A DNA stretch of 64,000 bases from an uncultured Eubacteriales bacterium (GTDB lineage: Bacteria; Bacillota; Clostridia; Peptostreptococcales; Anaerovoracaceae). The notes under the pieces were generated by a model, which saw nothing but the letters and a program-made list of their open reading frames with translations, made no database searches and was not told the DNA's origin. The stretch's first letter is position 1. Each line of letters opens with the position of its first letter. The DNA lies in contig CASDYG010000004.1 of NCBI GenBank assembly GCA_949285555.1, forward strand, positions 93,066 to 157,065, in the 5' to 3' direction. The translations under genes were made by a program, and so were the position numbers. This document shows positions 1 through 64,000 of this stretch, piece after piece.

Positions 1-345
1 TCGACTTCAGAATCTGAAAATGCATTTACTCTGGCATATATAGCAGACAATATGGAAAATACACCTTTAATCATTGCTAAGGTACATATTGATGATAAAC
101 ACCTTCAAATCTTAAAAGAGCCTGAAAGCATTCAAGAGGTTTATGATTATATTGAAGGCGAAACGACTTTAAATAAATTTGCAGTTGGTGAAAACTATTC
201 TATCATAAGCTTTCATACCCATGGTTTTTATGCTCGCAAAGATGCAGAAAATTCACTTCATATTCTAGTTGTGTACAGAATTATCATTAATGATGAATGT
301 ATAGGCTACCACGCCTTTGAGCTTCGTACGCTAAGCGAACTATAA
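1..345 (+). CDS. Hypothetical protein, 3' part only
   Basis: The reading frame is open from the first base of the window to a TAA at 343-345, so the gene starts outside the window. An internal ATG at 52 has no Shine-Dalgarno sequence before it, which argues that it is not the true start. The visible 114 residues contain no motif I recognise. They are soluble, mixed in charge and end in ELRTLSEL. The gene is followed by a hairpin that may end its transcript. No function is proposed. Confidence 0.5.
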   Translation, partial: STSESENAFTLAYIADNMENTPLIIAKVHIDDKHLQILKEPESIQEVYDYIEGETTLNKFAVGENYSIISFHTHGFYARKDAENSLHILVVYRIIINDECIGYHAFELRTLSEL

Positions 346-361
346 ATGATCTACTCATCAT

Positions 362-393
362 AAATAAGAGCGACGAATTTGCTGCTTTTATTT
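362..393 (+). terminator. Probable terminator hairpin after the first gene
   Basis: Bases 362-374 and 381-393 form an imperfect inverted repeat with G-U pairs and a short loop. It ends in a T-rich stretch (TTTTATTTAATTTT). It lies between two plus-strand genes. Confidence 0.4.
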
Positions 394-442
394 AATTTTA
401 ATTAAATAAAACTTAAATTGAAATAAATGGAAAGGATATTTT

Positions 443-1954
443 ATGAAAACAGGTTTTAGTGCAGAAAAATATATTGAAGAACAGTCAAAGTACATTCTGG
501 AAAGAATCAATCAAGGTAATAGTGAAAGACTTTATCTTGAATTTGGAGGTAAGCTCGTACATGATAAACATGCTATGAGAGTACTTCCCGGGTTTGATGA
601 AAATGCAAAAATTAAACTGCTTCACAAAATGAAGGAGCAGGCAGAAATAATCATATGCATATATGCTGGGGATATCGTATCAAATAAGACTCGACATGAC
701 TTTGGTATTACCTATGATTTAGAGGTGCTTAGACTAATAGATACTTTCAGAAAATATGACCTTTCCATTAACAGCGTAGTAGTTACAAGGTATGAAGAGG
801 CTCCTGCTGTTGATATGTTCATCAGCAAGCTAAACAGGCGTGGAATTAAAACATATAAACATCGTTTTACAAAAGGTTATCCAACAGATGTGGATACTAT
901 TGTCAGTGACGAGGGATATGGCGCAAATCCTTATATAGAGGTAAGCAAGCCTCTTGTAGTAGTAACAGGACCAGGAGGTGGCAGTGGAAAGCTTGCAACA
1001 AGTCTTTCACAGCTTTACCATGACTACAGGCGTGGTCTAAAGGTAAGATATGCCAAATTTGAAACATTTCCTATTTGGAATTTGCCACTTAAGCATCCTG
1101 TAAATATTGCATACGAAGCTGCAACTGCGGATTTAAAGGATGTAAATATGATAGACTCATTTCATCTGGATGCTTATGGGGAAATGACAGTAAATTATAA
1201 TAGAGATATTGAAGTATTCCCAGTTGTAAAGCGAATCATTGAAAAAATAACAGGTGATAAGTCAGAGTACAACTCACCTACAGATATGGGAGTTAATCGT
1301 GCAGGCTTTGCAATAATTGATGATAATATTTGCAGGCAGGCAGCAAAGCAGGAGATACTCAGGCGCTATTTAATTGCTGAGTGTGACTTCAAAAAAGGTA
1401 AAATAGATGAATCATCCCTTGAAAGAGTCAAGCTACTTGCAGAGGAAGTAGGAGTGTCCATTAGCGACAGGAAAGTCGTTGAAGCCGCTAGAGAATACGC
1501 TGAAAAGAAAAGGCAGAGCTGCAACAAATATGAAAATATTGTTGTGATGGCTCTTGAACTCCCAAGTGGCGAAATTATTACAGGCAGAAGTTCAAGGCGT
1601 ATGGTAGCCGCAGGAGCTGTAGTATTAAATGCAATAAAGCGTCTTGCCTGTCAGGAAGATCCGCTTTTGTTAATTTCGCCAGAGGTACTGGAAACTGCAC
1701 AGGGACTTAAAACTCAGACACTCGGCTATGACAGAACAAGTCTTAATCTGGAAGAAATCCTCTTAGCACTAGCTATTTCAACTACAAAAAATCCTGAGGC
1801 AGCTAAGGCCGCTAATATGTTAAAGCTCCTCCATGGTTGCAAAGCTCATTGTACTGCCATTTTAAGTGACAGGGATGAAAGTACGCTCAAAGCACTTGGT
1901 ATTGATGCTACCTGCGATCCAGAATATATGACTACAAATTTATACAGTAATTAA
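443..1954 (+). CDS. DUF1846 family protein
   Basis: This 503-residue cytoplasmic protein matches the DUF1846 family (Pfam PF08903), which is common in Firmicutes and has no settled biochemical role. The opening residues [15 protein letters not shown] and the full length are typical. A glycine-rich loop, GPGGGSGK, near residue 178 looks like a nucleotide-binding P-loop variant. The ATG at 443 follows GGAAAGGATATTTT, which provides a ribosome binding site. The gene is followed after 21 bases by the ClC transporter gene, so the two are probably co-transcribed. Family assignment is firm from the overall sequence, but the function is unknown. Confidence 0.88.
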
Positions 1955-1975
1955 ATTCAAACACAAGGAGACAGC

Positions 1976-3574
1976 ATGGAAAATAGACGACGAAGGCTAC
2001 TTGAAGATTTTTCCTCTCTCACCTACAAAATGATTGCAGAGGGAGCAATAGTAGGTTTGCTCTCTGGTGTTGTAGTTGCCATTTTTAGAATTGCACTTGA
2101 AAAGGGTGAGGTGATGAGAAATGCACTTCTTAGCAAATGCTTTTCAGGACACATCTCCATGCTGTTTTCGAATAGTCTGTCTCTAGGATATATTTTGATT
2201 TTCCTGCTGATTATGACAATTGGCTGGTTTATTGTTTCAATCATTTATAAGTGGCAGCCCCTTTCCTCAGGCAGTGGCATACCTCAGGTTCGTGCTGAAC
2301 TTTTAGGTCAGTTAAATCAGCCTTGGTACAAAATCATAATTGCCAAAATTATAGGTGGAGTTGTAGCTGTCAGCTGCGGTCTTTCACTAGGTCGTGAGGG
2401 TCCTAGCATTCAGCTAGGGGCTATGGTAGGAAAAGGCTATGCCTCTATTAGTGCAAAACGCCCTACAACAGAGGAAAAGCTTCTACTTACCTGTGGAGCA
2501 GGAGCTGGTTTGGCAGGTGCCTTCGCAGCGCCACTTGCAGGAGTAATTTTTTCTTTAGAGGAACTTCATAAAAATTTTTCCAAGGAGGTTCTTCTTTCAT
2601 CAATGGCTGCCTGCATAACATCAAATTTCATATCCCTATACATCTTTGGATTGGATCCCGTCTTCAATCTTTATTCTCCAAAGTCACTACCTCTTACTTC
2701 CTACTGGGTACTTGTAGTGATGGGTATTACAATAGGGCTTTTTGGCAGGTTCTATAATTGGCTCACCGATAAAGTACAGTCCCTATATGACAAAATAAGT
2801 AGTAAAGCCGTCAGAATGACCATCCCATTTATTATGGCAATCCTGCTTGCCTTTAGCTTTCCATATGTGCTTGGAAGCGGTCATCACCTTATTAAGGATA
2901 TAGTGTCAGGGAATTTTACCATCGGATTTCTCGTCGTGCTGCTTCTTATTAAACTATTTTTTTCCGTTATAAGCTTTGGCAGTGGGGCACCTGGCGGAAT
3001 ATTCCTTCCTCTTCTGGTGCTTGGAGCCATAACTGGTGGCATCTTTGGGAGCTACTTCATACAAAGCATGGGCTATTCTCCGCTGTTCATGGATAATTTT
3101 CTAATCTTTGGTATGACTGCAATGTTTTCAGCAGTTGTCAGAGCTCCAATCACAGGTGTAATTCTAATAACTGAAATGTCAGGTGACTTTAAAAATTTTC
3201 TGCCCCTTGCTTTTGTGGCACTAATCTCTTATGTAGTAGCTGACTTAACTAAGGGAATTCCAATCTATGATCAGCTCTTAGATAGGCTACTAGAAAAGAA
3301 TATGAAGACTACATCAGATGAAACAATGCACAAAAGGTTCATTTTAGAATTTAATGTACATGTAGGCTCAATCATGGATGGTAGACCATTAAAAGAGTTA
3401 TCTCTCCCAGAAAGCTCACTAATAGTTGCAATAAATCGAAAAGACAGAGAGCTTATTCCTCGAGGGGATACTAAACTCAGAGGCGGAGATAAGCTGCTGA
3501 TACTTGTTACAGATCATATTGCACATCATGTAGAAAAAAAGATACATAAGCTATGCAAGGAGCTAAAAAGATAG
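1976..3574 (+). CDS. ClC family chloride/proton antiporter with C-terminal RCK domain
   Basis: This 532-residue membrane protein has the signature loops of the ClC family: GSGIP near residue 99, GREGP near 139 and GGIFLP near 340. The glutamate in GREGP is the gating glutamate. Its presence fits an H+/Cl- (or fluoride-type) exchanger or a channel of this fold. After the membrane part (to about residue 430), the last 75 residues resemble a TrkA-C/RCK regulatory domain (VHVGSIMDGRPLKELSLPESS). The ATG at 1976 follows ACAAGGAGACAGC. A bidirectional terminator lies downstream at 3659. The ion carried cannot be decided from the sequence. Confidence 0.92.
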   Translation: MENRRRRLLEDFSSLTYKMIAEGAIVGLLSGVVVAIFRIALEKGEVMRNALLSKCFSGHISMLFSNSLSLGYILIFLLIMTIGWFIVSIIYKWQPLSSGSGIPQVRAELLGQLNQPWYKIIIAKIIGGVVAVSCGLSLGREGPSIQLGAMVGKGYASISAKRPTTEEKLLLTCGAGAGLAGAFAAPLAGVIFSLEELHKNFSKEVLLSSMAACITSNFISLYIFGLDPVFNLYSPKSLPLTSYWVLVVMGITIGLFGRFYNWLTDKVQSLYDKISSKAVRMTIPFIMAILLAFSFPYVLGSGHHLIKDIVSGNFTIGFLVVLLLIKLFFSVISFGSGAPGGIFLPLLVLGAITGGIFGSYFIQSMGYSPLFMDNFLIFGMTAMFSAVVRAPITGVILITEMSGDFKNFLPLAFVALISYVVADLTKGIPIYDQLLDRLLEKNMKTTSDETMHKRFILEFNVHVGSIMDGRPLKELSLPESSLIVAINRKDRELIPRGDTKLRGGDKLLILVTDHIAHHVEKKIHKLCKELKR

Positions 3575-3658
3575 TAAGGAACTAAAACACACTTTAGACC
3601 TTGTCATACCACTACTTATAAATATAGTTTGTATAAGTGTAAATTTTATCCATAAAAA

Positions 3659-3690
3659 ATGGCTCCTAAACAGGAGCCATTGCTTTTTTA
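3659..3690. terminator. Bidirectional terminator between convergent clc and sortase genes
   Basis: The perfect stem ATGGCTCC / GGAGCCAT (3659-3666 and 3673-3680) is flanked by a T-run on the plus strand (3684-3689) and an A-run on the left. It can therefore serve both converging transcripts. Confidence 0.85.
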
Positions 3691-3719
3691 ATCTATTTTT
3701 AAATTATACTATCGCATTC

Positions 3720-4481
3720 TTATTCTGCTATTTCCTCAAGCTTACCAAAAACCACCAGCCTAGCATCATCAAACTCGTAGGTACAGGTGCTTAGCATCAC
3801 TATCTTATCGTCAGCATTTACATCGATAGGATCCGTCTTTACTTCTGAATTTTCCCTAATCCAATTGATATAATTTTCTTTCTCCACACCATTAAAGCTA
3901 AACTTATACTGCGGACTATCTGCCGGAAGTGTAACTGCTCCAATTACCTTAAGCTTATATTTCTTTTCTGGAGTACTTATTAAAAACTCCTTATGCTTTT
4001 TGTAGTAATCCTCATCCCTGTACTTTATGATATCGTGAAACATACTACCGTCACGCATTCTATGTCCGTATATTATGGTTAAAAAATCCTCAAATGGGTT
4101 CTCATGTCTGTAGTCCAAAAATATGGCACCATTCCCACTCCATTGCTTATCTGCCATGTGGGTTAGATAATAGTCATTATCCTTGCCCTGCACTATCGGA
4201 TAATTTATCGGACTATCTTTTAGATAAATCCAACCTTTTATATCAGGGTTCTTTTCTTTTAGCTTCTCCCAGTCAACCTTAAAGTTCAGACCCGCCGTCA
4301 CTCCAGCTACTTCTTCTAAACTGCTGTAAGCATTTCTTGCCTTCCAATAACCATAACCTATTGAAGCAAGATTATAAACGCTGTATATTATCACCCCAAT
4401 AAGTATCAAGGTGATGATGTTATATATCAGCCTTTTCCCTTTGTTTGCTGGCTTTTTAGCTTTGTTATTCCCTTGTATCAT
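3720..4481 (-). CDS. srtB: Class B sortase
   Basis: This is a membrane-anchored cysteine transpeptidase that joins sorted surface proteins to the cell wall. After a short Lys-rich cytoplasmic tail there is one membrane helix (about residues 18-38, IYNIITLILIGVIIYSVYNL), then the sortase fold. The catalytic His is in IIYGHRMRDGSMFHD, the Cys in MLSTCTYEF, and the Arg is in DDARLVV close to the end. I chose the ATG at 4479-4481 because it follows AAAAGGAGC. A TTG 13 codons upstream (4518-4520) is also open but less likely. No sorted substrate or pilin gene is adjacent, so this is an isolated housekeeping-type srtB. Confidence 0.9.
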   Translation of the reverse strand: MIQGNNKAKKPANKGKRLIYNIITLILIGVIIYSVYNLASIGYGYWKARNAYSSLEEVAGVTAGLNFKVDWEKLKEKNPDIKGWIYLKDSPINYPIVQGKDNDYYLTHMADKQWSGNGAIFLDYRHENPFEDFLTIIYGHRMRDGSMFHDIIKYRDEDYYKKHKEFLISTPEKKYKLKVIGAVTLPADSPQYKFSFNGVEKENYINWIRENSEVKTDPIDVNADDKIVMLSTCTYEFDDARLVVFGKLEEIAE

Positions 4482-4534
4482 AGCCCTTTTGCTCCTTTTA
4501 TCCGATAAATGCTTATACAATTAGTATACCCTCT

Positions 4535-4575
4535 TATGATAATATGAATACAATTAAGTTTTCATATGTTATAAT
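4535..4575 (+). promoter_or_regulatory. Possible promoter(s) for the phosphohexomutase gene
   Basis: Two -10-like elements, TATGAT (4535-4540) and TATAAT (4570-4575), lie in the AT-rich gap between the divergent sortase and mutase genes. No convincing -35 is present for either. Confidence 0.35.
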
Positions 4576-4618
4576 ATTATATAGTAAATTTTTAAAAAAA
4601 TCTATTCAAGGAGGCATC

Positions 4619-6130
4619 ATGAATCTTTCCACCCTACAAAATGGTAGTGATATTCGTGGTATTTCTATGGGAGAGCATGCTAACCTTACAACAGATGTTG
4701 CAAGAAGACTGGGGCGTAGCTTTGCTTTTATACTACAGCGTGATTTAGGAAAGCCCTATAATACTATTAAGGTTGCCATAGGAAGAGATAGCAGACTTAC
4801 AGGAAAAGCATTGCTTGAAAGTATGGCAGAGGGGATCATGAGTACAGGGATTAAAGTATATAACTGTGGCCTTGCTACTACTCCAGCGATGTTCATGAGC
4901 ACCCAGATGAAGGATTTTATGATGGATGGCGCTATTATGGTAACTGCCAGCCACCTGCCCAAAGAAAAAAATGGCTTCAAATTTTTCACCTCTTCAGGTG
5001 GCTTTGATAAGGAGGATATTACCGATCTGCTGATCATTTCTGAATCAGAAGCGTTTCTAAACAATATGGATATTCAAGTTGCAAAAAAGGCTAATGTTAT
5101 GCTTGAGCTGGATCTTATGAAGGCATATAGCAAGCACTTGAAAAATTTAATCTCAACTACATTAAACTGTAATCTTTCTGACAAGCCTCTTGATGGACTT
5201 CATATTGTTGTAGATGCTGGCAATGGTGCTGCAGGTTTTTTTGCTACTGAAATACTTGAACCTCTTGGAGCAAATATAGGTGGGAGTCAATTTCTTGAGC
5301 CTAATGGAGAGTTCCCTAATCATCCAGCAAACCCTGAAAATGCCATTGCAATTGAAAGTGTAAAAAAAAGGGTAATAGATACAGGTGCTGATCTTGGCTT
5401 AATATTTGATACAGATGTAGATCGCTCTGCTGCTATTTCCCCAAAGGGTACTCCGATAGCAAGAGATGCTATTGTTGCCTTAGCTTCATATTTGGTACAT
5501 GAAAAATATCCTGGTGGAACCATTGTGACTGATAGTGTCACCACATCACAGCTTACTGACTTTATAGAAAATGATTTAAAAATGAAACATCTCCGATACA
5601 AAAGGGGATATAAGAATGTAATAAATAAGGCAAAGGAGCTTGAATCCAATAAAATTTCTGCACCACTGGCCATTGAAACCTCTGGTCATGCTGCCTTTAA
5701 AGACAACTATTATCTTGACGATGGTGCCTATCTGGCTACACTTATCGTTTGTCAGGCTGCAAAGCTAAAAAAGGACGGCAAGGATATTTCCTATCTTATT
5801 AGTACACTAAAGCAGCCAGCTGAGGTTGCAGAACTCAGAATACCTATCATAAAGGATAATTTTAGCACTTATGGTGAAAATATACTTAGAGATTTTAAGG
5901 GATGGGCCGAGGAGAAGGATATTTCTTTAATTACACCGAATTATGAGGGAGTGCGAGTCGATTTTGGTTTCGGCTGGATTCTTATGCGTAAGTCCCTGCA
6001 TGATCCCCTTATAGTGGTTAATATGGCAAGTGATAGGCTAAAGGGCTTAGACTATATGACAAACTCTCTGCTGGATTTCCTTCGATTATATAATGACCTT
6101 GATCTCTCTGTTTTTGAGACTCATGATTGA
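4619..6130 (+). CDS. Phosphoglucomutase/phosphomannomutase family protein
   Basis: This 503-residue alpha-D-phosphohexomutase moves a phosphate between C1 and C6 of a hexose and feeds cell-envelope sugar synthesis. Three family landmarks are visible: the phosphoserine loop TASHLPKEKNG (near residue 112), the metal-binding loop DTDVDRSA (near 268) and the sugar-binding ETSGHAAFKD segment (near 356). The start at 4619 follows a strong AAGGAGG. An open extension to 4544 lacks a ribosome binding site. Whether glucose, mannose or glucosamine phosphate is the natural substrate is not clear. The transcript ends at the hairpin at 6151. Confidence 0.9.
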   Translation: MNLSTLQNGSDIRGISMGEHANLTTDVARRLGRSFAFILQRDLGKPYNTIKVAIGRDSRLTGKALLESMAEGIMSTGIKVYNCGLATTPAMFMSTQMKDFMMDGAIMVTASHLPKEKNGFKFFTSSGGFDKEDITDLLIISESEAFLNNMDIQVAKKANVMLELDLMKAYSKHLKNLISTTLNCNLSDKPLDGLHIVVDAGNGAAGFFATEILEPLGANIGGSQFLEPNGEFPNHPANPENAIAIESVKKRVIDTGADLGLIFDTDVDRSAAISPKGTPIARDAIVALASYLVHEKYPGGTIVTDSVTTSQLTDFIENDLKMKHLRYKRGYKNVINKAKELESNKISAPLAIETSGHAAFKDNYYLDDGAYLATLIVCQAAKLKKDGKDISYLISTLKQPAEVAELRIPIIKDNFSTYGENILRDFKGWAEEKDISLITPNYEGVRVDFGFGWILMRKSLHDPLIVVNMASDRLKGLDYMTNSLLDFLRLYNDLDLSVFETHD

Positions 6131-6150
6131 TTTTGATAATAATAAAAGGC

Positions 6151-6187
6151 GGGCAGCTATATTGATAATAGCTGCCCCTTATTTTTT
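6151..6187 (+). terminator. Rho-independent terminator after the phosphohexomutase
   Basis: GGGCAGCTAT (6151-6160) pairs perfectly with ATAGCTGCCC (6168-6177) across a 7-base loop, followed by CTTATTTTTT. Confidence 0.9.
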
Positions 6188-6241
6188 CATACTTATAATA
6201 ATATAAGCTTTTTCTTGCGTAGAGTAGTGAATTTAAAACAA

Positions 6242-6475
6242 TTAGTAAAATATCCCCAATATACCAAAGCTAAGAATCAACGAATATAGCTTTAGAATAT
6301 CTAAAGTAGTATATGATAGTCCATATGTCACTGTAATTACAATTACGTGTGGTATGGCTAAAAGAAAGAGCATCAATACTACTAATGGGTCTTTTTTAAC
6401 AAAAAGCCCTCCAACTATTCCTGTACATATACTTAAAGTGCATGTAAACCACTCGGAATAAAATGAAGGGCGTTT
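6242..6475 (-). pseudogene. 3' remnant of a small membrane protein gene
   Basis: On the minus strand, a frame of about 77 codons runs from just after a TGA (6476-6478) to a TAA (6242-6244). It encodes three strongly hydrophobic stretches, for example SICTGIVGGLFVKKDP and LVVLMLFLLAIPHVIVITV. No start codon with a ribosome binding site precedes the hydrophobic part. The first ATG is internal, about 30 codons in. This looks like the C-terminal part of an integral membrane protein that lost its 5' end. It may alternatively be an uncommon short gene. The parent family is not recognised. It fills most of the 378-base gap between the phosphohexomutase and PCC-domain genes. Confidence 0.4.
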
Positions 6476-6508
6476 TCAAATGTCTCTATTCAAATGCCTC
6501 TAGATATT

Positions 6509-6928
6509 TTATAAATCTAAAATATTCAGACCCGTATCTTTACAAACCTTTCTATCAATCTGTCCATCAATTATGCGAATAAATATTTCGGCTGTAGCTG
6601 AAATATAAGCTTCATTGAGATGACCACCATAAGTCCTTCCACCTTCTCCACCTAGCACAGCGTGAAAGTGCCCATAGTATTTACCATCCTTTTGAGAAAC
6701 ATTCCCAACAATATTTACAATTTCCATTTCGCCCTGAAGAGTCGTCGGATAATACTTTTGCTCTTTCACCTTATAAAAGCCTAAAGTAGCGTGATCCGTA
6801 GCACCGATACCGGTCACTTCCGCAAGTTTTACATTCTCCTTTAAGCAGACCTCTTCAATGATGGTCAATAACTCATCACCCAACTCACCTCGCATAACGA
6901 TGGTGTCATTAAATCTTTCGTATTTCAT
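6509..6928 (-). CDS. PCC-domain (DUF296) protein
   Basis: This 139-residue protein matches the PPC/PCC domain (DUF296, Pfam PF03479), found alone in bacteria and fused to AT-hooks in plants. The recognisable core is EVTGIGATDHATLGFY, then the histidine-containing GHFHAVLGG and GGHLNEAYISATAEIFI, which form the trimeric fold and a probable metal site. The whole protein is one domain with no DNA-binding addition. The start at 6926-6928 is the first ATG. The gene is monocistronic. Its ligand and role are unknown. Confidence 0.85.
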   Translation of the reverse strand: MKYERFNDTIVMRGELGDELLTIIEEVCLKENVKLAEVTGIGATDHATLGFYKVKEQKYYPTTLQGEMEIVNIVGNVSQKDGKYYGHFHAVLGGEGGRTYGGHLNEAYISATAEIFIRIIDGQIDRKVCKDTGLNILDL

Positions 6929-7058
6929 CTTACTTCTCTAGTTACATTATTTTCTTAAACAACGAATCATAAATTCTGATTTTTAAAATTTGCCTAACAT
7001 TTTTATTATACCCTAAATAAGATTTTAATACTAGACTGTTTTTTAAAAAAAATAATAG

Positions 7059-7064
7059 TATAAT
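7059..7064 (+). promoter_or_regulatory. Possible -10 element ahead of the 7.1-7.5 kb small genes
   Basis: TATAAT is present in a very AT-rich stretch upstream of the 6-codon and 87-codon frames. No good -35 is visible. Confidence 0.3.
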
Positions 7065-7120
7065 ATTTATATAAAATATAATTTGTAGTTAAAGATATTT
7101 TAAAAAGGAGGGTTGGTCCA

Positions 7121-7141
7121 ATGTTTCATGCCAATTTTTAA
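7121..7141 (+). other. Six-codon micro-ORF (MFHANF) with a strong ribosome binding site
   Basis: ATG TTT CAT GCC AAT TTT TAA is preceded by AAAAAGGAGGG at an ideal distance of about 8 bases. This is a better translation start than that of the 87-codon gene 60 bases downstream. It could be a translated leader, the 5' scar of a deleted gene, or coincidence. Confidence 0.3.
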
Positions 7142-7202
7142 TTAAAATATTTACTCTATGCTGCGTTGTTGAATAAAGAAAGGAAAACAACGGTGATAAA
7201 TT

Positions 7203-7466
7203 ATGAATAAAAGAAATGATATATTAACGACCATATTGGCAATATTTGAGGTTTGCTACTTTGTTACATTTGCCATTTACACAACTTTACTAAAAAATAA
7301 TAGTAAACTTTATTATGTAGTGATGGCAATGACTATAATCTCCACACTTCTTCTACTGCTGGTTGGCCTCAAGCATAGGAGCTCAATCCCTTCTAAATCA
7401 CTATATGTGATGTTCTGGATATTAACTCTTATGATTGCCGTGGTATCCATATATAATTACCGCTAA
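7203..7466 (+). CDS. Small three-helix membrane protein, unknown function
   Basis: This 87-residue protein has three predicted membrane helices (about residues 8-27, 36-55 and 67-84) separated by short Lys/Arg-containing loops. No family is recognised. The ribosome binding site is weak (AAAACAACGGTGATAAATT before the ATG). A strong terminator follows at 7498, so a transcript does appear to end here, which supports a real gene. Confidence 0.5.
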   Translation: MNKRNDILTTILAIFEVCYFVTFAIYTTLLKNNSKLYYVVMAMTIISTLLLLLVGLKHRSSIPSKSLYVMFWILTLMIAVVSIYNYR

Positions 7467-7497
7467 AATACCCTCTATAAATGATTAAAGCAGAAAA

Positions 7498-7527
7498 GTC
7501 CATGGATATATCCATGGACCTATTTTT
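7498..7527 (+). terminator. Terminator after the small membrane protein
   Basis: GTCCATGGA (7498-7506) pairs with TCCATGGAC (7511-7519) over a 4-base loop. TATTTTTT follows on the plus strand. Confidence 0.85.
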
Positions 7528-7581
7528 TCTACCTACTTTTTGAAATGCTTCAGCTATACATATAGTCTTGATATAGCTAAA

Positions 7582-8664
7582 CTATTCAAATACTTTTTCA
7601 ACATAAGGGCTTGTTGCCGCCTTGAGCATACCCCCATAACCTAGCTTAAACTCAACGATATCGCCCAGTTTGTATTCGGAAGCCCTCGTTACATCAAGAA
7701 TAATATGGTCGGAACTACCGCCCATAATTTCAATTCTTTCATCTAATGGTATCATGCTGTCAATATCCACATCCTGCTTGCCAACAGCAATAATTGCCCT
7801 CTTCATAATACCTCTGTCTTCATAGTACGGCTTTTGTCCAAAAGCATCGACCCCTACCTCTCCAATAGGAAGTGACGGCTTTTCTTTCAGCTCTACTATC
7901 TGAGCCTGAAGAATCAGTCCATCGTCACAGGTGCCATCAATCTTAGTTTCATAAGCGGTATCGTTTCCTAAGAGGAATGATTCACCAAGTCTCAGATTAT
8001 TTATTCCTTCTGGCATTTCTCCCTTTGGTATTAAATATACTGAGCTGGAGTTCCCACCAGATACCATGCTCAATGTTACATTATATTCTCTTTCAATTTT
8101 CTCTGCTATTTCAACCAGCTGAGATAGATTATCATTTTTAGGGATAATTGCACCATAGCATGTAAGGTTCACTCCAATACCATATAAATTTATATTCTCC
8201 ATTTCCGCAATGGTTTTTATCGTTTCTTGAAGTTCCCCTTCATTTTTAAAGAAAACACCCTCTCTCAGGTCTCCCAGGTCCACCATAAGAAGTACGTCCT
8301 GAACCTTACCTAACTTTTTCGCTTCCTGATCTAGTGCTTTTATGGTCTCGATTTCGGAAATAAAGCACAGATCTACATGCTTTGCTACCATGGCAAGCTC
8401 ACACATCATTGGAATTCTCAGCAGTACGGTCTTCTTACCAGCCATTCTTACCTTTGAAGAGAAGCTGGCTACATTTTTTATCCTTGAATCTGCAACAAAA
8501 TCTACCTCTGAGCTTGATACCAAAATATCTATTAATTTGGGATCCGCACACAGTGCTTTCGTAACAATCATGAGGCTGCAGCCCCCCTGTTCCTTAACAA
8601 TCTTTGCTACCGCTTTTAGATTCTGACGTAGTTTGTCTTCTTTAATTAAAAGTTTTGGATACAT
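7582..8664 (-). CDS. orr: Ornithine racemase
   Basis: This PLP-dependent enzyme of the alanine racemase family (fold type III) interconverts L- and D-ornithine. It opens the oxidative ornithine-fermentation route described in Clostridium sticklandii. The PLP lysine is in IVTKALCAD (near residue 36). The segments VDFVADSRIKN, LLRIPMMCE, MVDLGDLREG, GVNLTCYGA and VSGGNSSSVYL agree with my memory of the known enzyme along its whole length. At 360 residues the length is also right. The gene begins 15 bases after glmL and is co-transcribed with it. The D-ornithine aminomutase genes that would use the product are not in this window. Confidence 0.9.
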   Translation of the reverse strand: MYPKLLIKEDKLRQNLKAVAKIVKEQGGCSLMIVTKALCADPKLIDILVSSSEVDFVADSRIKNVASFSSKVRMAGKKTVLLRIPMMCELAMVAKHVDLCFISEIETIKALDQEAKKLGKVQDVLLMVDLGDLREGVFFKNEGELQETIKTIAEMENINLYGIGVNLTCYGAIIPKNDNLSQLVEIAEKIEREYNVTLSMVSGGNSSSVYLIPKGEMPEGINNLRLGESFLLGNDTAYETKIDGTCDDGLILQAQIVELKEKPSLPIGEVGVDAFGQKPYYEDRGIMKRAIIAVGKQDVDIDSMIPLDERIEIMGGSSDHIILDVTRASEYKLGDIVEFKLGYGGMLKAATSPYVEKVFE

Positions 8665-8679
8665 ATCTTTCTCCTGTCT

Positions 8680-10395
8680 CTATTTTTTCTTGCTTCGTTC
8701 AAGAACTCTTTGTTTCATCGCACATACCTCAACTGAATGTGTTTCCTCTAATGTTCTTGGTTGTGTTCCCGCTATACGCTGACCTTTTTCGTTATGGGTC
8801 TTTGAGTCTGCTCTACGCTTCGGATCATTTTCACCACCAATAGGCTCCTCTTCTTTATAGGCGCTCATATCATAACCCAGCTTTTCCATTTCTTCGATAT
8901 GCTTTTTATATTGAGCATCTCTCTTCTCTGCCTCAGACTTTTCACGCGAAAGCTCGCGGACATGTAATGGCACATCATCAAAATCACTCGCTACAGCTAC
9001 CCCCTCATCCTTATTTTCAGGGAATTTAAAGTCGAGTGATTTTTCCAAAAGACGAATAGCCGCTTCTCTATATTTAGTCGAAAGTACACCAAGTGATGCC
9101 ATAATATAATCATTATCCACCAAAATTTTAGCATGTTGGCCTGGAAATAGAAGCATACCCGTTTCATTATGCTTAGCGATTTCCTCCATAATTTCCACTC
9201 TATGAGGCAGTCTTGTCAAGGCTCCCCCTGTTCCAACAATGTATTGTACCTGTGTTAAATCCTTACCCTCTGCAATTGTACTTCGGCCTGAAGGACCATA
9301 TATATACCTGATCTTTCCCGCATGCCTTTCAACTGCTCTTAGTACTGCTTCTTCTGTCAGTGTCTCTACCAGTTTTATTTCATCCTCTGTTTTTGGAATA
9401 GCTACATATGAATCTAAAGTTTTATCAAGATCTATTCCCATCTGCTGGCACTTTTCTCTCAATTTTTCTTCACCAATAGATTCAATAACCTTCATTCTAT
9501 TCACATATACGCCTAAGTCACCTTCTACAGTTCTCTTTGCCTTAGGCTCTGGAGCAACAAGCACTCTTGCAACCTGATCACTTTCCGTAGCGACAGAATG
9601 TAAGTCGGTGGTTGCTCCTCCCACATCAAGGACTATTAAATCTCCAATGCAATCATATAAAAGCTTTGTGCACTCCATTACAGCACCTGGGGTAGGTATT
9701 ATAGGGCCTTTAACCATTTCTCTTACATGCTCCATACCCGGGGCATGAGTTATGTGTTGTTCAAAAGCATCCTGAATCACTCTACGGCATGGCTCTACAT
9801 TTAGCGTATCAATTTTTGGATATACGTTCTCTACCTGATATAACTTATTTCCACTTTCTTCGTCAAAAATAAGCTCCATCTCTTCCCTATTTTCTACATT
9901 TCCTGCATATATAATAGGAACCTTTATATCCATAGAGCGAATCATTTCTGCATTATATATTGCTGTATCTCGCTCACCGTAATCCACACCACCAGCTATG
10001 AGAATCAAATTCGGATTAATTTCCTTTATCTTTTTTAAATCTGTCCTTCGAAGCTTACCCGCTGTTACATAATGAAGGATACCTCCGGCTCCCAGTGCAG
10101 CTTCCCTGGCAGCTTTTGCAGTCATATCATACACAAGGCCGTGTACAGTCATTTTAAGTCCGCCTGCGGCAGATGAAGTTGCAAGCATTTCATCATATGT
10201 AATCTCATCTATGCCCTTATTTTTACAAAGATCATCAATGGCTCCCTGAAGCCCTATTCTAACATCGCCATCAAGTACGGATGTCGGTGCCTGTCCTTGC
10301 CCCCAAAATACAGGATTATCCGTATTTAAATCCTTAAAGGCATTGACTACCGTTGTTGTTGAGCCTATCTCAGCTACCAGAACATCAATATGCAT
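8680..10395 (-). CDS. glmL: GlmL/MutL family protein (putative B12-aminomutase reactivator)
   Basis: This 571-residue ASKHA-fold (actin/HSP70-like) ATPase belongs to the GlmL family (TIGR01319), found beside B12-dependent glutamate mutase and D-ornithine aminomutase genes. It is thought to protect or reactivate these enzymes. Nucleotide-binding loops are seen in AEIGSTTTVVNAF at the N-terminus, LDVGGATTDLHSV near residue 258 and VGTGGALTRLPH near 385. The C-terminal 100 residues are charged and low in complexity. Because orr follows directly, the client is more likely ornithine aminomutase than glutamate mutase. This is an inference, since neither enzyme is encoded here. Confidence 0.85.
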   Translation of the reverse strand: MHIDVLVAEIGSTTTVVNAFKDLNTDNPVFWGQGQAPTSVLDGDVRIGLQGAIDDLCKNKGIDEITYDEMLATSSAAGGLKMTVHGLVYDMTAKAAREAALGAGGILHYVTAGKLRRTDLKKIKEINPNLILIAGGVDYGERDTAIYNAEMIRSMDIKVPIIYAGNVENREEMELIFDEESGNKLYQVENVYPKIDTLNVEPCRRVIQDAFEQHITHAPGMEHVREMVKGPIIPTPGAVMECTKLLYDCIGDLIVLDVGGATTDLHSVATESDQVARVLVAPEPKAKRTVEGDLGVYVNRMKVIESIGEEKLREKCQQMGIDLDKTLDSYVAIPKTEDEIKLVETLTEEAVLRAVERHAGKIRYIYGPSGRSTIAEGKDLTQVQYIVGTGGALTRLPHRVEIMEEIAKHNETGMLLFPGQHAKILVDNDYIMASLGVLSTKYREAAIRLLEKSLDFKFPENKDEGVAVASDFDDVPLHVRELSREKSEAEKRDAQYKKHIEEMEKLGYDMSAYKEEEPIGGENDPKRRADSKTHNEKGQRIAGTQPRTLEETHSVEVCAMKQRVLERSKKK

Positions 10396-10479
10396 AAACC
10401 CTCCTTAAATCAGTCTTACATAAATATTGTCGGACTTTTACATCCTATATACAAAAATACCTTATTACTCTTTGTCTTC

Positions 10480-10510
10480 ATTTTACCATATAAGCTAAGA
10501 TTTTTGTCAA
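10480..10510 (-). promoter_or_regulatory. Possible promoter for glmL-orr
   Basis: On the minus strand a perfect TTGACA (10505-10510) is followed, after a long 19-base spacer, by TAAAAT (10480-10485). This would allow glmL-orr expression separately from the corrinoid genes. Confidence 0.4.
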
Positions 10511-10554
10511 CTAGCTTAAGATAACTTTTCTTTTATAAGCCAGTCACAGCAGCT

Positions 10555-11265
10555 TCATAAATCATCTATATTACTTTCCATAATTGGATGATGGGCAACC
10601 ACCTTACTATCCTCCAGCTCAAGTACATATCCTTGTGCCGGCTCCGGTATGTATTTCCAAATATTACCCGCTTCATCAGGGAATAGAATATTCAGCAGCA
10701 TGGATATACTACCTCCATGACATACAACAAGCGATGTAAATGGCATTTCATTTCCATTATCAGCTTCATACAGATTTGATATATCTGTGCCATTATCTCC
10801 TGCCTTTTCTGCCATTTCTTTATATTTCAATGTCATCCCGTTAGCATGCATGCTCAAAAGTTCATTTATTCCATGAGAAATTCTATTCTTAAATTCCTGC
10901 TTGCTCTCCCCACCAGGTGGCTTTAGTCTTCCTTCCTCATCATGCGCCCAGTCCATAAAGCCATCCATGTTTTTTAACTGGTTAAAGGTGTGGCATTCCC
11001 ACTTGCCAAAGTTTATTTCCTTTAGATTTTCTATAGCTACAGCTGTTTCTAATGCTAATGGATTGATATGGGCAAGTGTCTGCTTTGTACGAAGCATACC
11101 TGTAGTAAAGTAAAGGTCTGCTAAAGGATATATACCACGCTTCGCATACTCTTTAACTCTGACAATGCCGTTATCCGTAAGTGGTATATCAGTCGCCCCG
11201 TAATACCAACCTTTTTCATTTCCCTCCGTCAAGCTATGTCTAATTAAAATAATTCTGCTGTTCAT
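10555..11265 (-). CDS. Histidine phosphatase family protein (CobC-like)
   Basis: This 236-residue protein belongs to the phosphoglycerate-mutase-like histidine phosphatases. The first catalytic motif is LIRHSLTEGNEKG at residue 6 and the second His is in VVCHGGSISM near residue 174. Its position behind four corrinoid genes suggests the alpha-ribazole phosphatase step (CobC), which removes the 5'-phosphate of the lower-ligand nucleotide. The motif reads RHS instead of the common RHG. The start ATG is preceded by AAGGTAGGGATAAAG. The substrate is inferred from context alone. Confidence 0.7.
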   Translation of the reverse strand: MNSRIILIRHSLTEGNEKGWYYGATDIPLTDNGIVRVKEYAKRGIYPLADLYFTTGMLRTKQTLAHINPLALETAVAIENLKEINFGKWECHTFNQLKNMDGFMDWAHDEEGRLKPPGGESKQEFKNRISHGINELLSMHANGMTLKYKEMAEKAGDNGTDISNLYEADNGNEMPFTSLVVCHGGSISMLLNILFPDEAGNIWKYIPEPAQGYVLELEDSKVVAHHPIMESNIDDL

Positions 11266-11378
11266 TCTTTATCCCTACCTTGATTTCGGCTATTTCTAAA
11301 TGCACGCACGTTCCTTTAGATCATAAAAGTTTATATAAATTTTGGAGAATGGATCAAACATTAGATGATATATACTAT

Positions 11379-11894
11379 TTACGCGTCAATTCGTTTCCCA
11401 ATCCCTACAAAAACTCTGTAAACTTCTTTTGCAACACCTGCCAATTTTATGAGAAGCCTGCCATTTGCCTCACGCCAGTTGCGTTCCTCCACATCCATGG
11501 GCACAAGCCCTTGAGATATATCCTCGCCTATTAGTATATAGCCTTGTAATAGATTCTTCATAGATTCAAATAAAAGCTGTTCATCTATCACATCTTCATT
11601 TTTAACAACATATTTACTTATATGGTGAAGTCCTGTAAATACTTTATAATTATTATCTGCCAAGCAGTCAGAAAGTTCCTGTATCAGGTGCTTTGTCATC
11701 TCGATGGATATGTCGTCATCTACCTTTTTTTTATTTCTAATAGATTCTTTAGCTACAGAGAGTCTATCCTCATATTTAACTTCAAAGCTGTCTAATACCC
11801 TGCGGGCATGAAAAAATTCGTCGTCCTTTACAAGAAACTTGGTTCTTGTCCATTTTTCTTTTCCCTGATATGCTCCCCCTATTACTAATATCAT
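11379..11894 (-). CDS. CobU-like protein with altered P-loop
   Basis: This 171-residue protein is related to adenosylcobinamide kinase/guanylyltransferase CobU. The beginning MILVIGGAYQGKEKW is a P-loop. The tail GLVPMDVEERNWREANGRLLIKLAGVAKEVYRVFVGIGKRI matches the conserved CobU C-terminus (DEVY-VGLP-like end). The P-loop has Glu in place of the Ser/Thr that normally follows GK, and the middle of the protein is divergent. A second, more complete cobU lies 1.1 kb upstream in the same block. This copy may have one partial activity, a regulatory role, or none. Confidence 0.6.
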   Translation of the reverse strand: MILVIGGAYQGKEKWTRTKFLVKDDEFFHARRVLDSFEVKYEDRLSVAKESIRNKKKVDDDISIEMTKHLIQELSDCLADNNYKVFTGLHHISKYVVKNEDVIDEQLLFESMKNLLQGYILIGEDISQGLVPMDVEERNWREANGRLLIKLAGVAKEVYRVFVGIGKRIDA

Positions 11895-12056
11895 ATTCTC
11901 CTCGTTACATATTCTCTTACTAAATGAAATGCTTTAATCATGCTTTCAGCTCTATCAAATAACAATTACTGTATTACCTTGCCACTATATTACTTCACCA
12001 ATAATCACTTCAAAAATAATCACTTCTGCCTTCATATTATTGCCAGCTTCATACTT

Positions 12057-12905
12057 CTATGCGCCCATGAATAATATTAAAGCTGCAAGACCCACCAGCT
12101 CACTTATACAAATTGTATATCCGGCTATATCGCCATTCATCATTTTCAGATTATGCCTGCAAAATGCACATGATAAAAACGACGAAATGCCCACAGCAAT
12201 AAAAGTGGTACCTACTGGAATCAGTTGACTTATGATTTCATCGGTGTAGCTATATTGTAATATAAAAAATCCACGGACTGCTACGTAGATGGCTAATATG
12301 AATATTGTTAATAATATTAGAACTTTTCTTGCCTCCGACCTTGCCTTTCCGATTTCTTTTTCTTCTCCACCAGAATATTGGCTTGTATCGCCAGCTTTAT
12401 AGCAGGTTACCCATAGTCCACCAAAGGCCCTGCTACTTACGAACACTAATGGCAGTAAGGTGAGATCCACCCTTGTTACAAGGGTAACATGTACTACTAA
12501 ATACATAATCATTAACATTGCCAAATGTATTACCGCAAAGGCTCCCACATGTGAATCTTTTAAGATTTCCTGCCTTTGAACAAGAGGCTTCCTGGAGAAA
12601 ATTGCATCGCTGCAATCCATAAATCCATCCAAATGAAATCCACCACTTGCTAAAAATGGAAATGTAAAAGAGAACAAAAGAATAATGGCATATAAAAGTT
12701 GCTGAGGATTCCCCGTAGGTATAAAGTTGTTCCAAATAGAATATAGCGCATATAGAATTAAGGCATATATTAGCCCTAATATCAACCCAACTGCGGGCAA
12801 AAAACCAAGCCTTAGAAAAATATACTTTTTATCCCATTTTTTAACTGGGCATGGTATTGCTAAAAAAGTGCCCCAAGCCATAAAAAAGCTAGTTATATAT
12901 TTCAT
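12057..12905 (-). CDS. cobS: Adenosylcobinamide-GDP ribazoletransferase (cobalamin synthase)
   Basis: CobS joins adenosylcobinamide-GDP to alpha-ribazole (phosphate) at the membrane. The diagnostic segment GGFHLDGFMDCSDAIFS (near residue 87) is present, followed by ILKDSHVGAFAV. Around these are about seven hydrophobic helices over 282 residues, slightly longer than the usual 250. The ATG at 12903-12905 follows AGAGGAAC. Together with cobT and cobU it completes nucleotide-loop assembly. Confidence 0.92.
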   Translation of the reverse strand: MKYITSFFMAWGTFLAIPCPVKKWDKKYIFLRLGFLPAVGLILGLIYALILYALYSIWNNFIPTGNPQQLLYAIILLFSFTFPFLASGGFHLDGFMDCSDAIFSRKPLVQRQEILKDSHVGAFAVIHLAMLMIMYLVVHVTLVTRVDLTLLPLVFVSSRAFGGLWVTCYKAGDTSQYSGGEEKEIGKARSEARKVLILLTIFILAIYVAVRGFFILQYSYTDEIISQLIPVGTTFIAVGISSFLSCAFCRHNLKMMNGDIAGYTICISELVGLAALILFMGA

Positions 12906-12983
12906 TTTAGTTCCTCTGTTAAGGTTTTTTGAATAAGTTTTAAAAAAGCATCAATTCATCTATCACATAAATACTATTTCTAT

Positions 12984-13529
12984 TTATTGTGTGTGCCAAA
13001 TTTGTGGTATACCTGCTGACACTTCAATGACCTCATTACTCATGGCAGCTGTAAGCTGATCCATATGTGCAAGAGTTTTTTTGTAGTTTTCTGTAATGTC
13101 ATCATATCGGCTTCCGCCATATAAATAGTCGCTGACTACTACCCAGCAGCTTGCATTTTCCAAGAAATATTTAAGCTGATTGGATAGCTGCCCTTGTATA
13201 TCTAAATTCATTTCCCCTGTAGGTGGAAACATCTCATTTGCTGTTAATGCTGTCAAGCTGTCCAGTAAAAACACACCCTCTTTTGGAGCCCTGTCAAATA
13301 TCTTATGGATATTTAGTGGTTGTTCTACTGTAATAAACCCCCATCCATCTCTTTCCTGAAGATGCCTTTTTATCCTGCGTTCATCCTCTTCGTCATGAGG
13401 AATCATAGTGGCAACATAAAAAAGTGGCAAGCTAAGTATAGATGCAAGCTCAGATGCCCTCTTTTGAGCATACATAGATTTTCCGTTTTTACATCCTCCA
13501 CTTATAAAAATTTTTTTACTCTTCAGCAT
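12984..13529 (-). CDS. cobU: Adenosylcobinamide kinase / adenosylcobinamide-phosphate guanylyltransferase
   Basis: CobU phosphorylates adenosylcobinamide and transfers GMP to it before CobS acts. The P-loop is ISGGCKNGKSMYA. FYVATMIPHDEEDERRIKRHLQER is the conserved segment carrying the guanylylated His region, and VFLLDSLTALTANEMF follows. I place the start at the ATG 13527-13529, which has AAGGA seven bases before it and sits just before the P-loop. The open frame extends to an ATG at 13583 without a ribosome binding site. From this start the protein has 181 residues, the normal CobU size. Confidence 0.85.
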   Translation of the reverse strand: MLKSKKIFISGGCKNGKSMYAQKRASELASILSLPLFYVATMIPHDEEDERRIKRHLQERDGWGFITVEQPLNIHKIFDRAPKEGVFLLDSLTALTANEMFPPTGEMNLDIQGQLSNQLKYFLENASCWVVVSDYLYGGSRYDDITENYKKTLAHMDQLTAAMSNEVIEVSAGIPQIWHTQ

Positions 13530-13663
13530 TTTATCTTCCTTCATTTTAACAGGCATCCCCATAGCATATTGTCTACATATCATTTATTTCAAATGACCCA
13601 TATAAATCACTATATAGTATGATACACATTAAACCTTAGATCTTTAAATAAATCATTAAACAC

Positions 13664-13759
13664 TAATCGTCAATTTGCAATAGGTATTAAATTGTTTGTA
13701 AAATCATATACCGGTTTAGTAAAATTGAGTAATTTCATAATTAATCGTTAATTTGCAAT
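13664..13759. repeat. Pair of 18-base direct repeats between cobU and cobT
   Basis: TAATCGTCAATTTGCAAT (13664-13681) recurs as TAATCGTTAATTTGCAAT (13742-13759), with one mismatch and a period of 78 bases. The 302-base interval between cobU and cobT is otherwise AT-rich and without a gene. The repeats may be operator sites or the scar of a small duplication. Confidence 0.5.
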
Positions 13760-13831
13760 GAAGCTATGTCATTGCTGTTTCCTGCCTGAAATCAACTACC
13801 TGTTATAGTTTTCTAACTATCTATTACTCTT

Positions 13832-15016
13832 TTAAATTAAATTTTTTTCTCGTATTTCTTCCAAATATTCTGCGTCTATTCCTCCTTCATCTAATGTATA
13901 CATTAGATTCATAGTGGCAGTTGCAGCCTCTAAGACTTTAAAGGCAATAGGGCATCCACTTCCTTCTCCAAGATGCATACCCAGATTTACCATAGGCTGA
14001 AGACTTAGCTCTTTCATGATTTTCTGATATCCAGGTTCCTTTGACATATGTGACGGGAACATAAACTCTTTACTAAGTGGAGCAATTCTACTGGCAACAA
14101 GAGCAGCAATTGCAGATATAAACCCGTCAATGACTACAGGAAGCCTGTAAATAGCTGCTCCTATATACGCTCCTGCCATAGCTACAATATCAAAGCCACC
14201 GATTCGTGCTAGTATCTCTAAAATATCTTTACCCCTGCACTCCTTAGATACCTTATCTACAATTTCGATTTTTTTATTAAGTCCCTGGTCATTTAGTCCG
14301 CCGCCTCTGCCAACAGCTTCAACTCCTGTAGTATCCGTAAGTGAACAAAGGAGGGCAGAGGACGTGGAGGTGTTGCCGATACCCATTTCGCCTATGCCCA
14401 TGACCTCCACGCCGGCACTTGCCAGTGCCTGGGCGGACTGAATGCCAGTCAGGAGGCACCTGAGTACTGTTTCAATGCTCATGGCATTTTCCTTTGCAAA
14501 ATTTTTCGTCCCTTTTCCCATGCTCCTATTTATGATTTTCTCACTGATTCTACCGGATTGCACCATTTCACTTTCATATAAGCCCTTTGGTATGTCCATT
14601 GCAACTCCCATATCCATTACCAATAAATCAATACCAAAATATCTGGCCATGGAGCTTACACCGGTGATTCCTTTAGTGAAGTTTATTGTCTGGCTAAGTG
14701 TCACAGACTGGGGTGCCGAAGCTACCCCTTCCTCCACCACACCATTATCTGCACACATGATTACGATTGCCTGTTTTTTGACTCTGTTTTTGATTTCTCC
14801 ACTGATACCAGCAAGCCTGACAGACATATCCTCAAGTGCACCCAAACTCTTAGGAGGCTTAGCAAGATAATCCTGTCTTCGCCTTGCAGCCGCCATTGCT
14901 CTTTCATTTAGTGGCTGTATCCTTGCAACCATCTCATCTAATTCCTTCTTTAAGTCGTGGACATCTCTACCTGCCCACTGTAATTCCCATTCCTGCAAGC
15001 TAACCTCCTCGTTCAT
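13832..15016 (-). CDS. cobT: Nicotinate-nucleotide--dimethylbenzimidazole phosphoribosyltransferase
   Basis: CobT activates the lower-ligand base as its alpha-riboside phosphate. The family landmarks are PPKSLGALEDMSVRLAGI near residue 54, VIMCADNGVVEEGVASAPQSVT, GEMGIGNTSTSSALL and, near the C-terminus, LGMHLGEGSGCPIAF. The last of these holds the catalytic glutamate. At 394 residues it is about 40 longer than typical enzymes because of an N-terminal extension rich in Glu and Trp. No cobalamin riboswitch was recognised in the 138 bases upstream. Confidence 0.92.
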   Translation of the reverse strand: MNEEVSLQEWELQWAGRDVHDLKKELDEMVARIQPLNERAMAAARRRQDYLAKPPKSLGALEDMSVRLAGISGEIKNRVKKQAIVIMCADNGVVEEGVASAPQSVTLSQTINFTKGITGVSSMARYFGIDLLVMDMGVAMDIPKGLYESEMVQSGRISEKIINRSMGKGTKNFAKENAMSIETVLRCLLTGIQSAQALASAGVEVMGIGEMGIGNTSTSSALLCSLTDTTGVEAVGRGGGLNDQGLNKKIEIVDKVSKECRGKDILEILARIGGFDIVAMAGAYIGAAIYRLPVVIDGFISAIAALVASRIAPLSKEFMFPSHMSKEPGYQKIMKELSLQPMVNLGMHLGEGSGCPIAFKVLEAATATMNLMYTLDEGGIDAEYLEEIREKNLI

Positions 15017-15154
15017 TCTTTATAAAACTTTACAAGCTTTTACAAAAAATTCGTTTTTCATAATTTATAGATTTAGTTTTTTGTAGACCTAATATCAAAT
15101 GTATTTATGATATAAATAGCATTACTGCAATATAAAAATTATAGAGTGGATAAA

Positions 15155-16003
15155 TTATATGTATCCTTTTTCAAGTAACCAATTCAGGCTATCTAATGGT
15201 TTTCTGCCTTCAAGTGTCATTGTTACATCACTTGGGCAAAAATCTGATATTGTTGATAGTATCCTTTCAATATCCATAGATCCCTCACTAAAGCTTCCAT
15301 GGCTATCTTTGTCACCATAATTGTTATGTAAATGCAGATGACTGATTTTATCTCCCAGTACTCGTATCCATCTGTCTACAGGTAAATCCCCCTTCATAAA
15401 ATTGGCATGCCCTATATCCAGACAAATCTTTACTCTACTATCGGCTATACCATCAATAAGATCCTTTAGCATATATGGTTCATCCTCTAGAACATTTTCT
15501 ATGCAAAGGGTAAAGTCTTTCGCATCAGTAATTCTTTCTTTTTTATTGGAGTAAGCTGTTTCAGGTGAGTCATTTTCATTATACTTACCTGCTTCATCTC
15601 CTATATTTTCTAAAAACTTAGTCCAAAATTTAATTGATTTTTCTGTATGCCAGCCTTTATCATATATAGGCGGTATATAACCTGAATGGACTATAAGCTT
15701 TTCAAAATCATAGCAGCTTACAACTTCCCAAGTCTCAATTAACCTTACCATACCCAGCTCTACAGCTCTTGGATCTACGGATGATGGAATAATTTCCGTG
15801 AAAGGGCCATGGAAGTTTAACCTGCAAGGTTTGGATTTTTTAAGATCCTCTCTTATATAATTATGCGTATCCTGCCTGTTTTCTTCATCTAGCATATATG
15901 ATATACAAAGATGGTTAGACTCCATGCCAAGCTTGTACTCATTTATAATCCTAATTGCATCCTCTCCAAAGGTGGCAACAAATAAGCTTTGCTTAATATT
16001 CAT
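15155..16003 (-). CDS. Xylose isomerase-like TIM barrel protein; candidate CbiR-type cobamide hydrolase
   Basis: This 282-residue protein has the AP-endonuclease-2/sugar-phosphate-isomerase fold. The metal-binding residues are spread over LNFHGPFTE, LIVHSG, LCIENV, CLDIGHANF, HLHLHNNYGDKDSH and TLEGR, as usual for the family. Its gene is the first of the minus-strand corrinoid block, with cobT next. One known member of this superfamily, CbiR, hydrolyses cobamides so that their lower ligand can be exchanged. The location makes CbiR the best specific guess. By sequence alone it could be any member of the superfamily. The start ATG follows GGAGAGAA. Confidence 0.65.
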   Translation of the reverse strand: MNIKQSLFVATFGEDAIRIINEYKLGMESNHLCISYMLDEENRQDTHNYIREDLKKSKPCRLNFHGPFTEIIPSSVDPRAVELGMVRLIETWEVVSCYDFEKLIVHSGYIPPIYDKGWHTEKSIKFWTKFLENIGDEAGKYNENDSPETAYSNKKERITDAKDFTLCIENVLEDEPYMLKDLIDGIADSRVKICLDIGHANFMKGDLPVDRWIRVLGDKISHLHLHNNYGDKDSHGSFSEGSMDIERILSTISDFCPSDVTMTLEGRKPLDSLNWLLEKGYI

Positions 16004-16051
16004 TTCTCTCCTAAAGATTCAAAATATGCATATTTATTATATCACAACATA

Positions 16052-16080
16052 TTGCAAATATTATAATAAATTGATATGAT
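16052..16080 (+). promoter_or_regulatory. Promoter for the EamA transporter gene
   Basis: TTGCAA (16052-16057), a 17-base spacer, then TATGAT (16075-16080). It lies in the divergent gap between the TIM-barrel gene and the transporter. Confidence 0.6.
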
Positions 16081-16140
16081 TTAAGGACTATATTTTATGT
16101 GAAGCACTTCTATACAAAGATTGCTTCGAAAGGAGATATT

Positions 16141-17121
16141 ATGAGTCGCAGAATGAGAGCTAATTTATTGCTTTTACTTACTGCATTTATCTGGGGTTCC
16201 GCCTTTGTTGCGCAGCAAAAAGGGATGGATTTTCTCGGTCCATTTTCTTTTAATGGAGTTCGTAACATTGTAGCTGCTATCGCACTTATTCCTGTTATTT
16301 ATTTTTTAGATAAGAGCAAAGCTAAGGCAGCAAATGCAACTAGCGAAACACATCAAAAGCTGGATAAGAGGATCCTTTTACTTGGGGGCTTGTCCTGTGG
16401 CGTTATTTTATTTGTGTCGTCATCACTACAGCAAATAGGGCTTCAGTATACTACTGCCGGCAAGGCTGGATTTATTACTTCTCTTTATATAGTCATAGTT
16501 CCTATACTTGGATTATTACTAAAGCACAAGGTAAAACCAATTATATGGCTATGTGTAGCACTTGGAGCAGTAGGCTTATATCTTTTGAGTATCACAAATG
16601 GCCTTAATATAGAGCGAGGTGACCTTCTAGTATTCCTGTGTGCATTTGGCTTTTCCACTCACATACTTGTCATAGATCATTTTTCTCCGCAGACGGATGG
16701 TGTGAGAATGTCATGTATTCAGTTTTTCATCGTTGGGGTAATCTCCCTTATTGTAGCTTTTGCTATGGAAGCCGATACCTTTACATTCTCCAATACAATT
16801 AAATCTATAATTCCAATCTTGTATACAGGCGTACTTTCCTCTGGAGTTGGCTACACCTTGCAAATTGTAGCACAAAAAGATGCCATACCTTCAGTCGCTT
16901 CATTGCTAATGAGCTTTGAGTCTGTATTTGCTCTGCTAAGTGGCATGTTCCTTTTGGACGAGACTCTTACAACAAGACAGTTTATAGGTTGTGCACTCAT
17001 GTTTGCTGCTATTATGCTCGCACAGATTCCGTCTAAAGAAGAAAGATTGGCGGCAAGGAGCATTGAAAAAAGTCAGGCAACCAATCCTGAAATAGATTTT
17101 CACGATAACAATAAGCTTTAA
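16141..17121 (+). CDS. EamA/DMT family transporter
   Basis: This 326-residue inner-membrane protein is built of two EamA repeats with ten predicted helices. The opening LLLLLTAFIWGSAFVAQQKGM is the hallmark of the drug/metabolite transporter superfamily. The repeat is seen again in the C-terminal half (VLSSGVGYTLQIVAQKDAIPSVASLLMSFESVFALL). The start at 16141 follows GAAAGGAGATATT. An open extension to a GTG at 16099 has no ribosome binding site. The cargo is unknown and the gene is transcribed alone. Confidence 0.88.
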   Translation: MSRRMRANLLLLLTAFIWGSAFVAQQKGMDFLGPFSFNGVRNIVAAIALIPVIYFLDKSKAKAANATSETHQKLDKRILLLGGLSCGVILFVSSSLQQIGLQYTTAGKAGFITSLYIVIVPILGLLLKHKVKPIIWLCVALGAVGLYLLSITNGLNIERGDLLVFLCAFGFSTHILVIDHFSPQTDGVRMSCIQFFIVGVISLIVAFAMEADTFTFSNTIKSIIPILYTGVLSSGVGYTLQIVAQKDAIPSVASLLMSFESVFALLSGMFLLDETLTTRQFIGCALMFAAIMLAQIPSKEERLAARSIEKSQATNPEIDFHDNNKL

Positions 17122-17247
17122 TTACTCATGAAGCAAGTAGTTAAGCTTGCAAACTATAAAAGGTCAAAGCAGACTGATTTAGTGTCATATATGACATACG
17201 ATGCTTTTAAATAATAGAATCGAAAAAATATAAATTAAAGGTAATTT

Positions 17248-17288
17248 AAAAGGGGAGCGTATTTATCACACTCCCCTTTTATTTTTAG
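17248..17288. terminator. Bidirectional terminator between transporter and dehydrogenase genes
   Basis: AAAAGGGGAGCG (17248-17259) pairs with CACTCCCCTTTT (17269-17280) with one wobble. T-rich tracts follow on both strands. Confidence 0.85.
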
Positions 17289-18670
17289 ATTGATACCACC
17301 GTATCAGGATTAATAAGATTCTTTGGATCAAAAACTTTCTTTAAATCCTTCATCAGGCGAATTTCTCTTTCGCTCTTTTGCTGACCCAAATCCTCTATTC
17401 GAATTTTTCCAATACCGTGCTCCCCAGTAATAGTACCGCCGTATGAGAAGCAGCACTCATACATTTTTTCTTTCATTTCCTTGGCATATTCAGGCACTTT
17501 ACCGTCTACCAAAGGAATATCATTGTGAACATTACCGTCTGCAATATGTGCAATAACATTGGTATAAGTGGAATAATCATTAGCAATCTTTTTTAAATCT
17601 CTTATAAAATCTGGTACCGATCCAACAGCAACAGCCATATCAAAAGAGTCACATATCTCATCCTTGATTAAATCATAATGAGCACTCCTAACAAGAAGCA
17701 GTTCCTCTTGCTCTCTTTCCTTTTCACCATATAGTAGTGGCAGCTTAGTATACTTTCTACATATCTTATCAATGACTTTTACCGCTTCCATCAACCTTGG
17801 TTTTGTCCTTTCAGAAAGAATAATAAGTAAATCTGCTGCTCCATCCTTTGCTTGCCAATCCAAGCCTAACATTTTTGCAGTATCAACAAACAATCTTTTA
17901 TCCATGTATTCTACAGCCAGTGGTATTGTTCCAGATCTGAGCACATCCATTACTGCTTCACATGCACCCTCCACAGTTGGGAATGGACATACAAGTGTAG
18001 CTGTGTAATCTTCCCTGGGGTAAAGCTTAAGTACTACTTCGCTCACAACAGCAAGGCTGCCTTCACTTCCCATGATTAGCTGCATGATGTTATAGCCAGC
18101 ATTATTTTTTACCAGTTTTCCACCTAACTTTAAAATCGTACCATCATTTAGTACAACAGTCATTCCTTGTATGTGTTTTCTCATTGGGCCATGCCTTACA
18201 GCTCTGGCACCAGCGGCATTTGTGACTGCCATTCCACCCATCTGCGCACCCTCGTCTCCTGGGTGAACAGGGAAGCTAAGGTCATTATATTCCTTTAACG
18301 CATCAAGTAGTTCCATAAGCGTTACTCCTGCTTCAAGTACTGCCACCATATTTTTTTCGTCTATCTCAATAATTTTTTTCAGTCTTTCCATGGAGATAAT
18401 GATACTAGGCTTCACAGGTGTACAGCCACCACAAAGTCCAGTTGCACCACCTCTGACAACGACTGGTATTTCTTCATCATTAGATAGCTTCATTATTTCA
18501 CTGATTTGTTGCGTTGAAGACGGTTTAACTACCACAACATCATAGCATGCCTTGGGTCTATATTCTAGCTCCACCTCATCAAACAGATAAGCCTTTATAT
18601 CATCCTTATCATCTATGATAAAATCCTGACCTACTATGGAGGCGAGTTTTTCAATTAAAAGTTTATCCAT
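17285..18670 (-). CDS. lctD: FAD-linked 2-hydroxyacid dehydrogenase (LctD/GlcD-like)
   Basis: This 461-residue flavoprotein of the GlcD family has an N-terminal FAD_binding_4 domain (PVVVRGGATGLCGGCTPV near residue 56; GGMAVTNAAGARAVRHG near 146). A FAD-oxidase C domain follows (VIAHIADGNVHND; TITGEHGIGKIR). It overlaps etfA by eight bases (ATGGATAA). The order etfB-etfA-dehydrogenase is that of lctBCD in Acetobacterium woodii, where lactate oxidation with NAD+ is driven by electron confurcation with reduced ferredoxin. Lactate is the likeliest substrate, but another 2-hydroxyacid derived from an amino acid is possible given the aminotransferase upstream. Confidence 0.82.
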   Translation of the reverse strand: MDKLLIEKLASIVGQDFIIDDKDDIKAYLFDEVELEYRPKACYDVVVVKPSSTQQISEIMKLSNDEEIPVVVRGGATGLCGGCTPVKPSIIISMERLKKIIEIDEKNMVAVLEAGVTLMELLDALKEYNDLSFPVHPGDEGAQMGGMAVTNAAGARAVRHGPMRKHIQGMTVVLNDGTILKLGGKLVKNNAGYNIMQLIMGSEGSLAVVSEVVLKLYPREDYTATLVCPFPTVEGACEAVMDVLRSGTIPLAVEYMDKRLFVDTAKMLGLDWQAKDGAADLLIILSERTKPRLMEAVKVIDKICRKYTKLPLLYGEKEREQEELLLVRSAHYDLIKDEICDSFDMAVAVGSVPDFIRDLKKIANDYSTYTNVIAHIADGNVHNDIPLVDGKVPEYAKEMKEKMYECCFSYGGTITGEHGIGKIRIEDLGQQKSEREIRLMKDLKKVFDPKNLINPDTVVSI

Positions 18671-19736
18671 TTCTCTTCTCCTTTATAGCCTTTATTAACT
18701 CAGGTAACAAACTATACATGTCCCCTACAAAGCCCAGGTCTGCCGCCTGAAATATTGGTGCAGATGGATCTTTATTTATTGCAATAATATATGAAGAATC
18801 CTTCATGCCAGCCAGATGCTGAGGTGCACCCGATATGCCACATGCGATATATAACTTCGCCTTTACTCTATTACCACTGTAGCCGACCTGCATTTGGCTT
18901 GAAGCAAGTCCCTGATCAACGAGGGCTCTGGATGCTCCAAGAGTAGCTCCTATTTCACTGGCAAGCTCTGCTAGCCATTTCCAATCGTCTTGATTTTTTA
19001 TGGCTGCTCCTCCTGCAACAATTATTTGCGCTTCACAAATATCCTCTTTACCAAGGGGGCTTTCTTCAATCACAAACTCTTTTATTGCTCCTTTACTTTT
19101 CCAATCTTCTTCCATTGTATATACAAGCTCTACGGGAAGACTTAAAAAGCATAGTTTCTCATTTCCTGTAACTTCTATTACATTGGCAACTGTTTTTTGA
19201 GAAATGATTTCTGCCTGCGGAAATTCTCTATACCTGACTGTAGCCATCTTTGGAGAGGTAGTCGTCTTTATATGTGCAAGTAGATTATCACTAAAAGCTG
19301 GCCTGATTTGTATCAGATCACCATCATCTCCTCTTTCAAGCTGCGTACAATCAGCAGTAAGACCCGTCTTGCAATATGCGGCAAGCCTTGGTGCAATGCT
19401 CCTTCCGAAATTTGTCGCTCCAAAAAGTACAATCTTCGGCTGTCTTACTTTGATTATTTCCAAAAATATATCCGACCAGAGTGTATCCATAGGTGCGGTT
19501 AGTTCCTCAGATATTATCTGATGACATATGTCCATTCCTCTCTGGTAAAGCCTTGTTACATCTACCTTTTTATTATTTATAATACAAAGCTCTATCAACT
19601 CATCATCAAGCCTAAGCTCCCTTGCCTTGTGAAGCAGCTCCTCAGCGATTGGATGAAGCTGTCCATTTTCCACCTCGCCAACAATTAAAATTCCACCAAT
19701 TTTATCTGTTATATGATTTATATTCTTAATTAGCAT
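18663..19736 (-). CDS. etfA: Electron transfer flavoprotein, alpha subunit
   Basis: This is the FAD-binding subunit of an Etf dimer. The C-terminal FAD domain is clear: GASRALVDQGLASSQMQVGYSG, then IACGISGAPQHLAGM and IIAINKDPSAPIFQAADLGFVGD. I place the start at ATG 19734-19736, five bases after GGGAGG. That ribosome binding site lies inside the end of etfB, so the genes overlap and are translationally coupled. The result is 357 residues without the N-terminal ferredoxin-like domain present in some clostridial EtfA proteins of bifurcating complexes. Confidence 0.92.
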   Translation of the reverse strand: MLIKNINHITDKIGGILIVGEVENGQLHPIAEELLHKARELRLDDELIELCIINNKKVDVTRLYQRGMDICHQIISEELTAPMDTLWSDIFLEIIKVRQPKIVLFGATNFGRSIAPRLAAYCKTGLTADCTQLERGDDGDLIQIRPAFSDNLLAHIKTTTSPKMATVRYREFPQAEIISQKTVANVIEVTGNEKLCFLSLPVELVYTMEEDWKSKGAIKEFVIEESPLGKEDICEAQIIVAGGAAIKNQDDWKWLAELASEIGATLGASRALVDQGLASSQMQVGYSGNRVKAKLYIACGISGAPQHLAGMKDSSYIIAINKDPSAPIFQAADLGFVGDMYSLLPELIKAIKEKRNG

Positions 19737-20553
19737 TACTACCTCCCAGCCCCACACTTTCATCTATCACTTTAACAGCTTCTGTGATAAATTCTGTATG
19801 AGAGTCTCTGAAGACCTTGCAATGGCGCTCATGTTCCTTTGGAATAACTATCCCTGCTACTCTAGTTGGTGATCCCTTGGATCCCAGCTCCTGTGCTGTA
19901 ACATTTTCTAGATCAGCCATGCTAATTTTTTCCACCTGTATTTCTAACGCCTCAAGTACCCTGCTCACTGTAGGAAGCAGAGGTCTGGCAACGTTTTTAG
20001 TAACTGAAACAAGTGATGGCAAGCTCATGCTTCGAAGCTGCTTTCTGCCACAGATATTCCCCATTGTAACAAGAATATTCTCTCCCTTTATCTCAACATG
20101 ATCTGCAAAATATGCATGTGGTATATCTAATAACGCTGCAAGCTCTCCTCCTACCTGAGCAGTATCTCCATCCACTGATTTTTCACCTGTTAGTATGATG
20201 TCATATGGACCTGTTTTTTCTATAGCTTTTGTAAGTGCTTTTGCAGTTGCAAAGGTATCAGCACCTCCAAAAGCTCTGTCGCTTACAAGTATCACCTTAT
20301 CTATTCCCATGCTGTAAGCTCTCTTTAAACTCTCTTCAGCAGCAGGTGGACCCATGGTCATAGCAATGGATTGCCAGCTTTCACCATTTCTATTTTTTTC
20401 ACGACAAATATTTACTGCAAGCTGAATAGCATGCTCATCAAAGGGGTTTATTTCTGCTTTTGCAGAGCTTCTATCCACCCTTCCTTTTTCACTATCGAAT
20501 TTTACCCTCTCCATGTCGGGCACTTCCTTAATTAAAACGAGTATTTTTTTCAT
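19726..20553 (-). CDS. etfB: Electron transfer flavoprotein, beta subunit
   Basis: EtfB binds AMP or, in bifurcating Etfs, the second FAD. MKKILVLIKEVPDMERVKFD at the start, NPFDEHAIQLA, LVSDRAFGGADTFATAKAL and ILTGEKSVDGDTAQVGGELAALL are typical of the family. The last of these is close to the NADH/FAD region of bifurcating types. I use the ATG at 20551-20553, preceded by GAGGG. The longer frame begins at TTG 20565. A hairpin at 20570-20594 separates it from the YjiH gene. Confidence 0.92.
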   Translation of the reverse strand: MKKILVLIKEVPDMERVKFDSEKGRVDRSSAKAEINPFDEHAIQLAVNICREKNRNGESWQSIAMTMGPPAAEESLKRAYSMGIDKVILVSDRAFGGADTFATAKALTKAIEKTGPYDIILTGEKSVDGDTAQVGGELAALLDIPHAYFADHVEIKGENILVTMGNICGRKQLRSMSLPSLVSVTKNVARPLLPTVSRVLEALEIQVEKISMADLENVTAQELGSKGSPTRVAGIVIPKEHERHCKVFRDSHTEFITEAVKVIDESVGLGGSNAN

Positions 20554-20569
20554 ATTATCCCTCAATCAA

Positions 20570-20594
20570 AAGGAGAAGGCATCGCCTTCTCCTT
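20570..20594 (-). terminator. Intra-operon hairpin before etfB
   Basis: An 11-base-pair perfect stem (AAGGAGAAGGC / GCCTTCTCCTT) with a 3-base loop is followed on the minus strand by TTTTGATT. It sits in the 50-base gap between the YjiH gene and etfB. It may partly end transcription or set a processing boundary in the transcript. Confidence 0.6.
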
Positions 20595-20603
20595 GAAAAT
20601 TTC

Positions 20604-22046
20604 TTAAAAGTTTACAAGCAGCTTAGTCAGAAGAACGATGATTGGAATTGATATTACAGTTTTCTCCAGGAATATTATTATTAGCTTGCCCATACCCACA
20701 GGGAGCTTGGAGGCTATAATTATTGAACCTACCTCACTCATATATATTATTTGTACAAGTGAAAGGATTCCAACAATAAACTTAGTTTCCAGTGATGTTA
20801 TAGTAGCACCACCTATAATAGCTGGAATAAACATATCGGCAAAACCTACTACTGCACCAGGGGCAGCCGCTGCTGCTTCCTGTACTCCCAAAAGTTCATA
20901 CATGTACTTAAATGGCAATGATATCCAGTCAAATACTGGGGTATACGTAGAGATGATGAGTGCTATCGTTCCAACGCACATCGTTACAGGAACTAAAGTA
21001 AATATAATTCCTAAGAACATATCTATTCCTTTTTTCATTAGCTGAGCAAAGGTAGGACCATCCTGTGCCCTTGTCACAGCCTGATATAGTGCCCACTGGG
21101 TTTTCTTTACATGAGTAGGCTCCACCTCATCAATTTGTTTTCCTACCTTTTCATAATATTCATTCTTCATAGTTCCAAGTGGCCAGATTCTAGCCATGAT
21201 CATTACTGATACAATGCCTGTAATAGTCAAAATCAAATAGAACTGTAGAAAATATTTGTCCACACCCAGCATGGCAGCTATTACTAAGCAAAATGGAAGT
21301 GATACAGCTGAGAAGCATGTAGATATAATTGCAGCCTCTCTTGCTGTATAAAAGCCCTGCTCATACTGCTGAGTAGTTAATACTACTCCAACATTACAAT
21401 TTCCTATCCATGATGCTAATAGGTCAACAGCGGATCTGCCTGGCAACCTGAATAGTGGCTTTAATACTCCCCTTATCAATGTACCTGTATAGTCCATTAT
21501 TCCATACTCAAGCAGTAAAGGAATCAGGAATGAAGCGGCAAAGAACCATGCTACAAGTGTACACATAAGACCTATCATGCTTCCCCCTGTATCTGGATTG
21601 TACACGTACTCGGTACCTGTCTTAAAGTAAACCATTATGGTAATGATAGCACCTACCACCCTGATTATCGTATATACTGGTGATGCTACAAATAGGCTGT
21701 GAATCAGGCTTCCTTCCTTAACCTTCTTTGGAATCACAAATGAACATATTACTGTCAAAATTGCGGATACTGCAACTATTAGTAAAATAAATGTTGGAGC
21801 AAATGGCTTAATCGCCTTCGCTATTATATCCGACACTACTCCTAGTGGTATATTCAAATTATCCTGATACCATACCGGAAATAAGAAAATGAAAACTCCA
21901 ATTAGTGATGGTATTAAGAATCTAAGAAATTGCTTTTTCGTTGGGTTTGTAATAAGACCCTTCATGGCCTGCTCATCTCCCATTCCAGTCGCATTATCCT
22001 TATCCGCTGACTGTCTGGGATACATTCTGTTTAATAAATCTTTCAT
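20604..22046 (-). CDS. YjiH family membrane protein with nucleoside-recognition (Gate) domains
   Basis: This 480-residue protein has about ten to eleven helices and matches YjiH-type proteins. These contain the Gate domain also found in concentrative nucleoside transporters and spore maturation proteins. GNCNVGVVLTTQQYEQGFYTAREAAIISTCFS is the most conserved-looking part. I place the start at ATG 22044-22046 after GAGAGGAAAA. The frame also reads from TTG 22064. Its place between an aminotransferase and etfB makes import of an amino acid or 2-hydroxyacid plausible. No substrate is established for the family. Confidence 0.75.
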   Translation of the reverse strand: MKDLLNRMYPRQSADKDNATGMGDEQAMKGLITNPTKKQFLRFLIPSLIGVFIFLFPVWYQDNLNIPLGVVSDIIAKAIKPFAPTFILLIVAVSAILTVICSFVIPKKVKEGSLIHSLFVASPVYTIIRVVGAIITIMVYFKTGTEYVYNPDTGGSMIGLMCTLVAWFFAASFLIPLLLEYGIMDYTGTLIRGVLKPLFRLPGRSAVDLLASWIGNCNVGVVLTTQQYEQGFYTAREAAIISTCFSAVSLPFCLVIAAMLGVDKYFLQFYLILTITGIVSVMIMARIWPLGTMKNEYYEKVGKQIDEVEPTHVKKTQWALYQAVTRAQDGPTFAQLMKKGIDMFLGIIFTLVPVTMCVGTIALIISTYTPVFDWISLPFKYMYELLGVQEAAAAAPGAVVGFADMFIPAIIGGATITSLETKFIVGILSLVQIIYMSEVGSIIIASKLPVGMGKLIIIFLEKTVISIPIIVLLTKLLVNF

Positions 22047-22077
22047 TGTATATTTTCCTCTCAATTTTCCATATTAT

Positions 22078-23244
22078 TTATTTCTTAAAAAGTGACATTT
22101 TTTCAATGCGATCAAATGCCTCCTTTAAGGTTGGAATTTTAACAGTACATGCTATACGAATATAGCCTTCTCCACATCTGCCAAATGAGTTTCCTGGAAT
22201 TGTAAGTACATGCGCTTCTTTAAGTATTTTTTCAGAAACCTCTTCACTGGATAACCCTGTATCCTTAATATTGATAAACAAATAAAATGTACCTCGTGGT
22301 GGATATACTGTACTCATATTAGGAATCTCTTTTATCCTGTCCGCTGCATAGAAAATACGATCCCTGTACTCTTTCACCATATCAGGCTGTATTTCATCTC
22401 TGTGCTCAATTGCTGCAATAGCTGCTCTTTGAGATATAGATGGAGCAGTAAATACCACATTTTCATTAATCATCTGAACAGTAGAAATTATGTAGTCTGG
22501 AGCTATAATATTTCCAACTCTCCATCCAGTCATAGTGTAATCCTTGGAAAAGCTATTGATTATTATCGTTCTTTCCTTCATGCCCTCTATTGAAGCAAAT
22601 GGAATAAATGGATGCTGATAGCTAAATGCAGTATATATATCATCACTTATAACTATGAGGTCATGTTTTATGGCAATTTTAGCAAGCTCCTGCATATTTT
22701 CTTTTGTAAGACAGCTTCCCGTTGGATTACTAGGAGTGTTGATAACTATAGCCTTGGTTCTCTCATTGATCAGAGATTCAAGCCTTTCCATGTTAATTTG
22801 AAAGTCTTCCTCTTCTAGAGTATCAAGCTCCACCGGAATACCACCAGCCAGTTCAACTTGCTGAGGATAAGGTGTAAAATATGGTGCCTGTAAAATTACC
22901 TCATCACCGGTATCCAAAATAGCTTCTAAGGCAAGATACATAGCTAGGCAACCACTGGCAGTCACAAAGATTTCCTTATCGTCGATAGTCATATTGAATT
23001 TTTCTTTGTAATATCTGCTTATTGCTGCTCTAAGCTCCGGATCTCCACGAAAATCCGTATATTTTGTGTGTCCAGCTTTTGCATCCTCAAATGCCTTATT
23101 GATAATGATTTCATTTGTCGTAATATCTGGATCACCTAGGCTGAGATTGATTACATCATCAAACTCCTTCGCCAGCTCGTCCACCTTTCCCATAGGTGTA
23201 CTCATATCCTTCCAATAGGTCTTTGAAATGAATTTATGTTTCAT
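22078..23244 (-). CDS. PLP-dependent class I/II aminotransferase
   Basis: This 388-residue fold-type I aminotransferase resembles the AspC/MalY group. The PLP lysine is in INSFSKDYTMTGWRVG (near residue 238). VINTPSNPTGSCLTKENM and VISDDIYTAFSY carry the pyridine-contacting Asn and Asp, and the tail GEGYIRIACTVK carries the substrate-carboxylate Arg. The start at 23242-23244 follows GGAAGGAGG. A longer frame reaches 23295 without such a site. It is the first gene of the YjiH-etfBA-lctD block and could supply a 2-oxoacid related to the dehydrogenase substrate. Confidence 0.85.
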   Translation of the reverse strand: MKHKFISKTYWKDMSTPMGKVDELAKEFDDVINLSLGDPDITTNEIIINKAFEDAKAGHTKYTDFRGDPELRAAISRYYKEKFNMTIDDKEIFVTASGCLAMYLALEAILDTGDEVILQAPYFTPYPQQVELAGGIPVELDTLEEEDFQINMERLESLINERTKAIVINTPSNPTGSCLTKENMQELAKIAIKHDLIVISDDIYTAFSYQHPFIPFASIEGMKERTIIINSFSKDYTMTGWRVGNIIAPDYIISTVQMINENVVFTAPSISQRAAIAAIEHRDEIQPDMVKEYRDRIFYAADRIKEIPNMSTVYPPRGTFYLFINIKDTGLSSEEVSEKILKEAHVLTIPGNSFGRCGEGYIRIACTVKIPTLKEAFDRIEKMSLFKK

Positions 23245-23484
23245 CAAGCCTCCTTCCCCCAAACTAGGGATTTGTATTATGAATCTGCATGACATACAGC
23301 ATGATGATTGCTACGTTATAATAATATTTTAGATATTTGTTTATACACTGTTTTGCCCAGTAGATTCACTACCTGTATTATACCCCCTTTCACAAGTGTT
23401 TTTAACATACTCTGGAAAATATTGCTCTACTTTGCATGTTACTGAACAAAATATATGATTGATTCTTAAATTACTGCTCCTGTC

Positions 23485-23514
23485 TTGTATTTAATACTAT
23501 AATTAGGATATAAT
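23485..23514 (+). promoter_or_regulatory. Promoter for the purine permease operon
   Basis: TTGTAT (23485-23490), an 18-base spacer, then TATAAT (23509-23514), about 50 bases before the permease start. The 270-base gap also holds the divergent aminotransferase upstream region. I see no purine riboswitch in it. Confidence 0.55.
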
Positions 23515-23564
23515 ATTTAAGTTGTTTCATTTTCCTGTTAGAGATTTAGAGTAAAGGAGATTTA

Positions 23565-24920
23565 ATGGAAAAACTATTTAAGCTTAGTGCCCATGGCACT
23601 GATGTAAAGACAGAAGTTATTGCAGGTACTACCACTTTTCTATCAATGGTATACATTCTTGCAGTAAACCCTTCCATACTATCTGCAGCTGGTATGGATA
23701 GCGCAGCAATATTTACTGCTACTGCTGTATCTGCCTTTTTTGCTTCCATACTCATGGGAATTTTGGCAAACTATCCGGTTGCACTGGCATCGGGAATGGG
23801 TTTAAACGCCTACTTTGCATATACGGTATGTGGAGAATTATATAAAATGGGTGTGACATCCCCTTATAAAATTGCTCTTGCTGCCGTTCTCACAGAAGGA
23901 ATTATCTTTATACTACTTTCCCTTTGTAACTTCAGAGAAAAGCTAGTTAATGATGTGCCTGAGAATCTAAAGTATGGTATTACTGCTGGTATTGGTCTTT
24001 TCATTGCCATTGTAGGTCTAAAGGGGGCCGGAATAGTGGCTGGAAGTCAGGCTACCCTCGTGGATCTTGGTCAGGTAAGTACTCCTCCATTTGTACTTGC
24101 CATGATTGGACTGATTATAGTAGCAGTCCTTCACCACTTCAATGTAAAGGGCTATATTCTTATCGGTATACTATCCACATGGATACTTGGTATGATTTGC
24201 CAGGCTACTGGTCTATATCACGTAGATGCTGAGGCAGGTATGTTTTCACTTTTCCCACATATTTCTAAGGAAAGCTTCATACCAGCAGCTCCTACACTTT
24301 TTGCATTTGACTTTGAATGGATAGGTTCAAATTTAATTAACTTTATGGTTATTGTCTTCTCTTTCCTATTTGTAGACTTATTTGATACCGTAGGAACACT
24401 TATTGGTGTTGCAGAAAGGGCAAATCTTTTGGACGAAAAAGGCCATCTTCCTAATGCAAAAGGGGCATTACTATCAGATGCGCTTGGTACAGTTTTGGGA
24501 GCTTGCCTTGGAACATCAACAGTAACTAGCTATGTAGAATCCAGTGCCGGAGTTGCTAACGGAGGAAGAACAGGTTTGACTGCCATTACTACCGGAGTAT
24601 TATTCCTTATTTCTCTCTTCCTTGCACCAATCTTTTTGGCAATTCCATCCTTTGCGACTACCCCTGCACTAGTTTGGGTAGGATTACTGATGATGAGTTC
24701 TGTCAAGCACATGAGCTTTGAAAAGGATGTAGCAGATACCTTTGGAGGCTTTATGGCAATCATCATGATGCCTTTTACATATTCCATTGCTAATGGTATA
24801 ATGTTTGGTATCCTATCGTGGGTTATCTTAAAGATACTAAGTGGTAAGCTTTCTCACATCCCACCGGTTATGTGGATAGCTGCTATACTATTTATAATAA
24901 GGCTCTATACATTAGCATAG
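23565..24920 (+). CDS. NCS2 family purine permease
   Basis: This 451-residue protein of the AzgA-like branch of NCS2 imports adenine, guanine or hypoxanthine with protons. It begins with TEVIAGTTTFLSMVYILAVNP. It also has the conserved ASGMGLNAYFAYTVC segment (helix 3), FVDLFDTVGTLIGVAERA (helix 8) and GTSTVTSYVESSAG (helix 10). The ATG follows TAAAGGAGATTTA. A phosphoribosyltransferase gene follows after 37 bases, which supports purine salvage. The specificity among purines is not decided. Confidence 0.92.
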   Translation: MEKLFKLSAHGTDVKTEVIAGTTTFLSMVYILAVNPSILSAAGMDSAAIFTATAVSAFFASILMGILANYPVALASGMGLNAYFAYTVCGELYKMGVTSPYKIALAAVLTEGIIFILLSLCNFREKLVNDVPENLKYGITAGIGLFIAIVGLKGAGIVAGSQATLVDLGQVSTPPFVLAMIGLIIVAVLHHFNVKGYILIGILSTWILGMICQATGLYHVDAEAGMFSLFPHISKESFIPAAPTLFAFDFEWIGSNLINFMVIVFSFLFVDLFDTVGTLIGVAERANLLDEKGHLPNAKGALLSDALGTVLGACLGTSTVTSYVESSAGVANGGRTGLTAITTGVLFLISLFLAPIFLAIPSFATTPALVWVGLLMMSSVKHMSFEKDVADTFGGFMAIIMMPFTYSIANGIMFGILSWVILKILSGKLSHIPPVMWIAAILFIIRLYTLA

Positions 24921-24957
24921 ACAGGGCTGTATCGCCCCAGAGCCTTTAGGAGGTTAT

Positions 24958-25509
24958 ATGAATTACGAAATTGAAATTGCTGGATTAAAGCGAAAGCTAC
25001 CTCTATGTCCTATTAATGATGAGCTATACATAGGTGCTTTCATTATGTTTAGTGATGTGGAAATCACTGAACGTTCCGCTTGCGAGCTTTTAAAGAAAGC
25101 CCCTGAATTTGATGCAATTATTACTGCTGAATCTAAAGGCATTCCTCTTGCATATGAAATGGCAAGGCAGGCAGGAATCAATGACTATGCCGTTGCCCGT
25201 AAGAAGACCAAGCTATACATGGATAACATCGTAAAAACAGAAGTAAAATCCATAACAACAGATCATATTCAAACCTTATATCTTAGCCAGCGTGAAGTGG
25301 ATATATTAAAGGGTAAGAGAGTCCTTGTTGTTGACGATGTAATTAGTACAGGTCAATCTTTAGAATCACTTGAGTTACTTGTAAATCAAGTTGGTGGTAA
25401 TGTTGTAGGCAGAATGGCAGTATTAGCTGAAGGACAGGCCACAAAGCGTGATGATATTATCTTCCTACAGACTCTGCCTTTATTTGATAAAAATGGTCAG
25501 CCTAAATAA
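24958..25509 (+). CDS. Purine phosphoribosyltransferase family protein
   Basis: This 183-residue type I phosphoribosyltransferase has the PRPP-binding motif VLVVDDVISTGQS near residue 121. The segment DAIITAESKGIPLAYEMARQAG is like adenine or xanthine phosphoribosyltransferases. The ATG at 24958 has TTTAGGAGGTTAT before it. Coupled to the purine permease upstream, it would trap an imported base as its nucleotide. I cannot say whether the base is adenine, xanthine or another. Confidence 0.85.
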   Translation: MNYEIEIAGLKRKLPLCPINDELYIGAFIMFSDVEITERSACELLKKAPEFDAIITAESKGIPLAYEMARQAGINDYAVARKKTKLYMDNIVKTEVKSITTDHIQTLYLSQREVDILKGKRVLVVDDVISTGQSLESLELLVNQVGGNVVGRMAVLAEGQATKRDDIIFLQTLPLFDKNGQPK

Positions 25510-25578
25510 TAAATGAAGTTTTCTCTGACAGGTCATTTAAGGCAATTACTACCTATATAAAATATCATTTGTATAATA

Positions 25579-25669
25579 AAAACACCTTTCTTATTAGCAT
25601 TCTACTTCTTAAAGATAATCCCTTTACAGTAGCTATTTGCTGATTAAGATAGGTGTTTTGTATTTTTTT
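25579..25669 (+). terminator. Long imperfect hairpin with T-tract after the purine operon
   Basis: AAAACACCT (25579-25587) pairs with AGGTGTTTT (25651-25659). The repeat continues inward with bulges (CTTATTAGCA against TGCTGATTAAG), giving arms of about 22 bases around a loop of about 38. A T-tract follows at 25662-25669. A TATAAT lies at 25572-25577 immediately before the left arm. It can be read as a large terminator or as a small structured RNA with its own terminator. Confidence 0.6.
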
Positions 25670-25762
25670 ATAATATCTTTCCACATAAATCCATTTATCT
25701 ATGTGAAAAATTTAGATAACTTTCTTCAAATTATGGCATAAAATTTAGGTATACTAAGGCTA

Positions 25763-26473
25763 TCACTCTCCGTGTGTATAGGTTCCATCATCTCCACTAA
25801 TAGGCATCTTCTCGCCCAATATCTTAGGCTTTCTCTCCACGAAGCTTAGAATAAAGTCCTTTACTCTTGCTAAAAGCTCCCGCAATTCCAGTTTATAATT
25901 ATTGGAAGCCGACTCTACATCACTGGTGATTCCATATGCCTTAATGCCTTCCTCTTTAGCCAAAAAAATACTTCGTCCTATATGAAATTTTTGTGTAACA
26001 ACTACAGCGCTTTTTACATCATATAGGTGTGCTGCACGATACATGCTATCGAAGGTATTAAACCCTGCGTGGTCACAAAAAATATCCTCCCCTGGCACTC
26101 CATTATCTATACAATACTGTAGCATAACATGTATTTCATTATGATACATACTGCCATTGTCTCCAGTGAGCAGAAGCTTTTTCACAAGTCCTTTTTTATA
26201 TAAATATATTCCACCATCAAGCCTATCCTTCAAGTAATGGCCTGGAGTCTCGGAGTCTGTAATTCCTGCACCTAAAATAATGGCACACTCTACTTGCTTT
26301 TTTTCTACTTGCTGTTTCTTTTTTTCGAATTGCAGAGATTCAACTTCCCCTTCTTTTTCATAGCGAGCTAAAGTTTGTTCTTTTCCCAGCTGTATCATAT
26401 ATATATTTATCCCTGCAACAGCAAGGATGATTAACATTATTAGCGCTAATAGTCGTTTCCCAAATTTTTTCAC
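25763..26473 (-). CDS. SanA/YdcF-type DUF218 membrane protein
   Basis: This 236-residue protein has one N-terminal membrane helix (residues 8-26) and an extracytoplasmic DUF218 domain. The landmarks are AIILGAGITDSETPGHYLKDRLDGGIYLY, LLLTGDNG, NTFDSMYRAA and VVVTQKFHIGRSIFLAKEEGI. The SanA/ElyC/YdcF group affects envelope integrity, and its precise reaction is not known. There is a Gln/Lys-rich linker (residues 47-60). It stands alone and converges with the purine operon. Confidence 0.85.
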   Translation of the reverse strand: MKKFGKRLLALIMLIILAVAGINIYMIQLGKEQTLARYEKEGEVESLQFEKKKQQVEKKQVECAIILGAGITDSETPGHYLKDRLDGGIYLYKKGLVKKLLLTGDNGSMYHNEIHVMLQYCIDNGVPGEDIFCDHAGFNTFDSMYRAAHLYDVKSAVVVTQKFHIGRSIFLAKEEGIKAYGITSDVESASNNYKLELRELLARVKDFILSFVERKPKILGEKMPISGDDGTYTHGE

Positions 26474-26527
26474 GATCCCTCCTAATGGCTTATTATATCA
26501 TATAATGATTTTTCCTTGCATTTAGTT

Positions 26528-26533
26528 TATAAT
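26528..26533 (+). promoter_or_regulatory. -10 element upstream of aroB
   Basis: TATAAT, 17 bases before the aroB start codon, with only a weak -35. If used, the 5' untranslated region is very short. Confidence 0.35.
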
Positions 26534-26549
26534 AAAAGAGAGGTTAATT

Positions 26550-27611
26550 ATGAAAAAATTAGAACTTTACGGAAAACATCCTTACAACATTATCATTGAT
26601 AGTCCATATATAGATCATCTCATGGAATATCTACAAGAAAGCTTTAAGGGCACACATATAGGGCTTATATCTGACACTAACGTTTTCCCTTTGTATGGGT
26701 CTACGTTAGAAAAAGCACTTTCCAAAAAAGGCTATGAAGTACAGGCTATAACCTTTATGGCAGGTGAGCATTCTAAAAGTCTTACAACTGTAGAACGCAT
26801 AACGGAAAGTCTTATTAACAAAGATTTTGGAAAGGACGATATACTTATAGGGCTAGGCGGCGGTCTGGTGGGTGATATCACAGGCTTTATTGCCTCTATA
26901 TTTATGAGAGGAATCTCCTACATTCATATTCCAACTACATGGGTCTCTGCTATAGATTCATCGGTAGGTGGTAAAACATCTATAAACCTTAACTATTTAA
27001 AAAATATAATTGGTGTATATTGGCAGCCTTCATTGGTACTTTGCGATCCATCATTATTTGATACCCTTGATGATGCAGAGAAGAAAAAAGGAATAGGTGA
27101 AGCTCTAAAATACGCCTTTGTCTCTGATGCATCGCTTTTAGAAGATATTGAAAAAAATAATATATGTCATGTTATAGGCAGATGTATGTCAATAAAAAAA
27201 TCATTAGTAGAAGTAGATGAACGTGACAAGGGACTAAGAAAGCTACTTAGCTTTGGACATACAGTTGGTCACGGAATTGAGTCCTTATCTGCTTTTTCAA
27301 TTACCCACGGAGAAGCTGTTGCACTTGGAATGGCCATAGAGGTGGCTGGTTTTTATAGTATAGGACTTATTACCGAGGAATTAGCCCGTGAGATAATTAA
27401 CATCATTAAGAGGTATTTTCCAATTCATATAGATTTTTCCGGTGATGAGCTTTGCAAGGCCATCATCCATGATAAAAAGATTCATGGGAGTAGTATCACG
27501 ATGCCAATGCCTCAAAGCGTCGGACACACTACCTTACAGAAAATTGATGTTCAGGATTTAAAGAGGCTGATTCATAAGGGAGTGGAAATACTGAAATCTC
27601 CTGAATTTTAA
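26550..27611 (+). CDS. aroB: 3-dehydroquinate synthase
   Basis: AroB converts DAHP to 3-dehydroquinate in the shikimate pathway. At 353 residues it has the NAD-binding GLGGGLVGDITGFIASIFMRGI (near residue 103) and the metal/active-site segments HIPTTWVSAIDSSVGGKTSIN, GEALKYAFV, LLSFGHTVGHGIES and HGEAVALGM. The ATG follows AAGAGAGGTTAATT. It stands alone with its own terminator, separate from the other aro genes, none of which are in this window. Confidence 0.95.
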   Translation: MKKLELYGKHPYNIIIDSPYIDHLMEYLQESFKGTHIGLISDTNVFPLYGSTLEKALSKKGYEVQAITFMAGEHSKSLTTVERITESLINKDFGKDDILIGLGGGLVGDITGFIASIFMRGISYIHIPTTWVSAIDSSVGGKTSINLNYLKNIIGVYWQPSLVLCDPSLFDTLDDAEKKKGIGEALKYAFVSDASLLEDIEKNNICHVIGRCMSIKKSLVEVDERDKGLRKLLSFGHTVGHGIESLSAFSITHGEAVALGMAIEVAGFYSIGLITEELAREIINIIKRYFPIHIDFSGDELCKAIIHDKKIHGSSITMPMPQSVGHTTLQKIDVQDLKRLIHKGVEILKSPEF

Positions 27612-27703
27612 GGCTTAGTACGATGTGATACATTAACATTTATACTCATTTACTCATAAAATGCAGGCTAATTATTTTGCCAAAAATTATTAAAAATAAA
27701 AGA

Positions 27704-27758
27704 CCGTCAGTAAGGAAAAGACTGCCTAGCTACTCCTTTCTGACGGCATATTTTTTTT
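27704..27758 (+). terminator. Terminator after aroB
   Basis: CCGTCAGTAAGGA (27704-27716) pairs with TCCTTTCTGACGG (27734-27746) with one mismatch. A run of eight T follows. Confidence 0.85.
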
Positions 27759-27820
27759 CAGATGTATCTTGCCTTTATTTGCATCACATCTAAGTAACGC
27801 TTTCTACGATCATAAATATT

Positions 27821-28357
27821 CTATAACATTTTTTTCCATTCATCCGGCAGTAGAGAATAAACAAGAGAATCACGATCTTCTCCTGTATAGGTATGATATA
27901 TCTTTCTCATCCTACCATCATAGTGAAAGCCACACTTCTTAATTACTCCCTGGGATCTGCCATTATCCGGGCTAGTGCATATGGAGAGTATGTCCACTTG
28001 CATTTCAGTAAATGCGTAGCTTATGACAAGCTTACAAGCTTCGGTCATAATCCCTCTTCCCCAATATGCTTCATCTAGCGAATAGCCTATTTCTCTGCTT
28101 TTCATATCAGGTCTTAGCCTGTCTTCCTCAAGACCTATGGCTCCTATGATTTTTTCAGGCTCATTTTTCATACGTATAGTCCAGCTAGTAGCCTTTAAAA
28201 AAATGTCCTCTATTATTTTTCTGCTTTCTTCTACAGATTCATGTGGCTTCCAGCCTGCTATAGGACCTACATTTGGATTTGATGCGTATCTGAAAAAGCC
28301 CTCTGCATCTTCTAAAGAAAACGGCCTTAATACAACTTTTTCACCATAAATTTCCAT
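27821..28357 (-). CDS. GNAT family N-acetyltransferase (RimJ/RimL-like)
   Basis: This 178-residue acetyltransferase has the acetyl-CoA-binding motif in REIGYSLDEAYWGRGIMTEACKLVISYAF. It begins with the RimJ-type EIYGEKVVLRPFSLEDAEGFFRYA. The target could be a ribosomal protein N-terminus, an amino acid or a drug. It starts six bases after the end of the LtaS-like gene and belongs to that operon. Confidence 0.85.
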   Translation of the reverse strand: MEIYGEKVVLRPFSLEDAEGFFRYASNPNVGPIAGWKPHESVEESRKIIEDIFLKATSWTIRMKNEPEKIIGAIGLEEDRLRPDMKSREIGYSLDEAYWGRGIMTEACKLVISYAFTEMQVDILSICTSPDNGRSQGVIKKCGFHYDGRMRKIYHTYTGEDRDSLVYSLLPDEWKKML

Positions 28358-28363
28358 AATTAT

Positions 28364-30625
28364 TTACTCCGTAGTACTAATAATTTCCTTGCTGTTTCTA
28401 TCAACCTGACTCACCTTCATTCTAGCAACATCTGCAGGTGAGACTTCTTCCTGTAAAGCAAGAAGATTTGGACTTAAATATACAGTATTCAGCGTCTCTC
28501 CATTTAAAGTAATTTTGCTAGATTCAGTAAAGTTCTGTCCCTTAATATAAAATTTACCTCCGGCACCAACTACCTGCTCAATCTTAATATCCTTGACTCC
28601 CATTTTCATATTTGAAGGCTTAAATGGCTCTTTCTGCCCATATACATATTGCTTTCCATAAAGCATATCATATGCGATTGTCTTAAGACCTTCAATATAT
28701 TTAGGGTCATCCTTATCCTTATGCCTTTGTTGATACTTGAATATTGTACCTGAGCTCATATTTAGCTGATCAAATAAATGGCTTGTTAGCTCATATGCTT
28801 TAATGTCTGCAACCTGTCTATCCATCTTAAAGTTACTCCATATGACATATGGTGTCTGATAGAGATCCTTACCAGCATAATCTTTTTCATTTATATCAAG
28901 AGCAGGAATATGGTCTCCGAACATTACAAGTACTACAGGCTCATCATATGCTTCTAGGGTTTTGGTTAAATTGCCAACAAATTGATCCATCTCATAGATT
29001 TGGTTTATAAAGTATTCATTCTTCCATTTTGCTTCTTCAGATGGATATTCTGTTACCTGTATCTTAGGATTAGAAATAATCTGTTCTGCTGGATATTTAC
29101 CGTGCCCCTGTACGGAAATAACATGTAGAAAATCTCTATTTTCCGTGGCTTTAAGTGCATCCATAATTGGCTCTATTAGGATTCGATCCTTTGCCCAGTT
29201 TTTAGGTGTTTTGGATATATTAGACATATATTCTAAACTGGTAAAGTCATCAAAATGAAGATTTTTAAATACCTCATGTCTATTGTAAAAAACTGCCCTG
29301 TGGTTGTGTATTGCATGTGAGCTATATCCCATTTGCTCAAGTACAAATGGAATGGCTTCCATGGTCTTTTCAGATAAAATCGCCTTATATGGATATTCAC
29401 CAGGGCCAAAGAATCTGGCACTGACTCCGGTTAATGTTTCAAATTCCGTATTAGCAGTACCTGCGCCACAGGCAGGAACAGTCAAATATCCCGAAGAATA
29501 CTCTTTCATAAGCTTTCTGAAGTTTGGAATTGGATCAGCGCTGTATTTTAGATTTTTAAAATCGTAAGGATCAACAAATGATTCTAACTGCAAATAAATG
29601 ATATTAGGGTGCTTTTTGGACTCATCACTTTTTTGTGGCAGCGTACTTCCATTTACAAAATCCTCTTTTTCAAATAGAGCCTTTACATTCTCCTCTGAAT
29701 ATCCCTTTGGACGTTCAATACCCGTGTTTATCCATGTACTTGCAAAGCTGTAAGCAATTCCATAATCCCTGTATGCATAAGCAAGATTTCCAAAGAATGT
29801 ACTTACAATGCCAGCTCTTATACCAAATGTTATTAGTCCCATCCCTATAACAATAATACCTACTGTTGCAGCAAGATTCTTTCTGTATCTTATTTTGCCT
29901 GGCATCTTCGGCCCCTTAATAAGCACGAACACAATAAGTGATACAGCAAGAATAACGCCTGCTGCAATAAGTATTATCTGAAATGATGATAGGTAATTTG
30001 TAACAAGGGTAGCTCCCTCGGTAATTGCACTTAAGTCCTGCACTGTAAAAGGCGTCATTCTCTGTGATAAGATTAAGCTATTTACTCCACCAATGGTCAT
30101 CCAAAGAGTGGTAACAATAAAGCAATAAAAAAATCTTCTTCTGAAAAGTGAAATAGCTGCAAATGTTATAAATATCACCACTGTATTTAGCATGAAAACC
30201 AGTGGATGCATCACCATAAATTTAATGCCTCCAAGAAACATTTCCCCTTTTCTTCCTAATGTCTCAAGTATTAGGTTTATAAGAATGGACCAAATAAAGG
30301 CAAATGGATATATGTTAATCCTTGGATTAAATAGATTTAGAAGGGAAAACCTTTTAGTTTGCTTTATAAGGCTCAGCTCTATTCCTTCTGCTTCTCTCTC
30401 CAGCTTTTTTGCACTTCTGCTTTTCTTTTGGGCCTCTACCCTAAGACTGCGTGCTTCCTTTTCAATTATATGATACTCATTTCTTTTTTTCTCTACTTCT
30501 TCTTTAAGCTGCTTTACCTCTTCTTCTATGATGTGGGCTTCACTTTCAATTTGCCTGGCCTCACGCTCTAGATCTTGTGATAATCGCTCTTCCTTTTCTA
30601 CATTCTTTTTCCCAAATAATTTCAT
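28364..30625 (-). CDS. LTA synthase family sulfatase with coiled-coil N-terminus and TIG-like C-terminus
   Basis: This 753-residue membrane enzyme is related to LtaS phosphoglycerol transferases. Residues 1-90 form a charged coiled coil (Glu/Lys/Arg heptads), which is not usual for LtaS. About five helices follow, from residue 105 to 280. The extracellular alkaline-phosphatase-type domain has the catalytic Thr in CGAGTANTEFETLTGV, and later ISVQGHGKYPA and LVMFGDHIPAL as metal ligands. After residue 670 there is a small beta-rich module (VVGAGGKFYIKGQNFTESSKITLNGE) like an IPT/TIG domain. The start overlaps the end of rsmA. Whether it makes lipoteichoic acid or modifies another polymer is open. 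Confidence 0.85.
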   Translation of the reverse strand: MKLFGKKNVEKEERLSQDLEREARQIESEAHIIEEEVKQLKEEVEKKRNEYHIIEKEARSLRVEAQKKSRSAKKLEREAEGIELSLIKQTKRFSLLNLFNPRINIYPFAFIWSILINLILETLGRKGEMFLGGIKFMVMHPLVFMLNTVVIFITFAAISLFRRRFFYCFIVTTLWMTIGGVNSLILSQRMTPFTVQDLSAITEGATLVTNYLSSFQIILIAAGVILAVSLIVFVLIKGPKMPGKIRYRKNLAATVGIIVIGMGLITFGIRAGIVSTFFGNLAYAYRDYGIAYSFASTWINTGIERPKGYSEENVKALFEKEDFVNGSTLPQKSDESKKHPNIIYLQLESFVDPYDFKNLKYSADPIPNFRKLMKEYSSGYLTVPACGAGTANTEFETLTGVSARFFGPGEYPYKAILSEKTMEAIPFVLEQMGYSSHAIHNHRAVFYNRHEVFKNLHFDDFTSLEYMSNISKTPKNWAKDRILIEPIMDALKATENRDFLHVISVQGHGKYPAEQIISNPKIQVTEYPSEEAKWKNEYFINQIYEMDQFVGNLTKTLEAYDEPVVLVMFGDHIPALDINEKDYAGKDLYQTPYVIWSNFKMDRQVADIKAYELTSHLFDQLNMSSGTIFKYQQRHKDKDDPKYIEGLKTIAYDMLYGKQYVYGQKEPFKPSNMKMGVKDIKIEQVVGAGGKFYIKGQNFTESSKITLNGETLNTVYLSPNLLALQEEVSPADVARMKVSQVDRNSKEIISTTE

Positions 30626-31524
30626 ATAACCTCCCTCATCTTACTAATAGTATTAGCAATATGAGCAAATTCTTCATTAGTAAGGGTTTCACCTCTTCTC
30701 CCTGGATCAATACCTGATGCCTTAAGTGCCTCTTTTAGCATTGCTTTGCTTTCTACATATCCACATGTCATAAGGCTATTTAAAAGAGTCTTCCTACGCT
30801 GATTAAACGATGCTCTAATAAGTGCAAAATACAGATGTACATCTCTTACCTGTACTACAGGCTCCCTCCTCATTATTAGCTTTACTACGCTAGAAGTTAC
30901 TTTAGGTGGCGGCATAAAAGCACCACTTGGCACCCTTACAGCTTCCTCACATCTGGCATAAAAATTCACAGCCAAGGTTATGGCTCCATACTCTTTACTT
31001 CCTGCTTGAGAAGATAGTCTATCTGCTACCTCCTTCTGCATCATGAATGTCATACTTTCAATAAAATTCTCAGCAGAAAAATTCTGATTCTCCAGTATGT
31101 GCATAATTATAGGTGTAGTGATGTAATATGGCAGATTACCTACTATCTTCACCCTGTTTAAAGGTGAATTACTTTCTTTTTTTTCTTCTTCAATAAGCTT
31201 GCCTATATCCACCTTAAGTACATCAGCATTTATTATTTTTATATTATCATGTTCATTTAGTGTATCTTCTAAAATAGGTATCAGTCTGTTATCTATTTCT
31301 ATTGCAACATATCTTTTACACCTAGGTGCTAGTTCATTGGAGATTACACCTATTCCCGGGCCAATTTCTATAATAAGGTCATCTGGATGTGGATCTATTG
31401 TTGCCACAATTGCATCCACTATATTTTTATCTGTCAAAAAATTTTGCCCTAAGGTCTTTCTCAGGGCAAATCCATATTTTTCCTTTATTTCACTAATAGT
31501 TTTTGGACTATATAGTTTTTCCAT
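30622..31524 (-). CDS. rsmA: 16S rRNA dimethyladenosine transferase
   Basis: RsmA (KsgA) dimethylates two adjacent adenines near the 3' end of 16S rRNA. The motifs are LGQNFLTDKNIVDAIV, the SAM-binding EIGPGIGVISNEL and the catalytic NLPYYITTPI. I place the start at ATG 31522-31524 after TGAGGTAT, giving 300 residues. A TTG five codons upstream is also open. It follows rnmV, the usual pairing in Firmicutes, and overlaps the LtaS-like gene by four bases. Confidence 0.95.
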   Translation of the reverse strand: MEKLYSPKTISEIKEKYGFALRKTLGQNFLTDKNIVDAIVATIDPHPDDLIIEIGPGIGVISNELAPRCKRYVAIEIDNRLIPILEDTLNEHDNIKIINADVLKVDIGKLIEEEKKESNSPLNRVKIVGNLPYYITTPIIMHILENQNFSAENFIESMTFMMQKEVADRLSSQAGSKEYGAITLAVNFYARCEEAVRVPSGAFMPPPKVTSSVVKLIMRREPVVQVRDVHLYFALIRASFNQRRKTLLNSLMTCGYVESKAMLKEALKASGIDPGRRGETLTNEEFAHIANTISKMREVI

Positions 31525-31553
31525 ATATACCTCATACAACTGAATACACTGAC

Positions 31554-32183
31554 CTACTTCTTATTTCCAGCAGCTTTTTCTATAGCTTCTACCACTTCTT
31601 TTCTCGATATATTAAAATCTTTTAATCTCCTTAGAAATCCCTTTCCATTTACATATCCAATGCCCAGTTCATCTCCAACCTTTTCTCTAAGAAGCTTTGA
31701 TGTAGGCTTTCCCAAAAGACCCATTTCCATCATATCTTCCGGTGTTAAATCGTCTTTTTGTAATGAACGCTCGCTCTTTTGTTTCAATGCATTTATGGAT
31801 TTTTCACCATTTATTTCACTACCTTGATTGAACTTTTGTAAGGCCTTTATTAAGGCGTCTTTTACAGCCTCTTCCTTGGCATTTTCAATTCCAACACCTT
31901 TTTTCCCTTTTGCTACAGCCTTATTTCTTATAAGATATGCATTTATGCTATTTGGAAATTTCCTTAGCAGCCTTTCTCGTATTAATTCTCCTGCTCTGTC
32001 AGGATCTGTGAATATGATTAAGCCTTTTTCTTTATATGCTTTTTCGAGGATTCTCCAGGTAGAGCTATTTATCCCGTATCCATGGGTCTTTATTATCGTG
32101 CATAGTGCCACTCTACGAATTAGCTCCTCGTCATCCCTTCCTTCAACCACCACTGCCTGATTTATTACTAGCTTTTCTGTCAT
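31554..32183 (-). CDS. rnmV: Ribonuclease M5
   Basis: RNase M5 completes 5S rRNA maturation in low-GC Gram-positives. The Toprim domain is visible in VVVEGRDDEELIRR (catalytic Glu) and LIIFTDPDRAGELIRERLL (DxD-type acidic pair). The C-terminal half (EDMMEMGLLGKPTSKLLREKVGDELGIGYVNG) is also typical. At 209 residues it is slightly longer than average because of a Lys/Ser-rich insert near residues 118-140. Confidence 0.92.
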   Translation of the reverse strand: MTEKLVINQAVVVEGRDDEELIRRVALCTIIKTHGYGINSSTWRILEKAYKEKGLIIFTDPDRAGELIRERLLRKFPNSINAYLIRNKAVAKGKKGVGIENAKEEAVKDALIKALQKFNQGSEINGEKSINALKQKSERSLQKDDLTPEDMMEMGLLGKPTSKLLREKVGDELGIGYVNGKGFLRRLKDFNISRKEVVEAIEKAAGNKK

Positions 32184-32198
32184 AATGTCTTTGGTGCT

Positions 32199-32573
32199 TT
32201 ATAAAGCTTCATCCTGTGAAGCACCTTCCTCAGTTTTTTCATTCATTTTACGGTCAGAGTCATCCATTTTTTTCTCATCCTCTGTAAAAAATAGGGTTTC
32301 GCCTGGTTTGATAAGACGTAGCTGCTCTCTTGCCTTCATTTCTATGTACTCGGCCTGATTTACCTTCTTAAGTTCATTTTTTAGATGCTTTTTTTCTATT
32401 CTAAGCTCCTGACTTTCATTTTTTAGCCTACTTTGCTCTACCTTTAACTCTATGATTTTGATGGCAGTTTTGGAAAAATAGATTATTAGGAATATTGCTA
32501 CCACTAAAATAGCTAGCTTCTTTTTATCAAGCCTAAATGCTTTTTTTCGTTTCACCTTTCCTTTCTCGCCCAT
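32199..32573 (-). CDS. DivIC/FtsB-like septum formation initiator
   Basis: This 124-residue bitopic protein has a Lys/Arg-rich cytoplasmic N-terminus and one helix (about residues 20-38, LAILVVAIFLIIYFSKTAI). A coiled coil follows (RLKNESQELRIEKKHLKNELKKV) and then the conserved AREQLRLIKPGETLFF motif. It acts in the division complex. The start lies inside the end of the dnaD-like gene and has GGGAGG as ribosome binding site. Confidence 0.85.
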   Translation of the reverse strand: MGEKGKVKRKKAFRLDKKKLAILVVAIFLIIYFSKTAIKIIELKVEQSRLKNESQELRIEKKHLKNELKKVNQAEYIEMKAREQLRLIKPGETLFFTEDEKKMDDSDRKMNEKTEEGASQDEAL

Positions 32574-33922
32574 TCAATAGCCTCCCTTATTCTCTCCGCC
32601 TTACAGCTACAGGCAATGCCATCTGTTTCCAAGCTATCATGACAGAAATTGCACATAAATTTTTTCTCATAGCAATCTTCCTTGTAGCCATGTGCCTCTA
32701 GTGTTTCTTTTCTCTTGCTATATAACTTTTGCAATTCGAATTCTATTTTTACAAGCTGTTCTTGGGCATTTTCAGAGTATAGGCATGTCAAGCGTTTTCT
32801 ACGAGCATTGGATATATCAGACTCTATTTGCGAAAGCTCAGGTATCTGCTTCATTAACATTTCCTTCGTTTCCTTAGCCTGCCTATCCATTTCATCTCTT
32901 TTATGAAGCATATAGTTTTGTAGAATTAAGTCCTCATTTACATCTTCCAGTATCTTTACATCAATTTGATATGCATCTTTATTTTGTTTTATACTGCTGC
33001 CTTTATCTCCATTTGGATTGCCATTACCTTGTTTAATTGATGCCTCTCCGATGCTGCGATCTGATTCTATTATTTTCTCCATATACTTTATACTTGGAAC
33101 TGCTGCTCCAAAGGTTCGCTTGCTTACTTTTTTTATATCCTCCATGGTCATGTGGTATTCATCAAACCATTTATCCATGAATTCCTTTTCTACCATACTA
33201 GGATTTCGGCGTATACCTAAATATCCCATAATTTCACGGTATTGATGAAAGCGCATGCTGCTATCTTGTATATGCTCTATCACCTCAGATGCAGTCATAA
33301 GGCCTTCATTTTTCCAATCATCTAGCTTTCGTTTAATGCTATATACAGACGGAAAGTCCATTTCCATTGTTTTTTCAATAGCAAGCTCTATAAGCTCGTT
33401 AGAGTAGCCTCCATCATAAACTATTTCATTTACAAGCTCCAGCTCTTTTCTTGACATTGTCTTTCCAAGTAGCTTTTCGATTTTAAAGATAATTTCACGA
33501 GCTACCTTCATATCTATTGGAAATTCTCTGCTTTTAGGTGTATCAATGCTTCTTGATGCATCACTTCCAGTACTTGCTCCATTTCTCATGTTAGCAAACA
33601 TGAATTTAAGATTTTTAAATTTTATTGCTTCCCTTGTTCCTTGAGAGTTTGTAAGTAAGTGGCGTTCTATCAGTCCGATTCCTTCCCAGTACTTCCATGC
33701 TTCTTCAACAACCTTAGCATTTTCACTTCCAAGACCCAAAATATTGGCAATTCGCTCATTATCCAAAGGTTCTCCATATTTGGAATTCATAAGAGCCAGC
33801 AAATATATCTTCACATATTGCTCAGGGGCACCTATCATAAATTCTCCAATAAAAAGGTTATCTACTTCTGTAGATTCCATATATTGCTCTTCTGTCTTTG
33901 TCTTCTCCCTGTAAAAGATCAT
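32552..33922 (-). CDS. DnaD-domain replication protein with C-terminal cysteine cluster
   Basis: This 456-residue protein is of the DnaB/DnaD primosomal type. The N-terminal half resembles the DnaD winged-helix region (MIGAPEQYVKIYLLALMNS, a gene-start-proximal helical domain). Residues about 140-210 form the DnaD/DDBH2 domain ending in the conserved YSIKRKLDDWKNEGLMTASEV. The C-terminus has four Cys (CNFCHDSLETDGIACSC) that could bind zinc, after a long coiled segment. It lies directly downstream of the replicative helicase gene dnaB, which suggests a helicase-loading role. The DivIC-like gene overlaps its end. Confidence 0.8.
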   Translation of the reverse strand: MIFYREKTKTEEQYMESTEVDNLFIGEFMIGAPEQYVKIYLLALMNSKYGEPLDNERIANILGLGSENAKVVEEAWKYWEGIGLIERHLLTNSQGTREAIKFKNLKFMFANMRNGASTGSDASRSIDTPKSREFPIDMKVAREIIFKIEKLLGKTMSRKELELVNEIVYDGGYSNELIELAIEKTMEMDFPSVYSIKRKLDDWKNEGLMTASEVIEHIQDSSMRFHQYREIMGYLGIRRNPSMVEKEFMDKWFDEYHMTMEDIKKVSKRTFGAAVPSIKYMEKIIESDRSIGEASIKQGNGNPNGDKGSSIKQNKDAYQIDVKILEDVNEDLILQNYMLHKRDEMDRQAKETKEMLMKQIPELSQIESDISNARRKRLTCLYSENAQEQLVKIEFELQKLYSKRKETLEAHGYKEDCYEKKFMCNFCHDSLETDGIACSCKAERIREAIEWARKER

Positions 33923-33970
33923 TTATCACCTTCTATTGAATCATCCATTCATTTTACATCCTAAGAAATA

Positions 33971-35428
33971 TTAGAATGGCATATCATTCTTGCTCTCCTG
34001 AACTGCCCTCTTAACCATTTCTTCTTTAAGCTGATTGCTCATAATCTGGTCATTGTGACTTGCCAGATTGGCAAATGTTGTATATCGACTTATCCAATTT
34101 AAAAATACAGTACCCGTAGGACCACTTCTGTTCTTTGCAAAAATGACCTCTGTCATTCCCTTTTTGCTATCATCTACATCTTCATAGTATTCCTGTCTAT
34201 ATAAGAAAATTACCGTATCTGCATCCTGTTCAATAGAGCCTGATTCCCTAAGATCTGATAACATAGGATGCTTATCATTTCTCTGCTCAGGTGACCTTGA
34301 AAGCTGAGATAATACTATAAATGGACAAGACATTTCCTTTGCCAGTAGCTTGAGGTTTCTTGATAAGTCACTTACGACTGTCTGTCGGTTTTCACCTGCT
34401 CCACCCATAAGCTGTAGATAGTCTACGACCACAAGATCAAGCTGCCCAGTTTCAGCCTTTATTCGCCTACACTTATTGCGAATCTCCATTATTGATATAT
34501 TACTACCTTCATCGATAATCATATTACCCTTATCGATGCTTTTCTTTGTTTCATATACCTTTCGCCAGCTCTCATCATCTATCTCGCCCGGATTTTTAAG
34601 TATGCTGCTATCCACCTTACTCCTAGATGAGAGTATTCTCATGCCAAGTTCTTCCTTAGACATTTCCAGGGAAAATACAAGTACAGTCTTTTCCTGATCA
34701 ATAGCCACATTTGTAGCGATAGAAAGTGCAAGAGCTGTCTTGCCCATACCTGGCCTTGCTGCTATTATATTTAGCGTTCCCGGTTGCAGACCTCCCAGAT
34801 GATTATCTATAGAAGTATAATTTGTCATCAGACCAATAACATCCTTATATTCGATGTTTTTCTTCTTATACTCGTCAATAATATCTCTTCGCCTTTGCAA
34901 TTCCTCAATATTTTCAGAGATAATTTGGCTAAGATGATAATAGTCCCTGTTCTGTCTTCCGGTACTAATTTCAAGTATTTGTCGTTCAGCCTCATTTATC
35001 AGCTCATGAGCACCTTCCTTTGCATCTTTGGCTCTTGCATTAAAATCAGCTGTGATTTTTATCAGGCTTCTTAGTTCAGAGTATTCCTTAACAATCTGAC
35101 CATAGGCATCTGCATTTCGTGCTGTAGGAATAGAGTTTACAAGCTGTGAGATAAAGGATCGTCCACCGATTCGTTTTATTTTATTATTTTTTTCCATGTA
35201 GTCTCCAAGCGTTACGGAGTCCACAACTGAGAAATCTTGTTTCTCCTTTATTACACCTTCTATTCCCTTATATAATTCCCTATATCGTTCAATATAAAAA
35301 TCCTCAGCCCTCAGATAGGCTGATACCTGTGGATATGCAAAGGCGGTGTCTAGAAGAATTGCCCCTATAACACTTTGCTCCGCCTCTTCACTAAATGGTA
35401 ATCCAGACTTATTTTCAGCTTCTGACAT
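33971..35428 (-). CDS. dnaB: Replicative DNA helicase
   Basis: This is the hexameric replication-fork helicase (called DnaC in Bacillus). The 485-residue protein has the N-terminal scaffold domain (LPFSEEAEQSVIGAILLD) and a RecA-like domain with Walker A ARPGMGKTALAL (near residue 228). Walker B lies in LVVVDYLQLM, with the downstream QLSRSPEQRNDKHPMLSDLRESGSIEQ and an arginine-finger region. It lies between rplI and the dnaD-like gene. Confidence 0.95.
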   Translation of the reverse strand: MSEAENKSGLPFSEEAEQSVIGAILLDTAFAYPQVSAYLRAEDFYIERYRELYKGIEGVIKEKQDFSVVDSVTLGDYMEKNNKIKRIGGRSFISQLVNSIPTARNADAYGQIVKEYSELRSLIKITADFNARAKDAKEGAHELINEAERQILEISTGRQNRDYYHLSQIISENIEELQRRRDIIDEYKKKNIEYKDVIGLMTNYTSIDNHLGGLQPGTLNIIAARPGMGKTALALSIATNVAIDQEKTVLVFSLEMSKEELGMRILSSRSKVDSSILKNPGEIDDESWRKVYETKKSIDKGNMIIDEGSNISIMEIRNKCRRIKAETGQLDLVVVDYLQLMGGAGENRQTVVSDLSRNLKLLAKEMSCPFIVLSQLSRSPEQRNDKHPMLSDLRESGSIEQDADTVIFLYRQEYYEDVDDSKKGMTEVIFAKNRSGPTGTVFLNWISRYTTFANLASHNDQIMSNQLKEEMVKRAVQESKNDMPF

Positions 35429-35431
35429 CGA

Positions 35432-35878
35432 TTATTCTTCCTCAACCTTAATAGTAACATTAGCAGTTACCTCTGGAAATAACTTTACCTCCACATGAAA
35501 GGTACCTACACTCTTAATGCTATCTTTCAGTATAATTTTCTTCTTATCTACTTTAATATTCTTTTTCTCCTCTAAAAGCTGACTTATATCCTTGTTGGTA
35601 ATAGACCCAAACAGCTTTCCGCCTTCGCCAGCCTTAGTGCTGATTGTGAATATCTCCTTTTCAAGACCCTTGGCAAGCTCTTGTGCTGCGGCTTTTTCCT
35701 CATCATGTTTTCTCTGTTGATATGCTTTTTGTTTCTCAAGATTTTTCACATTACCTTCTGTAGCTTCTCTTGCATAGCCTTTAGGCAGCAACATGTTTCT
35801 TGCATATCCATCACTTACCTTTACTACCTCTCCAGCCTTGCCTGTACCTTTAACATCTCTATTTAATATTACTATCAT
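35432..35878 (-). CDS. rplI: 50S ribosomal protein L9
   Basis: This 148-residue L9 begins MIVILNRDVKGTGKAGEVVKV and has the typical GYARNMLLPKGYA loop. A long connecting helix follows, then the rRNA-binding C-terminal domain (GKLFGSITNKDIS). It overlaps the end of gdpP by four bases (ATGA) and precedes dnaB by three bases, the gdpP-rplI-dnaB order seen in many Firmicutes. Confidence 0.97.
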   Translation of the reverse strand: MIVILNRDVKGTGKAGEVVKVSDGYARNMLLPKGYAREATEGNVKNLEKQKAYQQRKHDEEKAAAQELAKGLEKEIFTISTKAGEGGKLFGSITNKDISQLLEEKKNIKVDKKKIILKDSIKSVGTFHVEVKLFPEVTANVTIKVEEE

Positions 35879-37695
35879 CTTTCCTCCAATAACTTAAGTA
35901 CCTTTTCCATTGCTTCCTGTGGTGTCATATCTGGCTGTGCTCCTGCGGTTGTCAGATGTCCACCACCACCTAGCTCTTCCATAATTAACTGTACATTTAC
36001 CTCTCCCAGAGATCTTGCACTTATTACGGTAACTCCTTCTTCTGTCATACCGGCAACAAATGAGGCCTTAACGCCCTTGACATTCAATAGCTCATCTGCA
36101 ACCTGAGAATGTATTACTGCCGCATCCAGATTTTTACCCTGACATATGGAAGTAGCAAATCCTCCATCGTGGAAAATCGCATCTGAAATACACTGAGCTC
36201 GCTTTTTAAATGCATCTATATCAGTTTGAAAGAACCTCTTAACTTCTGTTGTATCCGCCTTAGATCTCCTTAGAAAGGCTGCGGCTTCAAAGGTTCTAAC
36301 CCCAGTTTTTACTGCAAAACGATTGGTATCTATCGTCATTCCCGCAAGAAGTGCCTCTGCTTCAAGCTTAACAAGCATTTTTTTCTCACCCGAGTATTGT
36401 AGAATTTCCGTTACAAGCTCGGCTGTTGATGAAGCATATGATTCAAGTAGCGTCAGCGTTGCATTTTTTATATAGTCTTCTGCTCTTCTATGATGATCGA
36501 TTACAACTATTTTACTCGTCAGGTTAAGTGCCTCTGGGCAGTCAACATAACTAGCTCTATGAGTGTCTACTACCACAACGACATCTTTTTCATCAATCAT
36601 TTCCTTGGCTTTTTCAGCATCAATGAAGCTATAATCGCCCGTTTTCTCTGCTAGATCAAAGATATCCTTTAGTGAATTATTAACGTTACTTATTATGATG
36701 TGTGCCTTTTTATCACAGATCATAGCAAGCCTGTATATTCCAAGTGCGGCTCCAAACGAGTCCATATCTGCGGATCTATGACCCATAATAAAAACTCTGT
36801 CAGACTGTTTAATTAGCTGCATCAAGGCATGGCCAACAACTCTGGCTCTTCCTTTATTACTCTTTTCTACAGACTGATTTATACCGCCATAATAGTCCAC
36901 TTTGTTAGGAGATTTTACCACCGCTTGGTCTCCACCTCGGCCAAGGGCAAGCTCAAGTGCTGCCGTAGCATATTCCTGCGTCCTGTGATATGACTCTCCG
37001 TCTATACCTACACCAATACTAAGACTAATTGGAAAATCTGCATCTGTTTCAATAGTCTTTATATCCTCAAGCACGGAAAATTTATTTTCCCTCATACTTT
37101 CAAAGCTCTTATAAGGAATATATAATAAATAATGCTCATCTCTAATCTTATTTACTGCTGCATCAAAGGTTGCAGCCCACTCTCTAATTCTCTTATCTAC
37201 TTTTGTAGCAACAGGCATCCTATGCTCCGCTGATGTACTATTTACAAGCTCATCAAAATTATCAATTGTAATTTTACAAATGCATGCTTTCGATTCCTCG
37301 TATTGTCTCTCCAGCTGTGCATAGCTTGTTACATCCTGAAAGCTAATCAGATACAGTCTATTCTCTTGCAAACTTCCCTGTTCAGATTCATCTACATCAT
37401 TATCTAATTCTTTGCCACTGTCAAAAACTTCCGTATCTTCAGTGTTCCACATAGGCTGAAGCGATATAAGGAAGACCTTATCATTTCGATTTATTTTAAG
37501 CCCTTTCTTACCAGCTTCTATAAGTTCAGACATTCTCACGCCGGTAAGTGCATATATGTCCATATCTTCAATAGAATGGTACACGAAAACATCACCTATC
37601 TTGTCATTTGCACTTTTTATCTTTCCCTTGGCATTTACAAAACAGGCTGCAATAGGCATCATATCAATGTTAAAATTAAATTTATTTTCACTCAT
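35875..37695 (-). CDS. gdpP: GdpP-type c-di-AMP phosphodiesterase lacking membrane helices
   Basis: The domain order is PAS (residues about 10-80), degenerate GGDEF (about 140-265), then DHH and DHHA1 domains. The DHH part has MGHRSADMDSFGAALG, VVDTHR and VIDHHRRAEDYI, and near the end GGGGHLTTAGA. The family cleaves c-di-AMP. Known GdpP proteins begin with two membrane helices, but this one starts directly at the PAS domain. The frame has a TGA just upstream, and a good promoter with a predicted start site near 37746 leaves no room for a membrane segment. I use ATG 37693-37695. A TTG four codons upstream is the only alternative. Confidence 0.88.
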   Translation of the reverse strand: MSENKFNFNIDMMPIAACFVNAKGKIKSANDKIGDVFVYHSIEDMDIYALTGVRMSELIEAGKKGLKINRNDKVFLISLQPMWNTEDTEVFDSGKELDNDVDESEQGSLQENRLYLISFQDVTSYAQLERQYEESKACICKITIDNFDELVNSTSAEHRMPVATKVDKRIREWAATFDAAVNKIRDEHYLLYIPYKSFESMRENKFSVLEDIKTIETDADFPISLSIGVGIDGESYHRTQEYATAALELALGRGGDQAVVKSPNKVDYYGGINQSVEKSNKGRARVVGHALMQLIKQSDRVFIMGHRSADMDSFGAALGIYRLAMICDKKAHIIISNVNNSLKDIFDLAEKTGDYSFIDAEKAKEMIDEKDVVVVVDTHRASYVDCPEALNLTSKIVVIDHHRRAEDYIKNATLTLLESYASSTAELVTEILQYSGEKKMLVKLEAEALLAGMTIDTNRFAVKTGVRTFEAAAFLRRSKADTTEVKRFFQTDIDAFKKRAQCISDAIFHDGGFATSICQGKNLDAAVIHSQVADELLNVKGVKASFVAGMTEEGVTVISARSLGEVNVQLIMEELGGGGHLTTAGAQPDMTPQEAMEKVLKLLEER

Positions 37696-37753
37696 AATAC
37701 TTACCAAATTTCATCCCAATTTACGGGAATTAATTTTGAATATATGTTTTTAC

Positions 37754-37782
37754 ATTATACCATATCTAAGGCTTATTTTCAA
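37754..37782 (-). promoter_or_regulatory. Promoter of the gdpP-rplI-dnaB operon
   Basis: On the minus strand TTGAAA (37777-37782), a 17-base spacer and TATAAT (37754-37759). The 348-base gap between parB and gdpP otherwise holds only the parB terminator and AT-rich sequence. Confidence 0.7.
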
Positions 37783-37973
37783 CGAAATAGCCACCTCGCG
37801 TCCACTTTGGTTTTCGTAAAACTTTTATTTTTAAACATATTGAAATAATATGTTCTACGAAATACTGTTAGAGGAAATATCTAATTATAAAAATATAGTC
37901 CCATGATTATCTTCCTTTATCTGCTGTATTAAAATGTATGATTTCAAATATAATAGTTTGCCCATATTTGCAC

Positions 37974-38002
37974 AAAAAAAGGATGCCAGCAGTTAGACAT
38001 CC
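37974..38002 (-). terminator. Terminator after parB
   Basis: On the minus strand GGATG and CATCC (38002-37998 and 37985-37981) form a short stem around a 12-base loop. A run of seven T follows (37980-37974). Confidence 0.6.
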
Positions 38003-38056
38003 GTTATTATCTAAGCAAAGCTTTTATATATCTTAAGCAAAATTTAAAATTCCTGT

Positions 38057-38959
38057 CTATAAGTTTAAGCTCCTCATCATATCTATAATTCTGTTTAAAT
38101 CCTCATCTCCAAAGAAGTCGATTTCAAGAGTGCCCTTCTTCCCCTTTTTTACAATTGTTACCTTGGTTCCAAAAAGCTCTTTAAGTTCACTTTCCACTTT
38201 TAAGACGTCCGGTGATTTCACCTTTTTAGCAGGCCTGCTCTTTTTTGATTTTTGAGAAGCTCCGTATCCTTCCACATCACGAACAGTCAGACCTTTTTCG
38301 ATAATCTCTATACATAGCCTTTCCTGTTCATCTTTGTTTTTTAATGCCAATAACGCCCTTCCGTGTCCCGAACTTATTTTATTGTCGGAAATAGCCTGCT
38401 TTACATTGTCACTTAAATTTAATAGGCGAAGGGAATTTGCTATATATGATCTACTTTTACCTATAGCCTTTGCTACCTGCTCCTGCGTAAATCCGTGCTT
38501 ATTTATAATTTGACCTAAACCCTCTGCTTCTTCAATGGGATTCAAATCTTCCCTTTGCAGGTTTTCTACTATGGCAATAACCATATTTTCTTCATCGGAA
38601 AAACTTTTTATGATTACAGGTACCTTTTTCAGACCGGCAAGCCTTGATGCTCTCCATCTTCGTTCTCCTGCCACAAGCTCATACGACCTATCAGCTTGCT
38701 TTTGTACAATTAGCGGCTGTATTACTCCGTAGGTCGTAATGGAATTTGCCAGCTCATTTAGTGCTTCATCATTAAAAATCTTTCGAGGTTGAAATCTGTT
38801 AGGTTTGATGTAGTCTATATCCAAATATGTGACTACATTTTCAGCAATCAAATCTCGTTCTTTTTCCCCAGCACCACTGGTTCTTCTTTCCTCTACAGGA
38901 ACCTGTACTTGGAAAAGGGCATCAATTCCTCTGCCTAGTCCACTCTTTTTTTTGCTCAT
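38057..38959 (-). CDS. parB: ParB/Spo0J chromosome partitioning protein
   Basis: This 300-residue CTPase and parS-binding clamp has the start KKSGLGRGIDALF typical of chromosomal ParB. The CTP-binding motif is ELVAGERRWRASRLAGL near residue 95. A helix-turn-helix (FTQEQVAKAIGKSRSYIANSLRLL) and a C-terminal dimer region follow. Three parS sites are present nearby. It overlaps parA by four bases. Confidence 0.95.
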   Translation of the reverse strand: MSKKKSGLGRGIDALFQVQVPVEERRTSGAGEKERDLIAENVVTYLDIDYIKPNRFQPRKIFNDEALNELANSITTYGVIQPLIVQKQADRSYELVAGERRWRASRLAGLKKVPVIIKSFSDEENMVIAIVENLQREDLNPIEEAEGLGQIINKHGFTQEQVAKAIGKSRSYIANSLRLLNLSDNVKQAISDNKISSGHGRALLALKNKDEQERLCIEIIEKGLTVRDVEGYGASQKSKKSRPAKKVKSPDVLKVESELKELFGTKVTIVKKGKKGTLEIDFFGDEDLNRIIDMMRSLNL

Positions 38960-39726
38960 CCTTCACTCCTTTTTAGAAACTCATGAGCAAAGGCTCTATA
39001 TGCTTCAGCACCCTTTGATTTAGGATCATATTCAGTAATAGGAAGTCCATAGCTTGGAGCTTCAGCTAATCTTATATTTCTAGGTATCACTGTTGAATAA
39101 ACCTTTGAACCAAAATATTTTTTCACCTCTTGGACAACCTGTGCCGACAGATTAGTCCTTCCGTCAAACATGCTAAGAATTACACCCTCTATTTCCAGAC
39201 TGCTATTTAAATTCTGCCTAACTAAATTTATGGTACTGATTAACTGACTTACACCTTCTAACGCATAGAATTCACACTGTATAGGTATCAGTACACCTTC
39301 TACTGCCGTGAGAGAATTAAGTGTAAGAAGTCCCAGCGATGGAGGGCAATCAATAAATATATAGTCATATTGTCCTCTTACCTTATCAATGGCTCTTTTT
39401 AATCTTTTTTCTCTACCTTCCAGTACCACAAGTTCAATTTCGGCACCTGCTAAATCTACACTTCCTGGAATTAAATCAAGCCCTTCTACAGATGTATGCA
39501 TTATAGCTTTTTCTGTAGGAAAATCGTTCTCTATTAGAAGCTCATAAACAGTATACTCTAAATTTCGTTTGGAAATTCCCATTCCACTCGTTGTATTTCC
39601 TTGAGGATCTATATCCAGCATCAAAACCTTTTTTCCAAGCAGGGCTAATGACGCTCCCAGATTTATATTGGTGGTAGTCTTACCTACTCCACCCTTTTGA
39701 TTAAATATAGCTATTGCTTTTCCCAA
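38956..39726 (-). CDS. parA: ParA/Soj chromosome partitioning ATPase
   Basis: This 256-residue deviant Walker ATPase has FNQKGGVGKTTTNINLG at residue 7, DIDPQGN near 40 and FIDCPPSLGLLTLN near 125. It pairs with ParB to position origins. The 77-base gap between rsmG and parA contains a parS site, which suggests that ParB may influence its own operon. Confidence 0.95.
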   Translation of the reverse strand: MGKAIAIFNQKGGVGKTTTNINLGASLALLGKKVLMLDIDPQGNTTSGMGISKRNLEYTVYELLIENDFPTEKAIMHTSVEGLDLIPGSVDLAGAEIELVVLEGREKRLKRAIDKVRGQYDYIFIDCPPSLGLLTLNSLTAVEGVLIPIQCEFYALEGVSQLISTINLVRQNLNSSLEIEGVILSMFDGRTNLSAQVVQEVKKYFGSKVYSTVIPRNIRLAEAPSYGLPITEYDPKSKGAEAYRAFAHEFLKRSEG

Positions 39727-39785
39727 AACAACCTCCCAAATTACACTACATTTAATTATACCCTTTATTCATATTTTTTCAATAG

Positions 39786-39801
39786 TGTTTCATATGAAAC
39801 A
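39786..39801. other. parS site 1
   Basis: TGTTTCATATGAAACA is a perfect palindrome that differs from the Firmicutes parS consensus TGTTTCACGTGAAACA only at the two central positions. It lies between parA and rsmG. Confidence 0.8.
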
Positions 39802-39803
39802 TT

Positions 39804-40493
39804 TTATCTAATAATCAAAAAACTCCTTGAATTTTCAAGTAGTTTAAACTTTTTAATATCCCATGATAAATTGTGTTTTTTTAGTTTTTTTTCAGCTTTT
39901 TCTATCTCTTCATCTACGCTAGGCCCCTTATAACTTATCATCAATCCCCTATCAGTTACATAAGGAGTCATATAATCAATTAATTTATCAACCTGTGTAA
40001 CAGCTCTACTGGTTACAATATCAAATTCTTTATATAGTTTATCATTCGGTCTAATTTCTTCAGCTCTTCCATGAATAAGATTTACATTATTGATATTTAA
40101 TATATTTAGACCTTTTTCTATAACAGATAATTTCTTTCTAACACTATCCAACAACGTAAAGTTCCAATTATCCATAACTATAGCAAGTGGTACTCCCGGA
40201 AAGCCTCCACCTGTGCCTATATCAATAACTTTAATATTATGTTTCACATGAAACATTTCTTCGTAGTTTTTATGTAAAAGCTCAATTAAAAGTATAGAAT
40301 CAATAATATGCTTTATCAAAAATTCATCTTTATTTTTGATAGATGTGACATTTATCCTCGTATTCCAATCTAAGATATGCTCCATGTATAATATGAGTTT
40401 TTCTTTTTTTTCGTCATTAATATACTTACCAGAGATTGGAAGATATTTTTCAATCAGCATATTTAATGTTAAAATATCTGCTTCTTTAGTCAT
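39804..40493 (-). CDS. rsmG: 16S rRNA (guanine527-N7)-methyltransferase
   Basis: This 229-residue SAM-dependent enzyme has motif I DIGTGGGFPGVPLAIV (near residue 95), NVNLIHGRAEEI and VTSRAVTQVDKLIDY. It is in the conserved mnmE-mnmG-rsmG-parA-parB order. A parS site lies within its coding sequence. Confidence 0.95.
   Translation of the reverse strand: MTKEADILTLNMLIEKYLPISGKYINDEKKEKLILYMEHILDWNTRINVTSIKNKDEFLIKHIIDSILLIELLHKNYEEMFHVKHNIKVIDIGTGGGFPGVPLAIVMDNWNFTLLDSVRKKLSVIEKGLNILNINNVNLIHGRAEEIRPNDKLYKEFDIVTSRAVTQVDKLIDYMTPYVTDRGLMISYKGPSVDEEIEKAEKKLKKHNLSWDIKKFKLLENSRSFLIIR
40240..40255. other. parS site 2 (inside rsmG)
   Basis: TGTTTCACATGAAACA differs by one base from the consensus parS. 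It lies in the rsmG coding sequence. Confidence 0.85.
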
Positions 40494-40495
40494 AC

Positions 40496-42355
40496 TTAGC
40501 TCCTGGCTTTCTTCTCTAGATAAATTAATAGAACATTTATATCTGCTGGTGATACACCTGAAATTCTAGCTGCTTGTCCTATTGATTGCGGTCTTATTTC
40601 TTCCAGTTTCTGAACAGCCTCAATTCTTAAATTGCTAATTTTATTATAGTTTATCCCTTCTGGAATTTTTTTATTTTCAAGCTTTTTAAATCTTTCAACC
40701 TGCTGTAGCTGCTTTCTAATATAACCGTCATATTTAACTTCTACCTCAACTGATATTCTTTCATGATATGACAGGTTTGGTATATATGTTAAATCAGCTA
40801 AATTAGAATAGTTAATCTGAGGGCGTTTAAGTAGATCATACAAGCTTATGCTTTTTTCTACTCTTGTAGTATTGAGATTTTCAAGGAAATCATTTACCTC
40901 AGATGGTTTTAATAATGTATTTTTTAATCTGTTTATTTCTTTTTCTACAATATCTTTACTTTTTAAATATTTTTCATACCTTTTCTCATCTACAAGACCT
41001 GCTCTAAAACCTATTTCTGTTAATCTTCTGTCTGCATTATCCTGCCTTAAAAGCAATCTATATTCCGCCCTGCTCGTCATAATTCTATAAGGCTCATTTG
41101 TTCCTTTTGTTACCATGTCATCTATTAAAACCCCAATGTAAGCCTCATCCCTGCCAAGGACTAACGGCTCCTTGTTGTTTATCATAAGATGTGCATTCAT
41201 TCCAGCTACAAGGCCTTGTGCTGCAGCTTCTTCATAACCCGAGCTTCCATTAAATTGGCCTGCGCAAAATATTCCTTTTATTTCCTTATATTCCAAGGTT
41301 TTTGTGAGCTGCAAAGGATCTATGCAATCGTACTCAATAGCGTAGGCAGGTCTGGTAATGAAAAGGTTTTCAAGGCCTGGGATTGTCTTGTAAAAATCTT
41401 CCTGTACATCCTCAGGCAGACTGCTTGACATACCCTGTATGTACATTTCTTCAGTTTCTAATCCTTCAGGTTCTATAAATGTCTGATGTCTTTCCTTATC
41501 AGCAAATCTATTTACTTTATCTTCAATAGATGGACAGTATCTTGGACCTATACCCTCTATTTGCCCTCCAAATAAAGCAGATCTGTGGAAATTATCCCTT
41601 ATCACCTGGTGTGTCGCTTCATTTGTATATGTAAGCCAGCATTTTACCTGATCCTTTTGGAGAAAATCATTCATAAATGAAAATGGTACTATCGTTTCAT
41701 CTCCATTTTGCTCTATCATTTTTGAAAAATCCAGACTGCTTGAAAGTACACGTGCAGGCGTACCAGTTTTAAATCTTCTAAGCTTCATACCTATTTCTTT
41801 TAGAGATTTAGATAACTGATTAGATGAAGAAAGTCCATTGGGACCAGCTTCAAAAACACCTTCTCCAATAAAAATTTTACTCCTTAAAAATGTACCTGTA
41901 GCAAGAACTAGTGCTTTGCAGCTATAAAATTGATTAGTTATGGTTCTTATACCTTTTAAGCTTTTGTTATCTACTACAATTTCCTTAACTTCACATTGAT
42001 AAATGCGTAAATTTTTCTGTTTTTCTAGGGTTTTCTTCATTTCTATATGATAGGCATTTTTATCTGCTTGTGCCCTGAGCGAATGAACAGCCGGGCCTTT
42101 CGCAGTATTAAGCATCCTGCTCTGAATAAAGGTTTTATCAATATTTAAACCCATCTGACCACCAAGCGCATCTATTTCTCTTACCAGATGCCCCTTTCCG
42201 GTTCCACCTATTGACGGATTACAAGGCATCATCGCAATGGATTCAAGATTCGTAGTGAAAACACAAACACTACTTCCCATTCTACTTGCAGCAAGTGCAG
42301 CTTCACATCCTGCATGACCAGCACCAATGACAATAATATCGAAATTATTCTTCAA
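40496..42355 (-). CDS. mnmG: tRNA uridine-5-carboxymethylaminomethyl modification enzyme MnmG
   Basis: MnmG (GidA) works with MnmE to modify the wobble uridine of several tRNAs. The FAD site is [19 protein letters not shown] at the N-terminus. The MnmG signature [11 protein letters not shown], the segment [20 protein letters not shown] and the C-terminal [16 protein letters not shown] are all present. At 619 residues it is full length. Confidence 0.97.
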
Positions 42356-42365
42356 AATTCACCCC

Positions 42366-43769
42366 TTATTTACCTAAACAAAATCTTTCAAATACCTTAT
42401 CTATGATATCTATTGATGCATTTTCTCCTATAATTTCTAATATGCTTTCATATGCATGATTTATATCTATTTCAACTATTTCAAGTGGTTCAGAATTTTC
42501 TATTAGAGTAATTGCGTCCTTCATAGATGAAATTGCGGCAGATAAGCTTTCTTTATGTCGCTCATTTATATAAAGATTAGTTAGACTCTTTTCCACAATG
42601 TTAGTATTTTTAATTTTATTACTTATTATATCCTTAAGCTTATCAATGCCTAAAAGCTCTTTACTAGATACTCTAACAATATCTATATCATAGTTTACAA
42701 GCACATCATATATTTGCTTTTCATCTAGTTTACTGTTTAAATCATCCTTTGTTATAACTATAATAGTATCCTTGTTTTTGCAATTTTCCAAAATATGAAT
42801 ATCTTCAGCCGTAAGCTCCATACTCCCATCAAGCAATACAAGTACAAGTTCCGATTTATTAAATGCTTCCTTAGACTTCTCTATGCCTATTTTTTCAATA
42901 TAGTCTGAGGCTTCTCTTATTCCAGCAGTATCTACAAGTGTGACTTTATTACCATCAATTTGCAAATTCACTTCTATTAAATCTCGTGTAGTTCCGGCAA
43001 TATCCGTAACAATAGCTCTATCCTCTCCAACAAGCGAATTCATAAGAGCAGACTTTCCCACATTAGGCCTTCCTACTAATGCAATGTTATATCCTTCTCT
43101 TACTATTTTACTTCTTTCATAAGTGTTATATAGCTTATTAACATCTACCAATATATTTTGCAAATCTTCAAGCAACTTGCTATAAACAACCTCTTCTATA
43201 TCTTCATCAGGATAATCTATATTAACTGTAATATTTACTAAAATATCTATAAATTTATCTCTTACATTTTTTATGTAATCTGAAAGGCTTCCATTTAATT
43301 GGTCCACAGCTATATTAAAAGATGAATCAGAGCTTGCATTTATAATATCCATAATTGCTTCAGCCTGACTTAAGTCTATTCTGCCATTTAAAAAAGCTCT
43401 TCTCGTAAATTCACCCGGTTGAGCAATTCTTGCTCCATTAGATATAACAAGAGAAAGAATATTGTCCATTGCAATTCTTCCTCCGTGTCCGTTTATTTCT
43501 ATAACATCTTCACCTGTAAAACTATGTGGTCCTTGCATAAATGATACAAGCACCTCGTCTATTATTTTATCATTATCCATGATACGTCCATAAGATAGAT
43601 AGCGGTTTTTTATGCCACCATTTTTTTTACTAGGCTTAAAAATTTTATTAGCAATTTCCTTACTTTTTTTGCCGCTTATCCTAATAATACCTATGCCTCC
43701 ATTTCCTGGTGGAGTGGCTAAAGCAGCTATTGTTTCATGTGAAACACCTATTTTATCAATGTTATTCAT
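42366..43769 (-). CDS. mnmE: tRNA modification GTPase MnmE
   Basis: MnmE (TrmE) is the GTPase partner of MnmG. The N-terminal tetrahydrofolate-binding part begins IAALATPPGNGGIGIIRISG. The G domain has GRPNVGKSALMNSL, VTDIAGTTRD, DTAGIR and TKDD. The C-terminal catalytic Cys is in FCLGK. I start at ATG 43767-43769, six bases after GGGA. Another ATG two codons and a TTG four codons upstream are also in frame. A parS site overlaps codons 8-13 or so. Confidence 0.95.
   Translation of the reverse strand: MNNIDKIGVSHETIAALATPPGNGGIGIIRISGKKSKEIANKIFKPSKKNGGIKNRYLSYGRIMDNDKIIDEVLVSFMQGPHSFTGEDVIEINGHGGRIAMDNILSLVISNGARIAQPGEFTRRAFLNGRIDLSQAEAIMDIINASSDSSFNIAVDQLNGSLSDYIKNVRDKFIDILVNITVNIDYPDEDIEEVVYSKLLEDLQNILVDVNKLYNTYERSKIVREGYNIALVGRPNVGKSALMNSLVGEDRAIVTDIAGTTRDLIEVNLQIDGNKVTLVDTAGIREASDYIEKIGIEKSKEAFNKSELVLVLLDGSMELTAEDIHILENCKNKDTIIVITKDDLNSKLDEKQIYDVLVNYDIDIVRVSSKELLGIDKLKDIISNKIKNTNIVEKSLTNLYINERHKESLSAAISSMKDAITLIENSEPLEIVEIDINHAYESILEIIGENASIDIIDKVFERFCLGK
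43731..43746. other. parS site 3 (5' end of mnmE)
   Basis: TGTTTCATGTGAAACA differs by one base from the consensus parS. It lies within the first codons of mnmE. Confidence 0.8.
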
Positions 43770-43788
43770 TTGCATTCCCAATAAATAA

Positions 43789-43805
43789 AGCCCGCTGAGC
43801 GGGCT
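43789..43805 (-). terminator. Hairpin between jag and mnmE
   Basis: AGCCCGCT/AGCGGGCT form a compact stem in the 39-base gap. On the minus strand it is followed by TTATTTATT, so it may partly terminate jag transcripts before mnmE. Confidence 0.6.
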
Positions 43806-43808
43806 AAA

Positions 43809-44729
43809 TTATTTTTTCTCAATAACAACCCTTCTATAAGGATCTTTACCTTCACTTCTTGTTGTTATTCTATTATTTTTTTGTAAAACTGTATGAATTA
43901 TTTTTCTTTCATAAGGATTCATAGGCTCAAGCTTAACTGCTCTGCCACTTCTTAGAACATTATTAGCAAGCCTCTGAGCTAATTTACATAATGTTATAGC
44001 TCTCTTTTTCCTATAATCCTCTGCATCAATTATTACTCTAATATATTCATGCTCTCCTTTATTAACAACCAAACTGGTTAAATATTGAATAGCATCTAAA
44101 GTTGATCCTCTTTTTCCAATAAGAGTGGATGTCTGGCTTCCTGAAGCTTCAATAAATACAGTATCTTCATTTGCTCTAGCTTTAAAGCTAACATCTATAT
44201 TCATTTTATCTGTTAACTCAGTTAAAAAATCAAGAGCAGGATGTTCTTCAACTGCTTCAAGCTCATCCCTATTAAAATCCGCAATTAATACAGCTGCTTC
44301 TGTTGATTCTTCTATTTCCATTCTCCTTTTATTTTTTCCGGTATCCAAATTTGGTTTTCTGAAAGGATTGGTAATAACGTAATCTGAGTCATCATTATCA
44401 TCTGCTTTATTAATTTCTTTTCCTGTTTTTGCTATATCCACATTTTCAGTTGATTTCTTTTCTTTCTTCATTGGATTAGCGATAGGTTTATCTTCATTAA
44501 CAGTTGAAATAACTTTATTTTCAAAATCCTTTTTTTCTTCTACTGTATCATTTTCATCTTTTAGAGTTACTCTAACTAATGCTAATTTGGAGCCTATTCC
44601 TAAAAACCCTCTCGAAGGTTCTTCCTTAACTTCAATATTTTCTATTTGCTCTCTAGTTGCATTTAATTCTTCAAGGGCAAGTTCAACTGCGGCGTCAACA
44701 CTTACTCCCCATTTTTCAGCAAACTTCAT
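43809..44729 (-). CDS. jag: Jag/KhpB RNA-binding protein
   Basis: This 306-residue protein has the Jag-N domain (WGVSVDAAVELALEELNA, residues 6-23, then RGFLGIGSKLALV). A long acidic and Lys-rich linker (about residues 60-150) follows, then KH (TSTLIGKRGSTLDAIQYL) and R3H (RVIIDAEDYRKKRAITL...PYERKIIHT) domains. It binds RNA and is linked to cell-wall growth in Gram-positives. It lies directly after yidC as is usual. Confidence 0.93.
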   Translation of the reverse strand: MKFAEKWGVSVDAAVELALEELNATREQIENIEVKEEPSRGFLGIGSKLALVRVTLKDENDTVEEKKDFENKVISTVNEDKPIANPMKKEKKSTENVDIAKTGKEINKADDNDDSDYVITNPFRKPNLDTGKNKRRMEIEESTEAAVLIADFNRDELEAVEEHPALDFLTELTDKMNIDVSFKARANEDTVFIEASGSQTSTLIGKRGSTLDAIQYLTSLVVNKGEHEYIRVIIDAEDYRKKRAITLCKLAQRLANNVLRSGRAVKLEPMNPYERKIIHTVLQKNNRITTRSEGKDPYRRVVIEKK

Positions 44730-44740
44730 ATTTCCTCCAA

Positions 44741-45436
44741 CTATGCTCTCTTTTTCTTATTCTTTTCTAAGTTTTTTCTGAGCTTATTAAATCTGAAGTT
44801 AAAACCGATTTGCACTACCTGACCAATAAACCAGTATACCGCAAGTCCAGCAGGATATGATCTTGCAAGCCATAGTATCATAATTGGAAAAACATATTTC
44901 ATTATGTTCATCATTCCCTGACTTTGACCTGCCATAGCTGGATTACTCTGACTATTTAAGAAAAATGAAAGAAATGTTGCCAGTGCAGCTAATATTGGTA
45001 ATATCCAAAGGTCTGGCTGACTTAAATCCCTCACCCATAAAAATTGCTCATGTATTGCAAATACCATTTTTTCAGATGTTAAATAAGCAAGAGGTGTTCT
45101 TAGTAATGAAAAGAGTCCCATAATAACTATCATCTGAATAAACATAGGTAGACAACCACCAGCTGGATTTATACCACTTTCACTATAAAGCTCTGCCGTT
45201 TTTTCTCTTAAAAGAGCAGGCTCATTAGCATATTTTCGTTGTAATTCCTTCATTTTAGGTTGTAAATCTGCCATTCCAGCAGTAGAAAGAATCTGCTTTT
45301 TATAAAGTGGGTATAAAGCAAGCTTAATGATTACAGTTACAATTATCAAACTTAATCCATAGCTTCCAATAAAACCATAAATAGTCTTTAGAAGCCATGC
45401 AAGTGGTAATACTACTATGCCAAAAATTTTTGTCAT
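44741..45436 (-). CDS. yidC: YidC/Oxa1 family membrane protein insertase
   Basis: This 231-residue insertase has five helices. The conserved positive residue in the groove falls near SLIIVTVIIKLALYPLYKKQ. The cytoplasmic hairpin ADLQPKMKELQRKYAN and GGCLPMFIQMIVIMGLF are diagnostic. There is no lipoprotein signal peptide at the N-terminus, unlike SpoIIIJ of Bacillus. A basic C-terminal tail (KNLEKNKKKRA) fits ribosome contact. Confidence 0.93.
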   Translation of the reverse strand: MTKIFGIVVLPLAWLLKTIYGFIGSYGLSLIIVTVIIKLALYPLYKKQILSTAGMADLQPKMKELQRKYANEPALLREKTAELYSESGINPAGGCLPMFIQMIVIMGLFSLLRTPLAYLTSEKMVFAIHEQFLWVRDLSQPDLWILPILAALATFLSFFLNSQSNPAMAGQSQGMMNIMKYVFPIMILWLARSYPAGLAVYWFIGQVVQIGFNFRFNKLRKNLEKNKKKRA

Positions 45437-45449
45437 ATTTTATTCCTTC

Positions 45450-45692
45450 CTATTTTAAAGGATCATAACCTCCCTTATTCCAAGGATGGCATCTTAAAAT
45501 TCTCTTGACACCTAGATAACTTCCTTTTAAAATTCCATATTTTTGAAGTGCCTGTATAAAATACTGTGAGCATGTAGGATAAAAAATACAATTTTTACCT
45601 ATTAATGGTGAAATAAAGCTCTGATAAAATTTTATTAAGCAAACTAATGGGAAAATTATTATATTTTTTAAAATATTTCTAATTTTTTTCAT
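45450..45692 (-). CDS. yidD: Membrane protein insertion efficiency factor YidD
   Basis: This 80-residue protein has the YidD core [32 protein letters not shown], with conserved Cys, and [12 protein letters not shown] at the end. Its start overlaps rnpA by 14 bases. The rpmH-rnpA-yidD-yidC order is conserved in bacteria. Confidence 0.95.
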
Positions 45693-46032
45693 ATTTCTTA
45701 ATACTTAATTCACTTCGTTTTAAAGCTCTTTTCATAGATTTTTCTACATCTATTTGTTTACAACCAACTATCTTATTTCTTGCTATAAAAATCATATCAT
45801 ATCCTGTAATTATATTGTTTTTTAGGTTGCGATATGACTCTTTCATCAATCTTCTAGCCCTGTTTCTAAGCACACTATTTCCAACTTTTTTACTGGCTAA
45901 AAAACCAACTCTATTTATCTGTTTGTAATTTTTTCTGTAAAAAAAAACTATATATTGCTCACCTAAAGATTTTCCTTTTTTATAAACAATAGAAAAATCT
46001 TCATTTTTTCTGAGAATTTCTTCTTTATGCAT
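45679..46032 (-). CDS. rnpA: Ribonuclease P protein component
   Basis: This 117-residue basic protein assists the RNase P RNA in trimming tRNA 5' ends. [46 protein letters not shown] (the RNR motif) and [10 protein letters not shown] are the conserved parts. It begins four bases after rpmH. Confidence 0.95.
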
Positions 46033-46036
46033 GACC

Positions 46037-46171
46037 TTATGCTGTCAGCTGCTTCCTTCCTCTAGCTCTTCTTCTCTTAAGAACATTTCTTCCGTTCTTA
46101 GTACTCATTCTTTTTCTAAATCCATGTTCCTTCATTCTCTGCCTCTTCTTTGGCTGATATGTTCTCTTCAT
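46037..46171 (-). CDS. rpmH: 50S ribosomal protein L34
   Basis: This 44-residue protein starts [20 protein letters not shown], continues [20 protein letters not shown] and ends QLTA. It is the standard L34 sequence. AGGAGG lies before the ATG at 46169-46171. It is the first gene of the operon and has a consensus promoter at 46227-46255. Confidence 0.96.
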
Positions 46172-46226
46172 ATTTTCCTCCTAAATTTTACTGTTATCTA
46201 AATTTCAATAACAAATACGCCTAAAT

Positions 46227-46255
46227 ATTATATATATTTAGACCATTTATGTCAA
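46227..46255 (-). promoter_or_regulatory. Consensus promoter of the rpmH operon
   Basis: On the minus strand a perfect TTGACA (46250-46255), a 17-base spacer and a perfect TATAAT (46227-46232). The -35 hexamer overlaps the last codon of the aldolase gene. Confidence 0.9.
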
Positions 46256-47253
46256 CTAAATAATATTTTTTCTGCCTTTTTTTCAATGGAAAGAGCATTT
46301 TTATATGCATCATTTAAATTTATATCACATGCTACAAAACCATGATTAGCCATAATAACAAATTTATTATCACCCATTTTTTCAACAACTTCCTCTGCTA
46401 TATCTATACTTCCTGAAGGCTTATAATCAGTAACTCTAATATTTTCAAATTCAGATCTAGTTGCTGCAAAAACTGAAATATTATTGCTATGCGTATGAAT
46501 TATTGCATTAATATCTTTCTTATTTCTATAAATACTAGCATGAAGATTTTTTTCACTAGTAGGATTTATTCCCCTGTATTCATCTAAAATTTTATAATCA
46601 GATATTCTTAATAAAATTATATCTGATGGTTTCATATTTGTATAAGGAATTGCAGATGGAGTAACAAGCATTAAATCTTCTTTTACTTTCATAGAGATAT
46701 TTCCCCATGTACCTTTTACAAGTTTATCTTTAAGCATTTTTAACCCATAACTGATTATTTGTTTTCTTTCATCATAATAAGGTAGATTTTTTTCTTCATC
46801 ATTGCATTTAATATTAAGATTATCCACATTTTTCATATATCCATTTAAATATTTATATTTTATATTTTCTGCTAAATCAGCATCATGAAAAAATTCCAAA
46901 CCTAATTTTTTTGACATTAAGTTTACATATGATTGTTTTTCCAATAAATGAGCTGCATTTATAGCTTCTTCAAGATTTCTTCCTTTTAATAAAGCAAATC
47001 CTTTTTTATCATTTATAAGTAATCCACCTACTTCATCAATATGATTTAAATTTATATCTAAATCTTCGTAGGAAGAAACTAAACAATTTGAACCAAAAAT
47101 TTGAGCTACATCATCTAAGGAGATTTTTAATTTTTCTGTATTATTTGCAGCAATAGAAGTATATTTCATTTTACTTAAAACATAATGATTGTTATGGAAA
47201 ATAACCTCATAAATATTTTCTTCTAAATCTCTTTTTAAAATTTTTTTTTTCAT
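46252..47253 (-). CDS. Fused class II aldolase/adducin-domain protein beside dnaA
   Basis: This 333-residue protein has its C-terminal half (from about 165) as a complete class II aldolase domain. KGTWGNISMKV, SEKNLHASIYR (catalytic/metal Glu), IIHTHSNNISVFAA (HxH metal ligands) and IMANHGFVACD (third His) are all visible. The N-terminal half ends like a second aldolase domain (GLLINDKKGFALLKGRNLEEAINAAHLLEKQ) but has no metal-binding histidines. The ATG at 47251-47253 follows GGAG at a good distance, and another ATG four codons upstream is possible. It lies between rpmH and dnaA and is divergent from dnaA, an uncommon place for such a gene. The substrate is unknown. Confidence 0.82.
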   Translation of the reverse strand: MKKKILKRDLEENIYEVIFHNNHYVLSKMKYTSIAANNTEKLKISLDDVAQIFGSNCLVSSYEDLDINLNHIDEVGGLLINDKKGFALLKGRNLEEAINAAHLLEKQSYVNLMSKKLGLEFFHDADLAENIKYKYLNGYMKNVDNLNIKCNDEEKNLPYYDERKQIISYGLKMLKDKLVKGTWGNISMKVKEDLMLVTPSAIPYTNMKPSDIILLRISDYKILDEYRGINPTSEKNLHASIYRNKKDINAIIHTHSNNISVFAATRSEFENIRVTDYKPSGSIDIAEEVVEKMGDNKFVIMANHGFVACDINLNDAYKNALSIEKKAEKILFS

Positions 47254-47295
47254 ATTGTACTCCATAAAATTATCATAAATATATTATTATAATTT

Positions 47296-47391
47296 TTATC
47301 CACAGGTTGTGGATAATTTTGTGTATATACTGTAAAATAGAATAAAAATCTTTTTAAAATCTGTGGATAACCTTGTTTATAATGTGGATAA
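47296..47391. other. oriC, upstream DnaA-box cluster
   Basis: Four exact DnaA boxes (TTATCCACA or its complement) lie at 47296-47304 (+), 47308-47316 (-), 47362-47370 (-) and 47383-47391 (-), in AT-rich DNA between the divergent aldolase gene and dnaA. The first two form an inverted pair. Confidence 0.92.
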
Positions 47392-47472
47392 TTTATTCCT
47401 ATTAAACATTATCAAAATACTTCTATTTAAGATTTTATTTGATTTTTAAAATGTATGCAAGCTTTATTTAAT

Positions 47473-47501
47473 TTGATTTTTTTCCACATTTTTTGTAAAA
47501 T
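47473..47501 (+). promoter_or_regulatory. dnaA promoter with an embedded DnaA box
   Basis: TTGATT (47473-47478), a 17-base spacer, then TAAAAT (47496-47501). The spacer contains TTTTCCACA (47480-47488), which is one mismatch from a DnaA box, so DnaA could repress its own promoter. Confidence 0.65.
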
Positions 47502-47523
47502 AAAGGTTGACTTTGAGGTAAAA

Positions 47524-48915
47524 ATGGACATAAAATTTGAAAATTGGCAATCAACTTGGAACATTATAAAAAATAATTTAAAAAACTACACAACTGCTGC
47601 AAGCTATGAAATTTTTTTACAACCAGTAAATCTTTATTGTGTAGATGAAATGGTAAAAATTTTCTTTTTACAAGTTCCAGATAATATGTCAAATATGGAT
47701 GTTATCAAGGATAGATTCACTAATATGATCAGAGAAAAAATATCCGAGGTAACAGGTGAAAACTACGAAATTACTATAAAACATGAATCTGATTATAAGA
47801 AAGAGGATACTAATACTTCTTTTTCTTTTGGTGAAAAAAATAATTTTAAAGAAAAAACATTAGATAATACCTTTAGTCCAATTTTTTATGATCAGAAAAT
47901 TTTTATACCTGAATATACATTTGATAATTTTGTAGTTGGTGAATCAAATATTTTTCCATATACACAAGCATTATCAATAGCTAAAAGTGAAGAAACAAAT
48001 TTTAACTGCATGTATCTTTATGGTGATTCTGGTCTTGGAAAAACTCATTTAATGAATGCAATAGGTTTATATATATTAGAAAATAATCCTAGAAAAAATG
48101 TACTTTATGTGACGTCAGAAACATTTACTAATGAATGTATTATGGCAATTAGACAAAACAGTATGGATGACTTTAGGAAAAAATATAGGAATGTAGATGT
48201 ACTTCTTATTGATGATATTCAATTCCTAGAAAATAAAAATAAAAGTGAAGAAGAGTTTTTCCATACATTTAATGAGCTTTTTAAGATGAATAAAAAGATT
48301 ATCATTTCATCTGATAGACCACCTTTAAATCTCACAAAAATAGATAGAAGGTTAAAAAGTAGATTTTCTTGGCACATAATAGCTGATATTGCCCCACCTG
48401 ATTATGAAACCAGAGTAGCAATTTTAGAAAAGAAATGTGAAAATAAAAATATTAAAATTACTGATGATTTAAGAAGTATTATCTACTTTATTGCTGAAAA
48501 GAAAAAAGATAATATTCGTGAATTAGAAGGAATTTTAAATACAATCATATCTTTTTCTGCAATATATGAAAATTTAACTTTAGAAAAAGCAAAAAATATT
48601 TTAAAGAATTTTCTAAAAGAAGAAGAAGTAAATCTTACTCCTGAGTATATCAAAAAGACTGTTGCTAAACATTTTTCAATATCTCTTGAGGATTTAGATT
48701 CAACAAAGAAAAATAATCAAATAGCTATACCAAGGCAAATAGCAATGTATCTTTGTAGAAATTTAACAGATTTATCTCTTCCAAAAATAGGACAATATTT
48801 TGGGAATAAACATCATACTACAGTAAAACATGCTGTTGAAAAAATTGAGAAAAAAATAAAGACTGATATTATGATGAAACAGGATATAGAAAGTATAAAG
48901 GAAAAATTATCCTAA
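47524..48915 (+). CDS. dnaA: Chromosomal replication initiator protein DnaA
   Basis: This 463-residue protein has domain I at residues about 1-80, a short linker, and an AAA+ domain with YGDSGLGKTHLMNAIG (Walker A, near residue 168). VDVLLIDDIQFLENK (Walker B) and a sensor/Arg-finger region LTKIDRRLKSRFSWHI follow. Domain IV has the DNA-binding signature NKHHTTVKHAVEKIEK. I use the ATG at 47524, five bases after GAGGT. The frame extends to 47455 but that part overlaps the promoter. Codon use is very A-rich here. Confidence 0.95.
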   Translation: MDIKFENWQSTWNIIKNNLKNYTTAASYEIFLQPVNLYCVDEMVKIFFLQVPDNMSNMDVIKDRFTNMIREKISEVTGENYEITIKHESDYKKEDTNTSFSFGEKNNFKEKTLDNTFSPIFYDQKIFIPEYTFDNFVVGESNIFPYTQALSIAKSEETNFNCMYLYGDSGLGKTHLMNAIGLYILENNPRKNVLYVTSETFTNECIMAIRQNSMDDFRKKYRNVDVLLIDDIQFLENKNKSEEEFFHTFNELFKMNKKIIISSDRPPLNLTKIDRRLKSRFSWHIIADIAPPDYETRVAILEKKCENKNIKITDDLRSIIYFIAEKKKDNIRELEGILNTIISFSAIYENLTLEKAKNILKNFLKEEEVNLTPEYIKKTVAKHFSISLEDLDSTKKNNQIAIPRQIAMYLCRNLTDLSLPKIGQYFGNKHHTTVKHAVEKIEKKIKTDIMMKQDIESIKEKLS

Positions 48916-48992
48916 ATATTTTAAAAGTTTTTTTCATTATTTTTAGGATTATTTTAGGATAAATTTATTTAAAAATTAAATAAATATATGAG

Positions 48993-49032
48993 TTATCCAC
49001 ATTATCCACAAAGACTACTACTATAACTATAA
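48993..49032. other. oriC, basal unwinding region: two DnaA boxes and DnaA-trios
   Basis: Two exact, directly abutting boxes TTATCCACA lie at 48993-49001 and 49002-49010. After AAGA there follow CTA CTA CTA TAA CTA TAA (49015-49032), which on the other strand reads 3'-GAT three times, then ATT, GAT and ATT. This is the DnaA-trio element that loads DnaA onto single strands in Bacillus-type origins. The dnaA-dnaN gap (48916-49062) also holds AT-rich DNA before the boxes. Confidence 0.88.
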
Positions 49033-49062
49033 ATATAGTTAATGAAAAAGAAAGGGATCAAA

Positions 49063-50193
49063 ATGAAATTTTCATGTAACAAGACAACACTTCTTAAATC
49101 CTTAAATATGGTATTAAAAGCAGTATCAATAAGAACACCTTTACCTATTTTAAAAGGCATACTACTTGAAATAAATCAAGATAAATTGAAAATAAGTGCT
49201 TCCGATTTAAATATAACAATTGAAAATACAATAAAAATTTCTTCAGAAGGAAACGCAAGTATGGTTATAGCTGGAAGAACTTTTATAGATATTATAAAGA
49301 AGCTTCCAGGAAATGATATTTCTTTTGAATATAATGAATCTAATGGAAATTTAAGTATTAAATCAATAAATGTTGTATTTAATTTGACAACTATTTCAGG
49401 AAATGAATTTCCTAAAACATTAACTGATAATGAATATTTAAATGAAGATAATTCAATAACTATAGCTAGTGAAGTTTTAAATGATTTAATAAAGAAAACT
49501 TCATTTTCAGCTAGTATAGAAGAATCAAGAGGAATCCTTACTGGAGTTTTAGTTGAATTTTATAATGAAGGAATAAGGATGGTAGCTATAGATGGACTTA
49601 GACTTGCTATGTCCGAAGCTAAGATAAATAATAAAATTAATGAAAGTATTATAATCCCTGCAAAAAATATAAATGACATAAGTAAGCTGATAGTTGAAAA
49701 TGCCGGTGAAGTTGATATAGTGAAGCTTTATATTTTTGAAAATAAAGTAATTCTAAAAATAGGAATGACACTAATTTTAGTAAGATGTATGGAGGGAGAA
49801 TATATACCATATAATCAACTTCTTAAGCAAGAAGACAATATAAAATTGATTGTAAATAGGGAAAATATTTTAGAATCAATAGAGAGAGCTGCACTTATTT
49901 CCAGAGAAAGAAAACATAATAGAATAAAACTTAATATAGAAAAAAATAATATGCGAGTTATTGCAAAATCAGATGAAGGAGAATATAAAGAAGATATATA
50001 TGTAGACAGTGAAGGAGAAAACATAGATATAGATTTTAATTTTAAATATATGTTAGATGCACTAAAAGCAGCTGATACTGAAAATATTCTTATGAAAATG
50101 GAAGGAAGTGAAGCTGGAGCTGTTATAACATCACTGGAAAAAGAGGAATATAACAGATTTAAATATTTAGTACTTCCTCTTAAGCTTATATAA
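49063..50193 (+). CDS. dnaN: DNA polymerase III beta subunit (sliding clamp)
   Basis: This 376-residue clamp of three repeated domains begins MKFSCNKTTLLKSLNMVLKAVS with RTPLPILKGILLE just after. It ends with the conserved FKYLVLPLKL. The start at 49063 follows AAAGGGATC and gives the usual length. A seven-codon longer start at 49042 is open but lies in the origin spacer. It continues into recF after two bases. Confidence 0.95.
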   Translation: MKFSCNKTTLLKSLNMVLKAVSIRTPLPILKGILLEINQDKLKISASDLNITIENTIKISSEGNASMVIAGRTFIDIIKKLPGNDISFEYNESNGNLSIKSINVVFNLTTISGNEFPKTLTDNEYLNEDNSITIASEVLNDLIKKTSFSASIEESRGILTGVLVEFYNEGIRMVAIDGLRLAMSEAKINNKINESIIIPAKNINDISKLIVENAGEVDIVKLYIFENKVILKIGMTLILVRCMEGEYIPYNQLLKQEDNIKLIVNRENILESIERAALISRERKHNRIKLNIEKNNMRVIAKSDEGEYKEDIYVDSEGENIDIDFNFKYMLDALKAADTENILMKMEGSEAGAVITSLEKEEYNRFKYLVLPLKLI

Positions 50194-50195
50194 AT

Positions 50196-53209
<3,014 letters not shown>

Positions 53210-53226
53210 AGGAAATTGGAGTAAAT

Positions 53227-55674
53227 ATGAGTGAAGTAAATAAAGAAAGAATTATTTCTCATGAAATCCATGATGAAATGAAAAATTCATACATCGACTA
53301 TGCCATGAGTGTTATTGTAGGAAGAGCACTTCCAGACGTCAGGGATGGTCTTAAGCCAGTTCATCGAAGAATAATCTATGGAATGGGTGAAATCGGAGTA
53401 GTTCCAGACAAGCCTCATAAAAAATCCGCAAAAATAGTCGGTGAGGTAATGGCTAAATATCATCCACATGGTGATAGTTCTATATATGATGCAATGGTCA
53501 GATTAGCACAAGATTTTTCCATTAGATATCCATTAGTAGATGGACATGGAAATTTTGGCTCGGTAGATGGTGATGGTGCTGCTGCAATGAGATATACTGA
53601 GGCAAGAATGTCTAATATGGCACTTCAAATGCTACGTGATATAGAAAAAGAAACCGTGGATTTTGTGGATAACTTCGATGGTGAAGAACAGGAACCAACT
53701 GTACTTCCAAGCAGAATCCCTAATCTTCTTGTTAATGGTGCAAATGGTATTGCAGTTGGAATGGCAACATCTATTCCACCTCATAATCTAAAAGAGGTTA
53801 TTGATGCTACCATAAAACTTATTGATGATAAAGAGGCTACTGTAGAGGATTTAATAAAGATTGTAAAGGGTCCGGATTTTCCAACAGGTGCAACTATTCT
53901 AGGCAAGAATGAAGCTAAAAAAGCTTACAGAACTGGTCTAGGAAGAGTTAAGGTGCGTGCTAATTGTACTATTGAGGAAAGTGACAGAGGAAAATCTCAA
54001 ATAATAGTAACCGAAATTCCTTATCAGGTAAATAAAGCCAGATTAATTGAAAAAATGGCAGAACTTGTTAAACAAAAAAAGGTTGAAGGTATTACTGCCA
54101 TAAGAGATGAAACTAGCAGAAAGGGAATGAGGATAGTAATAGAGCTTAAAAGAGATGCAAATCCTCATGTAACATTAAATAGACTTTACAAGCATACTCA
54201 ACTTCAAGATAACTATAGTATGAATTTTATTGCTCTTGTTGATGGACAGCCTAGAGTTTTAAATTTATATGATATTTTAATGGAGTATTTAAAATTCCAA
54301 AAACAGGTTATCACTCGAAGAACTCAGTATGATCTAAAAAAGGCCGAAGCGAGAGCACATATATTGGAGGGATATAGAATTGCCCTTGACAATATAGATG
54401 AGATAATTAAAACTATTAGAGCCAGCTATAGCAATGCAAAGGAAAGATTAATGGAACAGTTTAATCTTTCTGAAATACAAGCTCAGGCTATTTTAGATAT
54501 GAGGCTGGCTAGACTACAGGGTCTGGAAAGAGAAAAAATAGAAGAGGAATATGCTGAGTTACAAAAGAAAATAGAATATTATAAGGATGTTTTGGCAAAT
54601 GAAGATTTGCTAATGGGCATAATTCGAGATGAGCTTACAGAAATAAAAGAAAAATACGGAGATAAGAGAAGAACTAAGCTTGTAGCTGCTGATGATGAAT
54701 TTAATGAAGAGGATTTAATCGAAGAAGAAAGTGTAGCTATTACTCTTACACATCTAGGATATATAAAGAGAGTTCCGGCAAATACATATAAGGCACAAAA
54801 AAGAGGTGGTAAGGGAATCACTGGAATTACTACAAGAGAAAATGATTTTGTGAAGGATTTAATTATTACTTCTACACATGATAATCTACTTTTCTTTACT
54901 AATATGGGAAGAGCCCATAAGCTTAAAGCGTATGAAATACCAGAGGCAACCAGAACTGCTAAGGGTACACCTGCTGTAAACTTCTTGCATTTAAGACAGG
55001 GTGAAAGAATTACTGCAATTATCACAGTAGATGATTTTTCTGATGACAAATATCTACTTTGTATGACAAAAAAAGGCACTATTAAGAAATCACAGCTTTC
55101 ATTATTTGCCAATATTAATAAAAATGGTATAAATGCTATAAGGTTAAATGAAGATGATCAACTTATTGGAGTTTTAGAAACAGATGGAAAACAGAAAATT
55201 TCTATCGTGACCAGAGAAGGATATAGTATTTGTATTGATGAAGAAGCTCTAAGAAGTATGGGAAGAGCTGCAGCTGGAGTAAGGGCAATTAAGCTTTCTA
55301 AGAGTGATGAAGTAGTAGCTATGAACATTTATGATGCCGATAAGGAATTGCTGGTAGTAAGTGAGCATGGCTTTGGAAAGCGTACATCTATGAAAGAGTA
55401 CGGAATTCAGCTCAGAGGTGGAAAGGGAATCAGAACTTACAGTAACAGACAGTTTGATACTACAGGATACTTAATAGGTGCTCTTGTTGTAGATGCAAGC
55501 GATGAAATTCTACTTATAAATTCTGATGGAATTATTATAAGAGTAAGAGTAAAAGAAATTTCAAAGACTAGCCGAAGTACAAAAGGTGTAAAAATAATGA
55601 AGGTAGAGGGAGATACTACAATCGTATCCATGACAAAAACAGATAAGGATTCAAATGAGGAGGATATGGAGTAG
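53227..55674 (+). CDS. gyrA: DNA gyrase subunit A
   Basis: This 815-residue protein has the catalytic Tyr in [11 protein letters not shown]. The quinolone-resistance region [19 protein letters not shown] carries Ser at the position equivalent to Ser83. The C-terminal beta-pinwheel contains the GyrA box QKRGGKG near residue 522, which marks gyrase rather than topoisomerase IV. A second similar element is QLRGGKG. It follows gyrB after 17 bases. Confidence 0.97.
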
Positions 55675-55677
55675 GAA

Positions 55678-56082
55678 ATGGATACACTAGAATTTATCAT
55701 ACCTGGTAAGCCAAAATACAATACGGTAGTTAAGGTAGCTATAGGTGCTATTGCAAATACATGTGGATTTGACATAGAAACTATAGATGATATAAAAACA
55801 GCAACTCTTGAAGCATGTAAGACAATCTGTTGCCATGGATATATAGGGCTTGCTGAAAAATACAGACTAACCTGTACAGTAGATAAAGGATATGTACAAA
55901 TAGAGGTTAGGGATGATGTTGGTGGTGAAATAAAAGAAAAAGGAGTTAGACCTTGCCAAAAATGTCCGCAGGAAGGTGATCTTAGCATACATATAATGCA
56001 GGGACTTATGGATAAGGTTGAGATAAGCTCTGGAGAAAATGGTAAAAGGTACATTAAGATTGAAAAAAGACTTAATGAATAA
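55678..56082 (+). CDS. RsbW/SpoIIAB-like anti-sigma protein with altered ATP site
   Basis: This 134-residue protein has the GHKL (HATPase_c_2) fold of anti-sigma kinases and ends in a typical LMDKVEISSG. The N-box is degenerate: at EACKTICCH (residues 45-53) the Asn that coordinates Mg-ATP is replaced by Thr. The glycine-rich loops read VRDDVGGEI and EGDLSIHIM rather than the usual DxGxG and GxGL patterns. It overlaps the following sigma gene, so it is likely its cognate regulator. It may bind the sigma factor without kinase activity. Confidence 0.75.
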   Translation: MDTLEFIIPGKPKYNTVVKVAIGAIANTCGFDIETIDDIKTATLEACKTICCHGYIGLAEKYRLTCTVDKGYVQIEVRDDVGGEIKEKGVRPCQKCPQEGDLSIHIMQGLMDKVEISSGENGKRYIKIEKRLNE

Positions 56083-56806
56083 TGATGCATTCATCGATTA
56101 TAAGACTGAGCCCACTATAGAGAAGCGTAATGCCATAGTGGAAAATCATTTATACATGGTAGATATTTTTGTAAAAAAATATCTTGGAAAGGGCGTCGAG
56201 TATGATGATCTATATCAGGTCGGAGCCCTAGCTTTACTTGCTGCTGTAGAAAGATTCGATCCTGAAAAAGGAGACTTTAAAGCCTTTGCATCAAAAACCA
56301 TATTAGGTGAAATAAAAAAATATTTCAGAGATAAGCAATGGAGCTTAAAAGTTCCTAGAAGACTAAAGGAAGTATATGCAAAGGTGAAGGAAGTCAGAGA
56401 GGAACTCTTCGCTAAGAATAAGAAAATGCCAACAGTCAGTGATATTTCACAGGTTACTGGCTTTTCTGAGGATCAAATAATCGAAGCACTAGATGCAGGA
56501 AAAGTATATTCCACTCATTCACTGGATGTGACATTTAATGAGATGGGAGAAGAGGGAGAAAGTCAATACCTGGAAAAATTCCTTGCTGTAAATGATGTAG
56601 GTTATGAAAGAATTGAGCAGGAAGAGATAATAAATAAGGTAGTTTCCGGATTTACAGATCAATTCAAATATATTTTTAGAGAAAGATTTTTATATAGTAG
56701 ATCTCAAAGTGAAATAGCAAAGTCCCTGGGTGTATCACAGATGACCATATCAAGGGCAGAAAAGAAAATTATAGATAGCTTCAGACAGGAAATAATGGAG
56801 GTTTAA
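56075..56806 (+). CDS. SigB/SigF-family RNA polymerase sigma factor
   Basis: This 243-residue group 3 sigma-70 factor has region 2 in VENHLYMVDIFVKKYLGKGVEYDDLYQVGALALLAAVERFDP and GDFKAFASKTILGEIKKYFRD. Region 3 is in KMPTVSDISQVTGFSEDQIIEAL. Region 4 is in FLYSRSQSEIAKSLGVSQMTISRAEKKII. I use ATG 56075, which overlaps the end of the anti-sigma gene by eight bases. A start at 56039 is also open. The pair looks like a stress or sporulation-type partner-switch module, but no anti-anti-sigma gene is adjacent and no sporulation gene is in the window. Confidence 0.85.
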   Translation: MNNDAFIDYKTEPTIEKRNAIVENHLYMVDIFVKKYLGKGVEYDDLYQVGALALLAAVERFDPEKGDFKAFASKTILGEIKKYFRDKQWSLKVPRRLKEVYAKVKEVREELFAKNKKMPTVSDISQVTGFSEDQIIEALDAGKVYSTHSLDVTFNEMGEEGESQYLEKFLAVNDVGYERIEQEEIINKVVSGFTDQFKYIFRERFLYSRSQSEIAKSLGVSQMTISRAEKKIIDSFRQEIMEV

Positions 56807-57796
56807 ATGAAAAGAGTTTTTTCAGGAGTTCAGCCTACGGGCAATATACATTTAGGCAATTATTTAGGTGCTCTTAAACAATTTGTAGATTTACAAAATG
56901 ATTATGAATCTCTGTTTTGTATAGTGGATCTTCATGCAATTACGGTTCCACAGGATCCAAAGAAGCTAAAAGAAAATATTTTAGATGTTGCAGCACTTTA
57001 TCTTGCTGTAGGAGTTGATCCTAAGAAATCTATTGTTTTTGTGCAGTCTGATGTTTCAGCACATAGTGAGCTTGGATGGATATTAACATGTTCTTCTCAT
57101 ATGGGAGAGCTTTCAAGAATGACTCAATTTAAAGCTAAGACAGCAAATACAAGCAATAAAGATTCTATAGGTACAGGATTATTTTCATATCCACTACTAA
57201 TGGCCGCCGATATTTTACTATATGACACAGATGTAGTACCTGTGGGAGTAGATCAGAAACAGCATATTGAACTTACACGAGATCTTGCCATAAGAGTAAA
57301 TAATACTGTAAAAAAGACATTTGTAGTACCTGAGGGAAGATATATTAAAGAAGGTGCAAGAGTAATGGGTCTGGATGATCCAACTAAAAAGATGAGCAAG
57401 TCTGCAGAAAACCAGCATAGTCGTATCTCACTTCTTGATGATGACAATAAAATTAAGAAATCTATCATGAAGGCTACTACTGATTCAGAGGGAATTATCC
57501 GCTTTGATATTGAAGAGAAACCAGGAATAAGTAATTTACTGAATATCTATAGTGCTCTAACGGGGGAACCAGTAGAAGATATTGTAAAAAGCTATGATGG
57601 AAAAGGCTATGGAGATTTTAAAAAAGATCTTGTGGAGGTTACTCAAAATAGCCTTAAACCTATTAAGGAAAGATTTAACGAAATCCGTCACTCTCAAGAG
57701 TTGATAGATATTTTAAAGGATGGAGCTGAAAGGGCCGATGCCATTGCCAGAAAAACAATGAAGCGTGTAAAGGAAAATTTTGGCTTAGGCTTATAA
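56807..57796 (+). CDS. trpS: Tryptophanyl-tRNA synthetase
   Basis: This 329-residue class I synthetase begins SGVQPTGNIHLGNYLGALK (the HIGH-type motif) and has KMSKSAEN (the KMSKS motif) near residue 197. VPVGVDQKQHIELTRDLA lies between them. It starts directly at the end of the sigma gene (TTTAAATG) with AGGAAATAATGGAGG before it. No T-box leader is present because it is internal to an operon. A terminator follows. Confidence 0.96.
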   Translation: MKRVFSGVQPTGNIHLGNYLGALKQFVDLQNDYESLFCIVDLHAITVPQDPKKLKENILDVAALYLAVGVDPKKSIVFVQSDVSAHSELGWILTCSSHMGELSRMTQFKAKTANTSNKDSIGTGLFSYPLLMAADILLYDTDVVPVGVDQKQHIELTRDLAIRVNNTVKKTFVVPEGRYIKEGARVMGLDDPTKKMSKSAENQHSRISLLDDDNKIKKSIMKATTDSEGIIRFDIEEKPGISNLLNIYSALTGEPVEDIVKSYDGKGYGDFKKDLVEVTQNSLKPIKERFNEIRHSQELIDILKDGAERADAIARKTMKRVKENFGLGL

Positions 57797-57813
57797 TTCT
57801 AAATGAAAGTAAT

Positions 57814-57840
57814 GGGGCTTTTGCCCCTTTTTTATTTTTA
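57814..57840 (+). terminator. Terminator after trpS
   Basis: GGGGC (57814-57818) pairs with GCCCC (57823-57827) around TTTT. The run TTTTTTATTTTT follows. Confidence 0.8.
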
Positions 57841-57850
57841 AAATATTTTC

Positions 57851-57879
57851 TTGACAATTAAATAATATAGGAATAGAAT
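57851..57879 (+). promoter_or_regulatory. Strong promoter of the lanB remnant
   Basis: A perfect TTGACA (57851-57856), a 17-base spacer and TAGAAT (57874-57879). AAGGAG for the lanB start lies at 57886-57891, so transcription would begin almost at the ribosome binding site. Confidence 0.75.
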
Positions 57880-57899
57880 TTAGTCAAGGAGACAAAGTT

Positions 57900-58262
57900 A
57901 TGAAGTATTCATGTTATGATACATTTATGATAAGGACTCCATCTTTACCGATAAATATATCAGAAGAGTTATTAAAAAAGGATATGGATATTATAGATTA
58001 TATCCAAGAGAAAGGCTTAAAAAGTTTTTTAGATGAGGCACTCTTTTATGTAAATCACAACTTAATAAATAAAATTAGCCATAAGTCTAGCTATGATTTT
58101 AAGTCTACACTATACAAATATATGATACGTTCTTCATCGAGACCTACTCCATACGGTTTATTCGCAGCTGTGGGACTAGGTTTTTTTGATGAAAAAACTA
58201 GTATAATTAGGCATAAAAAGATTGATAAGTATATTCAAATAGATAATACTTATATTAAATAA
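57900..58262 (+). pseudogene. N-terminal fragment of a class I lanthipeptide dehydratase (LanB)
   Basis: This is a 120-residue frame that ends in TAA. The segments FMIRTPSLPI, MIRSSSRPTPYGLFAAVGLGFF and HKKIDKYIQIDNTYI are typical of the first 130 residues of LanB enzymes, which glutamylate and eliminate Ser/Thr of precursor peptides. Complete LanB proteins have about 1000 residues. More than 85 percent is therefore missing, including the glutamylation and elimination active sites. The promoter and ribosome binding site are intact, which suggests recent decay by a 3' deletion. Confidence 0.8.
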
Positions 58263-58384
58263 TATTAATAACAACAACCTTTAATTGTACACATGGAAAA
58301 ATCTGTCAGATGCCAACTAAAAAGGATCCAGCAACATCTTGCCATAAAGTTATAAATAATGATGGTGTTCAGCCAAGGTGCTAA
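58259..58384 (+). other. Orphan frame with lanthipeptide-like Cys/Thr pattern
   Basis: Just behind the lanB fragment an open frame without a start codon encodes 41 residues: ITTTFNCTHGKICQ, then MPTKKDPATSCHKVI, then NNDGVQPRC with a TAA stop. It has four Cys and several preceding Thr/Ser (TFNC, THGKIC, TSC) as in a lanthipeptide core, and the Cys-terminated end would also fit. With no start or leader it cannot be expressed by itself. It may be the 3' end of a deleted precursor gene, the end of another lan gene, or chance. Confidence 0.35.
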
Positions 58385-58446
58385 TTAGAAATATAAATCA
58401 TAAAATAAAGTAGTTACAGTTAGGTTATCGCTGAAAGGAGAATACA

Positions 58447-59340
58447 ATGAATAATGACAAACTGTTAAAACTAAATGTCAAGGTTTTGTTGGGACCATTC
58501 TTAGTTATGCTAATTAGTAGTATAATAGAACCAATAACTAATTCACTAGTAATAACATTTGTTGTTATGGAACTTTTATATGTGATATGTGGTGTGGTCA
58601 TTAAACAAACAAATAAAATATCATGTATGACTAATATAGAATCTTTTAAATCTAGTATAAGATTAGAAACTAGAATCTTGATCTGTCTACTTTTAATTAG
58701 TCTCATGATATTCACTGCATTTATTATACTATCACTTTTACTTTTTGCACATCTTGATACCCATAATTCTAATATAACAGAAGTAAATGATAAAAATATA
58801 GTTGAGATATTGGTTATGAATACAATATTTGCTGGCATATGTGAAGAAATAGCATTTAGATATTGTCTTTTTAGAGAATTAGCAAAATCTAGTATTCTGC
58901 TAGGAATGGTATCAAGTTCAATTATATTCGCAGTATGTCATGCAGGTGTCTTCTCTCCATTTGTGTTTTTGGGAGGATTAGTCTTTGCAGTAATATATAT
59001 GCTAATTGGAAATATCTTTATTAATATTATATTTCATGCAACATATAATTTCGTTTTAATCTCATGCCAATATTATTATGATCAGTTCAATAACCTGATT
59101 CCATTTTATTTATGTGGGATTGTTTCATTAATTTTGATGATTATAGCATATACTTATATATTTTTTAATAAAAGTATGAAAGGGGAGATACGGTTGATAT
59201 GTAAGGAAGTTTGCAACAAAGAGCAAATAAAATTACTAAAGTGGGTATACAAGCAACCACCGATGATAATGATTTTTATAGTATTTACTATTCTTATTTT
59301 GTTTATGAGTATTTTAAACATAAAATTTATGACTAATTAG
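58447..59340 (+). CDS. CPBP family intramembrane protein, copy 1
   Basis: This 297-residue membrane protein of the CPBP/Abi (CAAX protease and bacteriocin-processing) family is complete. The first catalytic motif is CEEIAFRYCLFRELAK near residue 137. The next His is in VCHAGVFSP and the last in IIFHATYNFVLI. About eight helices are predicted. Members near bacteriocin genes give self-immunity. The place between lanthipeptide gene remnants makes this the best guess. The ATG follows GAAAGGAGAATACA. Confidence 0.8.
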   Translation: MNNDKLLKLNVKVLLGPFLVMLISSIIEPITNSLVITFVVMELLYVICGVVIKQTNKISCMTNIESFKSSIRLETRILICLLLISLMIFTAFIILSLLLFAHLDTHNSNITEVNDKNIVEILVMNTIFAGICEEIAFRYCLFRELAKSSILLGMVSSSIIFAVCHAGVFSPFVFLGGLVFAVIYMLIGNIFINIIFHATYNFVLISCQYYYDQFNNLIPFYLCGIVSLILMIIAYTYIFFNKSMKGEIRLICKEVCNKEQIKLLKWVYKQPPMIMIFIVFTILILFMSILNIKFMTN

Positions 59341-59352
59341 TATGATATAAAA

Positions 59353-59384
59353 AATCGGTAGTTTAGTTATATCAATATAAGGAG
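59353..59384 (+). repeat. Upstream repeat, copy before CPBP 2
   Basis: A 32-base segment starting AATCGGTAGTTTAGTTATAT and ending AAGGAG. It matches 60323-60354 with three differences. A more diverged version (GTAGTTACAGTTAGG, ending AAAGGAG) precedes CPBP copy 1 at about 58411-58441. Confidence 0.75.
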
Positions 59385-59403
59385 ATGAAATGGAGGAGGT
59401 AAA

Positions 59404-60289
59404 ATGAATAAGGATAGATTATTAAAACTTAATATTAAGGCAAGTTTCAGTGCTATAGGGATTATAATGTTAGCAGCTATTGTATCACCAATAATTAGCT
59501 TGGCAAAAGGCTCATATGCATTTATGTTTATAGCTATGGAAATTATAATATTAGTATGTGGTTTACTTTTCAAGTGGTCAAATAATCGTAACAACCCAGA
59601 TGTAGTATACTCATTTAGATTTGATGGTAGGAAACTCACTAAAAGTTTAATTTGCATATTTCTCATTAGCTCTATGATAATGATAGGAAGCCTCTTTTCT
59701 TATATTTCCTACGCGCTAAATTTTGATTTTTTAGGATTTCAGCTTGGAAAAGTCGACAGGAATAATATATTTATAGTTCTAGTGGCTTGTTCCATACTAC
59801 CAGGAATTTGCGAAGAAATAACCTTTAGATACTGTTTTTTTAAAGAATTAGCAAAATTCAATATATTATTAGCCTTAGTGTCTAGTTCTATCATATTTTT
59901 AGTATTCCATGTTGGTTTGATGTGTCCATATTATTTTTATACAGGAATAGTTTTTGCAGGATTATATATGATAACTGGTAATTTAGCTACAAATATAATA
60001 TATCATTCCATCTTTAATGGGACAAATATTGTTTTTTATTATTTTAAGCTGGTCAGCTTAAAATTAATATATATACGGGATACTTGGTTTTATAGTACTA
60101 TCAATTACACTTATTTGCATGTGGTGTAACAAAAGTGTGAAAGAAGAAATAAAAAGTTTGTGCAGTAGTCTATTTTCAAAGGAAAATATTAATGTACTAA
60201 AATGGATATATAAGCAACCTCAAATGGTAATAATTATTATTATTTTTCTTATTATGATTGCACTTACAAGCTGGGCACTGCTGGTTTAA
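59404..60289 (+). pseudogene. CPBP family intramembrane protein, copy 2, frameshifted
   Basis: It is a paralog of copy 1: MNKDRLLKLNIKASF against MNNDKLLKLNVKVLL, CEEITFRYCFFKELAK against CEEIAFRYCLFRELAK, and IIYHSIFNGTN near the end. The first frame stops at 60129. The missing C-terminal 70 residues are in another frame from about 60075 to 60289 (GILGFIVLSITLICMW, CNKSVKEEIKSL, VLKWIYKQPQMV), clearly homologous to the end of copy 1. The shift lies near the TATATATAC run at about 60067-60075. The N-terminal 220 residues with all catalytic motifs remain, so a truncated product could still be made. Confidence 0.8.
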
Positions 60290-60322
60290 AATATTTAAAA
60301 TGAGTGAGATATACAAATAGAT

Positions 60323-60354
60323 AATCGGTAGCCTAGTTATATCAATACAAGGAG
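60323..60354 (+). repeat. Upstream repeat, copy before the leader ORF
   Basis: The second copy of the 32-base segment begins AATCGGTAGCCTAGTTATAT and ends AAGGAG. It places an identical ribosome binding site before the short FNLD-box leader at 60361. Confidence 0.75.
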
Positions 60355-60360
60355 GTAAAC

Positions 60361-60429
60361 ATGATTATAAATGATTTTGAACTTAATTTAGTAAAGACTA
60401 ATGAGAAACATGGCAAAAACTTTCTTTAG
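60361..60429 (+). pseudogene. Lanthipeptide precursor leader remnant (FNLD box)
   Basis: A 22-codon frame with an excellent ribosome binding site (AAGGAGGTAAAC) encodes MIINDFELNLVKTNEKHG followed by KNFL and TAG. DFELNLV lines up with the DFNLDLV box of nisin-type leaders, the element recognised by LanB and LanC. The last residues already belong to DNA of the downstream ABC gene read in a wrong frame. The core peptide is therefore lost and the leader is joined by deletion to the transporter gene. Confidence 0.55.
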
Positions 60430-60725
60430 CTAGAGCATTTTACAAAGATGCAGATTTATGCGTGCTTGATGAACCAAATGCTGCACTAGATAATATTGCC
60501 GAAAATAAATTAGCAAAGCTTTATAAAGGCTTATTTAATAATAATATAGGTATTGTAATAGTACATAGATTTAAGAATTTACTAGATAATGTAGACAGAG
60601 TTATTGTAATAAAAGACGGAACAATTGAAAGCGACGGACCAGTTGCATATGTGAAAAAGAATAGTATAGAGTTTAATAGATTATTTACTGAATCCATCTA
60701 TTATAAAAAAGCTACTGAAGAATAA
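60405..60725 (+). pseudogene. C-terminal fragment of an ABC transporter ATPase (LanT- or LanF-like)
   Basis: An open frame without a proper start encodes the end of an ABC ATPase. WQKLSLARAFYKDADL is the tail of the signature (the SGGQ part is missing). CVLDEPNAALD is Walker B with the D-loop, IVIVHRF is the H-loop, and VDRVIVIKDGTIESDG is the usual strand after it. Walker A and any membrane domain are missing. The PNAALD variant is seen in transporters of the LanT type. It is a fragment left by the deletion that removed the precursor core. Confidence 0.8.
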
Positions 60726-60741
60726 CTCCTCAGTAGCTTTT
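60707..60741. terminator. Bidirectional terminator between the lan remnant and hbd
   Basis: AAAAGCTACTGA (60707-60718) and TCAGTAGCTTTT (60730-60741) form a perfect 12-base stem. It has a T-run on one side and an A-run on the other. Confidence 0.85.
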
Positions 60742-60750
60742 AAAATACAT

Positions 60751-61599
60751 TTATTTACTGTAGTCGTAGAAGCCTCTGCCAGTTTTTCTACCTAGTCTTC
60801 CACCTTTAACCATCTTTCTCAGGAGAGTGTGGGCTCTGTACTTTGGATCACCATACTCTTTGTATAATACATCCATAATTGCCAGGCATACATCAAGACC
60901 TACAAGATCTCCTAGCTCTAGTGGTCCCATTGGATGATTTGCACCAAGCTTCATTGCAGTATCGATACCCTTTGCATCAGCTACTCCATCAGCTAAGATA
61001 CCTACTGCTTCGTTAATCATAGGAATAAGAATTCTATTCACTACGAAACCAGGTGCTTCTGCAACTTCTACAGGAGTCTTTCCAAGCTTTTCAGCAAGAG
61101 CAATAATAGTAGATTTAGTCTCCTCAGATGTAGCAAGACCCTGAATAATCTCAACCAGTTTCATCATTGGTACAGGATTAAAGAAGTGCATTCCAATAAT
61201 CTTGTCAGGCCTTTCTGTTACGGCAGCAATCTCAGTGATAGAAAGAGAAGAAGTATTGGTAGCAATAATAGCTTCTGGCTTAACTAGCTTATCTAATTCA
61301 GCAAAAAGCTCCTTTTTAGCTTCCATATCTTCTGTAGCTGCTTCAATAATAAGATCTGCATCCTTTACGATGTTAATATCTGTGGAGCCTTCAATTCTTG
61401 CCATAATGGCATTCTTATCATCCTCAGTCATCTTTTCTTTTGAAACTAATCTAGCAAGATTCTTTTCAACAGTTGCAATTCCTTTATCTACGGAAGTCTG
61501 TCTTCTAGCTCTTAAAACAACGTCATATCCATTTTGTGCCAAAATTTGAATAATACCAGCACCCATGGTACCTGTTCCCAATACGCCTATTTTTTTCAT
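60751..61599 (-). CDS. hbd: 3-hydroxybutyryl-CoA dehydrogenase
   Basis: This 282-residue NAD(P)-dependent enzyme of the acetyl-CoA to butyryl-CoA route has the dinucleotide site [20 protein letters not shown] at the N-terminus. The catalytic His lies in [17 protein letters not shown] and the end is [15 protein letters not shown]. In clostridia it is often beside thl, crt, bcd and etf genes, but here it stands alone with its own promoter and terminator. The ATG follows TTAGGAGGTTGGT. Confidence 0.95.
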
Positions 61600-61648
61600 A
61601 CCAACCTCCTAAGGTTATCAATGTTGTTAATTTTTTAACTTTAATCTA

Positions 61649-61676
61649 ATTATAACATATTGAAAATTATTTTCAA
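61649..61676 (-). promoter_or_regulatory. Promoter of hbd
   Basis: On the minus strand TTGAAA (61671-61676), a 16-base spacer and TATAAT (61649-61654). Confidence 0.65.
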
Positions 61677-61684
61677 GGATATTT

Positions 61685-62308
61685 TTAAGTTTGTGTTATT
61701 TTTTCTGCTGCGTCTACAGCTCTTTTATCAACTATATTATTTTGCTCAATTATATGTAAAAAATCCTGTAATGAATACTCTTTATCAGTGAGTTTGTTAC
61801 TAGCTAAAAATTTTCTGTACTTTTCTGCTAATTTTTCATCACTACTTTTTAAGCTAACATGGCTAGGTACGTGTATAAATTTAGTATGCGATATGCCAAT
61901 GGACAGAGCGTGCTTCGTGGTTCGTATTTTTTTAGTATCAATATAATTAGATAAGAGGTCTGGTGCTACATACATTAATAACTCTTCCCACAAATCTAGA
62001 TTCTCCTTAGGTGACTTGCTATTCCTCCACCCATCCTTAAGCCATTTTACGTACCACCTGCTATTTATGCAATTAGAAATATAAGCACTATCAGTGAAAA
62101 TATTCATTTTATAGTCAGAAGCTTTGATCTTTTCAAAGGCATTTATTACCGCTTTAAGCTCCATACGGTTATTCGTGGTATTTGCTTCGTTTCCAGTAAA
62201 AATTTTTTTATAGTCGCCTAGCTCTAACAGACAAGCCCATCCTCCTTTGTTTTGAGAGGATTGATTTCCTGAGCAGGCGCCATCTGTATATATGTTAATT
62301 GTTTTCAT
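61685..62308 (-). CDS. Ribonuclease H family protein
   Basis: This 207-residue RNase HI-type nuclease degrades RNA in RNA-DNA hybrids. Acidic catalytic residues are in IYTDGACSGNQ, NNRMELKAVINAF and IFTDSAYISNCI. A KWLKDGWRNSKSPKENLDLWEEL segment corresponds to the basic handle. The C-terminal part is longer than in E. coli RNase HI, with an insert before the probable last Asp (VDKRAVDAAEKI). It is functional by motif content. Confidence 0.85.
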   Translation of the reverse strand: MKTINIYTDGACSGNQSSQNKGGWACLLELGDYKKIFTGNEANTTNNRMELKAVINAFEKIKASDYKMNIFTDSAYISNCINSRWYVKWLKDGWRNSKSPKENLDLWEELLMYVAPDLLSNYIDTKKIRTTKHALSIGISHTKFIHVPSHVSLKSSDEKLAEKYRKFLASNKLTDKEYSLQDFLHIIEQNNIVDKRAVDAAEKITQT

Positions 62309-62344
62309 TTATTTATTATATACTATTTCTCACTTTTTATTAAA

Positions 62345-62373
62345 TTGTATAACCTTTTTTTTTATGCTATAAT
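62345..62373 (+). promoter_or_regulatory. Promoter of the walJ-rlmH operon
   Basis: TTGTAT (62345-62350), a 17-base spacer and TATAAT (62368-62373). The gene start at 62397 follows GAAAGAGGTAAAAA. Confidence 0.75.
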
Positions 62374-62396
62374 CTCCTCTATGAAAGAGGTAAAAA

Positions 62397-63221
62397 ATGA
62401 ACTTTAGCTTTTGCCCACTAGCCAGCGGAAGTAGTGGAAATGCATATCTGGTTAGAGGTGATGAGGGCTTGATTTTAATAGATGCAGGCATATCATGCAA
62501 AAAACTGTGTGAATATCTTGAGGCCTTAGGTTGTGGAATAAAGGATATAGATGCTACATGCATTACTCACGAACATACGGATCATATTAAGAGTCTTGCT
62601 GCAATTTGCAAAAAACATGGCAGGATGAGTCTTTTATTGAGTAAGGGTACAGATGAATATTTAGAAAATATAGCTGGTGTTGAAAGCAGAATTTTAATGG
62701 ATGCTGAAAATTGCCTCCAAAAAGTGAAAGATTTGCAATTGCAATGCTTTTCTCTTTCTCATGATGCAGCAGAACCAATCGGCTTTTCTGTAATAAAAGA
62801 AGGACGTAAAATCTCATTTGTGACAGATACCGGAATTATTACTAATCATATATTTGATTCTATTAAAGACTCAGATACTCTTGTAATAGAGGCCAATTAT
62901 GAGGAGGGCATTCTAAATATGAGTACCAGATACCCATATTCTGTTATTAGAAGAATAGGCGGAAGCTTTGGGCACCTGTCCAATAAGGATGCAGCAAAAA
63001 CGATATTAGAAGTGATAAGGTATAGAAAAACTCAAGGTGTTTTAAAACCAATTAAAATTTATCTTGCCCATATTAGTAGAAATCATAATACGCAGGTACA
63101 AGCCTATATGACTGTGAAAAATTATCTTTTTGAGTATGATATTCATGAAGAAAAGGATTTTTTTCTAAATCCTCTTGACAGAGAATTTAATTTGCAAGAG
63201 GCTATAATGATTGCTATATAA
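62397..63221 (+). CDS. walJ: MBL-fold hydrolase of the WalJ/YycJ family
   Basis: This 274-residue metallo-beta-lactamase-fold protein has CPLASGSSGNAYLV at the start and the metal motif THEHTDHIKSL near residue 60. FVTDTGIITNH and LSNKDAAKTI follow further on. In Firmicutes YycJ/WalJ is an exonuclease linked to genome maintenance and cell division control, although here no walRK genes are adjacent. It is followed by rlmH, the frequent neighbour. Confidence 0.9.
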   Translation: MNFSFCPLASGSSGNAYLVRGDEGLILIDAGISCKKLCEYLEALGCGIKDIDATCITHEHTDHIKSLAAICKKHGRMSLLLSKGTDEYLENIAGVESRILMDAENCLQKVKDLQLQCFSLSHDAAEPIGFSVIKEGRKISFVTDTGIITNHIFDSIKDSDTLVIEANYEEGILNMSTRYPYSVIRRIGGSFGHLSNKDAAKTILEVIRYRKTQGVLKPIKIYLAHISRNHNTQVQAYMTVKNYLFEYDIHEEKDFFLNPLDREFNLQEAIMIAI

Positions 63222-63243
63222 TGTCAAAAAAGAAGGATGCAAG

Positions 63244-63723
63244 ATGAAAATAAAAATAATATGTATAGGGAAGCTAAAGGAAAGATATTGGACGGAGGCG
63301 ATAGCTGAATATACCAAAAGGATGAAGGCTTATGCAGCATTAGATATTGTAGAACTGAAGGAAGAAAGGGCTGCGGGAATTGAGCAGGGAAGTGAAATTA
63401 CTAGAATATTAAATAGTGAAGGAGAGCAAATACTCAAAAGAATTGGAGAACGTGACTATGTTATTACTCTTGAAATAGAGGGGAAAAATTTATCTTCTGT
63501 TCAGTTGGCAGAGCATATGGAGAAATGGCTTGAAAAAGCAAGTGGAAGTTTAGTATTTGTAATTGGTGGCAGCCACGGATTAAGTGAGGGCGTAAAGGCA
63601 AGAGCTAACTTTAAATTATCTTTTTCTAAGCAGACCTTTCCTCACCAAATGATGAGAGTAATGTTACTAGAGCAAATATATAGGAGCTTTAAGATAATCA
63701 GGGGTGAGGAATATCATAAATAA
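63244..63723 (+). CDS. rlmH: 23S rRNA (pseudouridine1915-N3)-methyltransferase
   Basis: This 159-residue SPOUT methyltransferase has IKIICIGKLKERYWTEAIAEY at the start and the knot motif VFVIGGSHGLSEGVKARA. FSKQTFPHQMMRVMLLEQIYRSFKI(I)RGEEYHK forms the end, where the last residues complete the active site of the dimer partner. The start at 63244 follows AGAAGGATG and gives exactly the family length. An upstream extension to 63211 overlaps walJ. Confidence 0.96.
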   Translation: MKIKIICIGKLKERYWTEAIAEYTKRMKAYAALDIVELKEERAAGIEQGSEITRILNSEGEQILKRIGERDYVITLEIEGKNLSSVQLAEHMEKWLEKASGSLVFVIGGSHGLSEGVKARANFKLSFSKQTFPHQMMRVMLLEQIYRSFKIIRGEEYHK

Positions 63724-63820
63724 AAGCTCTGATATGTGACAAGAACGGTTGTTAAAGTATTTTATATCTTTGAAAAAGAGCCCGGCAAAATAAGGTGACC
63801 CCCAAAAGTTGTACTTTATA

Positions 63821-63856
63821 CCAGAGACATTTAGAAATATTTGTCTCTGGTTTTTT
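63821..63856 (+). terminator. Hairpin in the insertion sequence end
   Basis: CCAGAGACA (63821-63829) pairs with TGTCTCTGG (63842-63850), followed by TTTTTT. It would stop transcripts running from rlmH into the element. Confidence 0.75.
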
Positions 63857-63891
63857 GCGTCCTAAATATTTCCCCTAGGGGGAAATCGCAG

Positions 63892-64000
63892 CTAAGCTGC
63901 GTTTAATTTTCTATACTCAACTGGACTTAAATATCCAAGTTTTGCCTTTATTCTATTCTCGTTGTAGTATTTTATATACTTTTCTATTGTGTTTTTAAGC
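63892..64000 (-). CDS. IS3-family transposase OrfB, C-terminal part
   Basis: On the minus strand 36 codons run in from the window edge and stop at 63892-63894. The residues include TIEKYIKYYNENRIKAKLGY, then LSPVEYRKLN. This is the typical end of the IS3/IS150 integrase domain (rve_3). The rest of the gene, with the DDE residues, is beyond the window. Confidence 0.85.
   Translation of the reverse strand, partial: LKNTIEKYIKYYNENRIKAKLGYLSPVEYRKLNAA

Follow-up and report, generated by a model that had tools for sequence, protein, structure and literature searches.

The 2.9-kb interval between two flanking genes, putatively trpS and hbd, very probably preserves what is left of a single class I lanthipeptide cluster after two or more deletions. 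It lies in the window, the whole stretch of 64,000 nucleotides analysed here, and holds a LanB piece, a lanA leader, a lanA core and a LanT piece in cluster order. The leader and the core are halves of two genes, and the core is supported as LanA only against the peptides of G823, a genome of the same family with an intact cluster. From trpS to hbd, the promoter, the lanB 5′ fragment, the lanA core end, CPBP1, CPBP2, the lanA leader and the lanT end all lie on the + strand, and the G+C content of the island is 25–29% versus 31–37% in the flanks shown. The features are:

57814..57833, + strand: terminator after trpS, stem 57814–57827 and then a T run
57851..57879, + strand: sigma-70 type promoter TTGACA-17-TAGAAT, from a promoter pattern scan
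57900..58262, + strand: lanB 5′ fragment, class I lanthipeptide dehydratase, 120 codons and stop
58245..58262, + strand: putative deletion junction 1, lanB joined to lanA core, position approximate
58259..58384, + strand: lanA core, 3′ part, 41 codons and stop
58447..59340, + strand: CPBP1, intact CPBP (Rce1-like) protein of 297 aa, PF02517 E 1.4e-16
59347..59389, + strand: spacer repeat copy 1, before CPBP2, 84% identical to copy 2
59404..60129, + strand: CPBP2, 241 aa, PF02517 E 2.8e-15, paralogue of CPBP1 (39%)
60119..60289, + strand: CPBP2 C-terminal tail in another frame, continuing the frameshifted CPBP2
60317..60359, + strand: spacer repeat copy 2, before the lanA leader, 84% identical to copy 1
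60361..60429, + strand: lanA leader ORF, MIINDFELNLVKTNEKHG, homology lost at about 60411
60400..60412, + strand: putative deletion junction 2, lanA leader joined to lanT, approximate, where leader and LanT homologies meet
60411..60725 (about), + strand: lanT 3′ fragment, end of the ATP-binding domain with WQKLSLARAF and DEPNAALD, last ~104 codons
60707..60741, + strand: terminator-like stem in the interval between the lanT fragment and hbd, 12 outer pairs, z −7.05

The lanB fragment matches PF04738 above the cut-off in a profile search (E 7.8e-12) and its first 118–119 codons align with C. liquoris LanB. Among the 34 promoter-like sites of the scanned stretch, the one ahead of this fragment alone scores 11 of 12, and an AAGGAG ribosome site can be read at 57886–57891. 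At junction 1, LanB alignments stop at 58253–58256 and the core frame opens at 58259. A 17-base near-repeat (58231 and 60309) was weighed as a possible trace of a deletion and then set aside, as the sequence departs from the second copy after 58247.

Compared with the three G823 LanA peptides, the core reaches a best score matched by 2 of 5000 shuffles and a summed score matched by none of 5000, and the four peptides share the pattern C-x3-5-C-x-[VM]PT ... P-x-x-SC-[HY]K ... Q-x-RC at the end. Comparison with Clostridium and Peptoniphilus LanA peptides gave the core no support (1882 of 2000 shuffles reached its best score), and it was missing among the matches listed when the six-frame window was searched with LanA profiles. 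In those searches, the leader segment came eighth or ninth, at E 2.4 and 4.7. Against four LanA peptides, 18 of 2000 shuffles reached its best score and 2 its summed score; the corresponding counts against the G823 peptides were 88 and 14 of 5000. The lanT end is 45% identical to residues 495–586 of C. pascui LanT and 50% identical to the LanT of G823. None of 200 shuffles equalled the stability of the stem that follows it, which is absent from the output of the terminator pattern scan. The hbd gene runs convergently towards this stem.

Both CPBP genes encode proteins above the PF02517 cut-off with EExxxR, FxxxH and HxxxN motifs, which in CPBP1 read EEIAFR, FAVCH and HATYN with the catalytic motif residues intact. 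CPBP2 is frameshifted near residues 205–220 and keeps its catalytic motif residues despite this. A preliminary description of this DNA had placed on one strand, between terminators, a promoter-headed lanB N-terminus, a Cys/Thr orphan frame and the end of an ABC ATPase; all are present, the orphan frame being the lanA core, on the strength of the G823 peptides, and the ATPase end that of LanT. Its two CPBP proteins, the first of them intact, are likewise there, with the correction that the second is frameshifted near its end, and its nisin-like leader is a LanA-type leader with the motif DFELNLV, not FNLD.

Clusters in relatives support a common origin of these pieces. In C. pascui, lanB (1029 aa), lanA, CPBP, lanC and lanT stand in the order of the remnant, and C. 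liquoris also has lanB first, lanA, then CPBP and lanC, and lanT last. Every gene is whole in C. pascui, unlike here, while the lanB of C. liquoris is interrupted by an in-frame stop. Upstream, C. liquoris carries a histidine kinase and a LytTR regulator and C. pascui has ORFs that by eye resemble these, whereas no such gene separates trpS from the lanB fragment here. The P. faecalis locus (L051) consists of a lanB remnant, lanA, CPBP, lanA, CPBP, CPBP, lanC and lanT, the last of which runs off the contig. G823 has the gene order of the remnant and LanA cores of the same pattern, but an S41 peptidase in place of CPBP after each of its three lanA genes, and its cluster lies at another site, beside putative pfl-like genes. 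Because the order is shared with G823 and with the clusters of C. pascui, C. liquoris and P. faecalis, the pieces are best read as one ancestral cluster reduced by two or more deletions; the single decayed cluster proposed in the preliminary description is thus upheld, with both lanA halves resembling LanA.

The ancestral order would have been lanB–lanA1–CPBP1–CPBP2–lanA2–(lanC and others)–lanT, in a cluster that was probably acquired by horizontal transfer and whose product was a small modified peptide, probably with antibacterial activity. One deletion would have run from about lanB codon 118 into the lanA1 core, and the other would have linked the lanA2 leader to the terminal part of lanT. 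As lanB, lanT and both lanA genes are truncated and LanC was not found, making and exporting a peptide should, judging from gene content, be impossible. The promoter remaining before lanB should transcribe CPBP1.

The genome itself, a draft of 16 contigs with 90% completeness and contamination given as 0.12, holds a single LanB match. LanC (PF05147) was detected in none of five genomes of the genus, this one included, and since the draft is 90% complete, lanC could sit in the missing part. The lanB fragment has a match in this genome alone among 247 genomes drawn from the family, a survey that preceded the entry of G823 into the analysis. An intact locus between trpS and hbd, which the preliminary description had proposed to seek in relatives, was not found: the two genes lie apart in all four congeners, and none of the genomes examined carries a cluster here, complete and near-complete ones being found at other positions. 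A tRNA-Arg follows trpS in three of the four congeners; its best match in the present genome is elsewhere, 92% over 65 bases, with other neighbours.

It is very unlikely that the island is an assembly artefact, with parts of separate clusters fused or sequence left out of the contig. The draft state of the genome leaves room for such an error, but the ancestral order and strand hold across two junctions, terminator-like stems lie on both flanks and contamination is given as 0.12. The fate of CPBP1 is harder to judge. All five fragments tested are stop-free, the useless lanB and lanT ones included, and at 2% neutral change 61% of 1000 simulations left CPBP1 without a stop, against 68% for the lanB and lanT fragments together. 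Short-term neutral drift would thus spare CPBP1 about as often as the useless fragments, and the intactness of CPBP1 is uninformative. Production lost with protection retained, as the preliminary description had it, therefore stands in its first half, the production genes being truncated, and is at most plausible in its second. It is quite possible that the deletions are recent, that nothing is selected and that CPBP1 is whole for want of time, a reading that shares the anatomy set out above and agrees with the frameshift already present in its paralogue CPBP2.

Decayed loci in Peptoniphilus speak against this reading. At four of them (L048, L049, L051, L052), in other gene neighbourhoods, lanB is broken, and CPBP is whole at three (L048, L051, L052), the fourth running off the contig end. 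Between L048 and L051, the leftover CPBP has a pN/pS of 0.31, a value as low as which none of 2000 neutral simulations reached, versus 0.86 on 13 changes for the LanB remnant; this signal comes from one Peptoniphilus pair. Given purifying selection on a CPBP left near a dead lanB in two Peptoniphilus genomes, protection by CPBP1 is plausible, and we tentatively suggest that it may guard against neighbours that make the lost peptide or a related one. CPBP1 itself is only 18–24% identical to five CPBP proteins of relatives (19–24% for the four compared from Peptoniphilus), and its match to the C. liquoris CPBP is at chance level (E 0.16). CPBP proteins may also process peptides, and a less likely account is that they process the peptide or aid its export, as proposed for SilX, so that the leftover copy would not be an immunity gene. 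Deletion of SilX is reported to abolish bacteriocin activity and not immunity (PMC9298176), and a CAAX family protease is noted in some class III lanthipeptide clusters (PMC7268733). A C39 peptidase domain was not detected in C. liquoris LanT, the sole LanT scanned, which also fits a processing role. Against it, the L048 CPBP is constrained although no lanA, lanC or lanT was recognised at that locus, and in 13 distinct clusters CPBP, present in 7, was not found alongside TIGR03740, the lantibiotic-protection ABC ATPase present in 3, in a small sample with ABC proteins scanned in part (chance about 0.07).

Wider searches gave little. The lanB fragment had no relatives on viral contigs, where a single-protein query reaches close relatives only, and the island had no DNA match in a phage collection; among plasmids, LanB relatives turned up on 28 records, none reaching 60% identity, besides a single weak match for CPBP. 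The PDB sequence search had no match at E 0.01 and Rfam none at the gathering score. The CPBP1 AlphaFold model was poor (mean pLDDT 50.8) and was left unused. We took as chance the sole PADLOC match of CPBP1 (CsaX, E 0.0072), the fifth lanB-search match (G194), where a long ORF overlaps on the opposite strand, and G449, G519, G559, G586 and G852, all below the curated cut-off with no lanthipeptide genes recognised adjacent. Among the matches listed from open-licence literature, the text available contained nothing on decayed CPBP-bearing class I clusters or Peptoniphilus LanB remnants.

The gene order and core pattern of the remnant and G823 can be used in seeking intact producers. The decayed sister loci amount to natural experiments, with the production genes lost and still-useful genes perhaps kept whole, and they offer a direct test of CPBP proteins as lantibiotic immunity genes. 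We regard it as possible, if rather doubtful, that in a non-nisin clostridial class I branch CPBP proteases replace LanFEG as self-protection and outlive production, several anaerobic Firmicutes lineages without lanB, lanC and lanT keeping CPBP under selection against producing neighbours. Known systems offer parallels: L. lactis strains with nisRK-FEG and without the synthesis genes are reported as immunity-only (PMC7965974), and pneumococcal blp ‘cheaters’ as having lost production and kept protection genes (PMC4517551). The likeness is that production is gone and protection genes are kept; the difference is that in those systems the phenotype was measured or reported, whereas protection by the remnant would be a prediction from sequence.

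The island is real: the well-preserved remains of a class I lanthipeptide cluster, of an already known kind. All its pieces lie on the + strand, bounded by a terminator and a convergent gene; like the preliminary description, we take the flanking genes to be trpS (with the terminator) and hbd (convergent). That description had seen every piece correctly, and only its leader motif needs amending, from FNLD to DFELNLV.

Features of the island (CPBP, Rce1-like family PF02517)
57851, + strand: promoter TTGACA-17-TAGAAT, top of 34 promoter-like sites
+ strand: 5' fragment of lanB, 120 codons (PF04738, E 7.8e-12)
opening at 58259, + strand: Cys/Thr frame (lanA core), 41 codons
58447-59340, + strand: CPBP1, 297 aa, whole
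59404-60129, + strand: CPBP2, 241 aa, tail in another frame, 39% identity with CPBP1
60361, + strand: lanA leader
+ strand: LanT ATPase, end only
60707-60741: closing stem, 12 outer pairs, z -7.05

In the CPBP1/CPBP2 region (window positions 58825-60359), two repeats, one of 225 bases (70% identity) and one of 43 bases (84% identity), recur at a distance of 969-970 bases. They suggest that CPBP2 and the spacer following it arose from CPBP1 and its spacer by an old tandem duplication with a period of ~970 bases.

The leader and the core were compared with known LanA peptides using shuffled sequences. Against four Clostridium and Peptoniphilus peptides, the best score of the leader was reached by 18 of 2000 shuffles and its summed score by 2 of 2000. 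The core was unsupported by the same four peptides (1882/2000 for the best score, 1440/2000 for the sum), and neither piece stood out when the six-frame window was searched with profiles. By composition, three of the 576 window segments of at least 38 codons are core-like, counting the core itself and under a rule set post hoc. Searching 393 genomes from the order turned up G823, a same-family genome with an intact cluster whose three LanA peptides share with the window core frame the residues C, T, C, P-T, K, P, S-C, K, Q and R-C-stop. Against these peptides, the best core score was matched by 2 of 5000 shuffles and the sum by none, and softer gap costs left 0/5000 for both; the leader scored more weakly (88/5000 and 14/5000, respectively).

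The window reads lanB, lanA core, CPBP, CPBP, lanA leader, lanT. The C. pascui cluster begins with lanB (1029 aa) and lanA, continues with CPBP and two flavin reductase-like genes, and ends with lanC, a TraX-like gene and lanT, the reductase and TraX-like names being transferred by eye from scanned P. faecalis and C. liquoris proteins. The P. faecalis order is lanB remnant, lanA, CPBP, lanA, CPBP, reductase, CPBP, lanC and lanT, which runs off the contig end. In G823, lanB is followed by three lanA-S41 peptidase pairs, lanC and lanT. Two deletions in a cluster of this general kind would yield the window order, in agreement with the earlier proposal of one ancestral cluster decayed by deletions.

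The C. liquoris lanB (L034:10001-13108) is interrupted by an in-frame stop following codon 739, so this cluster may be decaying too. Beyond the C. pascui lanT (L070:9271-10244, - strand), two ORFs together resemble, by eye, a broken CPBP gene. The three G823 lanA genes (L086:3099-10226, - strand) each precede an S41 peptidase of 652-654 aa, which may process leaders or protect; no CPBP-motif gene is labelled in that stretch.

LanC (PF05147) was found in none of five genomes of the genus, and no second LanB in the window's own genome, a 1.45 Mb draft of 16 contigs that is 90% complete. The lanB fragment matches one of 247 family genomes, its own; G823, of the same family, came from the order-wide search. 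LanB exceeds the cut-off in 9 of the 393 order genomes, the window's included. Taken with the island's low G+C, these findings suggest that the cluster was probably acquired horizontally and decayed afterwards. An intact trpS-hbd locus, sought as the preliminary description had proposed, did not turn up in four congeners: the two genes occupy different contigs with other neighbours in all four, a tRNA-Arg directly follows trpS in three, and the intact clusters found sit elsewhere.

Whether protection was retained after production was lost cannot be read from the intactness of CPBP1, since stops are equally absent from the fragments of lanB, lanT and the core, and neutral survival is similar: in 1000 simulated runs each, CPBP1 stayed whole in 61% and the lanB and lanT fragments in 68% at 2% change, and in 33% and 42% at 5%. 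Among five decayed loci (the window and Peptoniphilus L048, L049, L051 and L052), lanB is whole in none and CPBP in six of seven judgeable frames (window 1/2, L048 1, L051 3, L052 1; the L049 frame, running off its contig, is uncounted), a tally that is weak proof by itself because CPBP genes have one third the length of lanB, and it was lanB that led to these loci. The same four Peptoniphilus loci, all broken, account for every LanB in 14 genomes of a genus search (4/14). In L049 (13032-13385, Peptoniphilus lacrimalis), a lanA leader (MNKYEDFDLDMK) reads through, without a change of frame, into the beginning of a CPBP-like protein (one comparison, with the CPBP of C. liquoris, gave E 1e-6), the contig ending inside it.

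A better test than this tally is offered by L048 and L051, which represent one neighbourhood in two Peptoniphilus genomes at different decay stages, with lanB broken at different places. In their common CPBP gene, 25.8 changes are synonymous and 32.2 are not, and its pN/pS of 0.31 falls below all 2000 neutral simulations, 1940 of which had an internal stop. The lanB remnant has 3 and 10, a neutral-like 0.86 based on only 13 changes, and a significant difference between the two ratios is not established. CPBP is no better kept in nucleotide changes (58/873 sites versus 13/191 for lanB), some of the divergence may be older than the loss, and housekeeping neighbours show lower dN and mostly higher dS.

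Seventeen loci were surveyed, and removal of three remnants (the window, L048, L052) and of L093, a repeat of L042, left 13 clusters. A CPBP-motif gene occurs in seven (L028, L034, L035, L051, L092, L094, L095), the lantibiotic-protection ABC ATPase TIGR03740 exceeds its cut-off in three others (L040, L042, L044), and three have neither. In favour of CPBP as immunity, the two never co-occur (hand-calculated chance ~0.07), in surveyed stretches that stop within about 10 kb and may miss genes. The TIGR03740 scan comprised six short ABC proteins, omitting the 250-aa one of L051; four were positive, two of them from one genome, and the L044 protein adjoins a second, partial lanB. No protection transporter beyond lanT was seen by eye in the C. 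pascui and C. liquoris ORF lists.

We regard a protective role of CPBP1 as a reasonable hypothesis rather than a finding, somewhat short of probable. Kjos et al. 2010 is reportedly the usual source for CPBP immunity. The CAAX protease SilX is required for production and not for immunity (PMC9298176), which counts against CPBP immunity, although in pneumococcal papers such proteases figure as putative immunity genes and BlpY is reportedly required for immunity and activity alike (PMC4860687, PMC4517551). Immunity without production is described for nisin, where ~9% of L. lactis strains carry nisRK-FEG without the synthesis genes (PMC7965974).
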